Virus record (IMG/VR): IMGVR_UViG_3300028388_003712
Span: 1-43,076 of that record
Origin: a virus
DNA: 43,076 bases
Reading direction: 5' to 3' (one strand)
Part shown: positions 1 through 43,076 of the stretch, piece by piece
How the letters are laid out: the number at the start of each line of letters is the position of its first letter
Position numbering within the stretch: the stretch's first letter is position 1
Notes under the pieces: model-generated
The model's input: the letters and a program-made list of their open reading frames with translations, nothing else
Database searches by the model: none
Told to the model about the DNA's origin: nothing
Position numbers and translations under genes: made by a program

Positions 1-2774
1 TTGCCGCTCGCCTGCTTGATACCACAATAGCCAGTGAGGAATTCGGGAGCCATACCGAGATGCACGGCGTTAGGGAAATAATTACTGCTATCTGTCCATT
101 CGCCGGTAATCCCTACGTCAGTGCCAGTGCCAGACATACCCCCCGTCCAAATAGGCCCGCCGACCATATACACACCCGGTGATAGATAGTAAATACCATA
201 CGCCTGAACAGGAGATTCTGTAGTTTGAAATGTATCAATCCATAGCGGCCACGGATTGTTTGCAGCCGGCGGTGTGCTCCCGATAGCCTCAGCATATTGA
301 TCCTCCCACAATGCGATGGGGCTACCATAGCTGGACTCGTTTTTTTGCTCAGTTAATAGCCACTCAATCAGCGTATACCAGCGCTCAGCTACGCTTGGAG
401 TTTTTACCAGTGCCCCCGCAATGAACCCCGTGCCGTCTGTATTCCATCGCCAGCACGCCGGGACATGCGGCCACGTTGACAGCTGGCCGATATTATGATC
501 CGCGAGGATATAGGGGCCGTCGTCAACCGCGCCGTCCTTGAGCAGTACATACCACACCACCGCGCCGTTAAATACCGTAGAGCCGCCCTCGTCAGATAAT
601 GTCAACGCGACAGTACCATCCAGCGCCGGGGACGGGAACATAGAACCAATGCCATAATTCACATCGCGCCGAATTTGTAAATTTGCACCATAGCCACCCG
701 TGACCGTCGCTGTAATATCCGTCCATGTATATGGTGACGTGAACGGATCGGCCAAATAGTACAGATTCATAGATGTACCATTTTGCCCACACAGCAGATA
801 TAGCGAATAGGTATTCGCGCCCCCATTCGCGAAGATCAACTGATACGGGTAATCCGAGTCGCCCGTGAAGCCCCCACTCCCCGCCGCCGTGATGAGATTG
901 CCGGTCACATCTACCCAGTTAGGGGCCGCGTCCATGAAGTTCTGAGTAACGACCACAAAGGGGGAATTGTCGGTATTTTGGAAAACCTGCGCCATAATAT
1001 CGCCCTCCGAGAAGTTACTCTCGACGGGCGGCAATGGCGAGACCGGAGGTGTGACCTCCGGTATGCCCGGATCGACTGGCTCGACCGGGTCAGGAATGGG
1101 AACGGCTGCTGTGGATACTTCGCGTGTTGAGTATGTACGCCCCGTCATTCCCGTGTCCCAGGCTAGCGCACTATCGAAGCGCCAGTCCATCGACTCAATA
1201 GCAATTTTCACAGAATCGGGCAGGCTCGCGACATAGAGCGCAGCAGGATCCACATCCTCCGCAATCCGCACGCCCCACGTTTCCGAATAGCGGTCAATAG
1301 ATACCTCACGCGCCGCCCACAGAGCCAACTCTGTTTCATCTAGTGGCGCGCGTTGATTGAATTCTGCCGAACGTCCCCGATAAAACGGATGCGTCGGCGC
1401 GCGGTAAATGGCAGCAGAGAATCCCGCTGTCGCATCATAATAAAATCCCGCCATGCGCACGTCACGGATGCGGGGAGCCGGCGGCTCACGTTGCGTTTGG
1501 TCATACAGGTCACTGGCGTTGCTGAAATCAGCCGCGTTCAATGCGGACCAGTCGCTACCATCCAGATATAGCGGATTTGGGGCTAGCACCAGGCCGCCGT
1601 CACGGCGACCGTACCAGGCGTGATATGCCTGGCCGGAGACCTGCTCTAACTGCGAGCCAATCTCGCCGTTGGGAAATTCCTGTCCGGGGATGCGGCGCGT
1701 TGACGGCGTTCCGACATTGACATTGACCACCTGAGGAATGGTAGAGTGCCAATACAACATAAACCACAAGGCGCGCTCTAATGTGAGATTATTTACCTCC
1801 GCCCAGTTGTTCGGTGACGAGTCGTCCACTAGCACGAACGGGAATGATGACATACGCTGCGCTGCGGAGAGCGCGTCCTCAATCACAAAATCGGCCTCGC
1901 CCGCCTCAAAATCATCGACCTCGGTACCTGGCTGCGCGAAACCGAACAAATACGTATCCGCAGTATCCAGATCGACAATGGCAGCGGGCGTGCCGAGCAT
2001 CGTCGAGGCAACCCCAACAGCAGTCGGTAAATCATCCGAGCGGATTGCTGCGGATTGACCGCGATTCAGACTCCAACGAATAGAGCAATCATCCAGCGTG
2101 TATAGATAATCATCCCCGACCCACATCGCGCGGTACGTAGACGCTGACACGCCGTTGCTATCCGTCACAGTCAATTTCAAATAATAGAATCCCGCCACCG
2201 ACCATAGCACAGTCACAGTATCACCACTACCGGTGATCGTACCACCATCAGCATCCCAACTATAACTAGAGATACTACCGCCATTGGTGGCGACAGAGTC
2301 AGAGGCAACTAACTGAATACTCTCGCCAACTGCCAGCCAGTTAATCGGCGTAGCTGACTCCCAGCCACCAACCCCATCGCTACGCCGTGTAATGAAGAAC
2401 GGGATAGGAGGCAGGGATGCGTTGGCCGACGACCACGCAATATCGCGGTCCTTATAAATGATCGCGGTATCGGTGTCAATATACTGATAGCGTGGGAAAA
2501 TATTGCGTGATTTATAAATCGCGCACCCCGCGCCAACAGTGAAGGTCTCGCCGTTCTCTGCCAGTGTCACCACACTGCCAGAGATACTACGAATCCGTGT
2601 AATCGTGTCGCCAACCACGAAAATATAGCCTGCATATCCTGCGGATAGCGAACCGGTGACTGTAGACACAGTCACCGCGAACGTACTAGCACTGTAGCTC
2701 GACACAGTGCCAGTCCAGATAGCGGTCGTTGGTGGAATTAAAACACCAATGCGCGCGCGGTCGAGTGTGGCCAC
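1..2774 (-). CDS. Large phage tail protein with PKD-like domain (3' end outside window)
   Basis: The frame is open from a GTG at 2774 to the left edge, about 924 residues with no stop. The GTG overlaps the TAG of the preceding gene by one base (TAGTG), so translation is coupled. Residues about 150-215 look like a PKD/Ig-like fold (ISSYSWDADG, then KLTVTDSNG). The rest is beta-rich with Trp/Tyr-Gly patches, as expected of a tail-tip or receptor-binding protein. It follows tape measure and a distal-tail-like gene, the usual place for baseplate or fibre proteins. If the window is circular, the frame continues without a stop into the 250-base open frame at the right edge, giving about 1,007 residues. 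The exact role (hub, fibre or adhesin) cannot be fixed. Confidence 0.8.
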   Translation of the reverse strand, partial: MATLDRARIGVLIPPTTAIWTGTVSSYSASTFAVTVSTVTGSLSAGYAGYIFVVGDTITRIRSISGSVVTLAENGETFTVGAGCAIYKSRNIFPRYQYIDTDTAIIYKDRDIAWSSANASLPPIPFFITRRSDGVGGWESATPINWLAVGESIQLVASDSVATNGGSISSYSWDADGGTITGSGDTVTVLWSVAGFYYLKLTVTDSNGVSASTYRAMWVGDDYLYTLDDCSIRWSLNRGQSAAIRSDDLPTAVGVASTMLGTPAAIVDLDTADTYLFGFAQPGTEVDDFEAGEADFVIEDALSAAQRMSSFPFVLVDDSSPNNWAEVNNLTLERALWFMLYWHSTIPQVVNVNVGTPSTRRIPGQEFPNGEIGSQLEQVSGQAYHAWYGRRDGGLVLAPNPLYLDGSDWSALNAADFSNASDLYDQTQREPPAPRIRDVRMAGFYYDATAGFSAAIYRAPTHPFYRGRSAEFNQRAPLDETELALWAAREVSIDRYSETWGVRIAEDVDPAALYVASLPDSVKIAIESMDWRFDSALAWDTGMTGRTYSTREVSTAAVPIPDPVEPVDPGIPEVTPPVSPLPPVESNFSEGDIMAQVFQNTDNSPFVVVTQNFMDAAPNWVDVTGNLITAAGSGGFTGDSDYPYQLIFANGGANTYSLYLLCGQNGTSMNLYYLADPFTSPYTWTDITATVTGGYGANLQIRRDVNYGIGSMFPSPALDGTVALTLSDEGGSTVFNGAVVWYVLLKDGAVDDGPYILADHNIGQLSTWPHVPACWRWNTDGTGFIAGALVKTPSVAERWYTLIEWLLTEQKNESSYGSPIALWEDQYAEAIGSTPPAANNPWPLWIDTFQTTESPVQAYGIYYLSPGVYMVGGPIWTGGMSGTGTDVGITGEWTDSSNYFPNAVHLGMAPEFLTGYCGIKQASG

Positions 2775-3355
2775 TACGCGATCTCCTCCACCAGTATCAG
2801 TGGTAAGCGCACATCCAGATAATTGCCGCCACTGGCGCGCCGTTCCAGATTTTGAGATGATGGCCAGTTGAGAATAGTCTCGTACACATACCAATTATCA
2901 TCATTGTCGCGCGTCTCACAGTAGCAGCTCCCCGCGATTGTATCCGCGCCGAGGATAAAATCACGCGCTGCGGTCCACTCCGCCACAGTCAGCAAATCAA
3001 TAAGCCACGTTGAGCGGGCATAGCCACGCACGCGCTCTGTGCCTGCCAGCGTCAGTCGCCGTTGGCCAGCATACGGGATGGACTTCACATGCGCACTGAA
3101 TAAATCGGTGGCTTTGCGCAGGATATAAAAACTCCGTCCACTCTCGCTAGCGGAAAACGTAGATGTGACTGTGAGCGTGTCCGCATCCGTGATAGTATCA
3201 ATCGTGCGTTCCACGTGTGTGCCTGCCGCCAGTATTACGATAATGGCATCCCCGGCCTGGTAGTCAGTGAAATCCGTACCAGATCCCGCAACGTTCACAG
3301 TTCCATTGACCGTTACGGTTCCGATTCCCACTGGTCCAATTCGGAATTCAGCCAT
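2774..3355 (-). CDS. Distal-tail-like phage protein
   Basis: 193 residues. It starts at an ATG overlapping the last codons of the tape-measure gene by 8 bases and ends one base into the next gene. The N-terminal half (residues about 10-80) is rich in Thr/Val/Asp beta strands. The C-terminal half has a WTAARDFILGAD helix followed by strands and CYCETRD. Its position between tape measure and the large tail protein matches the distal tail or baseplate-hub slot of siphophages. No signature motif was recognised, so the role rests on gene order. Confidence 0.65.
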   Translation of the reverse strand: MAEFRIGPVGIGTVTVNGTVNVAGSGTDFTDYQAGDAIIVILAAGTHVERTIDTITDADTLTVTSTFSASESGRSFYILRKATDLFSAHVKSIPYAGQRRLTLAGTERVRGYARSTWLIDLLTVAEWTAARDFILGADTIAGSCYCETRDNDDNWYVYETILNWPSSQNLERRASGGNYLDVRLPLILVEEIA

Positions 3356-5612
3356 TCAACGCCTCCGCCACCTGACGCAGGATAGCCTGGTTATTTTGCG
3401 CAAGCGCGGATTCAATCCAACCACGGTCAGCCTGCGTCACATTATTAAATTGTGGCGCGGACGTGATCGCAATGGAAGGTCCACCACCGGACTGCAACAC
3501 ACTCTGCTGTGTGAGTGGGCCACCGACCACGCTCTCTAGCGCGCTGGTGGTCTGGGCATTGAGCACGTACTCGCGTCCAGCCTCGCCGAGTGTATACATG
3601 CCGTAGTCAGCATAGCCACCGGCTGCACGACCAGGCGGACGTACAGCGAGATTACTCGTCGCGCTACGCATCTGATTCAGCCATGCCGTGAAGTCGGCCT
3701 CCATCTGCGCATAGCGGTTTTGTGCTATAGCAGTCATTCCTAAGAGCGCGCTATCCATCGCGTTAAGCTGCGCCTGGAAGGAATCTTTTAGGAGCTGCTG
3801 TTCCTCGCCATATTGGTCAGCTAGTTCAGCAAGAGTTTCCTGCTGTGCCGCATCCAGTTGCACCATCTCGTCCTGGTGCTGCGTGTCCAGTTCGACGATT
3901 TTCTCCTGGTGCTGTTCGGCCTCACGCGCCTGGCGCTCTGCAAATTCGGCCTCGCGCTCGGCACGCTCCTGTTCATATTGTGCCTGCTGTTCCTGCAAGC
4001 GGCGCTCAAATTCCGCCTCACGCTGTGCCCGCTGCTGCGCGTAGGCGGCCTCCTGATCTGCAATCTGGCGGCCATAGTCCTCGTTGCGCCTAGCCGCCTG
4101 CACGGAATAATCCTCCTCGGAGCGACTACGGTCACGCGCGTATTCACGCTGTGCATTGCGCAGCGCAATCGCATCGCGACTAATCGCCGCGTCCTCAACG
4201 CGCATCTCGTAGTCCTCGCGCATACGAGCCATAGCGCGCTGGTGATCTTCCTCAGCGCGTTGCACCTCAATGCCATAATCGCGGGCCTGCAGTGCGCGCT
4301 GCGCGTAATAGTCCGCGTCAGCCTGCGCCTGCTGGCGAGCAAAATCTACCTGCTGATCTAATAGACTGGCATTGTGGCGGTCCGCAGTGCGTTGCGCATC
4401 ACGCTCAAAATCGCGCAGCGCGCGCGCGGATTGCTCAGCATAATCAGCAATAATGTCCGCACGCTGCGCAGCATAGCGCGCCTCAGCGTCCGCACGTTGT
4501 TCACCAAACTGTTCAATCACCGTCTCGCGTTGCTGCTGATAGCGCCTGAATATTTCCAGTTGATTATCCTGGAAATCCTGGTAGGCCTGCACCGCGTTGC
4601 GCCACGTGGCGGGGCCGATAGCGTCCTCGAATGACTCTAACTCGTTAGCCGCACGCTCAGCCTCGTCCGCAGTTTTGGTCAACCGGTCGCCGAGGCCAGA
4701 GGTAAATTTAAAAAATTCTTCACCTTTGCCAATCAGACTACCCAGTCCATAGCTCACAATCGAGGAGAACTCGGTCCAGTTCTGCCCCAGGCTGCGGCCT
4801 GTAGCCGCCTGCCCGGCTTTATCAATTCCATAGGCAGCAGCGGCCCCTACGCCCAGGATTGCCGCAGGAGCAGCTAATCCCGCGAGACTCAGTCCACCAC
4901 CAGCAGCAGAGGCCGCCCCGCCAGCAATGCCACCGCCAGCGGCTTTGGCCTGCAACGCTGCGGCCGCTAGCTGTTTGTTGGCTGCGTCGCGTTGCAATTT
5001 TGCGGCCGCAGCCTCTGCAATGAGCTGCTTGGTATCCGCGACCAGGCGAATGCCGCGTGATACTGCTACGCCCACGGCCCCCAGACCGGCGACAATGGTG
5101 CCGACCTTCAGGGCAGCGCGGATTACATCGGGGTTATCCTCTGCAAACTGGGCCGCTCGCTCGGCGACATCAGCCGCCTGCTCTAGCAGCGGAAGCACCG
5201 CCTGCGCCGCCACACGTCCCACGCGCTGCTGCGCGTCACTGATTTCCTCAGTAGCCACCATCCAGCGACGGGAGAGAGCCTCCGCTCTCCCCGCGCTCTG
5301 CACATAGCTATTGATGCTGAGCAACAGAGGGCCAGTGATTGCCGCGCCCGCGGCGACGAAGCCCTCGGCAATTTCGCCACCAATGTCCGCAGCATCCCGA
5401 ATGAGTTGCATCCGCTGGGATACTTGTTGCGCCGTCTTTTCGTAGCGGTCCGCGATTTCCTGCGCTTGTCGCGCAAGCTCTTTAGCAGCTTCCGCACCGG
5501 CGCGCTCAACCTGGTCGCCCACGCGCTCGGCAGCTTTCGCCACCTGCTGCGCGCTTTGGCGATCTGTCTTAAATTGCAGCGTGACCTGTAGTTTTTTCTC
5601 GTCGTTGGCCAT
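3348..5612 (-). CDS. Tail tape measure protein
   Basis: 754 residues. The N-terminus is amphipathic helical; hydrophobic Ala/Gly-rich segments lie at roughly 75-110 and 165-270; a long charged Arg/Gln/Glu coiled coil spans about 330-640 (repeats such as REAEFERRLQEQQAQYEQE). The C-terminal part contains TLGEAGREYVLNAQTT, a motif common near the end of tape-measure proteins. In this family the protein sets tail length; about 750 residues suggests a tail near 110 nm. It lies after the tail chaperones as usual. The start codon is only 2-3 bases from dispersed element R1, so there is no purine-rich ribosome-binding site at normal spacing, unlike most neighbours. Confidence 0.9.
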   Translation of the reverse strand: MANDEKKLQVTLQFKTDRQSAQQVAKAAERVGDQVERAGAEAAKELARQAQEIADRYEKTAQQVSQRMQLIRDAADIGGEIAEGFVAAGAAITGPLLLSINSYVQSAGRAEALSRRWMVATEEISDAQQRVGRVAAQAVLPLLEQAADVAERAAQFAEDNPDVIRAALKVGTIVAGLGAVGVAVSRGIRLVADTKQLIAEAAAAKLQRDAANKQLAAAALQAKAAGGGIAGGAASAAGGGLSLAGLAAPAAILGVGAAAAYGIDKAGQAATGRSLGQNWTEFSSIVSYGLGSLIGKGEEFFKFTSGLGDRLTKTADEAERAANELESFEDAIGPATWRNAVQAYQDFQDNQLEIFRRYQQQRETVIEQFGEQRADAEARYAAQRADIIADYAEQSARALRDFERDAQRTADRHNASLLDQQVDFARQQAQADADYYAQRALQARDYGIEVQRAEEDHQRAMARMREDYEMRVEDAAISRDAIALRNAQREYARDRSRSEEDYSVQAARRNEDYGRQIADQEAAYAQQRAQREAEFERRLQEQQAQYEQERAEREAEFAERQAREAEQHQEKIVELDTQHQDEMVQLDAAQQETLAELADQYGEEQQLLKDSFQAQLNAMDSALLGMTAIAQNRYAQMEADFTAWLNQMRSATSNLAVRPPGRAAGGYADYGMYTLGEAGREYVLNAQTTSALESVVGGPLTQQSVLQSGGGPSIAITSAPQFNNVTQADRGWIESALAQNNQAILRQVAEALNG

Positions 5613-5614
5613 TG

Positions 5615-5716
5615 TTTAACAGTCGTTTTTTATAGTTGTTAGCAAGCGCATGAGGCGCGTTTTCACGTCTCATGCGCTTGCATTACGTCTATTAAGACCG
5701 ATTAACAGACGTTATC
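5615..5716 (+). repeat. Dispersed element R1 (102 bp)
   Basis: The left end reads TTTAACAGTCGTTTTTT and the right end ATTAACAGACGTTATC, preceded by ACGTCTATTAAG. The middle is a perfect 13-bp inverted repeat (GCAAGCGCATGAG at 5642-5654 and its complement at 5669-5681). The right end supplies the TGA of the upstream minus-strand tail gene (TGATAACG), and the left end is 2-3 bases from the tape-measure start. It shares both ends with R2, R3, R4, R5, R7 and R8. Confidence 0.85.
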
Positions 5717-5912
5717 ATATCTCTACCGTGGGCGGGGGCGGATGCTCACGCCACTCGCGTAGCCAGTACGCTAAGCGATTTGACAGTCTATTATGTGCTA
5801 TCATCGTTGCCCGTGCCCACACAGGTTTGCTGTACCATTCATCCGTCGACAGTCCGCGACTCGCTGCCACGTTTTCCTGCTCCCATGTCAGCGTAGAGCG
5901 TATCGCTGGCAT
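5715..5912 (-). CDS. Tail assembly chaperone, downstream (T-like) frame
   Basis: 65 residues from an ATG preceded directly by GAGGAG. It overlaps the end of the longer chaperone by 74 bases in the +1 frame. Its frame stays open upstream of the ATG for about 100 bases, past the overlap, with sensible codons. This fits the G/GT arrangement of siphophages, where a rare frameshift fuses the second product to the first. A +1 (or -2) shift would be needed; no classic X-XXY-YYZ slippery heptamer was found in the required register. The product is basic and aromatic (WYSKPVWARATMIAHNRL). It may be translated alone from the ATG or only as a fusion. Confidence 0.65.
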   Translation of the reverse strand: MPAIRSTLTWEQENVAASRGLSTDEWYSKPVWARATMIAHNRLSNRLAYWLREWREHPPPPTVEI

Positions 5913-6342
5913 CTCCTCGTCCGCTGGAATCGGCGGTAGCTGCTGCCACGTCCCCGCTGAGTGAAACTCCAGCCGGAAACGTTTCGGCGGCGGCCTGTAT
6001 ATCCTCCTCCGTCACGTCGCCGAACATGGCACGTTGTATCTGCGTATTATCAGATTCAGTGGCTAATAGCACATACTCGATATAGTCCAGTTTTCGCCCA
6101 GATTTACCATCGCGGGGCTGCACACCAGCATAAGAAAACGCCTCCGGCAATTGCCAGCCTTCCGGCACGGATAGTTCATCGAATGCATACAGCAAAGGAA
6201 AATCGTTGGCCATAGCGCGCTGCATCTCCGGGTCATCAGCATACGCACGAAACACAACCCGAATCGCGGCAGGAGGCACGGCACGCACGCGATGCGTTTC
6301 ATCGTTTGAGAATGTAATCTCAGTAGTAGCACTATGACTCAT
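5839..6342 (-). CDS. Tail assembly chaperone (G-like)
   Basis: 167 residues. The ATG overlaps the TGA of the tail-tube gene (ATGA), with GAGGTGG upstream as ribosome-binding site. The middle contains PEMQRAMANDFPLLYAFDEL, a helical stretch like other small chaperones, and the C-terminus is low-complexity. It sits between tail tube and tape measure, the invariant slot for the chaperone that coats tape measure before tail-tube polymerisation. A second overlapping frame downstream supports the G/GT reading. Assignment is mainly from order and overlap. Confidence 0.7.
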   Translation of the reverse strand: MSHSATTEITFSNDETHRVRAVPPAAIRVVFRAYADDPEMQRAMANDFPLLYAFDELSVPEGWQLPEAFSYAGVQPRDGKSGRKLDYIEYVLLATESDNTQIQRAMFGDVTEEDIQAAAETFPAGVSLSGDVAAATADSSGRGDASDTLYADMGAGKRGSESRTVDG

Positions 6343-7169
6343 GCAGCCACCTCGTAAATGACAATGACGTATGTGCCACTGGCTGGCGCAGCTGTGAATG
6401 TGACACTGCCAACCGCCAGCGTTGTTCCGACATCCTCAGTTACATCCGTTGCCGTGGTACCGTCGTAGGTCCAGACGGTCATTTTGTCGGTATTGACGGC
6501 ACTGGTCGCCAGCGTAAACTCAGTAGCTGTACCATTTCCAGCGAAGCCGCTCATATTGACAGGATATTCACCACTCCCATCCACTACCTGCATCCGGTCG
6601 ATACCATCCGTCGCAAGCACTAGGGCCTCGCCCCACGGGAACTTGTCAACGACATCAGCGGTCAACTGATACATACGCTCCTCAGATGAGCCTTCCTCTG
6701 CATTACCCCCCATAGGCACCAAAGTGCCGCTAGGTACTAGATAGTATTCATAATGCGGACGGCCAACGTCACCGGAGGCATAAGATTTAGCCTCGCGCCA
6801 TCCCAAAACGCATACCGTGGGGAAATCCTCTTGATGTGTTGGACGTGGCAGCCACTTGCGTTCCTCCTGAGACTTGACCGTTGTGCCACCGGCAAGCGCT
6901 TCTGCAGTCAGGTCAAATCCACCCGAGCGAATCTCGCCAGTTACCCCCTCCGAAGGGGGCAAAATGAACTGCGCGAGAACAATGTCCTCGCCAGTATTCA
7001 CAATGCGCCGCTGCTCTGGAATATTGAGCGTCAGCGCCTTAGCGCCGTTGATACGCACGCCTTTGTATTCATTGGTATCACTCGCATCAGGGATGCCTAG
7101 GCTGTTAAGCGCTAGAATCTGACAACCCCTAAAACTTATAGCCGTAATCTGCGAACTTGCTGCGGTCAT
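6339..7169 (-). CDS. Major tail tube protein
   Basis: 276 residues, beta-rich, with a Gly/Thr-rich C-terminal domain (residues about 205-276, VTFTAAPASGTYVIVIYEVA) resembling an Ig-like or virion-surface extension. The N-terminus carries the typical tube-protein opening (GCQILALNSLGIPDASD). It lies directly before the chaperone pair and after connector/tail-terminator genes, the standard siphophage place. Start ATG overlaps the preceding TGA (GAATGACC) with GAGGTG upstream. It forms the hexameric rings of the non-contractile tail. Confidence 0.8.
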   Translation of the reverse strand: MTAASSQITAISFRGCQILALNSLGIPDASDTNEYKGVRINGAKALTLNIPEQRRIVNTGEDIVLAQFILPPSEGVTGEIRSGGFDLTAEALAGGTTVKSQEERKWLPRPTHQEDFPTVCVLGWREAKSYASGDVGRPHYEYYLVPSGTLVPMGGNAEEGSSEERMYQLTADVVDKFPWGEALVLATDGIDRMQVVDGSGEYPVNMSGFAGNGTATEFTLATSAVNTDKMTVWTYDGTTATDVTEDVGTTLAVGSVTFTAAPASGTYVIVIYEVAA

Positions 7170-7474
7170 TCATTCACCTCCTCAGCAAAATAGTCTCTAA
7201 TTTTCTGTAATCTAGCTCTCCCGATACCGGCAATCGCTAGTAGTTCTGTGTTCGTTGCCTCACGCAGCGCGTCGAGATCGTCAAATCCTTGCGCGCGTAG
7301 CGCCTCAGCAATCTCTACATCAATGCCTGGAATGTCTAGGCGCGGGTCTGGCTGTTGTTCCGCAGAGATGTCTACGACTGGCCCTGCGGGATTACAAGCA
7401 CAAAACCCCGCTAATCTCCCGTTTGGACGCGCACTCCAGGCGGTAATCTGATTTCCACAAATAGGACAATTCAT
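7166..7474 (-). CDS. Zinc-ribbon plus helix-hairpin-helix protein
   Basis: 102 residues. The N-terminus has CPIC at residues 3-6 and a second pair CAC near 25-27, compatible with a small zinc ribbon. The C-terminal 50 residues (LREATNTELLAIAGIGRARL) form a helix-hairpin-helix with the GIG hairpin. The same HhH type appears at the C-terminus of the gene at 8464-8799, so the two are partial paralogs. HhH domains usually bind DNA or proteins non-specifically; here the gene is fused translationally (ATGA overlaps on both sides) into the tail-tube/tail-terminator operon. Its function is unknown. Confidence 0.7.
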   Translation of the reverse strand: MNCPICGNQITAWSARPNGRLAGFCACNPAGPVVDISAEQQPDPRLDIPGIDVEIAEALRAQGFDDLDALREATNTELLAIAGIGRARLQKIRDYFAEEVNE

Positions 7475-7890
7475 GCGCGTACCTCCATTGTGAATTCTAT
7501 GCCGATATATGGCTGCCCCTGGTAAAGCAGTATCTGCACGCCACCGTCGCCTGTTAGCGTGGCGACCATACAGGTGCGATTAAGACGCGGCTTGTCCGCG
7601 AACGCTGCCTTGACACGCGCGAAGAACGGCTCACACGCTGCCTCAGCTTCGCCGTCTATGCCGCTCCCTGCGGGTTTGACATACAGACGTAACAGGAGCG
7701 TGCGCGTGTCCAGATCGGCGTCACTCGCTGGACCTATGCCAGCATATTGCCCCTGTGCCGTGAAGTTCAGGAACATGGGCAAATCGGCGGCATTGATAGT
7801 GCGTGGCGCATACGCCTCAGCGCGTTGCACACCGTCGATAGTCTCCTCAATCGCAGCCAATTGCGTTTTGATAGCCGCAATGTCGGTCAC
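7471..7890 (-). CDS. Probable tail terminator / tail completion protein
   Basis: 139 residues. The N-terminus is helical (AAIKTQLAAIEETIDGVQRA) and is followed by alternating strands ending in QPYIGIEFTMEV. This resembles the alpha/beta gpU-like tail terminators that cap the tail tube. It lies between the head-tail connector and tail tube, the expected position. It starts with an ATG four bases inside the previous gene and overlaps the next by four. No specific catalytic motif is expected in this family, so the call is from context and fold impression. Confidence 0.6.
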   Translation of the reverse strand: MTDIAAIKTQLAAIEETIDGVQRAEAYAPRTINAADLPMFLNFTAQGQYAGIGPASDADLDTRTLLLRLYVKPAGSGIDGEAEAACEPFFARVKAAFADKPRLNRTCMVATLTGDGGVQILLYQGQPYIGIEFTMEVRA

Positions 7891-8483
7891 CAGGGCACCA
7901 CCCGCATGTATGGCTGTAGCATCATTTTGATACGCTGCGGCATGGCCTTGGTGTAGATCAGCGTGCCTATATCAGTCACACCGATAGTATCATCCAGGCT
8001 CGTCTGTGCCTCGCGATAGTATCTACCCGCGAGCACGGTCGCAACTTCGACGAAATCGGCGGGGAGACTAGCCACATCCGCAGCTAGCCCCCCCACGTAG
8101 CTGATCTTCGCCCACGGGCGACCGCGCAGCGTGATGCTCTCATATGCTAGCACCGCATTGCCGTCTGCGATTACGCGCGTTATGACTGCGTCTGTGTAAT
8201 CCGCAATCGGCGTCCAGCGATAGCTCAGTGCGGACACGCTAGCAATCTGCGACTTGTGCGGCCACAGATGCAGCGTGCCTTCCTCATCCACGACGCCGCG
8301 CAGAATCTCGTCTGTGACGGTCTCTAGCGCAAAATAGTCGTCCGAGCCGCTGTTTTGCGTGCCTGCGCAATAGCGGTCTATGGCACGGCTCGCAGCGGTC
8401 ACAAAACGCGCTATGAGCGTGTCATCGCCCGTGCTCTCTATATGGAGCGCAGATTTTACCAGCTCACTTGTTGTATAGTCCAT
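7887..8483 (-). CDS. Head-tail connector / adaptor protein
   Basis: 198 residues. It opens with a helix (SELVKSALHIESTGDDTLIA) then RFVTAASRAIDRYC, the characteristic start of gp6/gp15-type adaptors that plug the portal. The middle is beta-rich and the C-terminal helix (DFVEVATVLAGRYYREAQTS) is also typical. It is placed after capsid and before tail terminator. It overlaps the upstream gene by 20 bases and the downstream gene by four, so the whole head-tail joining group is one tightly coupled operon. Confidence 0.75.
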   Translation of the reverse strand: MDYTTSELVKSALHIESTGDDTLIARFVTAASRAIDRYCAGTQNSGSDDYFALETVTDEILRGVVDEEGTLHLWPHKSQIASVSALSYRWTPIADYTDAVITRVIADGNAVLAYESITLRGRPWAKISYVGGLAADVASLPADFVEVATVLAGRYYREAQTSLDDTIGVTDIGTLIYTKAMPQRIKMMLQPYMRVVPW

Positions 8484-8799
8484 CCAACCAGTTCTTTATC
8501 TTGCGCAGTGAAGCTGCGCCGATGCCGTTGACTGCACGTAATTCCTCGTCGCTGGCTTCCTCGAGTTCATTAGCTGACATATAACCCGCATCCCGCAGGA
8601 GTTGCACCAGGTGCTCATCCTGCGCTTCTAATCCCTCTAGTCCAATGATTTCCGCATCATCCTGAAGAGGAACTAGTGTGCCATTTGCAACGAGTGGATT
8701 TTGCCAAGGTGCGGACGGCATCTCAACGACGCCGTCCACAGCCTGGTAAACCTCATCACCGTGGCCAACAGTAGCCAGATTTGTGCGATATCTAGTCAT
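8464..8799 (-). CDS. Small protein with C-terminal helix-hairpin-helix
   Basis: 111 residues from the ATG at 8799, which overlaps the TAG of the upstream gene (ATGACTAG). The N-terminal 60 residues contain a short beta unit (EVYQAVDGVVEMPSAPWQNP, then ANGTLVPL). The C-terminus is an HhH domain (ASDEELRAVNGIGAASLRKI) like that of the gene at 7166-7474. A longer upstream extension is open but overlaps the previous gene and was not used. Function unknown; it lies in the head-tail joining block. Confidence 0.7.
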   Translation of the reverse strand: MTRYRTNLATVGHGDEVYQAVDGVVEMPSAPWQNPLVANGTLVPLQDDAEIIGLEGLEAQDEHLVQLLRDAGYMSANELEEASDEELRAVNGIGAASLRKIKNWLDGLYNK

Positions 8800-9331
8800 T
8801 GCGTCCGATAATCCGCACGGTGGGCGTGATAGTGCCGGTAGTCGTATACTCCATCGAGAAACGCAGATAGTAGCCGACCATTGGCATACGGAAATAATCG
8901 GTCTCGCCGTCAGCATCGAGAACGATCTGATATGTGAACGATTGCGCCGCTTGCGTCACGGTAGTAGCAGCAGCCAGACCATACGTAGCAGTCACCCAAT
9001 GGACATTATCCACACTCAACTGGGGCGTTACAGTGATCGTGCCTGTGCCAGAAACATCGACGGACGCAAACACATCGATATTGCGGAAAAGATGCATATC
9101 GCCGCTGCCCGTCTCGCGAGCAGTAGAAGCATAGATAGTATCCGTGCCAGTAATCGGGCTGATATAGTATGTGCGTTGCAAAGCCGCGGCAACAGTGCCA
9201 CCAGTCACCGGCGCGCCTGGCCCCGTGGAGCTAGCGCGCACGCTGGCAATCATACTGCCAAAAATCAGCGATAGTCCTAGCAATGCTAGTACTACAGCCA
9301 AGAAACTACGTTGAAAAAAGTTATTTTCCAT
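8792..9331 (-). CDS. Exported or membrane-anchored beta-rich protein
   Basis: 179 residues from the ATG at 9331, with AGGAGG seven bases upstream; a longer in-frame extension overlaps the capsid gene and was rejected. Residues 8-28 (LAVVLALLGLSLIFGSMIAS) form a clear signal peptide or membrane anchor after a short basic N-terminus, followed by a Ser/Thr/Gly linker. The rest is beta-strand rich (VSGTGTITVTPQLSVDNVHW). It lies directly after the major capsid gene, where one would expect a cytoplasmic decoration or connector protein. Function is unknown; a secreted virion-surface or host-envelope role is possible. Confidence 0.75.
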   Translation of the reverse strand: MENNFFQRSFLAVVLALLGLSLIFGSMIASVRASSTGPGAPVTGGTVAAALQRTYYISPITGTDTIYASTARETGSGDMHLFRNIDVFASVDVSGTGTITVTPQLSVDNVHWVTATYGLAAATTVTQAAQSFTYQIVLDADGETDYFRMPMVGYYLRFSMEYTTTGTITPTVRIIGRND

Positions 9332-9381
9332 AGAAAACCTCCTGTAATTGTCCTTAGAATCGATTCTGGGGCGTCCTATTG

Positions 9382-10956
9382 CTAGGCGTCCCCGATATTT
9401 GTGATGATACCTAGCGCGAAAGGCGCATAGACCATCAAAACTTCCTCTGCATAGACACCAGTTTCCCGCGCGCGGGTAGTCAGCGGCCATGGAATCTGGT
9501 AGTAGTCGCGGCGGGCCTGCACACGCGCCGTCTGAGGCACGTTTGCGGACTGGTAGTAGGCGGGTAGATTCTCAGCCCAACAGAAGATCGTTCCCGGCGT
9601 GATGTTCGGGTGCAGGCGAATGGGGATAAGTTGTCCCCCATTCATAGAGAAGGGGTTGAAATAGTAACCAATGACCTGTCCCGCTACAATTTCAGGACTC
9701 ATATTATTGATGTCCATATTGAAGCGAATCATCGGTGTGCCGGACCCGGTGAGCACCTTATCGGTGATGTTGCGCAGCTCCTGAGCATTGACGTATATTT
9801 CTTCGGGGCTGAGACGATAGTCATCCCAGAAATCCTTGAGCATTGTGTCAATTTCAGAGATAGAGCCGTTGCCACTGGCCGAGAGGCCCGTGCCCGTGCC
9901 CTCGGTCCCGGTTGCCAGTGCCTTGTAGTAGGCAGTGGACGAATTGAACGCAGCATACATCAAACCATCGAACGCATACGTGGCGTTCTTACTGCGATCC
10001 GCAGTGACTGCCGTCAATGCCTGCCCCGTTCCCGCGAGCGAGGTCAATTCCACGCTGTTGATTGTGGTAATAGCCTCGAGTTTTTCGCTGCCGGATGTAC
10101 CAACATACCACGCATAAGCCACCGCGCCTTTGATAGCCGTGGTGTAGGCTTTAATGACGTTGGTCGTACCGGTAAGCGCGCCAGTGCTGCTGGTGCTGGA
10201 CTTGTTGGACGAGCCACCGTTGAGCGTGTAGGTTTTTCCGTCCTGACCGGTGATAGTTTCCTGTTGTTTGACACCACCGGATACGCTGGCCGCCAGGTAG
10301 CCCTCAAGCGTAAGCGCAACGACGGCAACGTTGTACGTCCCCGCTCCAATGCTGCCCCCTGTAGCCGCTGAGCTTACCGTCGGTGTGGCTGGCGTGCCTA
10401 GTGCTACGGAGCGATTGCCACCTAAAATCGCGTATTCCTCTTTGATCATGACGGATTGTAGCAAACGCATACCGGCGCTGGCCATAACGTCCTCAAATCC
10501 CTGCGCAGCACTCTCGGCCTCAAACGACACATCCGTCTCCTCACCGATGGTCACATAGCTGGCACTGCGGTCATTGACCGATAGTGACATACGCGCCGCC
10601 CGTTGGCCCTCCGGCACCCAGCCCATTGAGCTGATGCCGCTACCAGTGATCGAGGAAACCTCCTTCCAGTGCGCGCCAGTCCCGGCCCCCGTGCGTTTGG
10701 TCACACGCGGGATGCGGTTGCGCAAGGGAGTCAATACCGGATACAAATTCTTGGACGGCGCTTCCAGGTCGTAGGCCACTAGACCATCACTCGTAGTGAT
10801 TGTCTCGGCCTTCTCCAGGCCGTCACCACCGCCCATCGTCTCTAATAGCGACTGTAGTGTCGCCTTCGTTACGTCCTCGCCACTAGCATTGACCCAGCGG
10901 AATCCAGCCGATTTAGCCAATGCCTGATCGAGGAGCTTCTCCAATTTCTCGTACAT
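9382..10956 (-). CDS. Major capsid protein (HK97 fold) with inserted domain
   Basis: 524 residues, ATG at 10956 with AGGAGG upstream. Residues 1-190 show the N-arm and E-loop/spine region of HK97-type capsids (TPLRNRIPRVTKRTGAGTG; EGQRAARMSLSVNDRSASYV; TDVSFEAESAAQGFEDVMAS). Residues about 190-335 are a Ser/Thr/Gly-rich beta domain (AGTYNVAVVALTLEGYLAAS) that looks like an Ig-like insertion and probably projects from the capsid. The A-domain resumes about 340-524 (LSPEEIYVNAQELRNITDKV; AEEVLMVYAPFALG). It follows the protease-scaffold gene, the normal order. Confidence 0.9.
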   Translation of the reverse strand: MYEKLEKLLDQALAKSAGFRWVNASGEDVTKATLQSLLETMGGGDGLEKAETITTSDGLVAYDLEAPSKNLYPVLTPLRNRIPRVTKRTGAGTGAHWKEVSSITGSGISSMGWVPEGQRAARMSLSVNDRSASYVTIGEETDVSFEAESAAQGFEDVMASAGMRLLQSVMIKEEYAILGGNRSVALGTPATPTVSSAATGGSIGAGTYNVAVVALTLEGYLAASVSGGVKQQETITGQDGKTYTLNGGSSNKSSTSSTGALTGTTNVIKAYTTAIKGAVAYAWYVGTSGSEKLEAITTINSVELTSLAGTGQALTAVTADRSKNATYAFDGLMYAAFNSSTAYYKALATGTEGTGTGLSASGNGSISEIDTMLKDFWDDYRLSPEEIYVNAQELRNITDKVLTGSGTPMIRFNMDINNMSPEIVAGQVIGYYFNPFSMNGGQLIPIRLHPNITPGTIFCWAENLPAYYQSANVPQTARVQARRDYYQIPWPLTTRARETGVYAEEVLMVYAPFALGIITNIGDA

Positions 10957-10980
10957 ACTGTACCTCCTGTATTTCCTGAT

Positions 10981-12210
10981 TTAATGTTGCCGGCTGGCGG
11001 ACATGGCCGCCTCGGCTATGATTAGGCGGCGATTATATTCCGCCCTGAGAACGGGGTTGGGTTCGACATTTGCCAACCGCCGCAACTCACTAATTGATTG
11101 GGTGTCACTTTGACCACCCTGCGGGGGCGTTTCCCCTACACCTGGAACCTGACGCATTGCCGGGGGATTCCCCACCGGCTGCGCTTCCAGTGTCTCGATG
11201 CGCTTCTCCAACTCCTTGATATATGATTTGGTATATGAGATGTATTCCAGCGTATCAGCTTCCAATTTCTCATAAGCCGTCTGGAGTTCTGCGAACTGTT
11301 GCTGTGCTTTCTCGACAAGCGCAAGTTTTTTCATGGTAGCCTCTTCGCGCAGGTCAAGCTCTTCGCTGACCATTGCCATCGTCAGTTCATCAGCCTCACC
11401 CTCTTCCATTTCCTCCATATCGGATTCCTCAGATTCGGATTCAGGATTAGCCGACTGTTGCATCGGCACATACTGCACCTTGACAGCCACAGGGTCACCA
11501 AATGTAATACCACCATCTCCATCGTTGTAAGAAAAAGCATACATCTGCGCGCCACGCTGGACGATGACTTGATCTTCCATAACCGATTTCACATAGTAGT
11601 CATCTGCCATATCTTCATCATCGCCGCCCGCGTATGTAGCGTAAAAAGCATTTTTCACCTGCATCGCGCGCTCTTCCAGGTCGAATTTAGCAAGCGTTTC
11701 TTCATCTGGTGCAGCGAATTCACGTCTTTCGGTCATCCCGTTCGCTTTCACGATCTCAAACGTGGCCCCATACATAGCGGGGTTGTCAGCCAGAGATATT
11801 TCAGCCGGGATGGCAATGTAGCGTATTTTGCCAAGCTCTTCATCCTGCCATCGTTTTCCGTAGCTACCACCAACTGAGAAGCCAGTGTAAACGCCTTCCA
11901 GTACCTTAGCCCACTCTTGGTCATCTACTACCTTGGCGCCGATGTAGAAAACTTTCTCGGCGTCACGTGGCTCGAAGTGCACTAATTTGCCAGCAGCGAT
12001 TGCCGCGTGCATAGCCCGCAGGTTGCCGAGGCTTTTACCCCCCGTGGCCTTGGCTATAGCCGCGGACCACTCCACGAAGTGGGGTTTTGAGCCAGCATAG
12101 TCCATAATTTCGCCCGCTTTGTCCGGAGCTTCCTCAGCGGCAACGCCCCAGACCTCCCGTTTGACCAAATCAACCTTGGTCAGCGGGATAAATCTCTGTA
12201 ATTCACTCAT
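10981..12210 (-). CDS. XkdF-like prohead protease fused to scaffold region
   Basis: 409 residues, ATG at 12210 with TAGGAGG at good spacing. Residues about 10-175 resemble the XkdF-like putative protease domain of phage heads: KVDLVKREVWGVAAEE, then GKLVHFEPRDAEKVFYIGA, VLEGVYTGFSVGGSYGKRW, and IPAEISLADNPAMYGATFE. The acidic middle and Glu/Gln-rich coiled coil (about 275-350) look like a scaffold. The gene is placed between head proteins and major capsid. In this family the protein both assembles and processes the prohead. R2 lies directly upstream, separating it from the terminase/portal block. Confidence 0.8.
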   Translation of the reverse strand: MSELQRFIPLTKVDLVKREVWGVAAEEAPDKAGEIMDYAGSKPHFVEWSAAIAKATGGKSLGNLRAMHAAIAAGKLVHFEPRDAEKVFYIGAKVVDDQEWAKVLEGVYTGFSVGGSYGKRWQDEELGKIRYIAIPAEISLADNPAMYGATFEIVKANGMTERREFAAPDEETLAKFDLEERAMQVKNAFYATYAGGDDEDMADDYYVKSVMEDQVIVQRGAQMYAFSYNDGDGGITFGDPVAVKVQYVPMQQSANPESESEESDMEEMEEGEADELTMAMVSEELDLREEATMKKLALVEKAQQQFAELQTAYEKLEADTLEYISYTKSYIKELEKRIETLEAQPVGNPPAMRQVPGVGETPPQGGQSDTQSISELRRLANVEPNPVLRAEYNRRLIIAEAAMSASRQH

Positions 12211-12221
12211 GTCTACCTCCT

Positions 12222-12323
12222 AAAAATAGTCTGTTAATTAGCCTTAATGGGCGTTTTGTGCCCCTCTATTACTGAAATCAGCGTTTTTTAGATTCATAAC
12301 GCACCTAAAAAACGTCTGTTAAT
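12222..12323 (-). repeat. Dispersed element R2 (102 bp, opposite orientation)
   Basis: Read on the minus strand it starts TTAACAGACGTTTTTT and ends CATTAAGGCTAATTAACAGACTA, matching R1 end for end. It is the only copy in this orientation. The left end supplies the TAA of the gene at 12319-12825 (GATTAACAG), and the other end is about 11 bases from the start of the protease-scaffold gene. The middle is unlike that of other copies. Confidence 0.8.
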
Positions 12324-12825
12324 CAGCCAAGTCCGCTAGCAACTTATCCGCCGCCGTGCTCACAGCCGCCGCAATATCCTCTTCGGACTGTGCGACGGCA
12401 TCGTCCAGCGTTAGCCAGCCGCGACGTGCGTGGAACCTAGCCTGCTCACGCCCCTGTACATATTCAGCGTAAGGCGTGCTATTGCCCATCACGCCCTCTA
12501 TGCCTTCCTCGACTACGTTTACCTGCGTTATCCACTGGCGGCCCAGGAAACGCGACGTTTTGCGTCCCCCCACGGTGCCGTCTTTACGCGCCCAACGGGG
12601 GCCATAGCCACGCTCATACCAACGGTTATCACTGCCCCCACCAGATACAAACGGGCGGGGACGGTTGGCTTCTGTTGCTGGGGGATATACGCTCACACGT
12701 CCCTCTATGGCCAACAGGGATAGTTGCATTGCCAACCGCAAATATTGCTCTGCTAGCTCTGGCGACTGCTCTAGCGCGTCCAGCAATTCGTCTAGGCGCT
12801 CAACTTCCATCACCGTTTCAGCCAC
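12319..12825 (-). CDS. gp10-like head/neck completion protein
   Basis: 168 residues from a GTG at 12825 with GGAGAC upstream, overlapping the MuF-like gene by eight bases. The N-terminus is helical (RLDELLDALEQSPELAEQYL). A basic, aromatic middle contains YPPATEANRPRPFVSGG and SDNRWYERGYGPRWARK. Near the end NSTPYAEYVQGREQARFHAR closely matches the pattern of HK97 gp10-type or virion-morphogenesis proteins. The family usually sits between connector and tail genes; here it is unusually placed between MuF-like and protease genes. Its stop codon TAA is part of R2. Confidence 0.6.
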   Translation of the reverse strand: MAETVMEVERLDELLDALEQSPELAEQYLRLAMQLSLLAIEGRVSVYPPATEANRPRPFVSGGGSDNRWYERGYGPRWARKDGTVGGRKTSRFLGRQWITQVNVVEEGIEGVMGNSTPYAEYVQGREQARFHARRGWLTLDDAVAQSEEDIAAAVSTAADKLLADLAD

Positions 12826-13501
12826 GTGCTAGTCTCCTTGCCTCTGCTAGCGATTTGCCCATATACTGGCCAGCACTGAGCACCTTGCCGTTCATCTCAC
12901 GACAGCCATTAACAACGCCCCACGGCGTGTCGCGTTTTTGCGTGCAGACCAGTTCATCACGATTCGTTTGCCAGACAACAATCCATACATCGTTAGGCAG
13001 TCGTACTACACGAGGCCAACAGCGACAGTTCGGATGCAGAGGCGGTCCAAACGTAGACTCAAAGCCTACCCCAGTATCAAACTGCGGCGGCAACAGCACG
13101 CCAGCGCTTTCATAGACGACATATTCGCCTTGCGCCATTGCGCGCGTTACCTCAGTCACACCTACAGTCTCAGCACGCCGCACATTATCGTTAAGGATGG
13201 GCGCGAGGCGCGCTTCCAAATCCTTGCGTGTGGCCCCAGGGGTAGCAATCCAGTTCTCCACCACCTGCCCCACGCTACCCTGCGTCACAGTGTTAAAGCG
13301 GTCAAGTAATGCATCCGTATATTGGCGCGCCCACTTCGCAGCCCCAGCATGTGCTAGCTCAAAGTCGGCAGTGATACCAACGTTGGCCAGTCGCTCTATA
13401 CCAGTGTTCACACCAGCGATAGCGATCTCCTCTACTGCCGGTAGCAATACCGCCAACAGATGGTTGCGTTCCTCTCCCCAGAAATTAGCTGGTAGACCCA
13501 T
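12818..13501 (-). CDS. MuF/SPP1 gp7-like head morphogenesis protein
   Basis: 227 residues from the ATG at 13501 (a GTG two codons upstream is an alternative), overlapping the portal gene. The core has the signature VTEVTRAMAQGEYVVYESAG, followed by PLHPNCRCWPRVVRLPNDVW; the HPNCRC motif is diagnostic of the Mu F / SPP1 gp7 domain. The N-terminal 100 residues are helical. These minor head proteins associate with portal and a few copies enter the capsid. The order portal then MuF-like is standard. Confidence 0.85.
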   Translation of the reverse strand: MGLPANFWGEERNHLLAVLLPAVEEIAIAGVNTGIERLANVGITADFELAHAGAAKWARQYTDALLDRFNTVTQGSVGQVVENWIATPGATRKDLEARLAPILNDNVRRAETVGVTEVTRAMAQGEYVVYESAGVLLPPQFDTGVGFESTFGPPLHPNCRCWPRVVRLPNDVWIVVWQTNRDELVCTQKRDTPWGVVNGCREMNGKVLSAGQYMGKSLAEARRLARG

Positions 13502-15050
13502 TGTCACGCTCCACCGCCGAAAGCACCCGGCGTTCTAATCCTTGCAGGTATTCAATCATTACCTCGCCCAGGGATACGGCCATATCAGCCTTCTCATTGA
13601 GAAAGGGGTCATCATCCCCCAAGCCGTCTTCACTGGCCTTATGCAACGTCCCATCCTCAGTCAAGCCAAAGAAGCCGCCCCCAGTAGGCTGTGGCGGAGC
13701 TTCCGGGCGCTGCTCTTCCGGTATGCCCATCCTATCCTGCACATAGGCCACGTCATACACACCAGCGCTAATGTACGTGCTGTCCACCTGCGATTGCTGC
13801 ATGGCGTCCTCGTTGCGTTGCAACGTAGTCCACTGGTGAGCAAGCTCTTCATAGCCCCAGGCCAGCAATACTGAATCCAGGAAGCCGCTGATATACTGTG
13901 CCAAGGGTCCAAGACCCATGCGATATTGCACATCTGCCTGAGCGTCCGCAAAGCCCCGGCCCCCTAGCCCACTACCAGGGACGAGACCAAATTCCGCAGG
14001 TGATACACCCGTGGCCCAGCATCCAACGCGCAATAGCCATTCATCCAACTGCGTGTCGCTACCCTCGGAGCGGGTAAATTCGTGCACCGGTATACCGTTT
14101 GTGCTAACGGGGAAAAACTTCATCCGTCGCAATTGGTTCACGTCGCCGGCGACAAGAGCGTCCCAATATTCCTGGAAGTTGCCTATTTGATCAATACTCC
14201 ATTCCGCAGGCAACCCTACCAAAGCCTCTGGCACATTCCCCTCTGTGTAGTGTGCCAACCGCGACTGCGCACGGCGCAGGGCAGTATTGACCATCACAAT
14301 GATATTTTCGACGGGCGGATGACCATACGGTGACGTGATTTTGACGTTGTAAGGGAGATACCATAGTTCGGACCGTGTCCACGTTCCAGAGGACACACCG
14401 TGCAATGTCTGGACATAAGCAGGAATCGGCGGCAATGGTACACGGCCACGTGCATCCAGTAACGGGCGAATCGTTGTGCCGTCAATAATTTCCAGATTGC
14501 CCACATCGCCGCCACGGGTGCGGCTTGGGTAGATCGTAGCCGCGTCTGTAACAAGCACCTCTTCCAGCAAGGTGTTCACCCAGGTGTCAAATGGCTGCAC
14601 GCCGTCAGGTTTGCTGAGTCGCGTGCGTGCCTCAGTCGCTTCCTCGTCGAGGCGGTTGCGTTCCTCGGATGATAGCACCTGCTGGCGAGGAACAATGTCC
14701 CAATCCAGTGCGCGAATCTCACGTTTGAGCAATTCAATCGGAAGGCGAATCTCTAATGCCAATTTTGCCACATTACGCAGTTGCGCGAAAGACGGCAAAC
14801 CAAAACCACTACGCGGTTGCGCAATCAGGTTAATGCCCGGTGTATACTCGAATTGCAACGGCTTTTCTAGTTGGGTCTGCACAATGGGGCGGCCCGCCTG
14901 GCCATACGGCGGCGGTGTCATCCAGTAGCCAGGGTCGCGTTGTTCCACTTGCTTCACCTGCTCACTCAAATCCTGCGCGCGCTGCATAATGTCCGCGCCT
15001 GCAGGCGCTTTGCGTAACTGTTCAGGCGGATACGATAGCCAACCGGTCAT
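13485..15050 (-). CDS. Portal protein
   Basis: 521 residues. The ATG at 15050 lies inside the terminase stop (TCATGA) with GCAGGAG upstream; a 13-residue longer start overlaps terminase and has no site. Key segments are RLPIELLKREIRALDWDIVP (wing/stem approach), TDAATIYPSRTRGGDVGNLE followed by GTTIRPLLDARGRVP (clip/stem), and the C-terminal helical GRGFADAQADVQYRMGLGPL. These are the usual hallmarks of SPP1/HK97-type portals. It forms the dodecameric DNA gate. The acidic C-terminal tail follows from about residue 450. Confidence 0.85.
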   Translation of the reverse strand: MTGWLSYPPEQLRKAPAGADIMQRAQDLSEQVKQVEQRDPGYWMTPPPYGQAGRPIVQTQLEKPLQFEYTPGINLIAQPRSGFGLPSFAQLRNVAKLALEIRLPIELLKREIRALDWDIVPRQQVLSSEERNRLDEEATEARTRLSKPDGVQPFDTWVNTLLEEVLVTDAATIYPSRTRGGDVGNLEIIDGTTIRPLLDARGRVPLPPIPAYVQTLHGVSSGTWTRSELWYLPYNVKITSPYGHPPVENIIVMVNTALRRAQSRLAHYTEGNVPEALVGLPAEWSIDQIGNFQEYWDALVAGDVNQLRRMKFFPVSTNGIPVHEFTRSEGSDTQLDEWLLRVGCWATGVSPAEFGLVPGSGLGGRGFADAQADVQYRMGLGPLAQYISGFLDSVLLAWGYEELAHQWTTLQRNEDAMQQSQVDSTYISAGVYDVAYVQDRMGIPEEQRPEAPPQPTGGGFFGLTEDGTLHKASEDGLGDDDPFLNEKADMAVSLGEVMIEYLQGLERRVLSAVERDNGSTS

Positions 15051-16582
15051 GATTGCTCCTGCATCTGCTGCTTCTGTTTCCGTGCCCAATCGGCCCAGCC
15101 AGATTGGTCGGCAAGGCGATTGAACGCTCCTGAAGAAGCGTCTACCTGGTCATCGTGCGTGCCGTTCGGAAAAGCGGCCAACTCACTAATATAGGCCGTG
15201 TTCCAGTGCGCGCGCGTGAGGAACACGTTACCGGCCTCACACTGCGCAGCGAATGGCGACGCACGTGTGGATTTGTCGCCCGTGGGATGGTCAGCGTGAG
15301 CCGTAAATCCCGCGAGATTGCGGATTGTAGCAGCTACGGAATCTTTGCCACCGCTGCCCCCTTCTTGTTCGAGATAGATTTCAACGGCGCGCCCGTCCAT
15401 CTCGGCGGTCTGACGAATCGTCTCCTCACGCTGCATATCTGACCATTGCCCGCGCACGATGTCGCAGACATAATAGCGTTGGCCAGAGTCCAGCATTAGC
15501 AGACCTACAGTATAGTCCCCACTCCCCTCAGTACCGGCTTTGTCCCAATAACGGATACGTGTGCCGTCTGCGGGGGCTTCAGCGATAATCTTCCCCTGAA
15601 ACCACGCCCGCTTGAACTTTGTGCCTTCAGGGGCACGGGGGACACCCTGGTATTCAGCCCACCAGACCATACTACCCACGTCAGTTTTCAGACTGTTCAG
15701 AGCATTGGCGCTGAACCGTTGCGGGCAAAGCGGTTCGCCAGCCTCACGGCCTAGCGGGTCCGGTAATCCCTCGGGGAAGCCTAGCGACTCATTATTGAGG
15801 TCGCGGTCCTTTTGCGTCTCCGCCTCTGCCGGAAGGCGCAACACGGTCCATTCATCGCCTTGCTCTGACAGAAGACGGCCAGCAAGGTCATCCTCATGCC
15901 AGCGGGTCATCACTAGGATGATGCTCCCGTGCTCCCAGATGCGCGTGCGGAATGTACCGCGCCACCAGTCCCAGACGTGATTGCGGGTCGTCAGGGACTG
16001 CGCTTGCTTCCAATTCTCGAAAGGATCGTCGATAACACCTAGGCGAGCACCGTGGCCTGTTATCGGACCGCCCACGCCCACGGCCAGCAGGCCGCCCTGA
16101 TGTCCAGCAACGCGCCACAATTGTTTAGAGCGACTGTCTTGGCGTGTACCGATGCCGGGGAATAACTCGCGATACTCGTCACTCTCGACAGTCGCGCGGG
16201 CTTCACTGCTATGCCGCTCGGCCAAGCTGGCCCCATAGCTAGAGAGGATGACAGGATCATCCGGCCTATGGCCAAGCCAGAAAGCGGGGAGACGCACAGA
16301 CACCAACTCGGATTTGCCGTGCTGCGGGGGCGCGAAGATCATCAGCTTCTGGATGTCGCCCTTGACCACCTTCTCCAGGTGGTCAGCGATTAGCCAATGC
16401 GCAGGGTCCGCAACATAGCGGGGATAGGTGTATTGCGTGAATTCTACCAGGCTGCGACGGGCGAGTTCGCGCCGCGCCTCAACCTGTAGGTTGGCTATGT
16501 TCTGACTCGTTGACGATAGCCCTAAGGAGTTCAGTAGGGAGATCGCTAAGGTCAAAAGACACCTCGTTAATAGGTTCACCAT
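15047..16582 (-). CDS. terL: Terminase large subunit (ATPase/nuclease)
   Basis: 511 residues if started at the ATG at 16582. The first 30 residues overlap the upstream gene and look unlike the family, so a later start (for example the TTG at codon 10, with GAGGTG four bases before) is possible. Walker A is FAPPQHGKSELVS at about 83-95, Walker B VIDDP at about 183-187, and the coupling motif ILVMTRWHEDDL is near 222-233. The RNase-H-like nuclease begins about 340 (RIRYWDKAGTEGSGDYTVGL), with acidic residues later (EQEGGSGGKD). It packages DNA into proheads through the portal encoded next. Confidence 0.92.
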   Translation of the reverse strand: MVNLLTRCLLTLAISLLNSLGLSSTSQNIANLQVEARRELARRSLVEFTQYTYPRYVADPAHWLIADHLEKVVKGDIQKLMIFAPPQHGKSELVSVRLPAFWLGHRPDDPVILSSYGASLAERHSSEARATVESDEYRELFPGIGTRQDSRSKQLWRVAGHQGGLLAVGVGGPITGHGARLGVIDDPFENWKQAQSLTTRNHVWDWWRGTFRTRIWEHGSIILVMTRWHEDDLAGRLLSEQGDEWTVLRLPAEAETQKDRDLNNESLGFPEGLPDPLGREAGEPLCPQRFSANALNSLKTDVGSMVWWAEYQGVPRAPEGTKFKRAWFQGKIIAEAPADGTRIRYWDKAGTEGSGDYTVGLLMLDSGQRYYVCDIVRGQWSDMQREETIRQTAEMDGRAVEIYLEQEGGSGGKDSVAATIRNLAGFTAHADHPTGDKSTRASPFAAQCEAGNVFLTRAHWNTAYISELAAFPNGTHDDQVDASSGAFNRLADQSGWADWARKQKQQMQEQS

Positions 16583-17054
16583 CTTTTCCTGTTACCTCAA
16601 ACCGGCCCTTGGGGTCATAGTCCCCAGACATTTCCAAAAACAATTTTCGGTCACGGTGCGCTTTTGGATCCACCATCCGCGCCACCTGGCCCAGGGCTTC
16701 AAATACGTCTGCGCGATATTTGAGCAGCGGGCCAGCCTGCATCTCGGCGACCGCGTCCTCAATCTCCGGGAATTTCCGCTTCCATTTGCTGATTGTGTGC
16801 GACGATCTAAGACCCAGTACCTGCGTAGCCAGCTCTTGCTGTGTAGCTGGTTCGCGGCGACTGGTCGGGAGAGACGCCCAAGCAATATAAACGGCCTTGC
16901 GCCAATCCCAGCCGTCCTCGCGAAGTTCAAGATAGTTCTCAGCCCACGCATAATTTGCCAAACGGTCCTTGAGCTTTTGGTATGCCGTTCGGCTTTTCTT
17001 TTGGCCCGGCGTCTTTTTGCTTGCCGGGAAGGCTGTACTCTCATCATCGCGCAC
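16479..17054 (-). CDS. Terminase small subunit-like protein
   Basis: 191 residues from a GTG at 17054; the ribosome-binding site is weak. A helix-turn-helix lies at about 70-100 (QQELATQVLGLRSSHTISKW, then KRKFPEIED), followed by helices (DVFEALGQVARMVDPKAHRD) and a C-terminal tail. This layout is common in small terminases of Gram-positive and Chloroflexota-type siphophages. It overlaps the large subunit by about 100 bases. It would recognise the packaging site; which of the two adjacent HTH genes does so is uncertain. Confidence 0.7.
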   Translation of the reverse strand: MRDDESTAFPASKKTPGQKKSRTAYQKLKDRLANYAWAENYLELREDGWDWRKAVYIAWASLPTSRREPATQQELATQVLGLRSSHTISKWKRKFPEIEDAVAEMQAGPLLKYRADVFEALGQVARMVDPKAHRDRKLFLEMSGDYDPKGRFEVTGKDGEPINEVSFDLSDLPTELLRAIVNESEHSQPTG

Positions 17055-17153
17055 AATGTAACTTTTGTACCTTTTCTTTATTAGTAATTATTCCGATTTT
17101 TACCGCGATTTGTTCCGCGCCATCGTGAGAAGCTCTCTCATGAATACGCGAAG

Positions 17154-17507
17154 TCAATCTAACAGCACGTCCAGCTTGAGCAGCTCGGCCTCGTCGTCGA
17201 GCGCTTTGAGCAATCCGTCGAGATCGCCCTGCGCCCAGGCTGCACGCTGTGCCTCGCGCAACATTGCCCAGATGCGCACCTTGTGCTTCTTCTTGGCCTT
17301 TATCTCGGTTGACCATAGCTGCTCCAAGAATTCAATGTCATAGCAAACATCTTCAAGGCTGTAAGGCTGGCCTTGTGGGTCGGAGACACCATTTTTGGGC
17401 AATGCCACAGTAATCTCGCGGGGGGATAATCCCCGCAGGTAGAGTGACGCCACCCGCAATCTACGTATATCGACATGTATCTCTGTTCTTTCTGTTTCCG
17501 AGGTCAT
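17154..17507 (-). CDS. Small HTH protein upstream of terminase genes
   Basis: 117 residues, ATG at 17507, overlapping the sugar-nucleotide dehydrogenase by 47 bases. Residues 15-60 look like a homeodomain-type HTH (RVASLYLRGLSPREITVALP, with a loop GVSDPQGQPYSLEDVCYDIE). The rest is a helical, charged segment ending in an acidic Leu-rich tail. It may be a second small-terminase component or a regulator. About 100 bases with no gene separate it from the next small-terminase candidate. Confidence 0.6.
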   Translation of the reverse strand: MTSETERTEIHVDIRRLRVASLYLRGLSPREITVALPKNGVSDPQGQPYSLEDVCYDIEFLEQLWSTEIKAKKKHKVRIWAMLREAQRAAWAQGDLDGLLKALDDEAELLKLDVLLD

Positions 17508-18720
17508 GGAGTTTGGTGAGGTCTATCACGTGTCCAGGTAAGTCGTCTATGTCTATACCGGCGACTAATTGCGGTTTGCACAATAGCCAACATTCAGCCC
17601 ATGACTGAATCTCGTCTATGTCATCTGTCAGCAATACCGCATAGTCACCGGCCGCAGCCGCAGAAACGTCGGGGTCATATACCCTAACGTTCCGTTCACT
17701 CATTAGTAGGTAATCAACTATCGTCGCGTAGGGGCTACCACGCAGGTCATCAGTGCGCAGTTTGAAGCTCAAACCTACTACAACGATGTTCTGCAATTCA
17801 GTATTCAAAGCCGCGTGAATGGCGCGCTGGATGCGCATGCCGTTGCTCAGTTGAATCGCGGCCAGCACAGGCGCGTCCACGTTGGCCATACGTAACAATG
17901 CAGTCAAATCCTTCGGTAGACAGGGACCGCCATAGGGTTCCCCTGGTCGAAGATAGGCGCCGGAAGCATTCAACTTAGTATCCTGCGCAACGATCTCCAT
18001 CAACTGGGCCGCATCCACGCCAACTTTAGCGGCCACGTCAGCCACCTCGTTGGCGAAAGCAATTTTGAGAGCGTGAAACGTATTGGAGACGTATTTCACC
18101 ATTGCGGCGGTGCGACAATCGGTGATTGCCACGGGCGCAGTCACACCGTTGTATAGCGAGACTACGTGCCCACCGGCACGGGTGTCAGATTGGCCAATCA
18201 ACGTATAAGGCGGATTGCGGAAATCATCAACCGCCGAGCCTTCGCGCAGGAACTCAGGGTTGACCACAAAGCCAAAATCCTGCCCCAACGTTTTGCCAGA
18301 TACGTGCTGCAACAAATCTTCGAGATTATATATCCAGGCAGGCGGTACCGTGCTGCGAATGACCACGACGTGATAACGCGCGTAATCATGTAGCACCTTG
18401 GCCACCCGCTCCAACACACAGGTCAATGTCGAAAGGTCAGCACTCCCGTCATCGTTTGGCGGGGTACCTACACAGATCAACGTCATATCGCTCTCAGCAA
18501 CAGCCGCTTGTAAATCGGTAGAGAGGCGCAGCCGCTTGGCCTTCAATGCTAAATCAAGCACGCCTTGGAGTTTCGGCTCATTAAAAGGGGCGCGCCCGTT
18601 AGCCAGCAATGACAGCAAGTCGCGGTCCACATCCACACCGTGGACCGTGTGCCCCTGCGCAGCCAGCACAGCCGCCGTCACCGCGCCAATATGGCCTAAT
18701 CCGATAACGGCGACCTTCAT
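17461..18720 (-). CDS. UDP/GDP-sugar 6-dehydrogenase (cargo gene)
   Basis: 419 residues, ATG at 18720 with AGGTG upstream. It has the N-terminal Rossmann motif GLGHIG (residues 7-12), the central STVPP, VNPEFLREGSAVDDF, the helix MVKYVSNTFHALKIAFANE with the catalytic Lys, and the active-site Cys267 in YGGPCLPKD. Near the end GLSFKLRTDDLRGSP is typical. The family oxidises UDP-glucose or GDP-mannose to the uronic acid using NAD; the GGPCLPKD form is closer to GDP-mannose dehydrogenase. All catalytic residues seem present. It lies inside the late operon, directly downstream of R3, so it would be expressed during virion production, perhaps to alter the host surface polysaccharide. Confidence 0.9.
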   Translation of the reverse strand: MKVAVIGLGHIGAVTAAVLAAQGHTVHGVDVDRDLLSLLANGRAPFNEPKLQGVLDLALKAKRLRLSTDLQAAVAESDMTLICVGTPPNDDGSADLSTLTCVLERVAKVLHDYARYHVVVIRSTVPPAWIYNLEDLLQHVSGKTLGQDFGFVVNPEFLREGSAVDDFRNPPYTLIGQSDTRAGGHVVSLYNGVTAPVAITDCRTAAMVKYVSNTFHALKIAFANEVADVAAKVGVDAAQLMEIVAQDTKLNASGAYLRPGEPYGGPCLPKDLTALLRMANVDAPVLAAIQLSNGMRIQRAIHAALNTELQNIVVVGLSFKLRTDDLRGSPYATIVDYLLMSERNVRVYDPDVSAAAAGDYAVLLTDDIDEIQSWAECWLLCKPQLVAGIDIDDLPGHVIDLTKLHDLGNRKNRDTCRYT

Positions 18721-18740
18721 TTCTGCACCTGAATCAATGT

Positions 18741-18846
18741 ATTAACAGTCGTTTTTTTACTCATTTAAGACTCGTTTTTGTCCGTTAAATGCGTCTTTTT
18801 TTAATAAAGATGTCCGTTAATGCTGTTTAATAGTCGTTTTTGTATC
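18741..18846 (+). repeat. Dispersed element R3 (106 bp, diverged)
   Basis: The left end reads ATTAACAGTCGTTTTTTT. The right end (TGTCCGTTAATGCTGTTTAA, then TAGTCGTTTTTG) aligns to the consensus with several changes. The middle has several CGTTTTTG / GCGTCTTTTTTT half-site-like runs. It lies between the dehydrogenase start (20 bases away) and the stop of the gene at 18845, whose TGA overlaps the end of the element. It is the most diverged full-length copy. Confidence 0.7.
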
Positions 18847-19435
18847 ACGGCAAACCGGCACCACTACGGGACAATCCCCACAGAACGAACACGGCCAACG
18901 CAGTTAGTAGCACACCACCAATGCCCATCGCAAACCACCGGAGGCCCTTCAGCCATGGCAACCACGATCCCCAGGTTTCTCGCAGCCAACGCTCTAATTC
19001 GTCGCGCAACAACTCAACGCCCGCGATAGCGTTGTCAGCTTTATCGCTTGCCTTGTTGATCAAGGATTTATGCGTGGAGAGCATCGTATAAATATCTTCA
19101 ATTTTGCGAGAGACATCGCGCAAGGCGGCCTCAACGCGATCCTGACCATCAACAATCTTAGTGAGCGTACCGGCGTTCATTCGGGTTTCTGCACATCTAC
19201 CAATGTGTTCCTCTCGTAGTTGCTCATGACTGCTCTCAATAGTCTCAATTCGTTTCTCATGCGACCGCATGCCGTTGCCAATCTCTGCGAAAATACGTGC
19301 AACGTCAGCACGCATCAAATCGATACCGCGCTCCATCTCGTGTGAGAGCCACAATATCTGCTGCTCCTGCGGAAGCTTGGTCGGGTCTAGTTTCCCCGTC
19401 CCTGGTTGCGTGCTAAAACGCGGGTCGTCAGCCAT
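18845..19435 (-). CDS. Coiled-coil protein with C-terminal membrane segment
   Basis: 196 residues from the ATG at 19435, which overlaps the TAA of the holin-like gene (TAATG). Residues about 20-150 are helical and charged, with heptad-like spacing (RIETIESSHEQLREEH; LRDVSRKIEDIYTMLSTHKS). A single membrane segment lies near the C-terminus (FAMGIGGVLLTALAVFVLWG). This is the layout of XhlA-type holin-associated or hemolysin-like proteins. Together with the upstream gene it probably forms the lysis or host-membrane pair; no endolysin was identified nearby. Confidence 0.65.
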   Translation of the reverse strand: MADDPRFSTQPGTGKLDPTKLPQEQQILWLSHEMERGIDLMRADVARIFAEIGNGMRSHEKRIETIESSHEQLREEHIGRCAETRMNAGTLTKIVDGQDRVEAALRDVSRKIEDIYTMLSTHKSLINKASDKADNAIAGVELLRDELERWLRETWGSWLPWLKGLRWFAMGIGGVLLTALAVFVLWGLSRSGAGLP

Positions 19436-19884
19436 TATTTGGTTTTCACCGCCATACGAAACCAACCCTGGCTACCGAGCCAGGTCATCACGGCACCGGC
19501 GACAATCAACCAATATGGGGCCAGTATTTCAAAGACTTCTACTGGTACGTATGTGACCAACAGACGCGCGGCCACAGATACTGTGGCCGAAATTACAATG
19601 GGGATAGCGCGCTTGAGTTCTGAGGATTGTTGATTGTACCACGGCCAACGCGCTAGCAGCATCGACGCTAGCACACCAATACTCACCCACCCCGCAGGCC
19701 CTGCGAGTTGTTCCAGGAACCCCGGAAGCGCAGGCACATCTGCAGGGTTGACCGTGATCGGCACCGATGCCGGTGGCGTCGGCGTAGGCACAGGACTATC
19801 ACCAGATCCGGATTGTGCGGCTACAGGAGCCGCCAACATCAACACGCTCATTCCAACCAAAATCGCTCGATATACTCTCTTCAA
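19435..19884 (-). CDS. Holin-like membrane protein
   Basis: 149 residues from a TTG at 19884, chosen because GGAGG lies at correct spacing (GGAGGTTGCGTTG). There is an N-terminal signal or membrane segment (ILVGMSVLMLAAPVAAQ), a Pro/Thr-rich linker, then two to three hydrophobic helices (WVSIGVLASMLLARWPW; IVISATVSVAARLLVTYV; LIVAGAVMTWLG). Small size, several membrane helices and its place at the head of the late operon, beside an XhlA-like protein, suggest a holin. Not proven. Confidence 0.65.
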   Translation of the reverse strand: MKRVYRAILVGMSVLMLAAPVAAQSGSGDSPVPTPTPPASVPITVNPADVPALPGFLEQLAGPAGWVSIGVLASMLLARWPWYNQQSSELKRAIPIVISATVSVAARLLVTYVPVEVFEILAPYWLIVAGAVMTWLGSQGWFRMAVKTK

Positions 19885-19911
19885 CGCAACCTCCAATTGT
19901 TAGAAATAAAA

Positions 19912-19946
19912 AAGCGCCACGCATGCATAATGCATGCGTGGCGCTC
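19912..19946 (-). terminator. Rho-independent terminator
   Basis: A perfect 14-bp inverted repeat (GCGCCACGCATGCA at 19914-19927 and its complement at 19931-19944) with a 3-base loop is followed on the minus strand by TTTTTTATTTC. It ends the 65-residue gene upstream and stands only about 25 bases before the holin-like start. Confidence 0.9.
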
Positions 19947-19967
19947 TGCTTACGATAACGCCGTCAG

Positions 19968-20165
19968 CTAATTTTCGCTGAACAAAACTAAACTGGACTT
20001 GACGCTGTCGCCAGAGAATGTTATTTCAATACGTCCGCGATCAATACGCTCAACCTGCTCGACCAGGATTTGCCAGCGTAGTATCTCCGCTATCATATCC
20101 TGAATGCGCTCCGACGCGACAGCCGTCTTATTCATTCCCCGCGAGACTAACATCACCTCGTCCAT
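19968..20165 (-). CDS. Small protein, single-gene transcription unit
   Basis: 65 residues. It lies between a strong promoter and a strong terminator. The ATG at 20165 is only nine bases after the -10 hexamer, so the transcript would be almost leaderless. Later ATG codons at residues 5 and 11 have purine-rich runs before them and are alternatives. The sequence is helical then beta (RIEITFSGDSVKSSLVLFSE). Not recognised. A short regulator or an RNA acting in its own right are both possible. Confidence 0.55.
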   Translation of the reverse strand: MDEVMLVSRGMNKTAVASERIQDMIAEILRWQILVEQVERIDRGRIEITFSGDSVKSSLVLFSEN

Positions 20166-20173
20166 ATATCTAC

Positions 20174-20202
20174 ATTATAGAACATATTTTCAAACAATGC
20201 AA
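20174..20202 (-). promoter_or_regulatory. Sigma70-type promoter
   Basis: On the minus strand TTGCAT and TATAAT are separated by 17 bases. It drives the 65-residue gene; the predicted start of transcription is within two bases of the ATG. Confidence 0.75.
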
Positions 20203-20203
20203 A

Positions 20204-20830
20204 TCAGCTCACAAATAGATTGAGTTGCGTGGATTCGTCACCGGCGCGCGGTTTACGTTTGCCCCAGCGCGGGGCATCGTTTTTACCGGCGCGCCATAGC
20301 GTTTCGGCACGCTCGCGATATGGATCCTCCACGTCAGCCTCATTCTCTAGTTGACAACCGACATCCACCCAGAAATCGAATCCCCCACGCCCCATTTGCT
20401 TCCCTTTGCGCGTGTGTTTGTCGTAGGCATAGTCAGGTATATCGCGCATCTGGTGAGCTTGTTGATCTTCGTAAAATTTCTGCGTAACGACACGCTGGAA
20501 GTGATCTGCCGTGCGCGCCTTGGGCGACCGGCACATCAACAAAATAGCGTTGGCCAAGATCAACCGGCACGTGCCGTCCTTGCCCAACGACCGGAACTCG
20601 AAAAACTGCGCGCGCAGGTGGGGCAGTTGGATCAGGATATCAGGGTTCGCTATGCCAATGTCCTCGTTACAGATAACCAGCAACCGCCGCCACAGATACA
20701 TCTCGTAGCGCGGCAATAGCTCCATTGCCCAGTACATTGCCTGCTCCTCATTGCCGCGCCGGATGTCCTTCTGTAACGCGCTAATGACCTCTCCCAGCAT
20801 GTAACCATCTTGTGTGTATATGTTGCCCAT
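20204..20830 (-). CDS. Stand-alone RarA/MgsA C-terminal-like domain protein
   Basis: 208 residues from the ATG at 20830 with CAGGAGG upstream. Residues 12-120 (ALQKDIRRGNEEQAMYWAME; WRRLLVICNEDIGIANPDIL; CRLILANAILLMCRSPKART) match the family pattern of the C-terminal oligomerisation domain of the replication-fork ATPase RarA (MgsA), with the hallmark SEDIG/NEDIG motif. The AAA+ ATPase part is absent. After about residue 120 a basic tail follows. It could interfere with or use host fork repair; alternatives cannot be excluded. It is preceded by regulatory repeat A. Confidence 0.7.
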   Translation of the reverse strand: MGNIYTQDGYMLGEVISALQKDIRRGNEEQAMYWAMELLPRYEMYLWRRLLVICNEDIGIANPDILIQLPHLRAQFFEFRSLGKDGTCRLILANAILLMCRSPKARTADHFQRVVTQKFYEDQQAHQMRDIPDYAYDKHTRKGKQMGRGGFDFWVDVGCQLENEADVEDPYRERAETLWRAGKNDAPRWGKRKPRAGDESTQLNLFVS

Positions 20831-20850
20831 ACAAACCTCCTGTATATTGT

Positions 20851-20928
20851 TTACGTCTCTCACTCTCCCACATTCAACTTTTGGTGTCAATCTCTAGAAC
20901 ATACGAGTTTTTCACCAGTTTTTAATAG
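20851..20928 (-). promoter_or_regulatory. Regulatory repeat, copy A
   Basis: About 78 bases shared with copies B and C upstream of other minus-strand genes. On the minus strand it contains AAAACTGGTGAAAAACTCG, then AGAGATTGACACCAAAAGTT and GAATGTGGGA. A consensus -35 (TTGACA at 20885-20890) is present but no TATAAT-like -10 at 17 bases, suggesting an activator or a different sigma factor. Confidence 0.7.
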
Positions 20929-20963
20929 TGTCGAGGCTCCGGTGACCGAAGCCTCGACTACTG

Positions 20964-21281
20964 CTACAGGACACCCCCTGCCAAATACTGTCCCAGGGTT
21001 TCTTCTTCCTCGACGATGATGCCTTTGACTACTGCCTCGTACAACGCTACGCTATCCAGATTGAGGGGGGACTCGTCCAGAAAGACTTCCAAGCCCTCCG
21101 CATCCAGGTCGCCCAGAACCTTGTGAAATGCTTCCTCGCTGATATAGCCTGCACCCAGCGTCCAAAACGCACTCAGCCGGGAGTTAAACTCAATTAAAGC
21201 TTCCTGTGCACGCACGCACGCCAGCTTCCAGCGTTTCATCAACTTATCAAACTCGTCCTGTGTAATTTGCCGTCTCGCCAT
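20964..21281 (-). CDS. Small phage protein, paralog 1
   Basis: 105 residues from the ATG at 21281, with GGAGGTAGAG directly before. It is a tandem paralog of the gene at 21334-21636: both open (M)(A/S)RR(Q/E)IT and share WK..C.RA..AL.EF and the GY(I/V)S..AF segment. The fold looks helical with an acidic C-terminus. Not recognised. A 12-bp GC hairpin lies 16 bases upstream of its start. Confidence 0.7.
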   Translation of the reverse strand: MARRQITQDEFDKLMKRWKLACVRAQEALIEFNSRLSAFWTLGAGYISEEAFHKVLGDLDAEGLEVFLDESPLNLDSVALYEAVVKGIIVEEEETLGQYLAGGVL

Positions 21282-21297
21282 CTCTACCTCCATAGAG

Positions 21298-21326
21298 GCA
21301 GTGCCCCGGCGATACCGGGGCACTGC
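21298..21326. other. Leader hairpin before paralog 1
   Basis: A 12-bp perfect inverted repeat (GCAGTGCCCCGG at 21298-21309 and its complement at 21315-21326) lies between the two paralogs, just upstream of the ribosome-binding site of the second. No T-run follows on the minus strand, so it may be a processing or stability hairpin rather than a terminator. Confidence 0.6.
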
Positions 21327-21333
21327 ACTTGAT

Positions 21334-21636
21334 TTAATTAAATAGATTGTCTAACAGTGAACGCTTGGGGTCTATCGCCACACCGTGCACAACCGCTGCC
21401 CGCAGCGCATCTACATCCAGCTCGGGATTGTCTACGAGGGGCGCTATGCCCTCCGACTGCAACCGCGTGTAGGCGCGCTTGAACGCACGGTCTGACACGT
21501 AACCGGCATCTATGGAATAAAACATATCCAACTGCTCCTCAAACTCCAAGAGCGCCTTACGCGCGCGCGCACACTCGGCCTTCCACTTCATGACCATTGC
21601 GCTAAATTCTTCCGATGTAATCTCTCGTCTCGACAT
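21334..21636 (-). CDS. Small phage protein, paralog 2
   Basis: 100 residues from the ATG at 21636, preceded by the same GGAGGTAGAG used by its paralog at 20964-21281. It contains REITSEEFSAMVMKWKAECA and DAGYVSDRAFKRAYTRLQ. The two genes arose by duplication of gene plus ribosome-binding site; outside conserved helices they have diverged strongly. Function unknown. A GC-rich hairpin occupies its leader. Confidence 0.7.
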   Translation of the reverse strand: MSRREITSEEFSAMVMKWKAECARARKALLEFEEQLDMFYSIDAGYVSDRAFKRAYTRLQSEGIAPLVDNPELDVDALRAAVVHGVAIDPKRSLLDNLFN

Positions 21637-21654
21637 CTCTACCTCCATAAGTGA

Positions 21655-21726
21655 TATAATGTGATAGGGGTCTATTCGCCCCTTGTGCCCGTGCTCCGGC
21701 TCCACCCGGCGCACGGGCTTTTTTAC
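21655..21726 (+). ncRNA. Candidate small plus-strand RNA
   Basis: An extended -10 (TGATATAAT ending at 21660) is followed by a hairpin GCCCGTGC / GCACGGGC (about 21688-21718) and TTTTTT, a classic plus-strand terminator. All neighbouring genes are on the minus strand, so this would be a roughly 60-base RNA, antisense to the leader of the gene at 21334-21636. The -35 is weak (TCGACA at 19 bases). No expression evidence. Confidence 0.35.
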
Positions 21727-21929
21727 TATGCCGCCACCAGACCAGCGATTAACTGTTCCAACAGCTCACGGCTAGGCAGCCCTGCGCAGCCAGCACCGCG
21801 CTGCGCTTCACCAGGCGAGGGTAATACTGCCTCATAACCACACTTGGTACAGCGCACTCGCGTGCCCTCGACCACGACCTCACCATCGCACTCCTCACAA
21901 CCATCTACAACAATGTGTTCCAGCTCCAT
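21726..21929 (-). CDS. Small zinc-ribbon protein
   Basis: 67 residues from the ATG at 21929, GGAGG upstream. CEEC at residues 11-14 and CTKC at about 27-30 make a compact zinc ribbon, followed by a Gly/Pro-rich linker and a C-terminal helix (LLEQLIAGLVAA). It is the first gene after regulatory repeat B. Such small ribbons may bind nucleic acid or another protein; the target is unknown. Confidence 0.75.
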   Translation of the reverse strand: MELEHIVVDGCEECDGEVVVEGTRVRCTKCGYEAVLPSPGEAQRGAGCAGLPSRELLEQLIAGLVAA

Positions 21930-21957
21930 TTGAACCTCCATAAAAGTGTATTTACTT

Positions 21958-22040
21958 AACGTCTTAATCTTCCCACGGTCAACTTTTGGTGTCAATCTCT
22001 AACAACAAGAATTTATCACCAGTTTTTCACCAGTTTGAAA
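21958..22040 (-). promoter_or_regulatory. Regulatory repeat, copy B
   Basis: It shares the block AGAGATTGACACCAAAAGTT and GTGGGAAGAT with copies A and C. Upstream on the minus strand are two direct repeats AAACTGGTGA spaced 11 bases centre to centre (one helical turn), a typical arrangement for a dimeric activator. It drives the zinc-ribbon gene and possibly the paralog pair. Confidence 0.7.
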
Positions 22041-22048
22041 AGTGGGGG

Positions 22049-22444
22049 CTACGAAAACTCGTAGCTACGCACCATCGCCAGCGGGTACAGGTGCCACACG
22101 TAATGATTAAAATACCGCTTAGCTATGGAGTAATTGAGGTACGGGACTGCGCCATAGAACATGTGCCACTGTTTCACGATGGAGTTATAGTGATCATACG
22201 CCTGCTCCCACGCGCTGATGTCACGCCACTGGTCAAGTTCGCTATTCGCAGCGCTGCCGGCCTCGCGAATGACCTCCGGCAAATCGGGAACAACCTGCCG
22301 AGCCAGACGGCGAATGGTGCGCATGTTCTGCGGCTGTGAATGGTTTGCATGGAACACGGCTACCTTGCTCACTGCGGACATATACACCTCGTAGCTGGTC
22401 CGCAACCGAAAAGGAAATGTATCAACCTTAAAATCAACCTGCAT
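22049..22444 (-). CDS. Hypothetical phage protein
   Basis: 131 residues, ATG at 22444 with CAGGAGG upstream. It is rich in His, Trp and Tyr in its second half (WHMFYGAVPYLNYSIAKRYF). No motif was recognised. It is the only gene between regulatory repeats C and B, so it is probably a single-gene unit under copy C. Confidence 0.65.
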   Translation of the reverse strand: MQVDFKVDTFPFRLRTSYEVYMSAVSKVAVFHANHSQPQNMRTIRRLARQVVPDLPEVIREAGSAANSELDQWRDISAWEQAYDHYNSIVKQWHMFYGAVPYLNYSIAKRYFNHYVWHLYPLAMVRSYEFS

Positions 22445-22474
22445 CTCACGACCTCCTGTCAGAGTATTTGTTCA

Positions 22475-22558
22475 CAACGTCTTCATCTTCCCACGTGCAA
22501 CTTTGTGTGTCAATCTCTAACAACACGAATTTATCACCAGTTTTTCAACAGTGGAAAA
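22475..22558 (-). promoter_or_regulatory. Regulatory repeat, copy C
   Basis: Third copy of the block seen at 20851 and 21958: AGAGATTGACAC, then GTGGGAAGATGAAGACGTT. The upstream direct repeats are AACTGTTGA and AACTGGTGA. TTGACA is at 22508-22513. The 90 bases further upstream hold no gene. Confidence 0.7.
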
Positions 22559-22643
22559 TTGCTCAGAGAAACGCCCAGATTGCGCGATTTGCAAAATGCA
22601 CGTGTGTTTATGTTGCGGGAACTGATTTTCGTTGGAGATGCAC

Positions 22644-22692
22644 AAAAACAACCGTCCACTAGAGTGGTAACGACTACTCTAGTGGACGGTTG
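22644..22692 (-). terminator. Rho-independent terminator
   Basis: A perfect 17-bp inverted repeat (arms 22649-22665 and 22676-22692, CAACCGTCCACTAGAGT type) is followed on the minus strand by TTTTTGTG. It ends the zinc/Arg-rich gene at 22711-22905. Confidence 0.9.
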
Positions 22693-22710
22693 CCTAAATA
22701 GAGATTTTAG

Positions 22711-22905
22711 TTATACTAATGATTGCCCATCGTCACTCCTGTCAGAGTAAGAGGGGCAAAGATAGCCACCGCCACCGCCACCGCGATAAGATCTCCGCCT
22801 TCGCCGCTTCGACCCCTTCTTCTTGGTAGGATGGCATTTGGGACACAACGCAGTTACGTACATCATACCGCAGGTATGGCACTTGAATGGTTTTGCTCTT
22901 GGCAT
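22711..22905 (-). CDS. Zinc-ribbon protein with Arg/Lys and poly-Gly tail
   Basis: 64 residues from the ATG at 22905, with GAGGTAG upstream. CHTC at residues 9-12 and CPKC at 20-23 form a zinc ribbon, followed by a strongly basic segment (KKKGSKRRRRRSYR), six glycines and an acidic tail. A zinc ribbon with a basic arm suggests binding to DNA or RNA. It overlaps another frame (22742-23014); this one is preferred because of the metal motif and ribosome-binding site. Confidence 0.7.
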   Translation of the reverse strand: MPRAKPFKCHTCGMMYVTALCPKCHPTKKKGSKRRRRRSYRGGGGGGYLCPSYSDRSDDGQSLV

Positions 22906-23014
22906 TGATTCTACCTCGCAGGGTGTATTTAAGGTCTCCAAATGTAGGATACATAAGGTCTCTTACATTCACCGACTCAGAAACAGCATCTAAAATCATC
23001 TCAACTTGGTTCAT
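22742..23014 (-). CDS. Possible leaderless ORF overlapping the zinc protein
   Basis: 90 residues. The ATG at 23014 coincides with the predicted transcription start of a TTGACG-17-TAGAAT promoter, so it could be translated without a leader. The first 45 residues (MNQVEMILDAVSESVNVRDL) look protein-like; the last part is read in another frame of the zinc-ribbon gene and is low-complexity (RWRWRWLSLPLLL). It may be only a leader region. Confidence 0.3.
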   Translation of the reverse strand: MNQVEMILDAVSESVNVRDLMYPTFGDLKYTLRGRINAKSKTIQVPYLRYDVRNCVVSQMPSYQEEGVEAAKAEILSRWRWRWLSLPLLL

Positions 23015-23020
23015 ACTTTC

Positions 23021-23049
23021 ATTCTACTGTACTTCACATACCACGTCAA
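23021..23049 (-). promoter_or_regulatory. Sigma70-type promoter
   Basis: TTGACG and TAGAAT are separated by 17 bases on the minus strand. It would drive the zinc-ribbon unit. It directly follows the terminator of the recombinase gene. Confidence 0.65.
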
Positions 23050-23050
23050 A

Positions 23051-23080
23051 CGAAAAACGCGCCGGGGCTATACCCGGCGC
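23051..23080 (-). terminator. Terminator of the recombinase gene
   Basis: On the minus strand AACGCGCCGGG and CCCGGCGCG flank a short loop, then TTTTTCGTTT. It lies about 20 bases after the recombinase stop. Confidence 0.8.
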
Positions 23081-23098
23081 GTTTGCCAGTTTGCTCAA

Positions 23099-24097
23099 TC
23101 ATCCTGTCCATGCTACCTTCTCCATCTCGACCTGCATATCTGTATCAGAAGGTTTTGTATACCGTTTTGTCGTGTCAAGCGAAGCGTGGCCCAATGCATG
23201 ACCAACGCGGTCGAGGGATATCCCCTCATCAACCATATTCTTTGCTAAAGAGTGCCGCAGCATGTGCGGAGTTACTTCCAATCCAGCGCGCTCCCCCACG
23301 CGCTGCACAGCCCGTGATATAGCGCGGGAACTGAGTTTCTTCCACCCCTTCTGTGACAGGAAAAATGATCGGCACTTGGCGTCTGGGCGCACATCCAACC
23401 ACTCCTGAAGCGCAGCCCGTGCATCTTTGTTCAAGGCGACCTTACGAGACTTGCGCCCCTTGCCCTTACGCACCCATACATGGCCAGATCGAGGATTGAT
23501 AACCACATCATCTAGCTCCAATGCTGCAACCTCAGAGAGTCGCAGACCAGCGTTGAGCATCAACACAACAAGAGCGCGATCACGGCGCGACCACATCCGT
23601 GCAGGAGCATCCTCATCATCACCGGCGCGTAGGTCGCCGAGCTGCACCAACTCCTGCGCAGACCGTAATAGCGCGTACTGATCCTGACGGCTCAACCAAC
23701 GTGGTGCAGCATCTACCGACTTAATGCCTTTGATACCGTCGCTGGGGTCAGTGGCCGCTAATCCCTGGTCGCGCGCCCATTTGCAGAAGGCGCGTACAGC
23801 AGATAGGTAGCTGTTGATAGTGCTAGGTGCAAGCCGCCGTTCATCCGACAAATATGAGTCGCGATATGATTTCACATCCAACGGAGTGATCAACGCGGGG
23901 TCGAGAGATTTGCCAGTGGTGCGCTCAAACCAAGCTCTGAAATCAGATACTCCAACGAGATATAGGCGCATCGTCCGAGGCGATTTATCACGCTCTGCCA
24001 TATAACGCTCAAATGAATCCTCATAAGTCTCGACAGCCAAAGTTAACGTCGCCTTGCTTTCCACTACAGTTTGTGTTACACTACTAGTGCCTTTCAT
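23099..24097 (-). CDS. Tyrosine recombinase (XerC/D-like)
   Basis: 332 residues, ATG at 24097 with AAAAGGAGCTA upstream. The N-terminal SAM-like DNA-binding domain spans about 20-120. Catalytic residues are complete: Arg186 in LNAGLRLSEV, Lys near 213 in RKGKGRKSRKV, HMLRH with His278/Arg281, His304 in LGHASLDTT and Tyr313 in TKRYT. The length is that of XerC/D-type recombinases. It could resolve multimers, act on the dispersed R elements, or catalyse insertion. R4 lies directly upstream, between it and the excisionase-like gene. A second recombinase is at 37074-38150. Confidence 0.92.
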   Translation of the reverse strand: MKGTSSVTQTVVESKATLTLAVETYEDSFERYMAERDKSPRTMRLYLVGVSDFRAWFERTTGKSLDPALITPLDVKSYRDSYLSDERRLAPSTINSYLSAVRAFCKWARDQGLAATDPSDGIKGIKSVDAAPRWLSRQDQYALLRSAQELVQLGDLRAGDDEDAPARMWSRRDRALVVLMLNAGLRLSEVAALELDDVVINPRSGHVWVRKGKGRKSRKVALNKDARAALQEWLDVRPDAKCRSFFLSQKGWKKLSSRAISRAVQRVGERAGLEVTPHMLRHSLAKNMVDEGISLDRVGHALGHASLDTTKRYTKPSDTDMQVEMEKVAWTG

Positions 24098-24104
24098 TAG
24101 AATA

Positions 24105-24157
24105 GCTCCTTTTGATTGGTATTAGCTGCCCCAGTCCATATTACTGGGGCAGCTTTT
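24105..24157 (+). ncRNA. Candidate plus-strand RNA antisense to recombinase leader
   Basis: A hairpin CTGCCCCAGT / ACTGGGGCAG (24127-24153) with CTTTT after it on the plus strand looks like a plus-strand terminator, yet no plus-strand gene is near. A possible promoter is TTACAC-16-TAGAAT around 24080-24110. A short RNA from there would be complementary to the recombinase ribosome-binding site. On the minus strand it is only a leader hairpin. Weak. Confidence 0.3.
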
Positions 24158-24159
24158 GT

Positions 24160-24264
24160 ATTAACAGGCGTTTTTTAAATTAGATACTACCCCAAAAACG
24201 CCTCACTATATTAAAATTATATAACGGAAACGTCTTTTATGACCCGTTATCAGTCGTTATTTTC
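24160..24264 (+). repeat. Dispersed element R4 (105 bp)
   Basis: The left end reads ATTAACAGGCGTTTTTT. The right end reads AAACGTCTTTTATGACCCG and TTATCAGTCGTTATTTTC. An additional AAAACGCCT half-site lies inside at about 24193. It separates the excisionase-like gene (stop at 24275) from the tyrosine recombinase. Confidence 0.8.
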
Positions 24265-24274
24265 ATAACTCGTT

Positions 24275-24661
24275 TTAATCCCCATACGATTGCCGGTAAC
24301 GTACTACACAGGCGCGTATGCGTGCCGCGGGCGCACGCCATGTGCCGTGGCGCTTCTCCGCACCTGGTATCTCATCAGACATCCAGCGGCGGACCGTAGA
24401 CACGGGAACGTCGAATTCCTCAGCGGCCTCGGTCGTGGTTAGCCAACGCCACCCCAGGCTCTCGTCCAGATTGTCAATGTGTTGATCCGCTTTGGCGGTA
24501 ACAATCAATGCGTTGAGTTTATCACGGAGGGCAACGACATCGGACATCTCGCCTAATAACAACGAGGGGCCATCCTCCTGCATAATGGCATAGAGGGGGG
24601 CGTCCGGCTCATCGCCGGGCGCCGCCTCGTATAGTTCTGCTGTGATCCAATTAGATTCCAT
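24275..24661 (-). CDS. Excisionase-like HTH protein
   Basis: 128 residues from the ATG at 24661, which overlaps the end of the upstream gene. The C-terminal half contains a winged-helix/MerR-like motif (WLTTTEAAEEFDVPVSTVRR, then WMSDEIPG and a basic wing), the pattern of excisionase and AlpA-type DNA-binding domains. The N-terminal half is acidic and resembles a small alpha/beta domain. It lies just before the recombinase, separated from it by R4, so it may direct excision or regulate the operon. Confidence 0.7.
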   Translation of the reverse strand: MESNWITAELYEAAPGDEPDAPLYAIMQEDGPSLLLGEMSDVVALRDKLNALIVTAKADQHIDNLDESLGWRWLTTTEAAEEFDVPVSTVRRWMSDEIPGAEKRHGTWRAPAARIRACVVRYRQSYGD

Positions 24662-25058
24662 AGCGCTCACGCTCCCAGGCCCGCGCCTTTGCGTCGCACT
24701 TCGGGCAACTATGACGTCCTGGCCAGCCCTCCGGCCAGACGTATGGCTGTGTCTCGCCAGCGGGCCACGTATAGCTGATTACCTGCCGAGCATGGTCAGG
24801 ACAATCAACGAGGAGTTCCGGTCCCTCGCACTCAAACTCGGCGGTCATTTGTACGTCTCTTATGGCGATAATGCGACGATTTGAGTCCCAGGCATTGGGA
24901 CCGCAGCGGTTGCTCATCTCGTTATCCAACTTCTGTTTCAGACTCCTAGCCTGTTTCAATGTCATAGGCTCGCTTGTCCATGCCTTATCCCACGGAATTG
25001 TGTCGCCCGAACCGTAGGCGTTTGATGTTTCCTGTACTACAAAATTTTTCTTACTCAT
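24651..25058 (-). CDS. Hypothetical protein with C-terminal Cys pairs
   Basis: 135 residues from the ATG at 25058, AAAAGGAGCTA upstream; a longer open frame reaches across the promoter and was rejected. The C-terminal half carries CPDH and CPKC spaced as a possible zinc site. Not recognised. It is the first gene behind strong promoter P1. Confidence 0.65.
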   Translation of the reverse strand: MSKKNFVVQETSNAYGSGDTIPWDKAWTSEPMTLKQARSLKQKLDNEMSNRCGPNAWDSNRRIIAIRDVQMTAEFECEGPELLVDCPDHARQVISYTWPAGETQPYVWPEGWPGRHSCPKCDAKARAWERERYGI

Positions 25059-25084
25059 TGCTAGCTCCTTTTGCTTATTGATTA

Positions 25085-25141
25085 TTAGCGTATATCGCTT
25101 AACTCTATCTATATTATAAGCGATATACGCTAAGTTGTCAA
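25085..25141 (-). promoter_or_regulatory. Promoter P1 with inverted operator pair
   Basis: Consensus TTGACA (25136-25141) and TATAAT (25113-25118) are 17 bases apart. The spacer holds TAAGCGATATACGCTAA (25117-25133, plus strand), and TTAGCGTATATCGCTTAA lies downstream of the -10 (25085-25102): the same operator in opposite orientation. Strong basal promoter with tight repression expected. It shares CCCCTTGACAA and TATAATATA with P2 and P3. Confidence 0.85.
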
Positions 25142-25173
25142 GGGGAAATTTCTGATTTTTAGCGATTTCCGCC

Positions 25174-25210
25174 AAATACTAGCCATGTGGCTAGGGAGCG
25201 GATGTTCTAA
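25174..25210. repeat. 37-bp direct repeat, copy 1
   Basis: AAATACTAGCCATGTGGCTA and flanking bases recur at 26303-26339 with two mismatches. It holds a CTAGCC/GGCTAG hairpin that on the minus strand is followed by TATTT. It ends the gene at 25207 (its stop lies within) and precedes P1, so it looks like a terminator-plus-promoter unit. Confidence 0.8.
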
Positions 25211-25485
25211 CGAATAGCTTTTGCTGCTTCCAGTGTCAGCATAGCAACAGCCGTCTTAATTTCCTCAGTTGGCTCGACCGGATCATCGTTACCATCCCAG
25301 ATGCAGATTTCAGCATTTCGCCCGCTTGTAATGTTTACCTCATCCGCAGGTAAATTAGCTGCATAAGCTGCGTCACTTAATGCCGAGTCAATGTTCTCTT
25401 CCTCTTGTTCGATTCTGTCATCACTCCAACCTGTTAAAACCTGAATGGAACCATAACTAACCATAATCTCAATTTTGCTATACAT
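25207..25485 (-). CDS. Hypothetical small protein
   Basis: 92 residues, ATG at 25485 with AAAAAGGAGATAGCG upstream. Acidic N-terminal part (DDRIEQEEENIDSALSDAAY), then a beta-like segment (VNITSGRNAEICIWDG). Not recognised. It is last in the P2 operon and overlaps the gene before it by eight bases. Confidence 0.6.
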   Translation of the reverse strand: MYSKIEIMVSYGSIQVLTGWSDDRIEQEEENIDSALSDAAYAANLPADEVNITSGRNAEICIWDGNDDPVEPTEEIKTAVAMLTLEAAKAIR

Positions 25486-25912
25486 CGCTATCTCCTTTTT
25501 TGTAGAAACCTAATTCCGTACTGTAATTTAACTCGTCGAGGGATATACGTTGACCCTCGTCTCCAAATACAACGTAATCACCTATTAAAATTGCATCACC
25601 ACCACCTGTGATAAACGCCTCAATCAATGTTCTCATATCATCCGAGTGAGAAGGCCGGCCAGCATTTTGCCGTTGCCCCCCCCATTGCGGAGGCTTGTAA
25701 TCAGGATGTCGCAAACGACGACACGCGCGCGCAATATGCCGCTTTGCAGTGTCATAGTGACAACCTTGCGCGGCTTCTAATTCGTGATACATTTGGCGGA
25801 GGGCGACGCGGCGAGCATCGCCCTGCATCTTGTCGAGGCGTTCTATGCCGAATGCCTCGACTATCTCTATAGCGGCTTGTTCTAATTTCCGCTTCCGCGT
25901 CTTACTAATCAT
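25478..25912 (-). CDS. Hypothetical DNA-binding-like protein
   Basis: 144 residues. The ATG overlaps the TGA of the gene upstream (ATGA). The basic N-terminal 80 residues include YDTAKRHIARACRRL and the segment PPQWGGQRQNAGRPS, which resembles the Gly/Arg-rich linker seen near HTH motifs in phage terminase-like and regulator proteins. The C-terminus is acidic. A DNA-binding role is a guess. Confidence 0.55.
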   Translation of the reverse strand: MISKTRKRKLEQAAIEIVEAFGIERLDKMQGDARRVALRQMYHELEAAQGCHYDTAKRHIARACRRLRHPDYKPPQWGGQRQNAGRPSHSDDMRTLIEAFITGGGDAILIGDYVVFGDEGQRISLDELNYSTELGFYKKGDSDV

Positions 25913-26214
25913 GCGGCCTCCAACTGAGCTGCAATCTGGTCAAGATGCGCTGCGAACTGTGCATCGCTCATACCCTTCGTCTCTTTGACCAGTCGGTCCT
26001 CGACCTCCTTAACGAGCATATTCGCACAGGAGCGTAACTCCCCATGTAAATAGCCGCTGGCGTTAGGACGTTTCACGTCACCAACTGCATAGTAACCGTC
26101 GCGAAGCTTTGTATATCCAACTCCCAGCAGGTTGCTATATTCACCAATTTCACATTGCTCTATTTTCGTCAGTGCTGTTTTTCTGATATGGCGCTTCAAT
26201 GTTTTCCAATCCAT
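25909..26214 (-). CDS. Hypothetical small protein, first gene of P2 operon
   Basis: 101 residues from the ATG at 26214, with AAAGGAG upstream. The N-terminal stretch is basic (KTLKRHIRKTALTKIEQCEI); the C-terminal 40 residues are helical (MSDAQFAAHLDQIAAQLEAA). Not recognised. Its position directly behind an operator-bearing promoter suggests an early or copy-control role. Confidence 0.55.
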   Translation of the reverse strand: MDWKTLKRHIRKTALTKIEQCEIGEYSNLLGVGYTKLRDGYYAVGDVKRPNASGYLHGELRSCANMLVKEVEDRLVKETKGMSDAQFAAHLDQIAAQLEAA

Positions 26215-26230
26215 TCCGAACTCCTTTATT

Positions 26231-26280
26231 ATCAAGTTACTTAATTATCTATATTATAAATCAAGTTACTTAATTGTCAA
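26231..26280 (-). promoter_or_regulatory. Promoter P2 with direct-repeat operators
   Basis: TTGACA (26275-26280) and TATAAT (26253-26258) are 16 bases apart. The 16-bp sequence ATCAAGTTACTTAATT occurs twice (26231-26246, 26260-26275) in direct orientation, once inside the spacer. The core matches P1 and P3 while the operator differs. Confidence 0.85.
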
Positions 26281-26302
26281 GGGGCAATTTCCTAAACTCC
26301 CG

Positions 26303-26339
26303 AAATACTAGCCATGTGGCTAGGGAGCAAATGTTCTAA
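26303..26339. repeat. 37-bp direct repeat, copy 2
   Basis: Near-identical to 25174-25210, including the CTAGCC/GGCTAG hairpin. It lies upstream of P2 and beside the AT-rich origin-like region. Confidence 0.8.
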
Positions 26340-26640
26340 TTTATAGAACGCCTACTAACTCTTTTTAATAGATATTTTTAAATATATATCTCTTATTCTA
26401 GAGTGTCTTTTTTATCTTTTCTTACCCCCCTCTATAGGATGTATTTGCACCCTGTATAACGTGTATATACACCTAATGTAATATGCACACAGTGTAGATA
26501 CGCATCCTGTTGTGTGTGTATTTACAATCCTCTGCACCAATCTAACTAGCAAGCAAAAAGCGGGCCGCTAACAACGGCCCGCTTTAGTGTGTTTCTTTAC
26601 GTGCAAATGCACCCTAACATACAGTGCTTTTACACCCTAT
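26340..26640. other. Candidate plasmid origin: AT-rich tract and iteron-like repeats
   Basis: There is no credible gene here. Bases 26360-26422 are very AT-rich, including TATTTTTAAATATATATC, suitable for unwinding. Short related repeats follow: ATTTGCACCCTGTATA (near 26442), GTATATACACCTAATGTA (near 26463), GTATTTACAATCC (near 26517), AAATGCACCCTAACATA (near 26605), TTTTACACCCTATTG (near 26630), with core TTRCACCCT. The replication initiator gene lies directly beside them. The iterons are imperfect and unevenly spaced, so origin function is inferred. Confidence 0.5.
26556..26584 (-). terminator. Terminator of the initiator gene
   Basis: A 10-bp inverted repeat AAGCGGGCCG / CGGCCCGCTT with a 7-base loop; on the minus strand TTTTTGCTTG follows. 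It lies inside the origin-like region, about 65 bases after the initiator stop. Confidence 0.85.
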
Positions 26641-26647
26641 TGGCATT

Positions 26648-27622
26648 TCAATGCCATAAATCAGGATCGTATCCCGCATCCTCAACACAGCGATCATGCC
26701 GTGTTTGCATACGATCTGGCAGCGTGGCAACTTGTTCTGGGGACAAGAACCCCAGATTTGTTTTCACGCTCACCTCGTATGTTTTGCGACTGCGTGTGCC
26801 ATGCACCTTGATGTGCGCAATGCCGGCTGCCTCTAATCGTTCGAGTAAACCTTGCTGGCGTCGATAGTATTTCGGCTCAGAGTCCTCTTCTCCATCAAAT
26901 GTGTCTTTGGCTTGACGCAAAACAGCATCAGGATGATCAGCTTCACATCGTCGCCAAACACCAGAAACAGTTTGACGCCCACAGCCAATATCTTCAGCTA
27001 GACGTGGTGCGCTATAGCGCTTCGGAGGCGTCCACTCTGTTTTACTACGCCGCTTGTCATCCTTAATAATTACCATCCAGCACTTCAGTGCATTTGATCC
27101 AAGATAGGCCCCCCAAAATACAGATTCATAATCGTGCACCTTGAGCCAGTCCCTGGATTTATCAAGCTCAGGCGAAATCCATTCTGATACACTGCCTTTG
27201 TTAACATCGTGTTCGCCACGCAGCTTATATATCTGCTGTTGCAGTAGCAGTAGTGTGTCCCGGTCACCAACCTTGTCAAGCAACGCCTCTAAAATCTCAG
27301 CAACACCGGCACTGGATTCTGCAGGAGCTGCTACTGCGGCCTCCACATCAGTATCATCAGGCAAGACGGCATCTGAATTTTCAACTACATACCGAATGCA
27401 CGCTATCGTATCGTCCAGTCGACTCATCGTCCTGGCGACTACGCCATTAAGACGATTCTCCAACCAATCTGCGGCATGCTCATTCTTGACATTGACAATG
27501 AGCGTACCATCCTCAATGCCAGTGGCCTGCGTGCCGCGCAGCCATGCATCGAATGTACTACCCACCATTTGACCTCGGAGATCATTCAATGCCTGTTGCC
27601 ATAAATCCTGTGGTGATGTCAT
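26648..27622 (-). CDS. Replication initiator with DnaA domain-I-like N-terminus
   Basis: 324 residues; the ATG overlaps the TGA of the gene upstream. Residues 7-60 (LWQQALNDLRGQMVGSTFDA, WLRGTQATGIEDGTLIVNV, ADWLENRL) match the N-terminal domain I of DnaA, which recruits DnaB helicase. There is no AAA+ domain. An HTH lies around 200-225 (SAPRLAEDIGCGRQTVSGVW) and a second winged-helix-like region at 255-290. The layout (helicase-recruiting head, double winged-helix body) suits an iteron-binding plasmid initiator. It sits next to the AT-rich repeats. Confidence 0.75.
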   Translation of the reverse strand: MTSPQDLWQQALNDLRGQMVGSTFDAWLRGTQATGIEDGTLIVNVKNEHAADWLENRLNGVVARTMSRLDDTIACIRYVVENSDAVLPDDTDVEAAVAAPAESSAGVAEILEALLDKVGDRDTLLLLQQQIYKLRGEHDVNKGSVSEWISPELDKSRDWLKVHDYESVFWGAYLGSNALKCWMVIIKDDKRRSKTEWTPPKRYSAPRLAEDIGCGRQTVSGVWRRCEADHPDAVLRQAKDTFDGEEDSEPKYYRRQQGLLERLEAAGIAHIKVHGTRSRKTYEVSVKTNLGFLSPEQVATLPDRMQTRHDRCVEDAGYDPDLWH

Positions 27623-27789
27623 TTCATCGCCCTCATCACGGCAGTTACGACCTCTGCCGCCATGCCAACGATGTCCGTTGGCTGTGGTGTCGGTGCGAAC
27701 GCTACCGACACCAAGAATCCCAGCGGTATATAAAATAATATCAATAGCAACAGAAACGGACCAACCAACCCCATAATATCTAGTATCAT
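27619..27789 (-). CDS. Small membrane protein
   Basis: 56 residues from the ATG at 27789, with AAGGAGAG upstream. Residues 4-32 are hydrophobic (IMGLVGPFLLLLILFYIPLG), giving one or two membrane passes, followed by a short soluble tail. Translationally coupled to the initiator gene. Possibly tethers replication to the membrane; unknown. Confidence 0.65.
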   Translation of the reverse strand: MILDIMGLVGPFLLLLILFYIPLGFLVSVAFAPTPQPTDIVGMAAEVVTAVMRAMK

Positions 27790-27792
27790 ATC

Positions 27793-27858
27793 TCTCTCCT
27801 TCCTACTACTACTACGCCCAGGGCCTCTACGCGCCCGTAGGAGCATCCGCGTCGTAGT
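27793..27858. other. Intergenic cruciform-capable inverted repeat
   Basis: CTACTACTACTACG and CGTAGTAGTAGAG flank about 40 bases containing GGGCCTCTACGCGCCC-type internal pairing. It lies between the FtsK-like gene and the small membrane protein. It could be a processing hairpin or terminator without a clear T-run. Confidence 0.5.
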
Positions 27859-27865
27859 AGTAGAG

Positions 27866-29212
27866 CTAATTTTTGCTGAAATTTAGCCATGATTTGACCT
27901 TCCTGTAGGCTTCCCCGCCACTATAGCCGAAAAGCTCTTGCTCAATCTGCGTTTGGCTACGGCCCTGCGCAGCTAGCGCGCGCGCACGGGCCGCCAAATT
28001 CGCCTCATCATTCTCTGTCGTCGGCATAGCAGCCCGTGGTTCGCCACCGCGCATCGCATTAGTAATCTGCGTTCGGCCAATGTATGGCGTCTGCATCTCT
28101 ACCAACCCGCTACCCGGCAGTCTGGCCAACGCACGTCCCTTGGGATCGGTGGGCAGATTCTCCGCACCTGGCGCGCCCAATAGCACGCGCGACTGAGCTG
28201 CATTGTGGGCGCGGAATTGCACCCGCGTAGACAACTGATTGCGGATAGCACTGTCTAAGCTAGTAGCCTTCCAGTCCTGGCCTGCCAGCACGACCCACAG
28301 GCCATACTTCCGCGCGCGCAAGGTCAGCGTCTTGAGCGCATTTTCCACGTCCCTGTCGCCCAATAACGCGGTACCCTCGTCAATGATGGTGACGATGGGG
28401 GCCAACGGCTCGTTGGCTTGCTGATTGTAAAGGCTCAAACTATCAACACCAGGGAAGCGATTAAATAGCGATTTGCGCCGGTTCAACTCGTCCTGTGAGA
28501 GTGCAGATAGAACTGCCACCGCATCCTGCTCATTGTCAGCGAGTGGATACAGGAGCCGGTCACTGGTGGCAAAGGGGGCCAGTGTCACGCCCTCCAAATC
28601 AATGAGCACCAACTCCGGTTGCTCGCGGGCGATAGCTAGCTGGTAGGCCAGCGCGCGCAAGAACACGCTCTTCCCGAAGCCAGAGGAGCCACCTACGGCG
28701 ACATGGACGAGCTTCTCCATCGCGCCGTGTACCACGTGCTGGTGGCCGCTATCATCCACTGTTACGCCAAGGACGAGGTGGTCGAGGCTGACTACCTCTG
28801 GCAGCAGTTTGGGGAGACTGACGGTTCCAGGCCACGGAAGCGGCTGCTCATCCATATCTAGCGCGGGTGCGTCACGTGGTTGCGTACCAATACAGCCTCT
28901 AGCTGCTGCAGCAACCTGTGCGGCTGGCGGATTCACATTCGCCCATGTGCCACCACCTACCAGGGGGAATAATCCATCGTTAGCCGGGATGCGCCTGTGC
29001 GTGATTTGGTAGAGTGCGCTCACACTCACCCACGCCCCTGCAACCAGTGCCGTCCCCAGTCCAGCCACTACTACGCATCCTACTACGCGCGTAGTGACCG
29101 CGAGCGCTACTGTAGCGCTCTGCACCTGCGGCGCTGGCGTGCGTGGCGTGCCGATTACCAGCATCGCGACTAAGATTATTACACCTGCAACTCCAACCAT
29201 TTGCTTTTCCAT
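27866..29212 (-). CDS. FtsK/SpoIIIE-type DNA translocase
   Basis: 448 residues, ATG at 29212 with GAGGTG upstream. Two N-terminal membrane segments (about 6-20 and 43-64), then a cytoplasmic motor. Walker A is GGSSGFGKS at 174-182; Walker B VTIIDEG at 274-280; LIDLEG near 203-208 is a further conserved strand; a sensor-like GLWVVLAGQD follows near 307-316. The C-terminal 50 residues contain an HTH (AAQGRSQTQIEQELFGYSGG). Family members pump double-stranded DNA. It may help segregation or transfer of the plasmid form; no relaxase or other conjugation gene was seen. Confidence 0.88.
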   Translation of the reverse strand: MEKQMVGVAGVIILVAMLVIGTPRTPAPQVQSATVALAVTTRVVGCVVVAGLGTALVAGAWVSVSALYQITHRRIPANDGLFPLVGGGTWANVNPPAAQVAAAARGCIGTQPRDAPALDMDEQPLPWPGTVSLPKLLPEVVSLDHLVLGVTVDDSGHQHVVHGAMEKLVHVAVGGSSGFGKSVFLRALAYQLAIAREQPELVLIDLEGVTLAPFATSDRLLYPLADNEQDAVAVLSALSQDELNRRKSLFNRFPGVDSLSLYNQQANEPLAPIVTIIDEGTALLGDRDVENALKTLTLRARKYGLWVVLAGQDWKATSLDSAIRNQLSTRVQFRAHNAAQSRVLLGAPGAENLPTDPKGRALARLPGSGLVEMQTPYIGRTQITNAMRGGEPRAAMPTTENDEANLAARARALAAQGRSQTQIEQELFGYSGGEAYRKVKSWLNFSKN

Positions 29213-29294
29213 AGATCACCTCGTATAATTAGCTAGCGGGGAGAGCCTACCAAGCAGTCCCCCGCAGCCCCGGACACCTCGCCGGGGCTTTTTT
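29201..29294 (+). ncRNA. Candidate small plus-strand RNA with own promoter
   Basis: TTGCTT (29201-29206), 17 bases, TATAAT (29224-29229), then about 60 bases ending in a GCCCCGG / CCGGGGC hairpin followed by TTTTTT (29287-29294). An additional GCGGGG/CCCCGC pair lies inside. The flanking genes are on the minus strand and the region encodes no protein. Promoter and terminator on the same strand support a short RNA, antisense to the FtsK-like mRNA leader. Untested. Confidence 0.45.
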
Positions 29295-29526
29295 AATATC
29301 CCGGATACTCTATCAATCGCGCCATTCGCATCAACGCTGCTTCGAATTCATCACTATGCTTCAGTGCACATACGTCGCGCGCGGCACGATGCAATTCACT
29401 GTACTCATCATTCAACGCCACTAGCTTTACCTGACGTGTGCTAATCTCTTGGCGCAGTATCTCTGCATCTACAGCCGTCGCCATCCCGTTTTCAATATGG
29501 TCTAATGCAATCTGTACCCTACTCAT
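29293..29526 (-). CDS. Hypothetical small helical protein in partition operon
   Basis: 77 residues from the ATG at 29526 (a GTG two codons earlier is possible). All-helical, charged (VDAEILRQEISTRQVKLVAL). Follows the ParR-like gene by 13 bases. Could be an accessory partition or regulatory subunit; not recognised. Confidence 0.6.
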   Translation of the reverse strand: MSRVQIALDHIENGMATAVDAEILRQEISTRQVKLVALNDEYSELHRAARDVCALKHSDEFEAALMRMARLIEYPGY

Positions 29527-29539
29527 CCCCACTCATCTC

Positions 29540-29821
29540 CTAGAACATCGAATCCAGCAAATCGGCAGCTTCCGCGTCTACGTCGCCGCCTTCCTCAACC
29601 GGTGCATTATTATCAGCGATCCGCACATGTGCCAATTCCTCGCGGATGACAGCGCGCAACTGCTGATATGTCACCGGCCGCGTCGGGGCAATGGAATCGC
29701 GGATTGCCTCACGCACCGCAGCAGATTTGTTATCCTGCCGCTCCAACCAGGCTATAATCTCCGCATCACGGTCTGGATGCAGGATGACCTGGACTCTCAC
29801 GTAATCGTCTTTATTGCACAT
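29540..29821 (-). CDS. ParR-like ribbon-helix-helix protein
   Basis: 93 residues. The N-terminal 45 residues have the ribbon-helix-helix pattern: strand YVRVQVILHP, helix DRDAEIIAWLERQDN, then KSAAVREAIRDSI. The C-terminal tail is acidic and would contact an actin-like filament. It lies directly after a ParM-like gene, and a strong inverted repeat (29829-29881) precedes its start. In type II partition systems ParR binds such repeats and links them to ParM. No good ribosome-binding site is seen. Confidence 0.7.
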   Translation of the reverse strand: MCNKDDYVRVQVILHPDRDAEIIAWLERQDNKSAAVREAIRDSIAPTRPVTYQQLRAVIREELAHVRIADNNAPVEEGGDVDAEAADLLDSMF

Positions 29822-29828
29822 AAGCGTA

Positions 29829-29881
29829 TTGTGTAAAAGTTACACAACTCCCATTTTTCCAGTTGTGTAACTTTTACACAA
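29829..29881. promoter_or_regulatory. Inverted repeat at the parM-parR junction (operator/centromere candidate)
   Basis: TTGTGTAAAAGTTACACAACT (29829-29849) and its exact complement (29861-29881) are separated by 11 bases. Each arm is itself nearly palindromic (TTGTGTAA-AAG-TTACACAA), so there are four half-sites. The stop of the ParM-like gene lies in one arm and the ParR-like start is eight bases from the other. A likely ParR binding site serving as operator and possibly centromere. Confidence 0.75.
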
Positions 29882-30899
29882 CTGCGAACTTGCGCAGTGC
29901 GTAACGATAGAAACCTGTAGCGTTTGCCAGTTGCGGGTCATCAGTGATAATGCGCGCGTGTTTGTATACCTGCTCGAAATACGTCCGCAGGGGATGCGCT
30001 CCCCCGCCAGTGAGCAGGATAACGGCGAAATCATTACCGTCTCCCCACAGGGTTTTGGCGGTGCCAGTAACGGCCTCGGCGACGGCACCTAGCGCGTGCG
30101 TGACGATCTCGTCTATATTCCGCAACTCGCCGTCAATGCGTATCTGCGCACCGCCAGCGGTTGAATTCCTCACTACATCCTCAGCCGCGCGGAATGACAG
30201 TTCGCGACCGTATTTCTGGTAAACGCCTTCGACAACGATTTCGTAGACACGCGCCATACCTACTGGTGTGCTGCCGGACCGTCCTTCGGTATAGCGGGGG
30301 CCAGGTGCAATTGCCAAATAGTTCGTATTGTGCGTGCCGATGTCAGCGACGGCGACGTGCTCGTTGCGAATCTCGGCAGGGTCTGTCAATTCCCCCACCG
30401 AGTTCAGTAAAACACGGAAGTATGTCCCAAATGCCTCTGGTACTACTACTACGTTGGCAATCTCAACCGTGTGATGTACATTAGCGCCTTGCAAGCTGTG
30501 TGCTGTGAATACGTGCTTGCCATTGAGCATCTCGGCCAGATTGTTCTTATCCTGCGCATACCAGCGAATTGGTAGGCCAGTAATCAAACTCACCTGGCCA
30601 TCGCGCACACCTACCCGATAGAGTGCCGATAATGCCAAGGGCAGTATCACGTTCTCGGCGCGGCCACGCGCACGCGGCTCGATGACTAAATCAGGCTGGT
30701 GGAGGCGTGCCGTCTCCCCCACGAACCATTGCTGCCCGTTGACGGTCATCTGGTGATGACCGTTGACGTTAGCAAGGTCACTCTTATACGCAACTTGTAA
30801 CGCCGGTGCAATGCAGCTCTCAAATACAGCCGATTGCTCGCCGTTCACAGCTTTCGTCCATCCATACCCAACATTCAAACCTATCCTGTAATCCATCAT
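29874..30899 (-). CDS. ParM-like actin-family ATPase
   Basis: 341 residues from the ATG at 30899, with AAAAGGAGCTA directly before; a longer frame overlaps the ParB-like gene and was rejected. Actin-fold motifs: phosphate 1 IGLNVGYGWTKAV (residues 6-18), phosphate 2 VADIGTHNTNYLAI near 195-208, and adenosine motif VILLTGGGAHPL near 300-311. The length matches ParM/Alp proteins. The filament pushes plasmid copies apart through ParR. It overlaps the ParB-like stop by one base, so the two are co-translated. Confidence 0.82.
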   Translation of the reverse strand: MMDYRIGLNVGYGWTKAVNGEQSAVFESCIAPALQVAYKSDLANVNGHHQMTVNGQQWFVGETARLHQPDLVIEPRARGRAENVILPLALSALYRVGVRDGQVSLITGLPIRWYAQDKNNLAEMLNGKHVFTAHSLQGANVHHTVEIANVVVVPEAFGTYFRVLLNSVGELTDPAEIRNEHVAVADIGTHNTNYLAIAPGPRYTEGRSGSTPVGMARVYEIVVEGVYQKYGRELSFRAAEDVVRNSTAGGAQIRIDGELRNIDEIVTHALGAVAEAVTGTAKTLWGDGNDFAVILLTGGGAHPLRTYFEQVYKHARIITDDPQLANATGFYRYALRKFAVV

Positions 30900-32932
30900 T
30901 AGCTCCTTTTGATTTTTAATTTTAATTCCCAGGGCTTCACAAATTCCTTGGGATAATCTAATTCGTATGGTTCGCTTAAATACTTGAATTGCAGCATATA
31001 CCAACGCTGCCCGTTTCCCGATGGATCCTTAAGGTATCTAATACCCATCGTGTGCATGGCGCGATATTCCAACCGAGCCACTTCAATCAACTTCGCGACG
31101 CCGCTATCGCCCCCCAGATCCTCCCAGCGGTCGCGCACGAAGCGCGCCATTTGCTGTGTATTGCCGCCTGAATTGACGTCCCAACCATAGTCTAGCCAAG
31201 AGGCCAATGCATTGTGAATCAGCGTGTTACCGCCGAACATGTTAGGGCCGTGGCCACAGATTGCTGACAGCCATTTTGTGACCATCGCAATGTACCCGTT
31301 GAAATCCATGAACAGAGTTGTAGATATTTTGGGTAGCTCGCGGTAGGCGAACGCCTCGCAACGAGGTAGCACCATGCCATTTTCACCAATCAGCAGGCCA
31401 TAGTGTGGCGCGCGCGTACCTTGCCCAAAACGCTTCTGTACTGGGTCGCGAACCAAACGACAGGGGGGAAGATCCTCCATCTCGTACATTGGTGCGTAGA
31501 AGCGGCATTTTTGGCAAGCGTGCGCCTGCGGGTGGCGATACCAGTCAACCCGCAGATTCTCTACATAGCTCCAGTATTCCTGCATCTCAGGTATGTGCCT
31601 GGCTTGCAGCTTATCCTGATACTGTGCGCTACGTGCGTTTTTGTTGCGGATTGCATCCTGCATGACTTCCACATACGCGGCGACATCGTTCATGTAATAT
31701 CCAACGTCGGTTGAATACAGTGCGTGTTCTTTGACACTATGTTCACTGCCGTGGCGGACAGGAATAACTACCGGGTCATCTTCCCCAATATACCCGTCGC
31801 ACGTCGTGAATTTATTTGGTGCGTCCTTGACCCAACGTCCACAATGCACCTCAGCGGGGCCAGCCCCGATAATTGAATGCAGGTAGAACTGGCAATTTTC
31901 ACACATGCGTCCCGCAGCCTGCGCGTGCGCCTTCCACATCGTGTTAAACGGTGTCGCGTATTTGTAGCGATTGTCGAGTGCTGCCAGCACGGCGCGTACA
32001 TATTCCGGCATCCCCACAATAGATATAGGTTGCTTTCTCAAATAATTGCTTTCACGCACACCATAGGTGCGCAGCTCAAGCACGCGCTCAGCTACCTGTT
32101 GTAGATCAGCCTGCTCGACAGCCTCTCTAATCATGCGCAGGCGATTATACTCTTGTGGCCTGTAAACTTTCCCGCCAGCACATGGCAGCCAACGACCGGG
32201 GCTCAGGAACGTCTTGATTTCACGCACCAACCCCTCAAGTTCTCTGGTAGTCATATTGCGTGATTGCTCGACCAGTGCCCCCTGTAGCTCCTGGGGGGCG
32301 CTAGCGAAAGCGCGCGCCCCGGCGAATGTCAACTCGCCAGCTTCCAGAGCTTCCTGGACGGATTCTCCGAGATTCAGCAGGCTGAGCCGTTGTGCTACAT
32401 AGCCCTGCGACTTGCCAAGTCGCTCGGCTAGCTCCCGTTGGCTCCACTCGTAATCGTCGATCAAAGATTGGAACCCGCGCGCCTCTTCCAGGGCGGTGAG
32501 CTGCTGGCGGTCGATATTCTCTGTGATGGCCAGCAGATGTAACTCGTTCATATCGTCGGCACGGTAGATTTTGGCGCGAATGGTTGAGTGCGAGTCGCGT
32601 AGCGATTTTAGCTCATTCTCTCCCAGACCAGTGATGCCGACGTTGGCCAGGCGACGAACCCAGTTCTCGAACGTTTGATTCGGGAAGCGGGAACTGAGCG
32701 CAATCGCAATCCTACAGCGGGTACGACGCTCACCCGCGATCAACTCATAGCCATATTGACCGTCTTGCTTAAAAACGAGTATCTCATTGATGAGACCACG
32801 ATCACGGATAGATGTCGCTGTCTCAATCAGTGCGTCTTCGTCGAAGCGTTGGCGCGGTTGCCAACGCGACGGTCGAATTGTATAGAGGGGAATCTCCCCA
32901 ACTGAAAACGGTAACTCAGAATTAACAGTCAT
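30899..32932 (-). CDS. ParB-like protein with long Cys-rich C-terminal extension
   Basis: 677 residues. The ATG at 32932 lies inside element R5. The N-terminal ParB/Srx domain has IRPSRWQPRQRFDEDAL and ELIAGERRTRC; the HTH follows near 160-200 (WSQRELAERLGKSQGYVAQR, LSLLNLGES). ParB proteins are normally about 300 residues; here more than 350 extra follow. This part has two similar Cys clusters, CENCQFYLHS...CGRW...CDGY and CQKCRFYAPM...PPCRLV...PRCEAF, likely metal sites. No ParA ATPase is present; the operon instead continues with ParM- and ParR-like genes. Whether it acts in segregation, as a nuclease or as a regulator is open. Confidence 0.8.
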   Translation of the reverse strand: MTVNSELPFSVGEIPLYTIRPSRWQPRQRFDEDALIETATSIRDRGLINEILVFKQDGQYGYELIAGERRTRCRIAIALSSRFPNQTFENWVRRLANVGITGLGENELKSLRDSHSTIRAKIYRADDMNELHLLAITENIDRQQLTALEEARGFQSLIDDYEWSQRELAERLGKSQGYVAQRLSLLNLGESVQEALEAGELTFAGARAFASAPQELQGALVEQSRNMTTRELEGLVREIKTFLSPGRWLPCAGGKVYRPQEYNRLRMIREAVEQADLQQVAERVLELRTYGVRESNYLRKQPISIVGMPEYVRAVLAALDNRYKYATPFNTMWKAHAQAAGRMCENCQFYLHSIIGAGPAEVHCGRWVKDAPNKFTTCDGYIGEDDPVVIPVRHGSEHSVKEHALYSTDVGYYMNDVAAYVEVMQDAIRNKNARSAQYQDKLQARHIPEMQEYWSYVENLRVDWYRHPQAHACQKCRFYAPMYEMEDLPPCRLVRDPVQKRFGQGTRAPHYGLLIGENGMVLPRCEAFAYRELPKISTTLFMDFNGYIAMVTKWLSAICGHGPNMFGGNTLIHNALASWLDYGWDVNSGGNTQQMARFVRDRWEDLGGDSGVAKLIEVARLEYRAMHTMGIRYLKDPSGNGQRWYMLQFKYLSEPYELDYPKEFVKPWELKLKIKRS

Positions 32933-33022
32933 TTTTCAACCTTCTTATTTGTGCCCTAGCTAGCTCCATAGCGTCAATTTCATTCTAAAAACGTCTGTTA
33001 AAGTCCCTTATTAGACGTTATA
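32921..33022 (+). repeat. Dispersed element R5 (102 bp), containing a start and a stop codon
   Basis: The left end is ATTAACAGTCATTTTTCAAC; the right end is AAAAACGTCTGTTAAAGTCC and TTATTAGACGTTATA. Relative to consensus CAGACGTTTTT, the left end has a G-to-A change that creates the ParB-like ATG on the minus strand. The right half encodes the last eight codons and TAA of the gene at 32998. Confidence 0.85.
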
Positions 33023-33225
33023 TTTTTTACTTCCTGAAGCCAACCTTGGTCTAAAAGCCACTTCATTAGCTTCGGTAAATTTTTCTCGTTGCAATGTTTA
33101 TCGTTCCACGTCACCATGGCTATGACACTCCGCACAGTTGCGTCACTGATCGTCTGGCCGTCGTAGCCGACGATGCCAACGCGCGTTGCCGCGCTGGAAT
33201 GCCCACTACTACTACGTCTACGCAT
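32998..33225 (-). CDS. Hypothetical small protein ending inside R5
   Basis: 75 residues from the ATG at 33225, CAGGAGCATACCCC upstream. Basic N-terminus (RRRSSSGHSSAA) then a likely helical domain (NLPKLMKWLLDQGWLQEVKN) reminiscent of a winged helix. Overlaps the gene upstream by about 105 bases in another frame. Its last codons (NITSNKGL) are encoded by R5. Confidence 0.5.
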   Translation of the reverse strand: MRRRSSSGHSSAATRVGIVGYDGQTISDATVRSVIAMVTWNDKHCNEKNLPKLMKWLLDQGWLQEVKNITSNKGL

Positions 33226-33641
33226 GGGGTATGCTCCTGTGGCGTAGAGCGGGGGGCGGGGCAGTCTGCGAATAGTGCGCGCAGGTAAGACGCGCCCGCT
33301 GGCCCTAGGCCATAGATATAGTCCATCTCGCGGCGCTCCCATTCCTCAAATCGACGATGGAAGTCGCCCACGGTGAACATACCACTCTTGAGCCGTCGCC
33401 ACGGGGAGATGCCAATCCAGCCATAGCCGTGACCGGGGTAGAGCAGCTTGGTCACAAGCGCCCCGATGGCCATGGTCAGCGTGCGGATAGCCGCAGCGTC
33501 GCCATCGCGCACTATAGCGCGCCGGCCCTCGATGCTCGCTAAGTTCATAAGATCAACCTGTGCCCACTGGGGGCCAAATAGCTCTACAATCGGCTTGATA
33601 TTATCGAACTTGTGTTCTATGGAATTTTGTGGTATATTCAT
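33120..33641 (-). CDS. Hypothetical protein
   Basis: 173 residues from the ATG at 33641 with GAAGGG upstream. The N-terminal 120 residues look well formed (KFDNIKPIVELFGPQWAQVD; GYGWIGISPWRRLKSGMFTV; DFHRRFEEWERREMDYIYGL). The last 45 are low-complexity and share DNA with the next gene. Not recognised. First gene after the 33664 stop in the small-gene operon. Confidence 0.6.
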   Translation of the reverse strand: MNIPQNSIEHKFDNIKPIVELFGPQWAQVDLMNLASIEGRRAIVRDGDAAAIRTLTMAIGALVTKLLYPGHGYGWIGISPWRRLKSGMFTVGDFHRRFEEWERREMDYIYGLGPAGASYLRALFADCPAPRSTPQEHTPCVDVVVVGIPARQRALASSATTARRSVTQLCGVS

Positions 33642-33663
33642 AGCATACCCTTCAGACGTAGTA

Positions 33664-33924
33664 TCATACTCCTTGGGAATTGGGCCGGAGCTCGCCACTC
33701 TGGCCCAATTCGCTTTCTGGCGAATCCACGAATGCCCAGTGCGTGACGCGCTCGTCGCGCTTGAGTTGCCGATATGTCAATTGCCAGTCAGTAGTATGGC
33801 CGGGCAACTCCTCACGCCGGTAGCCTAGCTGGAACGTACCAGTCGGCGAATGTGCGGATACGACCCAGATGAGCACCTTGGTGAAGCGCTCTGGGACAGA
33901 TTCCTCGACAGCTATCCAGTCCAT
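33664..33924 (-). CDS. DUF551-like small phage protein
   Basis: 86 residues. The ATG overlaps the preceding TAA (TAATGG). The pattern MDWIAVEESVPERFTKVLIW, then GYRREELPG and THWAFVDSP matches the DUF551 family, small phage proteins opening with W-I-V-P-E and closing with a THWxP-like motif. Function of the family is unknown. The end of the gene contains a hairpin (GAATTGGGCC/GGCCCAATTC) that may terminate transcripts. Confidence 0.65.
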   Translation of the reverse strand: MDWIAVEESVPERFTKVLIWVVSAHSPTGTFQLGYRREELPGHTTDWQLTYRQLKRDERVTHWAFVDSPESELGQSGELRPNSQGV

Positions 33925-34349
33925 TAGAAGGGCTTCTCCACGTCGCGCAGGATGTCGCGCGCTTTGGCCACCAGGAGCGGTGTATCGTCCTCGTCCAGTC
34001 GCGCATCGTAGAGCATATCGTCCCACTCCGTAGCGACCTCGCTGGGGTCTGCGTCTGGATACAGTGTGGTGAAATAGTATGTCCCCACCGTTTCGCGGGC
34101 TAAATCCAGTAAATCCGGCGCCGCGTCCATGATGGCCTGTAGCTCATTGTCGGGGCGGTGAACAATGCACATTTGTTCCACTGTCTGTTCAAACTGTACA
34201 GCCGCGTGCTGTTCGAGCGCCAACATACAACGTCCATCGGCACCATACAGATGCAATTTATCATCCTCGCCTTCCCAGCGATATACAGTGACGCGGTTGA
34301 TGTCCACAGTCCCTTGATCTGTTTCTATAAATCTTGGGCTATTACTCAT
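33924..34349 (-). CDS. Hypothetical acidic protein
   Basis: 141 residues, ATG at 34349 with GGAAGGAG upstream. Begins with a beta strand region (IETDQGTVDINRVTVYRWEG) and ends in an acidic helical part (EVATEWDDMLYDARLDEDDT). Not recognised. Part of the operon of small genes running from 36.4 to 33.0 kb. Confidence 0.6.
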   Translation of the reverse strand: MSNSPRFIETDQGTVDINRVTVYRWEGEDDKLHLYGADGRCMLALEQHAAVQFEQTVEQMCIVHRPDNELQAIMDAAPDLLDLARETVGTYYFTTLYPDADPSEVATEWDDMLYDARLDEDDTPLLVAKARDILRDVEKPF

Positions 34350-34351
34350 AA

Positions 34352-34996
34352 CTATTCTCCTTCCTGGATACGCTTTAATTGCACTTGCAAACCTCGCAAA
34401 TGCTGAGCCGGATCCCCCACAGAATCCCGGATAAGATGTATATAATAGCGTGCTAATACCTGTGGAGACAGGGTGTGCCTCATATGATAGCCTGTCACGG
34501 CGCGTAATTGCCGTATATTGTTACTATGAACAGACATCCACCGATCGTGTGTGTCGCTATCAACAAGCTGGTATTTCCACTTCAAATCCTCGTGAACAGC
34601 CTTGGGCAGACCTTCATACATCGCAGAGACAAATTCATTAAATCCGTCAATAGCATCTTTGGCTTTAATCGCCCAACGCACAACATTCGGCAAATCTGGT
34701 TTGTCCAATAGTTCATCAAGCAAATATCTAGACTCCCCAGTAATATGACAATACATAAGAATAATATGGTCCGCTTCCGTTCTGGTGTCCATATAAATAT
34801 CACGAGGTGGGTTGTTTTCTCGGAACCACTCTATCATCGTAGCAGGACTCCAACTGGTAGTATCATTCGTCTCAGCCGAATCCTGGGGAGACAACATCCC
34901 CTGCCGTAGCTGTTCCATCTCGACTGCAATGTCGTTATCTTGATCTATCAATAAAGCCACTTTTTGTAATTCTGTAGCTATCTCTTCTCTTTTCAT
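34352..34996 (-). CDS. Hypothetical helical protein
   Basis: 214 residues, ATG at 34996 with CAGGAG upstream. Nearly all helical with several Trp and His residues (EWFRENNPPRDIYMDTRTEA). Base composition is more AT-rich than the flanking genes, which may mark separate acquisition. No motif recognised. Confidence 0.6.
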   Translation of the reverse strand: MKREEIATELQKVALLIDQDNDIAVEMEQLRQGMLSPQDSAETNDTTSWSPATMIEWFRENNPPRDIYMDTRTEADHIILMYCHITGESRYLLDELLDKPDLPNVVRWAIKAKDAIDGFNEFVSAMYEGLPKAVHEDLKWKYQLVDSDTHDRWMSVHSNNIRQLRAVTGYHMRHTLSPQVLARYYIHLIRDSVGDPAQHLRGLQVQLKRIQEGE

Positions 34997-34998
34997 GA

Positions 34999-35478
34999 TT
35001 AACTCCTGACCGGTTGCGCCACTGGCCGGTCGCTACTCGTTTGATCGTGGCCATCATCTGATAATTCAAGCTCAGCGTTCTGAGCCAACACCTCTAATAT
35101 GGCGGCTTTGCATATTGCGATATGCGCCGCGTAGATACCGCGCTCCTTGACTGAAATGTAGCCAAATGATGCGCGTGCAGCTGCACCATCCTGATCCAAG
35201 TATTTCAACGTGAATTCATTGCGCGTACCCATCGTCATTCGGCGCACAATCGTCCACGCATCTTTGAAGTCCTCGGTGTAGTGGGGGACGCCCCAGGGTA
35301 CATGACCGCGTGCATCCGGCGATTTGCCAACCCAGTCACCGTGAGGTAAGTGCGTGTACTTGAGTCGTAGCTCCGTCCACCCGAAAACTAAGCGCGCAAC
35401 ATGCATCTCTAAGACACGGCGGTCGCCGACTTTCTGTGCCAACTGCTTATCATCTAACAGGGCTGTTAACTCGTCCAT
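34999..35478 (-). CDS. Phage ABA-sandwich domain protein
   Basis: 159 residues; the ATG overlaps the TAA of the preceding gene. Residues about 65-140 show the ABA-sandwich signature: VPHYTEDFKDAWTIVRRMTM, an aromatic/charged strand (FTLKYLDQDG), then AHIAICKAAILEVLA. The domain is frequent in small phage proteins of unknown function. N-terminal 60 residues are an additional helical unit. The C-terminal tail is disordered. Confidence 0.7.
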   Translation of the reverse strand: MDELTALLDDKQLAQKVGDRRVLEMHVARLVFGWTELRLKYTHLPHGDWVGKSPDARGHVPWGVPHYTEDFKDAWTIVRRMTMGTRNEFTLKYLDQDGAAARASFGYISVKERGIYAAHIAICKAAILEVLAQNAELELSDDGHDQTSSDRPVAQPVRS

Positions 35479-35663
35479 TATGCCTCCACCGTTTCAATGT
35501 CATAGGTCTCAACGCGCATCTCATCGTAGTCGCCGAATTCATCACGTGCCTGCTCACGCGCCTTAGCGTATAGCTGATTAAACTCATCGGCGCGCAGTTC
35601 GACATCTACCTGGCGAATATCGACCATCTCAAACTGCACGCGCACTCTAAATTTTTCAGCCAT
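35478..35663 (-). CDS. Hypothetical small protein
   Basis: 61 residues from the ATG at 35663, GAGGAATTAGC upstream. A short beta-alpha sequence (KFRVRVQFEMVDIRQVDVEL) with acidic C-terminus. Stop overlaps the next start. Not recognised. Confidence 0.6.
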   Translation of the reverse strand: MAEKFRVRVQFEMVDIRQVDVELRADEFNQLYAKAREQARDEFGDYDEMRVETYDIETVEA

Positions 35664-35664
35664 G

Positions 35665-35862
35665 CTAATTCCTCGAAAAGCGCACAACATCCAGGCCACG
35701 TTGTGTGGCCAGTTCGGCATTGCGCGTGTAGCTGGCTATGAGACGTTCTTGCAATTCATCAATCAAGCCGACTAAGTGCGCGGCGATCTTCGCCGGTAGC
35801 TCTACTGTATCGCCTTTTTCCTCGATGTACGCGCGTAATAATTTAAGCTCGTTGTCGGTCAT
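35665..35862 (-). CDS. Hypothetical small helical protein
   Basis: 65 residues from the ATG at 35862 with GGAGCTGC upstream. Two helices (MTDNELKLLRAYIEEKGDTV; LVGLIDELQERLIASYTRNA). Sits one base before the next gene. Not recognised. Confidence 0.6.
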   Translation of the reverse strand: MTDNELKLLRAYIEEKGDTVELPAKIAAHLVGLIDELQERLIASYTRNAELATQRGLDVVRFSRN

Positions 35863-36139
35863 ATTGCAGCTCCTCCATGAGTTCATGTTCTGGGATCCCC
35901 GTAGCGAAACTGTAAAACTGTCGCCAGTGTGCGCCTAACTCATCACGCACCCGGTCGAGGTCTTCAAGCATCTTCGTGGCCTCGTTGTAGACAACATCCC
36001 AATCGGCACGCTGCCAGGCGTGCAACCTGATCACCTTGCGCCGCTCGTCAATACGTGCTAGGGCGGCAAGGATGTCTTCCAGCTCGCGCACCCGTTTCCA
36101 CTCTGCTGATTTTGCGTTAAATAGTGAGTTCTGTGTCAT
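35843..36139 (-). CDS. Hypothetical helical protein
   Basis: 98 residues, ATG at 36139, overlapping the membrane-protein gene by 23 bases and the next gene by 20. Coiled-coil-like (EWKRVRELEDILAALARIDE). Not recognised. Confidence 0.6.
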   Translation of the reverse strand: MTQNSLFNAKSAEWKRVRELEDILAALARIDERRKVIRLHAWQRADWDVVYNEATKMLEDLDRVRDELGAHWRQFYSFATGIPEHELMEELQYDRQRA

Positions 36140-36449
36140 TGCGTTCTACTACTCCTACTTTATGCGTCTTGAGATTGTAGTCGTCTAGCCAGTAAGCCAA
36201 GCCGACTATCCCGCCACTGGCGGCGTAGATCGCGGCCAGCCCAATCGGTGTCCAAATGTCGCCTAGCAGTAGGTGAGCAACCGTGAATCCCACTAGCACC
36301 GCCGCAGAGCCGAGCACATAGCGCTCCAAGATCCGCAATTCACGCGGATAGGGATACCAGTGTTCTACGGCCAGCAACAGCGCGCTCAATACCGCGCCGA
36401 TGGCTATCGCGGCCACGTGTCCCCCTACTGTCATATTCAATTCGTACAT
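36117..36449 (-). CDS. Multi-pass membrane protein
   Basis: 110 residues, ATG at 36449 with GAGGAGG upstream. Three hydrophobic helices: VAAIAIGAVLSALLLAV, YVLGSAAVLVGFTVAHLLL and IGLAAIYAASGGIVGLAYW. First gene of the small-gene operon. Possibly a superinfection-exclusion or holin-type protein; only topology is visible. Confidence 0.7.
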   Translation of the reverse strand: MYELNMTVGGHVAAIAIGAVLSALLLAVEHWYPYPRELRILERYVLGSAAVLVGFTVAHLLLGDIWTPIGLAAIYAASGGIVGLAYWLDDYNLKTHKVGVVERNDTELTI

Positions 36450-36684
36450 ACTACCTCCTCACTATTGACGTTTGACGGGCTAAAAAGTGACGTTTGCCCC
36501 TATAATGAAATTACAATGATTGCTATAGAACGTTTTTTCGGGTATACTGTGATTAGTTCGCACCGGGGCCTTCTCGGCCCCAGTGCTTGGACGTCACCCG
36601 CCCGGTCAGCAGGTGTTATCCTCTATTATCATGTAGCAATTGTCCCCACCAGGGACACTATATTTTATTGGAGGATAATTGCCT
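36450..36684. promoter_or_regulatory. Divergent control region with TGACGTTTG repeats
   Basis: No gene here. TGACGTTTG occurs twice in direct orientation (36459 and 36488 regions) next to TATAAT (36501-36506). A plus-strand promoter TTGCTA (36520-36525)-17-TATACT (36543-36548) precedes the HTH/integrase operon. Its leader holds a GGGGCC/GGCCCC hairpin (about 36564-36580) and a GTCCC/GGGAC hairpin (about 36643-36657) just before the ribosome-binding site. The minus-strand promoter for the small-gene operon was not resolved. Confidence 0.6.
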
Positions 36685-37077
36685 ATGACTTACGTAAAAT
36701 TTTCAAATTCTCAAAAACTGCGTATGAAGAAACTTCTTCATATGGAGTACACACGCCGGGAGCTTGCGCAGGAATGTGCGTGCTCGTTCAACCGGATTCA
36801 GCAGGCTATCGATGCTGGCTGTCCCCATCGTCACAGCGGGGGGCGAGTCTACGTCGTCGGCGATACATTCGCGGACTGGGTAGCCAACCAGCTAGAGCCG
36901 GGAACGCAATCGTTGGGGGAGGGCGAAGCGTGGTGCTTTCGCTGCAATGCTCCCCGTCGGATGGTCAACATTCGCGTTGCGGACAATCCGCAACCGGGTG
37001 TAGTGCGTTTAGAGGGGGAGTGTAGCGAATGTGGAATGACCGTCAACCGTTACACATCTCAGGAGGCCAACTCATGA
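36685..37077 (+). CDS. HTH and zinc-ribbon protein preceding integrase
   Basis: 130 residues from the ATG at 36685; GGAGG lies 10 bases upstream (a TTG six bases earlier is an alternative). Residues 18-60 form an HTH (YTRRELAQECACSFNRIQQA, then a basic wing); CFRC near 84 and CSEC near 113 make a zinc site. It overlaps the integrase start (TCATGA), so the two are co-translated. Probable recombination directionality factor or repressor of integrase. Confidence 0.75.
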   Translation: MTYVKFSNSQKLRMKKLLHMEYTRRELAQECACSFNRIQQAIDAGCPHRHSGGRVYVVGDTFADWVANQLEPGTQSLGEGEAWCFRCNAPRRMVNIRVADNPQPGVVRLEGECSECGMTVNRYTSQEANS

Positions 37078-38150
37078 AGCGGAAGCCTACTGACCTCATT
37101 TCCCGTCGCAACTACTCCGACACTCGCGACTATCTGCGCTACTGTCTGGAAGTGCGTCAAAACGGTAAGCGTTCTGTTGAACTTTATCGCGTCTCCCTCG
37201 ACCATCTGCTTCGGTGGTCTACTTCGGTGCTCTTCTCCCAAGTCCCGCAGCTACGACCGGTTTTTCCAGTCTATGTAGCTGACCTGGATGTCGGTTTCGA
37301 GCATCAGAAGAAAATTCTCTCAACTACGAGACGCTTCTTCGAGTGGGCCTTGGGGCGGTGGCCTGGTCGCTACGATGTGAGCAAACTGCCACCGGAGTGG
37401 ATTGCGACGCTACAACCGACTAAGCCACCTGAAGAAGTGCCTGTCGAGACCGACTTCTATTCCCTCGATGAGGTGCTCGCGCTATGCAGCCTGCCGACGC
37501 CGACGCTCAAAGCTAAGCGGGATCAGGCGGCGATTGCGCTGCTCTTCCTCAGCGGGATGCGCTCTGGGGCGCTCTGTACGCTGCCCCTGGAAGCGGTGGA
37601 CCTCAGTGTGGGTAGTGGGCGCATTCGTCAATGGCCGGCTTTGGGGGTCCGCACTAAGGGCGGTAAGGCGGCCAACACTTGGCTATTACAAAATGGTGAA
37701 CTGCATACGCTTCGGACAATCTGTGTATCTTGGTTTGAATGCGCCCACGAGGCCCTGGGCAATCGCGGCATGTGGTATGCCTTGCTCACGCGGTCAGGTA
37801 AGTTCGCGGAGATTCAGGAACCGGCCCCCAGCCGACCGTCTAATCTCAGACGGACCCTGAAGTCAATGTGTGAAGCGGCGGGTGTCGAATATCGCCGCCC
37901 CCATTCTCTGCGTCATGCTCATGCTGTCTATGCTCTGTCTAAGTGCGCGAGCCTCGATGAGTTTAAAGCCGTGTCGCAGAACTTGATGCACTCGACGATG
38001 ACGACGACGGATGCGGTGTATAGTCAGATGCTCGATGACCAGGTAGCGGATAGAATTGCGAACCTGGGAACGCAAGTGCAAGATGAGCGTGTAAACCAAC
38101 TTATACGTGAGCTGTTCAAGTCTTCGGAGCTTAGAAAGCTGCTCGCGTGA
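37074..38150 (+). CDS. int: Tyrosine-type integrase
   Basis: 358 residues from the ATG at 37074 with CAGGAGG upstream. N-terminal arm and core-binding domains span about 1-115. Catalytic residues: Arg163 in LFLSGMRSGALCTL, a Lys in the GVRTKGGKAANTW hairpin, HSLRH (His277, Arg280), His306 in NLMHSTMTTTD and nucleophile Tyr316. The attP-like tRNA-Asn fragment lies 140 bases downstream. Gene order int-attP is typical. It likely integrates the phage at a tRNA-Asn gene. Confidence 0.92.
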   Translation: MKRKPTDLISRRNYSDTRDYLRYCLEVRQNGKRSVELYRVSLDHLLRWSTSVLFSQVPQLRPVFPVYVADLDVGFEHQKKILSTTRRFFEWALGRWPGRYDVSKLPPEWIATLQPTKPPEEVPVETDFYSLDEVLALCSLPTPTLKAKRDQAAIALLFLSGMRSGALCTLPLEAVDLSVGSGRIRQWPALGVRTKGGKAANTWLLQNGELHTLRTICVSWFECAHEALGNRGMWYALLTRSGKFAEIQEPAPSRPSNLRRTLKSMCEAAGVEYRRPHSLRHAHAVYALSKCASLDEFKAVSQNLMHSTMTTTDAVYSQMLDDQVADRIANLGTQVQDERVNQLIRELFKSSELRKLLA

Positions 38151-38171
38151 AAAGCGATAAAAAGGCATAAA

Positions 38172-38221
38172 AAATAGGACTTGAACTCACAACCTACAGG
38201 TTGCAAGTCCAAGTCCTATTT
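38172..38221. terminator. Large hairpin after integrase
   Basis: AAATAGGACTTG and its complement (38210-38221) enclose an inner CAACCT/AGGTTG hairpin. It ends 70 bases after the integrase stop, and a short T-run (TTTAAA) follows on the plus strand. Terminator and/or integrase arm-site structure. Confidence 0.65.
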
Positions 38222-38288
38222 AAACTGGTAAAAAATGCTATTTAACGCTGTATTGAAGGCTTAAGTCGCATCTGGATTAGTTGGCGTT

Positions 38289-38336
38289 ATTGTTTAAACC
38301 GGTTGGTTGTTGGTTCAAGTCCAACTCGAGGAGCCT
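38289..38336 (+). other. attP candidate: 3' half of a tRNA-Asn gene
   Basis: GTTGG-TTCAAGT-CCAAC (38309-38325) is a perfect T-arm, followed by TCGAGGA (acceptor 3' strand), discriminator G and CC. Upstream GTTTAAACCGGTTGG resembles the anticodon loop and variable region of tRNA-Asn. No 5' half (TCCTCGA...) precedes it, so it is not a gene. Such 3' tRNA fragments next to integrase genes are attachment-site cores that restore the host tRNA on integration. The region 38151-38448 otherwise contains only hairpins and the R6 fragment. Confidence 0.75.
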
Positions 38337-38370
38337 AAACCTTGACAACCAGGACGTGCAACCGTCAGGT

Positions 38371-38396
38371 TTTAAAACGTTCTATTAAGCTGTTAA
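38371..38396 (+). repeat. R-element fragment (R6)
   Basis: AAAACGTTCTATTAAGCTG matches the right-end half-site AAACGTCTATTAAGGCC of R7 with one insertion. Left end and terminal CGTTAT are missing. It lies just right of the attP candidate. Confidence 0.45.
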
Positions 38397-38408
38397 GGTA
38401 CGGGTGTT

Positions 38409-38435
38409 GGGGGTCACACTTGCTGGGTGGCCCCC
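38409..38435. other. Hairpin downstream of small HTH gene
   Basis: GGGGGTCAC / GTGGCCCCC. It is followed on the plus strand by AGTGCTTTGGA, a sequence also present after the leader hairpin at 36564-36591 (GGCCCCAGTGCTTGGA). It lies 14 bases after the stop of the gene at 38449 and may be its terminator. Confidence 0.5.
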
Positions 38436-38448
38436 AGTGCTTTGGATA

Positions 38449-38646
38449 TTAGGATTCTGACTCCCCTTGTTGTTCTGGGAGTTCTGGGGCTTCACGGGCT
38501 TGAATAAACCGTTCTGCCTCTTCTTGGGGGATTAAGTACGTATGACCAACGAGTTCACCTTTAATGGTGCCACGTTGGACAAGCCGACTAACATGACGGT
38601 GCGTTAAGCCCGTCTTATCGGCTATCTTCCTAGTAGTCCAAAACAC
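38449..38646 (-). CDS. Small HTH (excisionase/AlpA-type) protein
   Basis: 65 residues from a GTG at 38646, GGGAGG upstream. Residues 3-45 form a MerR/excisionase-type winged helix (TTRKIADKTGLTHRHVSRLV, then GTIKGELVGHTYLIP), followed by an acidic tail. It is driven by promoter P3, whose operator it may itself bind. Regulator or recombination directionality factor. Confidence 0.75.
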   Translation of the reverse strand: MFWTTRKIADKTGLTHRHVSRLVQRGTIKGELVGHTYLIPQEEAERFIQAREAPELPEQQGESES

Positions 38647-38667
38647 TTCAATCACCTCCCAATGTGA

Positions 38668-38716
38668 TATATAAGACTTTTTCTTATATTATAAGGACTT
38701 ATAAAGGACTTGTCAA
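38668..38716 (-). promoter_or_regulatory. Promoter P3 with operator repeats
   Basis: TTGACA (38711-38716) and TATAAT (38688-38693) are 17 bases apart. AAGTCCTTTATAAGTCCTTA fills the spacer and ATATAAGACTTTTTCTTATAT-like symmetry surrounds the start. The flanks CCCCTTGACAA and TATAATATA match P1 and P2. Confidence 0.8.
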
Positions 38717-38726
38717 GGGGTCTAAT

Positions 38727-38747
38727 CGCGCCTTCGTCGAAGACGCG
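38727..38747. promoter_or_regulatory. Palindrome in HNH-gene upstream region
   Basis: CGCGCCTTCGTCGAAGACGCG is an almost perfect 10-bp inverted repeat, followed by a smaller ACGCT/AGCGT repeat near 38770. Candidate operators for the divergent P3 / HNH region; a plus-strand promoter for the HNH gene is not clear. Confidence 0.5.
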
Positions 38748-38847
38748 ACAATTTTGGGCATGGTCAAAACGCTTAGAGCGTAGCATTATATATAAGAAGG
38801 CGGTTTACTCTGAGAGGGAGCGAACCTTAAAAATATGGAGGGTAGAA

Positions 38848-39411
38848 ATGGGCAATCGTACACACATACCTAAAGCTATTCAAGAACAAGTTAAAGAAGA
38901 ATTTAACTATAAGTGTGCTATATGTGGGCATGATAATACACAACTACACCACATTGACGGGGACCCTGGTAACAGCGATCCTATGAATTTAATTCCGCTA
39001 TGCCCGAACTGTCATTTGGGCGATCAACACAATCCCACACAACCAGTAGACATCGGTATACTTAAACTATTTAGGAAACACAAAGATCCTACGATTCTTA
39101 CCCCGCAATTTTATCCACTGTTCCGTCGTTTAAAGCTGCTCATAGATCGCACTGATACCGATCGTATTGACAAAAACCATTTAGATGAATTAGTTGACTT
39201 TGTAGCTGTTCTGAATATGGGAGAGTTCTATAGCCGAAGAATTTACCACTATTTACGTGTGACCCCAGATAGAAGAAGAGGCTCTGTTTATACCTTACCA
39301 GGAATGTATACAATTCACCCTGAAGACATTGAAAAAGTTGTTGAGCTAGTAGTAGAATTACTACGTTACCAGGAAAGCTGGATACCGTCAGGTAGAGGCG
39401 TTTCTTCATGA
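38848..39411 (+). CDS. HNH nuclease-type protein
   Basis: 187 residues from the ATG at 38848, with GGAGGG upstream; longer frames through the promoter were rejected. Residues 20-60 hold a zinc HNH motif: CAICGHDNTQLHHIDGDPGN, then NLIPLCPNCHLGD, with both CxxC pairs and the central HHID. The C-terminal 120 residues are an unrecognised helical domain. The gene is more AT-rich than the phage core, suggesting acquisition. HNH proteins can be homing, packaging-associated or defence nucleases; distance from terminase argues against packaging. Confidence 0.75.
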   Translation: MGNRTHIPKAIQEQVKEEFNYKCAICGHDNTQLHHIDGDPGNSDPMNLIPLCPNCHLGDQHNPTQPVDIGILKLFRKHKDPTILTPQFYPLFRRLKLLIDRTDTDRIDKNHLDELVDFVAVLNMGEFYSRRIYHYLRVTPDRRRGSVYTLPGMYTIHPEDIEKVVELVVELLRYQESWIPSGRGVSS

Positions 39412-39599
39412 ATCTTAAATGTGTTTACCAAAATATCTCGTATATCATCTTCTGGACAACGAACGTAATAATACCGCAATACCTTCAACCGCATCTGCAA
39501 AAACTCCAGTATGTAGCGCGTGTCCTCTTCTGTACCACCCACATGTTCAAAAGCTGCTACTTCCTTACGCACTGTTTCCAAAATCTCTTCTGCAATCAT
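39366..39599 (-). CDS. Small helical protein convergent with HNH gene
   Basis: 77 residues from the ATG at 39599, with GAGGAGG upstream. Acidic, helical (EEILETVRKEVAAFEHVGGT; TRYILEFLQMRLKVLRYYYV). Its 3' end overlaps the HNH gene by 46 bases on the opposite strand. Convergent overlap and small size would fit an inhibitor partner, but this is speculative. Confidence 0.55.
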   Translation of the reverse strand: MIAEEILETVRKEVAAFEHVGGTEEDTRYILEFLQMRLKVLRYYYVRCPEDDIRDILVNTFKIHEETPLPDGIQLSW

Positions 39600-39667
39600 A
39601 CAATACCTCCTCTTGATAGTATAGAACCATTTTACTATAGACCGAAGATTAACCAAAGGAAGCCAAC

Positions 39668-39770
39668 ATTAACAGACGTTTTCTAATGCAATTACAAGCA
39701 CTTAAACGGCACAAATACGCGCGTAATAGAGGCGGAAACGTCTATTAAGGCCTCTTATTAGACGTTATTC
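39668..39770 (+). repeat. Dispersed element R7 (103 bp)
   Basis: Left end ATTAACAGACGTTTTCTAAT; right end AAACGTCTATTAAGGCCTCT and TATTAGACGTTATTC. The middle shares ATACGCGCGTAAT with R8. It precedes the anchored-nuclease gene by 27 bases. Confidence 0.85.
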
Positions 39771-39796
39771 AGTTAAATATTCGAAAAGGAGAAACT

Positions 39797-41710
39797 ATGA
39801 ACTACAAAGCGAAAGACAATGAAACCAACATACAATGTCTCATTTGTGGGGTTGGCGAACTAGAGCGCCAACCTGGTGCTCAAAAACTAAAAGGCTTATT
39901 CATCCACTACGACACTCTGGTTTGTCCACATTGTCAAGCGCAAGCCGAAACCAACAAAGGCAAACTGCGTTATACTCTCATCCCGGCCCCATATAGCACC
40001 ATTATCAAGCCAGCGGTCGGCTTCATCACTCCCGATGCCGCTGCTGATTTTGGAAAAAAGGCCCGCGATTTCCTTAAGCAACGCGCCGCTATTGAAGCGC
40101 AGGATACAAGTGCATGTATTCCACATGTGGAGCTCAAGAGCAACGAAACTTGTCTATACAACCTGCAACGTCCGTGCGTGTTACAAGAAGCCCGCACCAA
40201 GCAGGGAAACGTGAATTGGGTTAACATCGCCAAAGGCCCTATTACCCTCACTGACAAACGTATTTACATCGGTGATCGAAACATTCCCCTCAACAAAATC
40301 CAATCCGCTGTGCTTGGCCAGCGCTATATGCTTAATATCACCCGCTCGGACCGCAAACGGGAATTGCGTATTCCTCTACCGGATGCTCAGCGGGCGCACT
40401 TGTTCATCCTTGCCTTAGCCCAACAGATTCCTGAAATTATCACTCCGCCACAGCTAAGCTCGCAGGCATCACAACAATCTCCATCCCCCTACCGCTTCAA
40501 TGCCACATTACCTATTCCTATTCCACTGGGTAAAGAAAGAAGCATTAGATTACCTGCCATCGTTATTGTCATCATCATTGCCCTTTTACTGCTATGCTGC
40601 TGCTGTAGCATTACTATGCTAGGCACTCCGACACCAACACCTAGCCCTTTCCCCACCAGTGCTGCCACGATTACACCCGCGCGTACAGCGACATTAGCAC
40701 CGCTAGATACTGCCACCACAGCCCCAACCGAGACACCCGCGGCGACAGCTACCACCGCCGCCACAGATAAGCCTACACCTACATCCACCAATACACCCAC
40801 GGCAGAGGTTGATTCAACATCTGAACGCGAAACAGCAAGAGTCATTCGCGTTATTGACGGCGACACTATAGAGGTACAAATTGGAGAGCAAACTTACACC
40901 GTTCGTTATATTGGCATAGATACACCAGAGACGGTACATCCTAGCAAGCCCGTTGAATGGATGGGACCAGAGGCATCAGCAGCCAACAAAGAACTGGTAG
41001 CAGGAAAAACCGTCTACTTGGAAAAGGATGTGTCTGAAACTGACCAATATGGCCGGCTACTGCGCTATGTCTTTTTAGAGGACGGCACCTTCGTTAATGC
41101 TGAACTGGTCCATCAAGGCTACGCACAGGTGAGCACCTATCCACCTGACGTGAAATATCAAGAGCACTTCCTGGAAATGCAACAAGAGGCCCAGAGCGCG
41201 CAGGCTGGCCTATGGCAATCTACACCTACAGTAATGCCTACGGAAACTATCATTCCCTCCACGGCAACACAGTCCCCCCCCACAGCGACACCACAACCAA
41301 CTGTAGCTCCCACACAACCACCACCCACAGTAGCTCCCACGCAGCCACCGCCGACTGCGGCTCCCACACAACCGCCTGCGGCCCCTGGAAAAGTAGAAAT
41401 CGGATATATCTTCTACGATGGCGTCGTCACGCGAGTAGAAAGCGACGAGTATGCCGTAATCAGGAATACAGGTGGCTCTCCTGTGAACCTAGCCGGTTGG
41501 AGGCTCAATGCTGGCGATCCTGGACAGGACTTTATCTTCCCTGGATTTGAATTACAACCCGGTGCTGAGGTTCGCGTCTACACAAATGAATCACACCCTG
41601 AGAGTGGCGGCTTCAGCTTTGGTAGTGGACAAGCTATATGGGCTAACAGTGGTGACTGTGGATACTTATTCGACAATACTGGCGCGCAAGTATCTCAATA
41701 TTGCTATTAG
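39797..41710 (+). CDS. Membrane-anchored thermonuclease with lamin-tail domain
   Basis: 637 residues, ATG at 39797 with AAAAGGAGAAACT upstream. Domains: N-terminal zinc ribbon (CLIC at 14-17, CPHC at 43-46); PH/GRAM-like beta domain about 140-210; membrane helix 252-275 ending in CCCC; Thr/Pro linker 277-345; staphylococcal-nuclease domain 346-475 with RVIDGDTIEV (Asp354/356), Arg370 and Asp375/Glu378 in VRYIGIDTPE, and Arg420 in DQYGRLLRYV, so catalytically complete; Pro/Thr repeats 495-528 (PTVAPTQPP units); lamin-tail-like domain 531-637. The nuclease would face outside the cell. Roles could be DNA degradation for nutrients or exclusion of incoming DNA. Flanked by R7 and R8. Confidence 0.88.
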   Translation: MNYKAKDNETNIQCLICGVGELERQPGAQKLKGLFIHYDTLVCPHCQAQAETNKGKLRYTLIPAPYSTIIKPAVGFITPDAAADFGKKARDFLKQRAAIEAQDTSACIPHVELKSNETCLYNLQRPCVLQEARTKQGNVNWVNIAKGPITLTDKRIYIGDRNIPLNKIQSAVLGQRYMLNITRSDRKRELRIPLPDAQRAHLFILALAQQIPEIITPPQLSSQASQQSPSPYRFNATLPIPIPLGKERSIRLPAIVIVIIIALLLLCCCCSITMLGTPTPTPSPFPTSAATITPARTATLAPLDTATTAPTETPAATATTAATDKPTPTSTNTPTAEVDSTSERETARVIRVIDGDTIEVQIGEQTYTVRYIGIDTPETVHPSKPVEWMGPEASAANKELVAGKTVYLEKDVSETDQYGRLLRYVFLEDGTFVNAELVHQGYAQVSTYPPDVKYQEHFLEMQQEAQSAQAGLWQSTPTVMPTETIIPSTATQSPPTATPQPTVAPTQPPPTVAPTQPPPTAAPTQPPAAPGKVEIGYIFYDGVVTRVESDEYAVIRNTGGSPVNLAGWRLNAGDPGQDFIFPGFELQPGAEVRVYTNESHPESGGFSFGSGQAIWANSGDCGYLFDNTGAQVSQYCY

Positions 41711-41861
41711 CAATGAAGTACCGTGCCCCTGCTGCTTAGCGCAGGGGCACGTTGGTGGTAGTGAGTGCCCCCTTTGCGAGAGACTTAAGCACGTGCCAAT
41801 CGAAGTAGCCGAACGCTTCTTAGAAGTCGCGCAGAAACGTCTCCCAAGCGGTAGGGACTGA
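41690..41861 (+). CDS. Possible small zinc-ribbon ORF after nuclease
   Basis: An open frame overlapping the end of the nuclease gene encodes VPCPCCLAQGHVGGSECPLC and then a helical tail (IEVAERFLEVAQKRL). The two Cys pairs make it look real, but no ATG/GTG start with ribosome-binding site was found outside the nuclease gene, and the DNA of the Cys region also forms a GTGCCCCTGC/GCgCAGGGGCAC hairpin that may be the nuclease terminator. Start given is approximate. Confidence 0.3.
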
Positions 41862-42049
41862 GTTTAGTGCGAATTTGCACGCAAATTTTCGGCAACTAGA
41901 AACGCGGAAATTGTCGCCAAAGCCACGATGCAAAGGTTTTTATATTGCGCCCTGTGCGTTTTGCGTGATGCGCAAGAGAAACGCTTTTTTAGCGCGATTG
42001 AGAGCACTCAATTGCGCTTATGAACACACATTTTTCAGGAGAAAAAACT
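41862..42049. other. Intergenic, no gene supported
   Basis: About 190 bases rich in short inverted repeats (GTGCGAATTTGCAC; GCGTTTTGCGTGATGCGC; AAACGC / GCGTTT). A 60-codon open frame here lacks a ribosome-binding site. Could hold promoter and operators for the gene at 42050. Confidence 0.4.
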
Positions 42050-42292
42050 ATGGATAACTTTTTAATACAGGCTATCTTTAATGTCGTCACAGAGCGGGTT
42101 GTTACCTATTCCCTTGACCGTCATCGTATCTCAGGTGACGAATTATCATTACTAGGCGAATGGGTAGACCGTGCCGTTGACATTGCGAGGCGCAGAGACG
42201 ATATGCCTGATTCTGAATACGCACCAATAGCACAACAAGGAGAATTGCTCTGCAAATGGATTGTAGAACTGCGCCATATAGAAAAAAGCTAG
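42050..42292 (+). CDS. Hypothetical small helical protein
   Basis: 80 residues from the ATG at 42050 with CAGGAG upstream. Two or three helices (NFLIQAIFNVVTERVVTYSL; LLGEWVDRAVDIARRRDD). Not recognised. Plus strand, in the R7-R8 block. Confidence 0.6.
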   Translation: MDNFLIQAIFNVVTERVVTYSLDRHRISGDELSLLGEWVDRAVDIARRRDDMPDSEYAPIAQQGELLCKWIVELRHIEKS

Positions 42293-42329
42293 TCTCATTT
42301 TTTAACTAATTTTATAACAAGGAGTAGAA

Positions 42330-42410
42330 ATGACAGAGTGGGTAATTAAATTAAGGACTGAACCGGAACCTCTTCCTCAGCCATACGCTTCCTTTATATA
42401 CAGGAATTAA
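42330..42410 (+). CDS. 26-residue ORF ending in R8
   Basis: ATG at 42330 with AAGGAGTAG at ideal spacing. The product MTEWVIKLRTEPEPLPQPYA... ends with a TAA formed by the left end of R8 (AATTAACAG). Good site and spacing make translation plausible; function unknown. Confidence 0.45.
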   Translation: MTEWVIKLRTEPEPLPQPYASFIYRN

Positions 42411-42507
42411 CAGACGTTTTTCAACGCGCTTAAAGAGGATGAAAACGCCTCCATACGCGCGTAATCGTATGTAAAACGTCTGTTAATACCCATTATCAGT
42501 TGTTATC
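42406..42507 (+). repeat. Dispersed element R8 (102 bp)
   Basis: Left end ATTAACAGACGTTTTTCAAC; right end TAAAACGTCTGTTAATACCC and ATTATCAGTTGTTATC. Left arm TTAACAGACGTTTT and AAAACGTCTGTTAA are perfect 14-bp inverted repeats. It lies between two convergent genes and supplies both stop codons. Confidence 0.9.
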
Positions 42508-42825
42508 ATGGTCAAACCCCAGTTTTTCAAACAATGCCACCGTCTCCGCAACCGGACGCCAGCCACGAAAGCCTTGGCACGCCTGCTTGAGGAAGCCTAG
42601 CTGCGCTTCGGATAACGCGACTTCGGCCACGTCGCCCGCGTGCGCGCTATCCAGCACCATAGCCCCGTTACCTAATTCTTGATAGCCAAGCGCCTTACGC
42701 TCGGCATCCGAGAAATCCAGCCACCCGCGCACCTCAAGCGCCGTGTACACCCCGGCGACATTCAGGTCGCGGAGACCGCCAATCACCGCCAGCAACTGCA
42801 TCCGTTCCCACGCCGTGAGCTTCAT
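42496..42825 (-). CDS. Hypothetical protein at the end of the tail operon
   Basis: 109 residues, ATG at 42825 one base after the TAG of the gene before it. The N-terminal part is helical (MKLTAWERMQLLAVIGGLRD). It ends inside R8 (last codons DHDNN and TGA). If the genome is circular it is the last gene of the late operon, behind the large tail protein. Function unknown. Confidence 0.65.
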   Translation of the reverse strand: MKLTAWERMQLLAVIGGLRDLNVAGVYTALEVRGWLDFSDAERKALGYQELGNGAMVLDSAHAGDVAEVALSEAQLGFLKQACQGFRGWRPVAETVALFEKLGFDHDNN

Positions 42826-42826
42826 A

Positions 42827-43076
42827 CTACGCCCCCGACTTTAGCCGCGTCAGGATGTCGGAGAAGTCTGCCGCCACCGGCTCACCATTGGACAAAACCG
42901 CCTGTACCTGCGTCAACATATTCAAGCCATTGAACACATCCGCACTTCCTAGCGGCCCCTTAAGCGCTCCCGCGTCGTCATCGGTAAAGGCGTTAGATTG
43001 CCCTTGCCCATACCCCATGGCGTTGATGTATGTCAGCACTGCCGCAATCTCCGCCAGTTGATCCACTATAGCCTGC
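42827..43076 (-). CDS. C-terminal end of a tail gene (5' end outside window)
   Basis: The frame is open to the right edge and ends with TAG at 42827. A GTG at 43066 could start a 79-residue protein but has no clear ribosome-binding site. Joined to the left edge, the frame continues directly from the large tail protein (…GIKQASG | KQAIVDQLAEIA…), which is the reading preferred here. Confidence 0.6.
   Translation of the reverse strand, partial: QAIVDQLAEIAAVLTYINAMGYGQGQSNAFTDDDAGALKGPLGSADVFNGLNMLTQVQAVLSNGEPVAADFSDILTRLKSGA

Follow-up and report, generated by a model that had tools for sequence, protein, structure and literature searches.

A likely self-contained ParMRC-like module beside a ParA-less ParB-family protein on a phage contig

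The window analysed here is the whole of a 43,076-base viral contig (IMGVR_UViG_3300028388_003712). Its actin-like ATPase gene and the ribbon-helix-helix (RHH) adaptor gene that follows are likely to constitute a type II (ParMRC-like) partition module complete in itself, in a phage with a probable plasmid phase, and to stand beside a separate ParA-less, cysteine-rich clamp protein of the ParB family. These are probably two neighbouring systems, as opposed to one hybrid machine.

Results

Identity of the contig and of the three genes

The window contig was linear, had no end repeats and may be incomplete. Tailed-phage genes were present, encoding terminase, portal, protease and tape measure proteins. 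Relatives of the terminase were found on four further viral contigs (71-73% identity) and in Anaerolineae/Chloroflexi genomes (51-67% identity); these sequence relationships point to Anaerolineae (Chloroflexota) as the most likely host group. All three genes of interest were on the minus strand, with ParB first, then the actin-like ATPase (ALP) and last the ParR-like adaptor:

30899..32932, minus strand: ParB-family protein, 677 aa, with ParB_N (11-75), HTH_ParB (143-240) and a C-terminal extension of ~430 aa
29874..30899, minus strand: actin-like (ParM-like) ATPase ALP, 341 aa, whose ATG at 30899 overlaps the ParB stop codon (TAATG)
29829..29881, no strand: candidate centromere/operator, a perfect 21-bp inverted repeat with four TTGTGTAA half-sites
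29540..29821, minus strand: ParR-like RHH adaptor, 93 aa, with a conserved C-terminal tail (LLDSMF)

ALP matched the ALP_N (E=2.3e-24) and MreB-like_C (2.3e-9) domains and the PHROG 'partition protein' family (2.2e-47), and its closest solved relatives were pCBH ParM (profile match 5.8e-25) and other ParMs. The listed ALP reading frame began at a TTG at 31004, from which it would overlap the ParB gene by 105 bases. Because the ribosome-binding site and the alignment to a relative both pointed to the ATG at 30899, the start was placed there, and the overlap therefore amounts to one base. The overlap of the ParB-like and ParM-like genes described in the earlier note was thus real, but not over the 105 bases listed. 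ALP had the actin-type ATPase of a ParMRC motor, with the phosphate-2 Asp and the Gly-rich motif conserved, except that Asn replaced the phosphate-1 Asp, a residue present in 37 of 41 aligned sequences. This Asn occurred in both phage ALPs (window 29874-30899 and locus L011 5079-6080), as did a Glu in the PQPFG motif where the other aligned sequences had Gln.

No Pfam match was obtained with the single 93-aa adaptor sequence. When a 23-member adaptor profile was used, it matched the RHH domain of NikR at 1.2e-5 and structure 2q2k, which we take to be the pSK41 ParR-centromere complex, at 3.2e-4; six of the 23 family members matched RHH_1. The single-protein structure model was poor (AF2, pLDDT 48) and could not be used for structure searching. 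As in ParMRC systems, the small adaptor gene was located directly downstream of the motor gene, its RHH fold being assigned from profile matches only. The gene identities proposed in the earlier note, ParB-like (HTH_ParB, ParB_N), ParM-like (ALP_N, ParM structures) and ParR-like (RHH profile), were all borne out.

Conservation of the ALP-adaptor pair

When viral contigs were searched with ParB or with ALP, using one protein or two sequences as the query, only one relative was recovered, the 72-kb contig IMGVR_UViG_3300037504_000618. On one strand it carried ParB, about four small genes, ALP, a ParR-like gene, a small gene and a DnaA_N gene, so ordered, with 2.3 kb between ParB and ALP. Identities to the window proteins were about 35-37% for ParB, 50-52% for ALP, 38% for the ParR-like protein and 49% for the DnaA_N protein.

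Relatives of ALP were present in 39 of the 396 Anaerolineae genomes scanned, and 40 ALP neighbourhoods were inspected, 38 of which had at least 400 bases downstream of ALP. A small RHH-like adaptor gene followed ALP on the same strand in 36 of these 38 loci (23 by profile at E<0.05 and 13 by inspection). ParB was found in none of the 40, at least 5 kb of upstream sequence being available in 20 of them. ALP and the adaptor are therefore a unit of their own, and in these phages ParB has been added to it. The earlier suggestion that two systems had been merged was not upheld, since the ALP-RHH pair stands without ParB in all 40 loci and has its own candidate centromere; the separation of ParB from ALP in the 72-kb relative also argues against a merged machine. 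The proposed search for the same triad found ParB beside an ALP-adaptor pair in none of the Anaerolineae loci.

Candidate centromere

The four TTGTGTAA half-sites in the gap between ALP and the adaptor gene were the only exact copies in the window. Symmetric repeat arrays occupied the same gap in many other loci, similar in layout and different in their words, for example GGTATTAAC/GTTAATACC in L066 and AGTAATACTTTTTC/GAAAAAGTATTACC in L088. In a shuffle test, inverted repeats were significant (p<=0.05) in 17 of 41 ALP-adaptor gaps and non-significant in the other 24; of the stretches upstream of ALP, 1 of 41 was significant. This pattern fits a site between the two genes that the adaptor would bind, and the 21-bp inverted repeat of the window is a good candidate for a ParR-bound centromere, although it could instead be an operator only. 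The ParMRC systems of R1 and pSK41 have their centromere repeats upstream of parM, unlike the window, where the repeats lie between motor and adaptor genes.

Replication genes and lifestyle

Three features were identified downstream of the adaptor gene:

27866..29212, minus strand: FtsK/SpoIIIE-like ATPase, between the ParR-like and DnaA_N genes
26648..27622, minus strand: DnaA_N-domain protein, a probable plasmid-type replication initiator with a homologue beside the same module in the relative
26435..26640, no strand: iteron-like CACCCT repeats, a candidate origin located beyond the DnaA_N gene and headed by a TTCTTACCCCCCnCTATAGG block

The DnaA_N gene adjoined the module in both phages and was near ALP in some bacterial loci, and the TTCTTACCCCCCnCTATAGG block followed by CACCCT repeats was common to both phages when read by eye. 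The FtsK/SpoIIIE-like gene was absent from the module of the 72-kb relative. Given the conserved DnaA_N protein and the shared iterons, a plasmid phase of the window phage is therefore likely. Phage-plasmid features in the window comprised the terminase, portal, tape measure, a Rep-like gene and the iterons; the contig was linear and no lysogen was seen. Two tyrosine recombinases were also encoded, which makes phage integration possible.

Beside the candidate origin, a block of small genes was flanked by a 44-nt repeat (GCCATGTGGCTAGGGAGC, copies 89% identical, at 25174-25217 and 26303-26346). Directly behind the integrase gene at 37029-38150 was a 24-nt inverted repeat resembling a tRNA T-arm (38172-38221); it was unmatched in 346 Anaerolineae genomes, and its reading as a tRNA-type attP was rejected.

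ParB-family protein

The ParB protein matched HTH_ParB (E=1.9e-21) and ParB_N (E=1.3e-13), and Spo0J and Noc were its closest solved relatives. Its CTP-binding motifs (GERRTR and ENIDR) were intact and the HTH domain was present. Within the C-terminal extension were two four-cysteine motifs (344/347/364/378 and 473/476/491/525), all eight cysteines being conserved across both relatives found. This region of ~430 residues had no Pfam match above cutoff, its predicted structure was too poor for structure searching, and its type was encountered in one of 396 Anaerolineae genomes. The KorB domain model (PF08535) scored 20.3 bits on the protein, below its cutoff of 22.3.

Neither the window nor four relatives gave a PF13614 match to indicate ParA, a result that applies to a linear contig that may be incomplete. 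The PF01656 matches were all sub-cutoff; in the window they fell within the FtsK-like gene and the gene for the sugar-nucleotide dehydrogenase. No ParA was found in the 72-kb relative. The LG[RKM]GL-type ParA-binding motif was absent from all three ParBs examined, and canonical chromosomal parS or Noc-type sites did not occur above chance within the window. The earlier observation that no ParA is seen was therefore sustained for the sequence available. Compared with a type I (ParABS) system, the ParB CTPase and HTH domains were present and the ParA partner and parS/Noc-type sites were not. On the basis of its motifs and of the dispersed sites described below, ParB would probably act as a DNA-organising or regulatory clamp, similar to KorB or Noc.

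Two related phages encoded a shorter second ParB-like protein (frame of ~350 aa; L009, G004:41452-41946, and L008, G003:19556-19834). Both ranked among the weakest matches to ParB.

Dispersed composite elements

The window contained a composite element in seven copies, at 5616-5713, 12226-12322, 18742-18838, 24161-24258, 32922-33019, 39669-39766 and 42407-42504, situated between tandem genes. An element consisted of one 12-bp half-site (AACGTCTGTTAA, inverted) and, 67-68 bp on, two more copies of this half-site arranged as a 12-6-12 dyad; the start-to-start spacings of 67-68 bp and 18 bp were fixed. The middle was variable and partly palindromic, often with an internal TTACGCGCGTAA palindrome, and predicted folding varied between copies from strong to absent. 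The element was also found in four related phage contigs (G001-G003 and G004) and in none of 20 shuffles; the strict pattern occurred in none of the 396 Anaerolineae genomes. One copy overlapped the start of the ParB gene:

32922..33019, no strand: composite dispersed element with three 12-bp half-sites, overlapping the ParB start, a possible operator

In the relative, no such copy preceded parB. The recognition-helix regions of ParB were almost identical in two phages that have a common half-site. The earlier note had named dispersed elements as possible ParB loading sites; the elements do exist, and ParB, a repressor or the recombinases are candidates for what binds them. Their inner ends (TAA-N6-TTA) had a dif-like look. 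They may be integron attC or XerCD sites, but all seven 6-bp spacers differ, which makes exchange between elements unlikely.

Other features of the window

A UDP-glucose/NDP-sugar dehydrogenase gene (17461-18720), possibly a host-surface metabolic gene, adjoined the terminase region. A 637-aa protein (39797-41710) combined a staphylococcal-nuclease domain with a lamin-tail domain, and a 228-aa protein (20204-20890) matched the C-terminal part only of the MgsA AAA+ ATPase family. Related repeats at 20866-20896, 21945-22034 and 22463-22552 (up to ~90 nt at 86% identity, with TTTTTCACCAGT motifs) were located between small genes.

Discussion

The ALP and RHH genes, together with the inverted repeats between them, would make up a self-contained ParMRC-like module. 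The phage that carries it would be temperate and probably spends part of its life cycle replicating as a plasmid. The RHH adaptor is predicted to bind the repeat array in the ALP-ParR gap, and its conserved C-terminal tail may cap or feed ALP filaments, whose growth would separate phage DNA copies or move them to replication sites, as with AlpAC of prophage CGP3. ParB, although co-transcribed in the window, would act apart from this module, as a CTP-dependent clamp on DNA that has no ParA partner and whose C-terminal region is rich in cysteine. Its most likely role is to organise or regulate the phage DNA in the manner of KorB or Noc, and not to be the adaptor of ALP. A functional link between the two is possible, given the translational coupling in the window and the presence of a phage-type ParB near a phage-type ALP in both phages.

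Parts of this arrangement have precedents. The ParMRC systems of R1, pSK41 and pCBH likewise have an actin-like ATPase gene followed directly by an RHH adaptor gene, and cis repeats; they differ from the two phage ALPs at the phosphate-1 position. A large plasmid ParB with a ParM-like partner is found, as a loose precedent, in the PRTRC cassette (plasmid ParB-related, ThiF-related). The PRTRC protein D model matched ALP (1.5e-21) and the PRTRC_parB model matched ParB (2.4e-14), both far under their curated cutoffs (76.7 of 214.8 bits and 52.8 of 278.6 bits, respectively), and on these cutoffs membership of the window genes in PRTRC was rejected. The ThiF, B, C and E partners were absent from the subset of window ORFs scanned with NCBIfam. 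A PRTRC locus on a Pseudomonas plasmid held ParB, E, C, B and ThiF, with no annotated actin-like D nearby.

Phage precedents also exist. Bacillus phage B83 is a temperate, siphovirus-type phage that combines ParM, an RHH adaptor, iterons, Rep and XerC/D recombinases; unlike in the window, the iterons precede parM, and ParB goes unmentioned in the available part of its description (PMC6669507). The AlpAC-alpS system of prophage CGP3 similarly combines an actin-like protein of phage origin, an adaptor that binds DNA, and repeated sites, but has the adaptor gene first and the alpS repeats upstream of the operon, again with no mention of ParB in the portion of the report available (PMC4446434). 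For the ParB half, the precedent is KorB of plasmid RK2, a ParB-family CTP clamp that acts on dispersed operators and achieves silencing from distally placed OB sites (PMC11790492). Unlike the window ParB, that protein has IncC as its ParA partner; its operator also differs.

A true hybrid, in which ParB clamps loaded at dispersed sites are pulled through ParR by ALP filaments, is very unlikely. The TAATG coupling of parB and alp, the position of all three genes on one strand within 6 kb in both phages and the dispersed element at the parB start would suit it. The ALP-ParR pair is nevertheless found alone in the Anaerolineae loci, the candidate centromere lies between ALP and ParR, the ParB-ALP gene spacing is not conserved, and the parB of the relative has no upstream copy of the start element. 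We regard as highly improbable that ParB hitch-hikes, pairing with the ParA of the host chromosome to position the phage DNA. Its ParB fold is intact, and SGI1 is reported as a mobile element that hijacks the parABS of its IncC helper (PMC10954446); both the missing ParA-binding motif and the chance-level parS and Noc-type sites speak against such pairing.

As another alternative, the ALP-ParR pair could act, as AlpAC does, in the positioning or replication of DNA during the lytic cycle, and not in plasmid segregation. This is unlikely: AlpA and AlpC are required for efficient CGP3 replication (PMC4446434), and the window has two integrase-type recombinases, but homologous ALP-ParR pairs occur on many Anaerolineae contigs, some beside a DnaA_N-domain gene, and the gene order of AlpAC is the reverse. 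The remaining alternative specifies the ParB half of the two-system reading. ParB would act as a global regulator like KorB: after loading at the composite elements it would slide and shut down phage promoters, that of its own gene among them. We hold this tentatively, as a real possibility. The intact CTP-binding and HTH motifs, the seven elements of fixed geometry in 43 kb, the matching recognition-helix regions and the KorB precedent favour it, whereas the sub-cutoff KorB domain score, an element layout unlike known ParB sites (a 12-6-12 dyad plus a third half-site at a distance of 68 bp), and the phage recombinases or a repressor as possible element binders do not.

A fuller version of the two-system reading, which is rather doubtful, would have the ParA-less ParB, its cysteines perhaps holding a metal or Fe-S centre, load at the approximately seven composite elements and set expression and DNA shape, with the co-transcribed ParM-ParR pair moving the DNA. 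If true, the phage splits ParB work from motor work. To our knowledge, partition has been little studied in Anaerolineae and their phages, where modules of the actin type are common and have a centromere that is apparently intergenic. A ParB with intact CTPase motifs and no ParA, encoded beside an unrelated DNA motor, offers a test case for ParA-free clamps.
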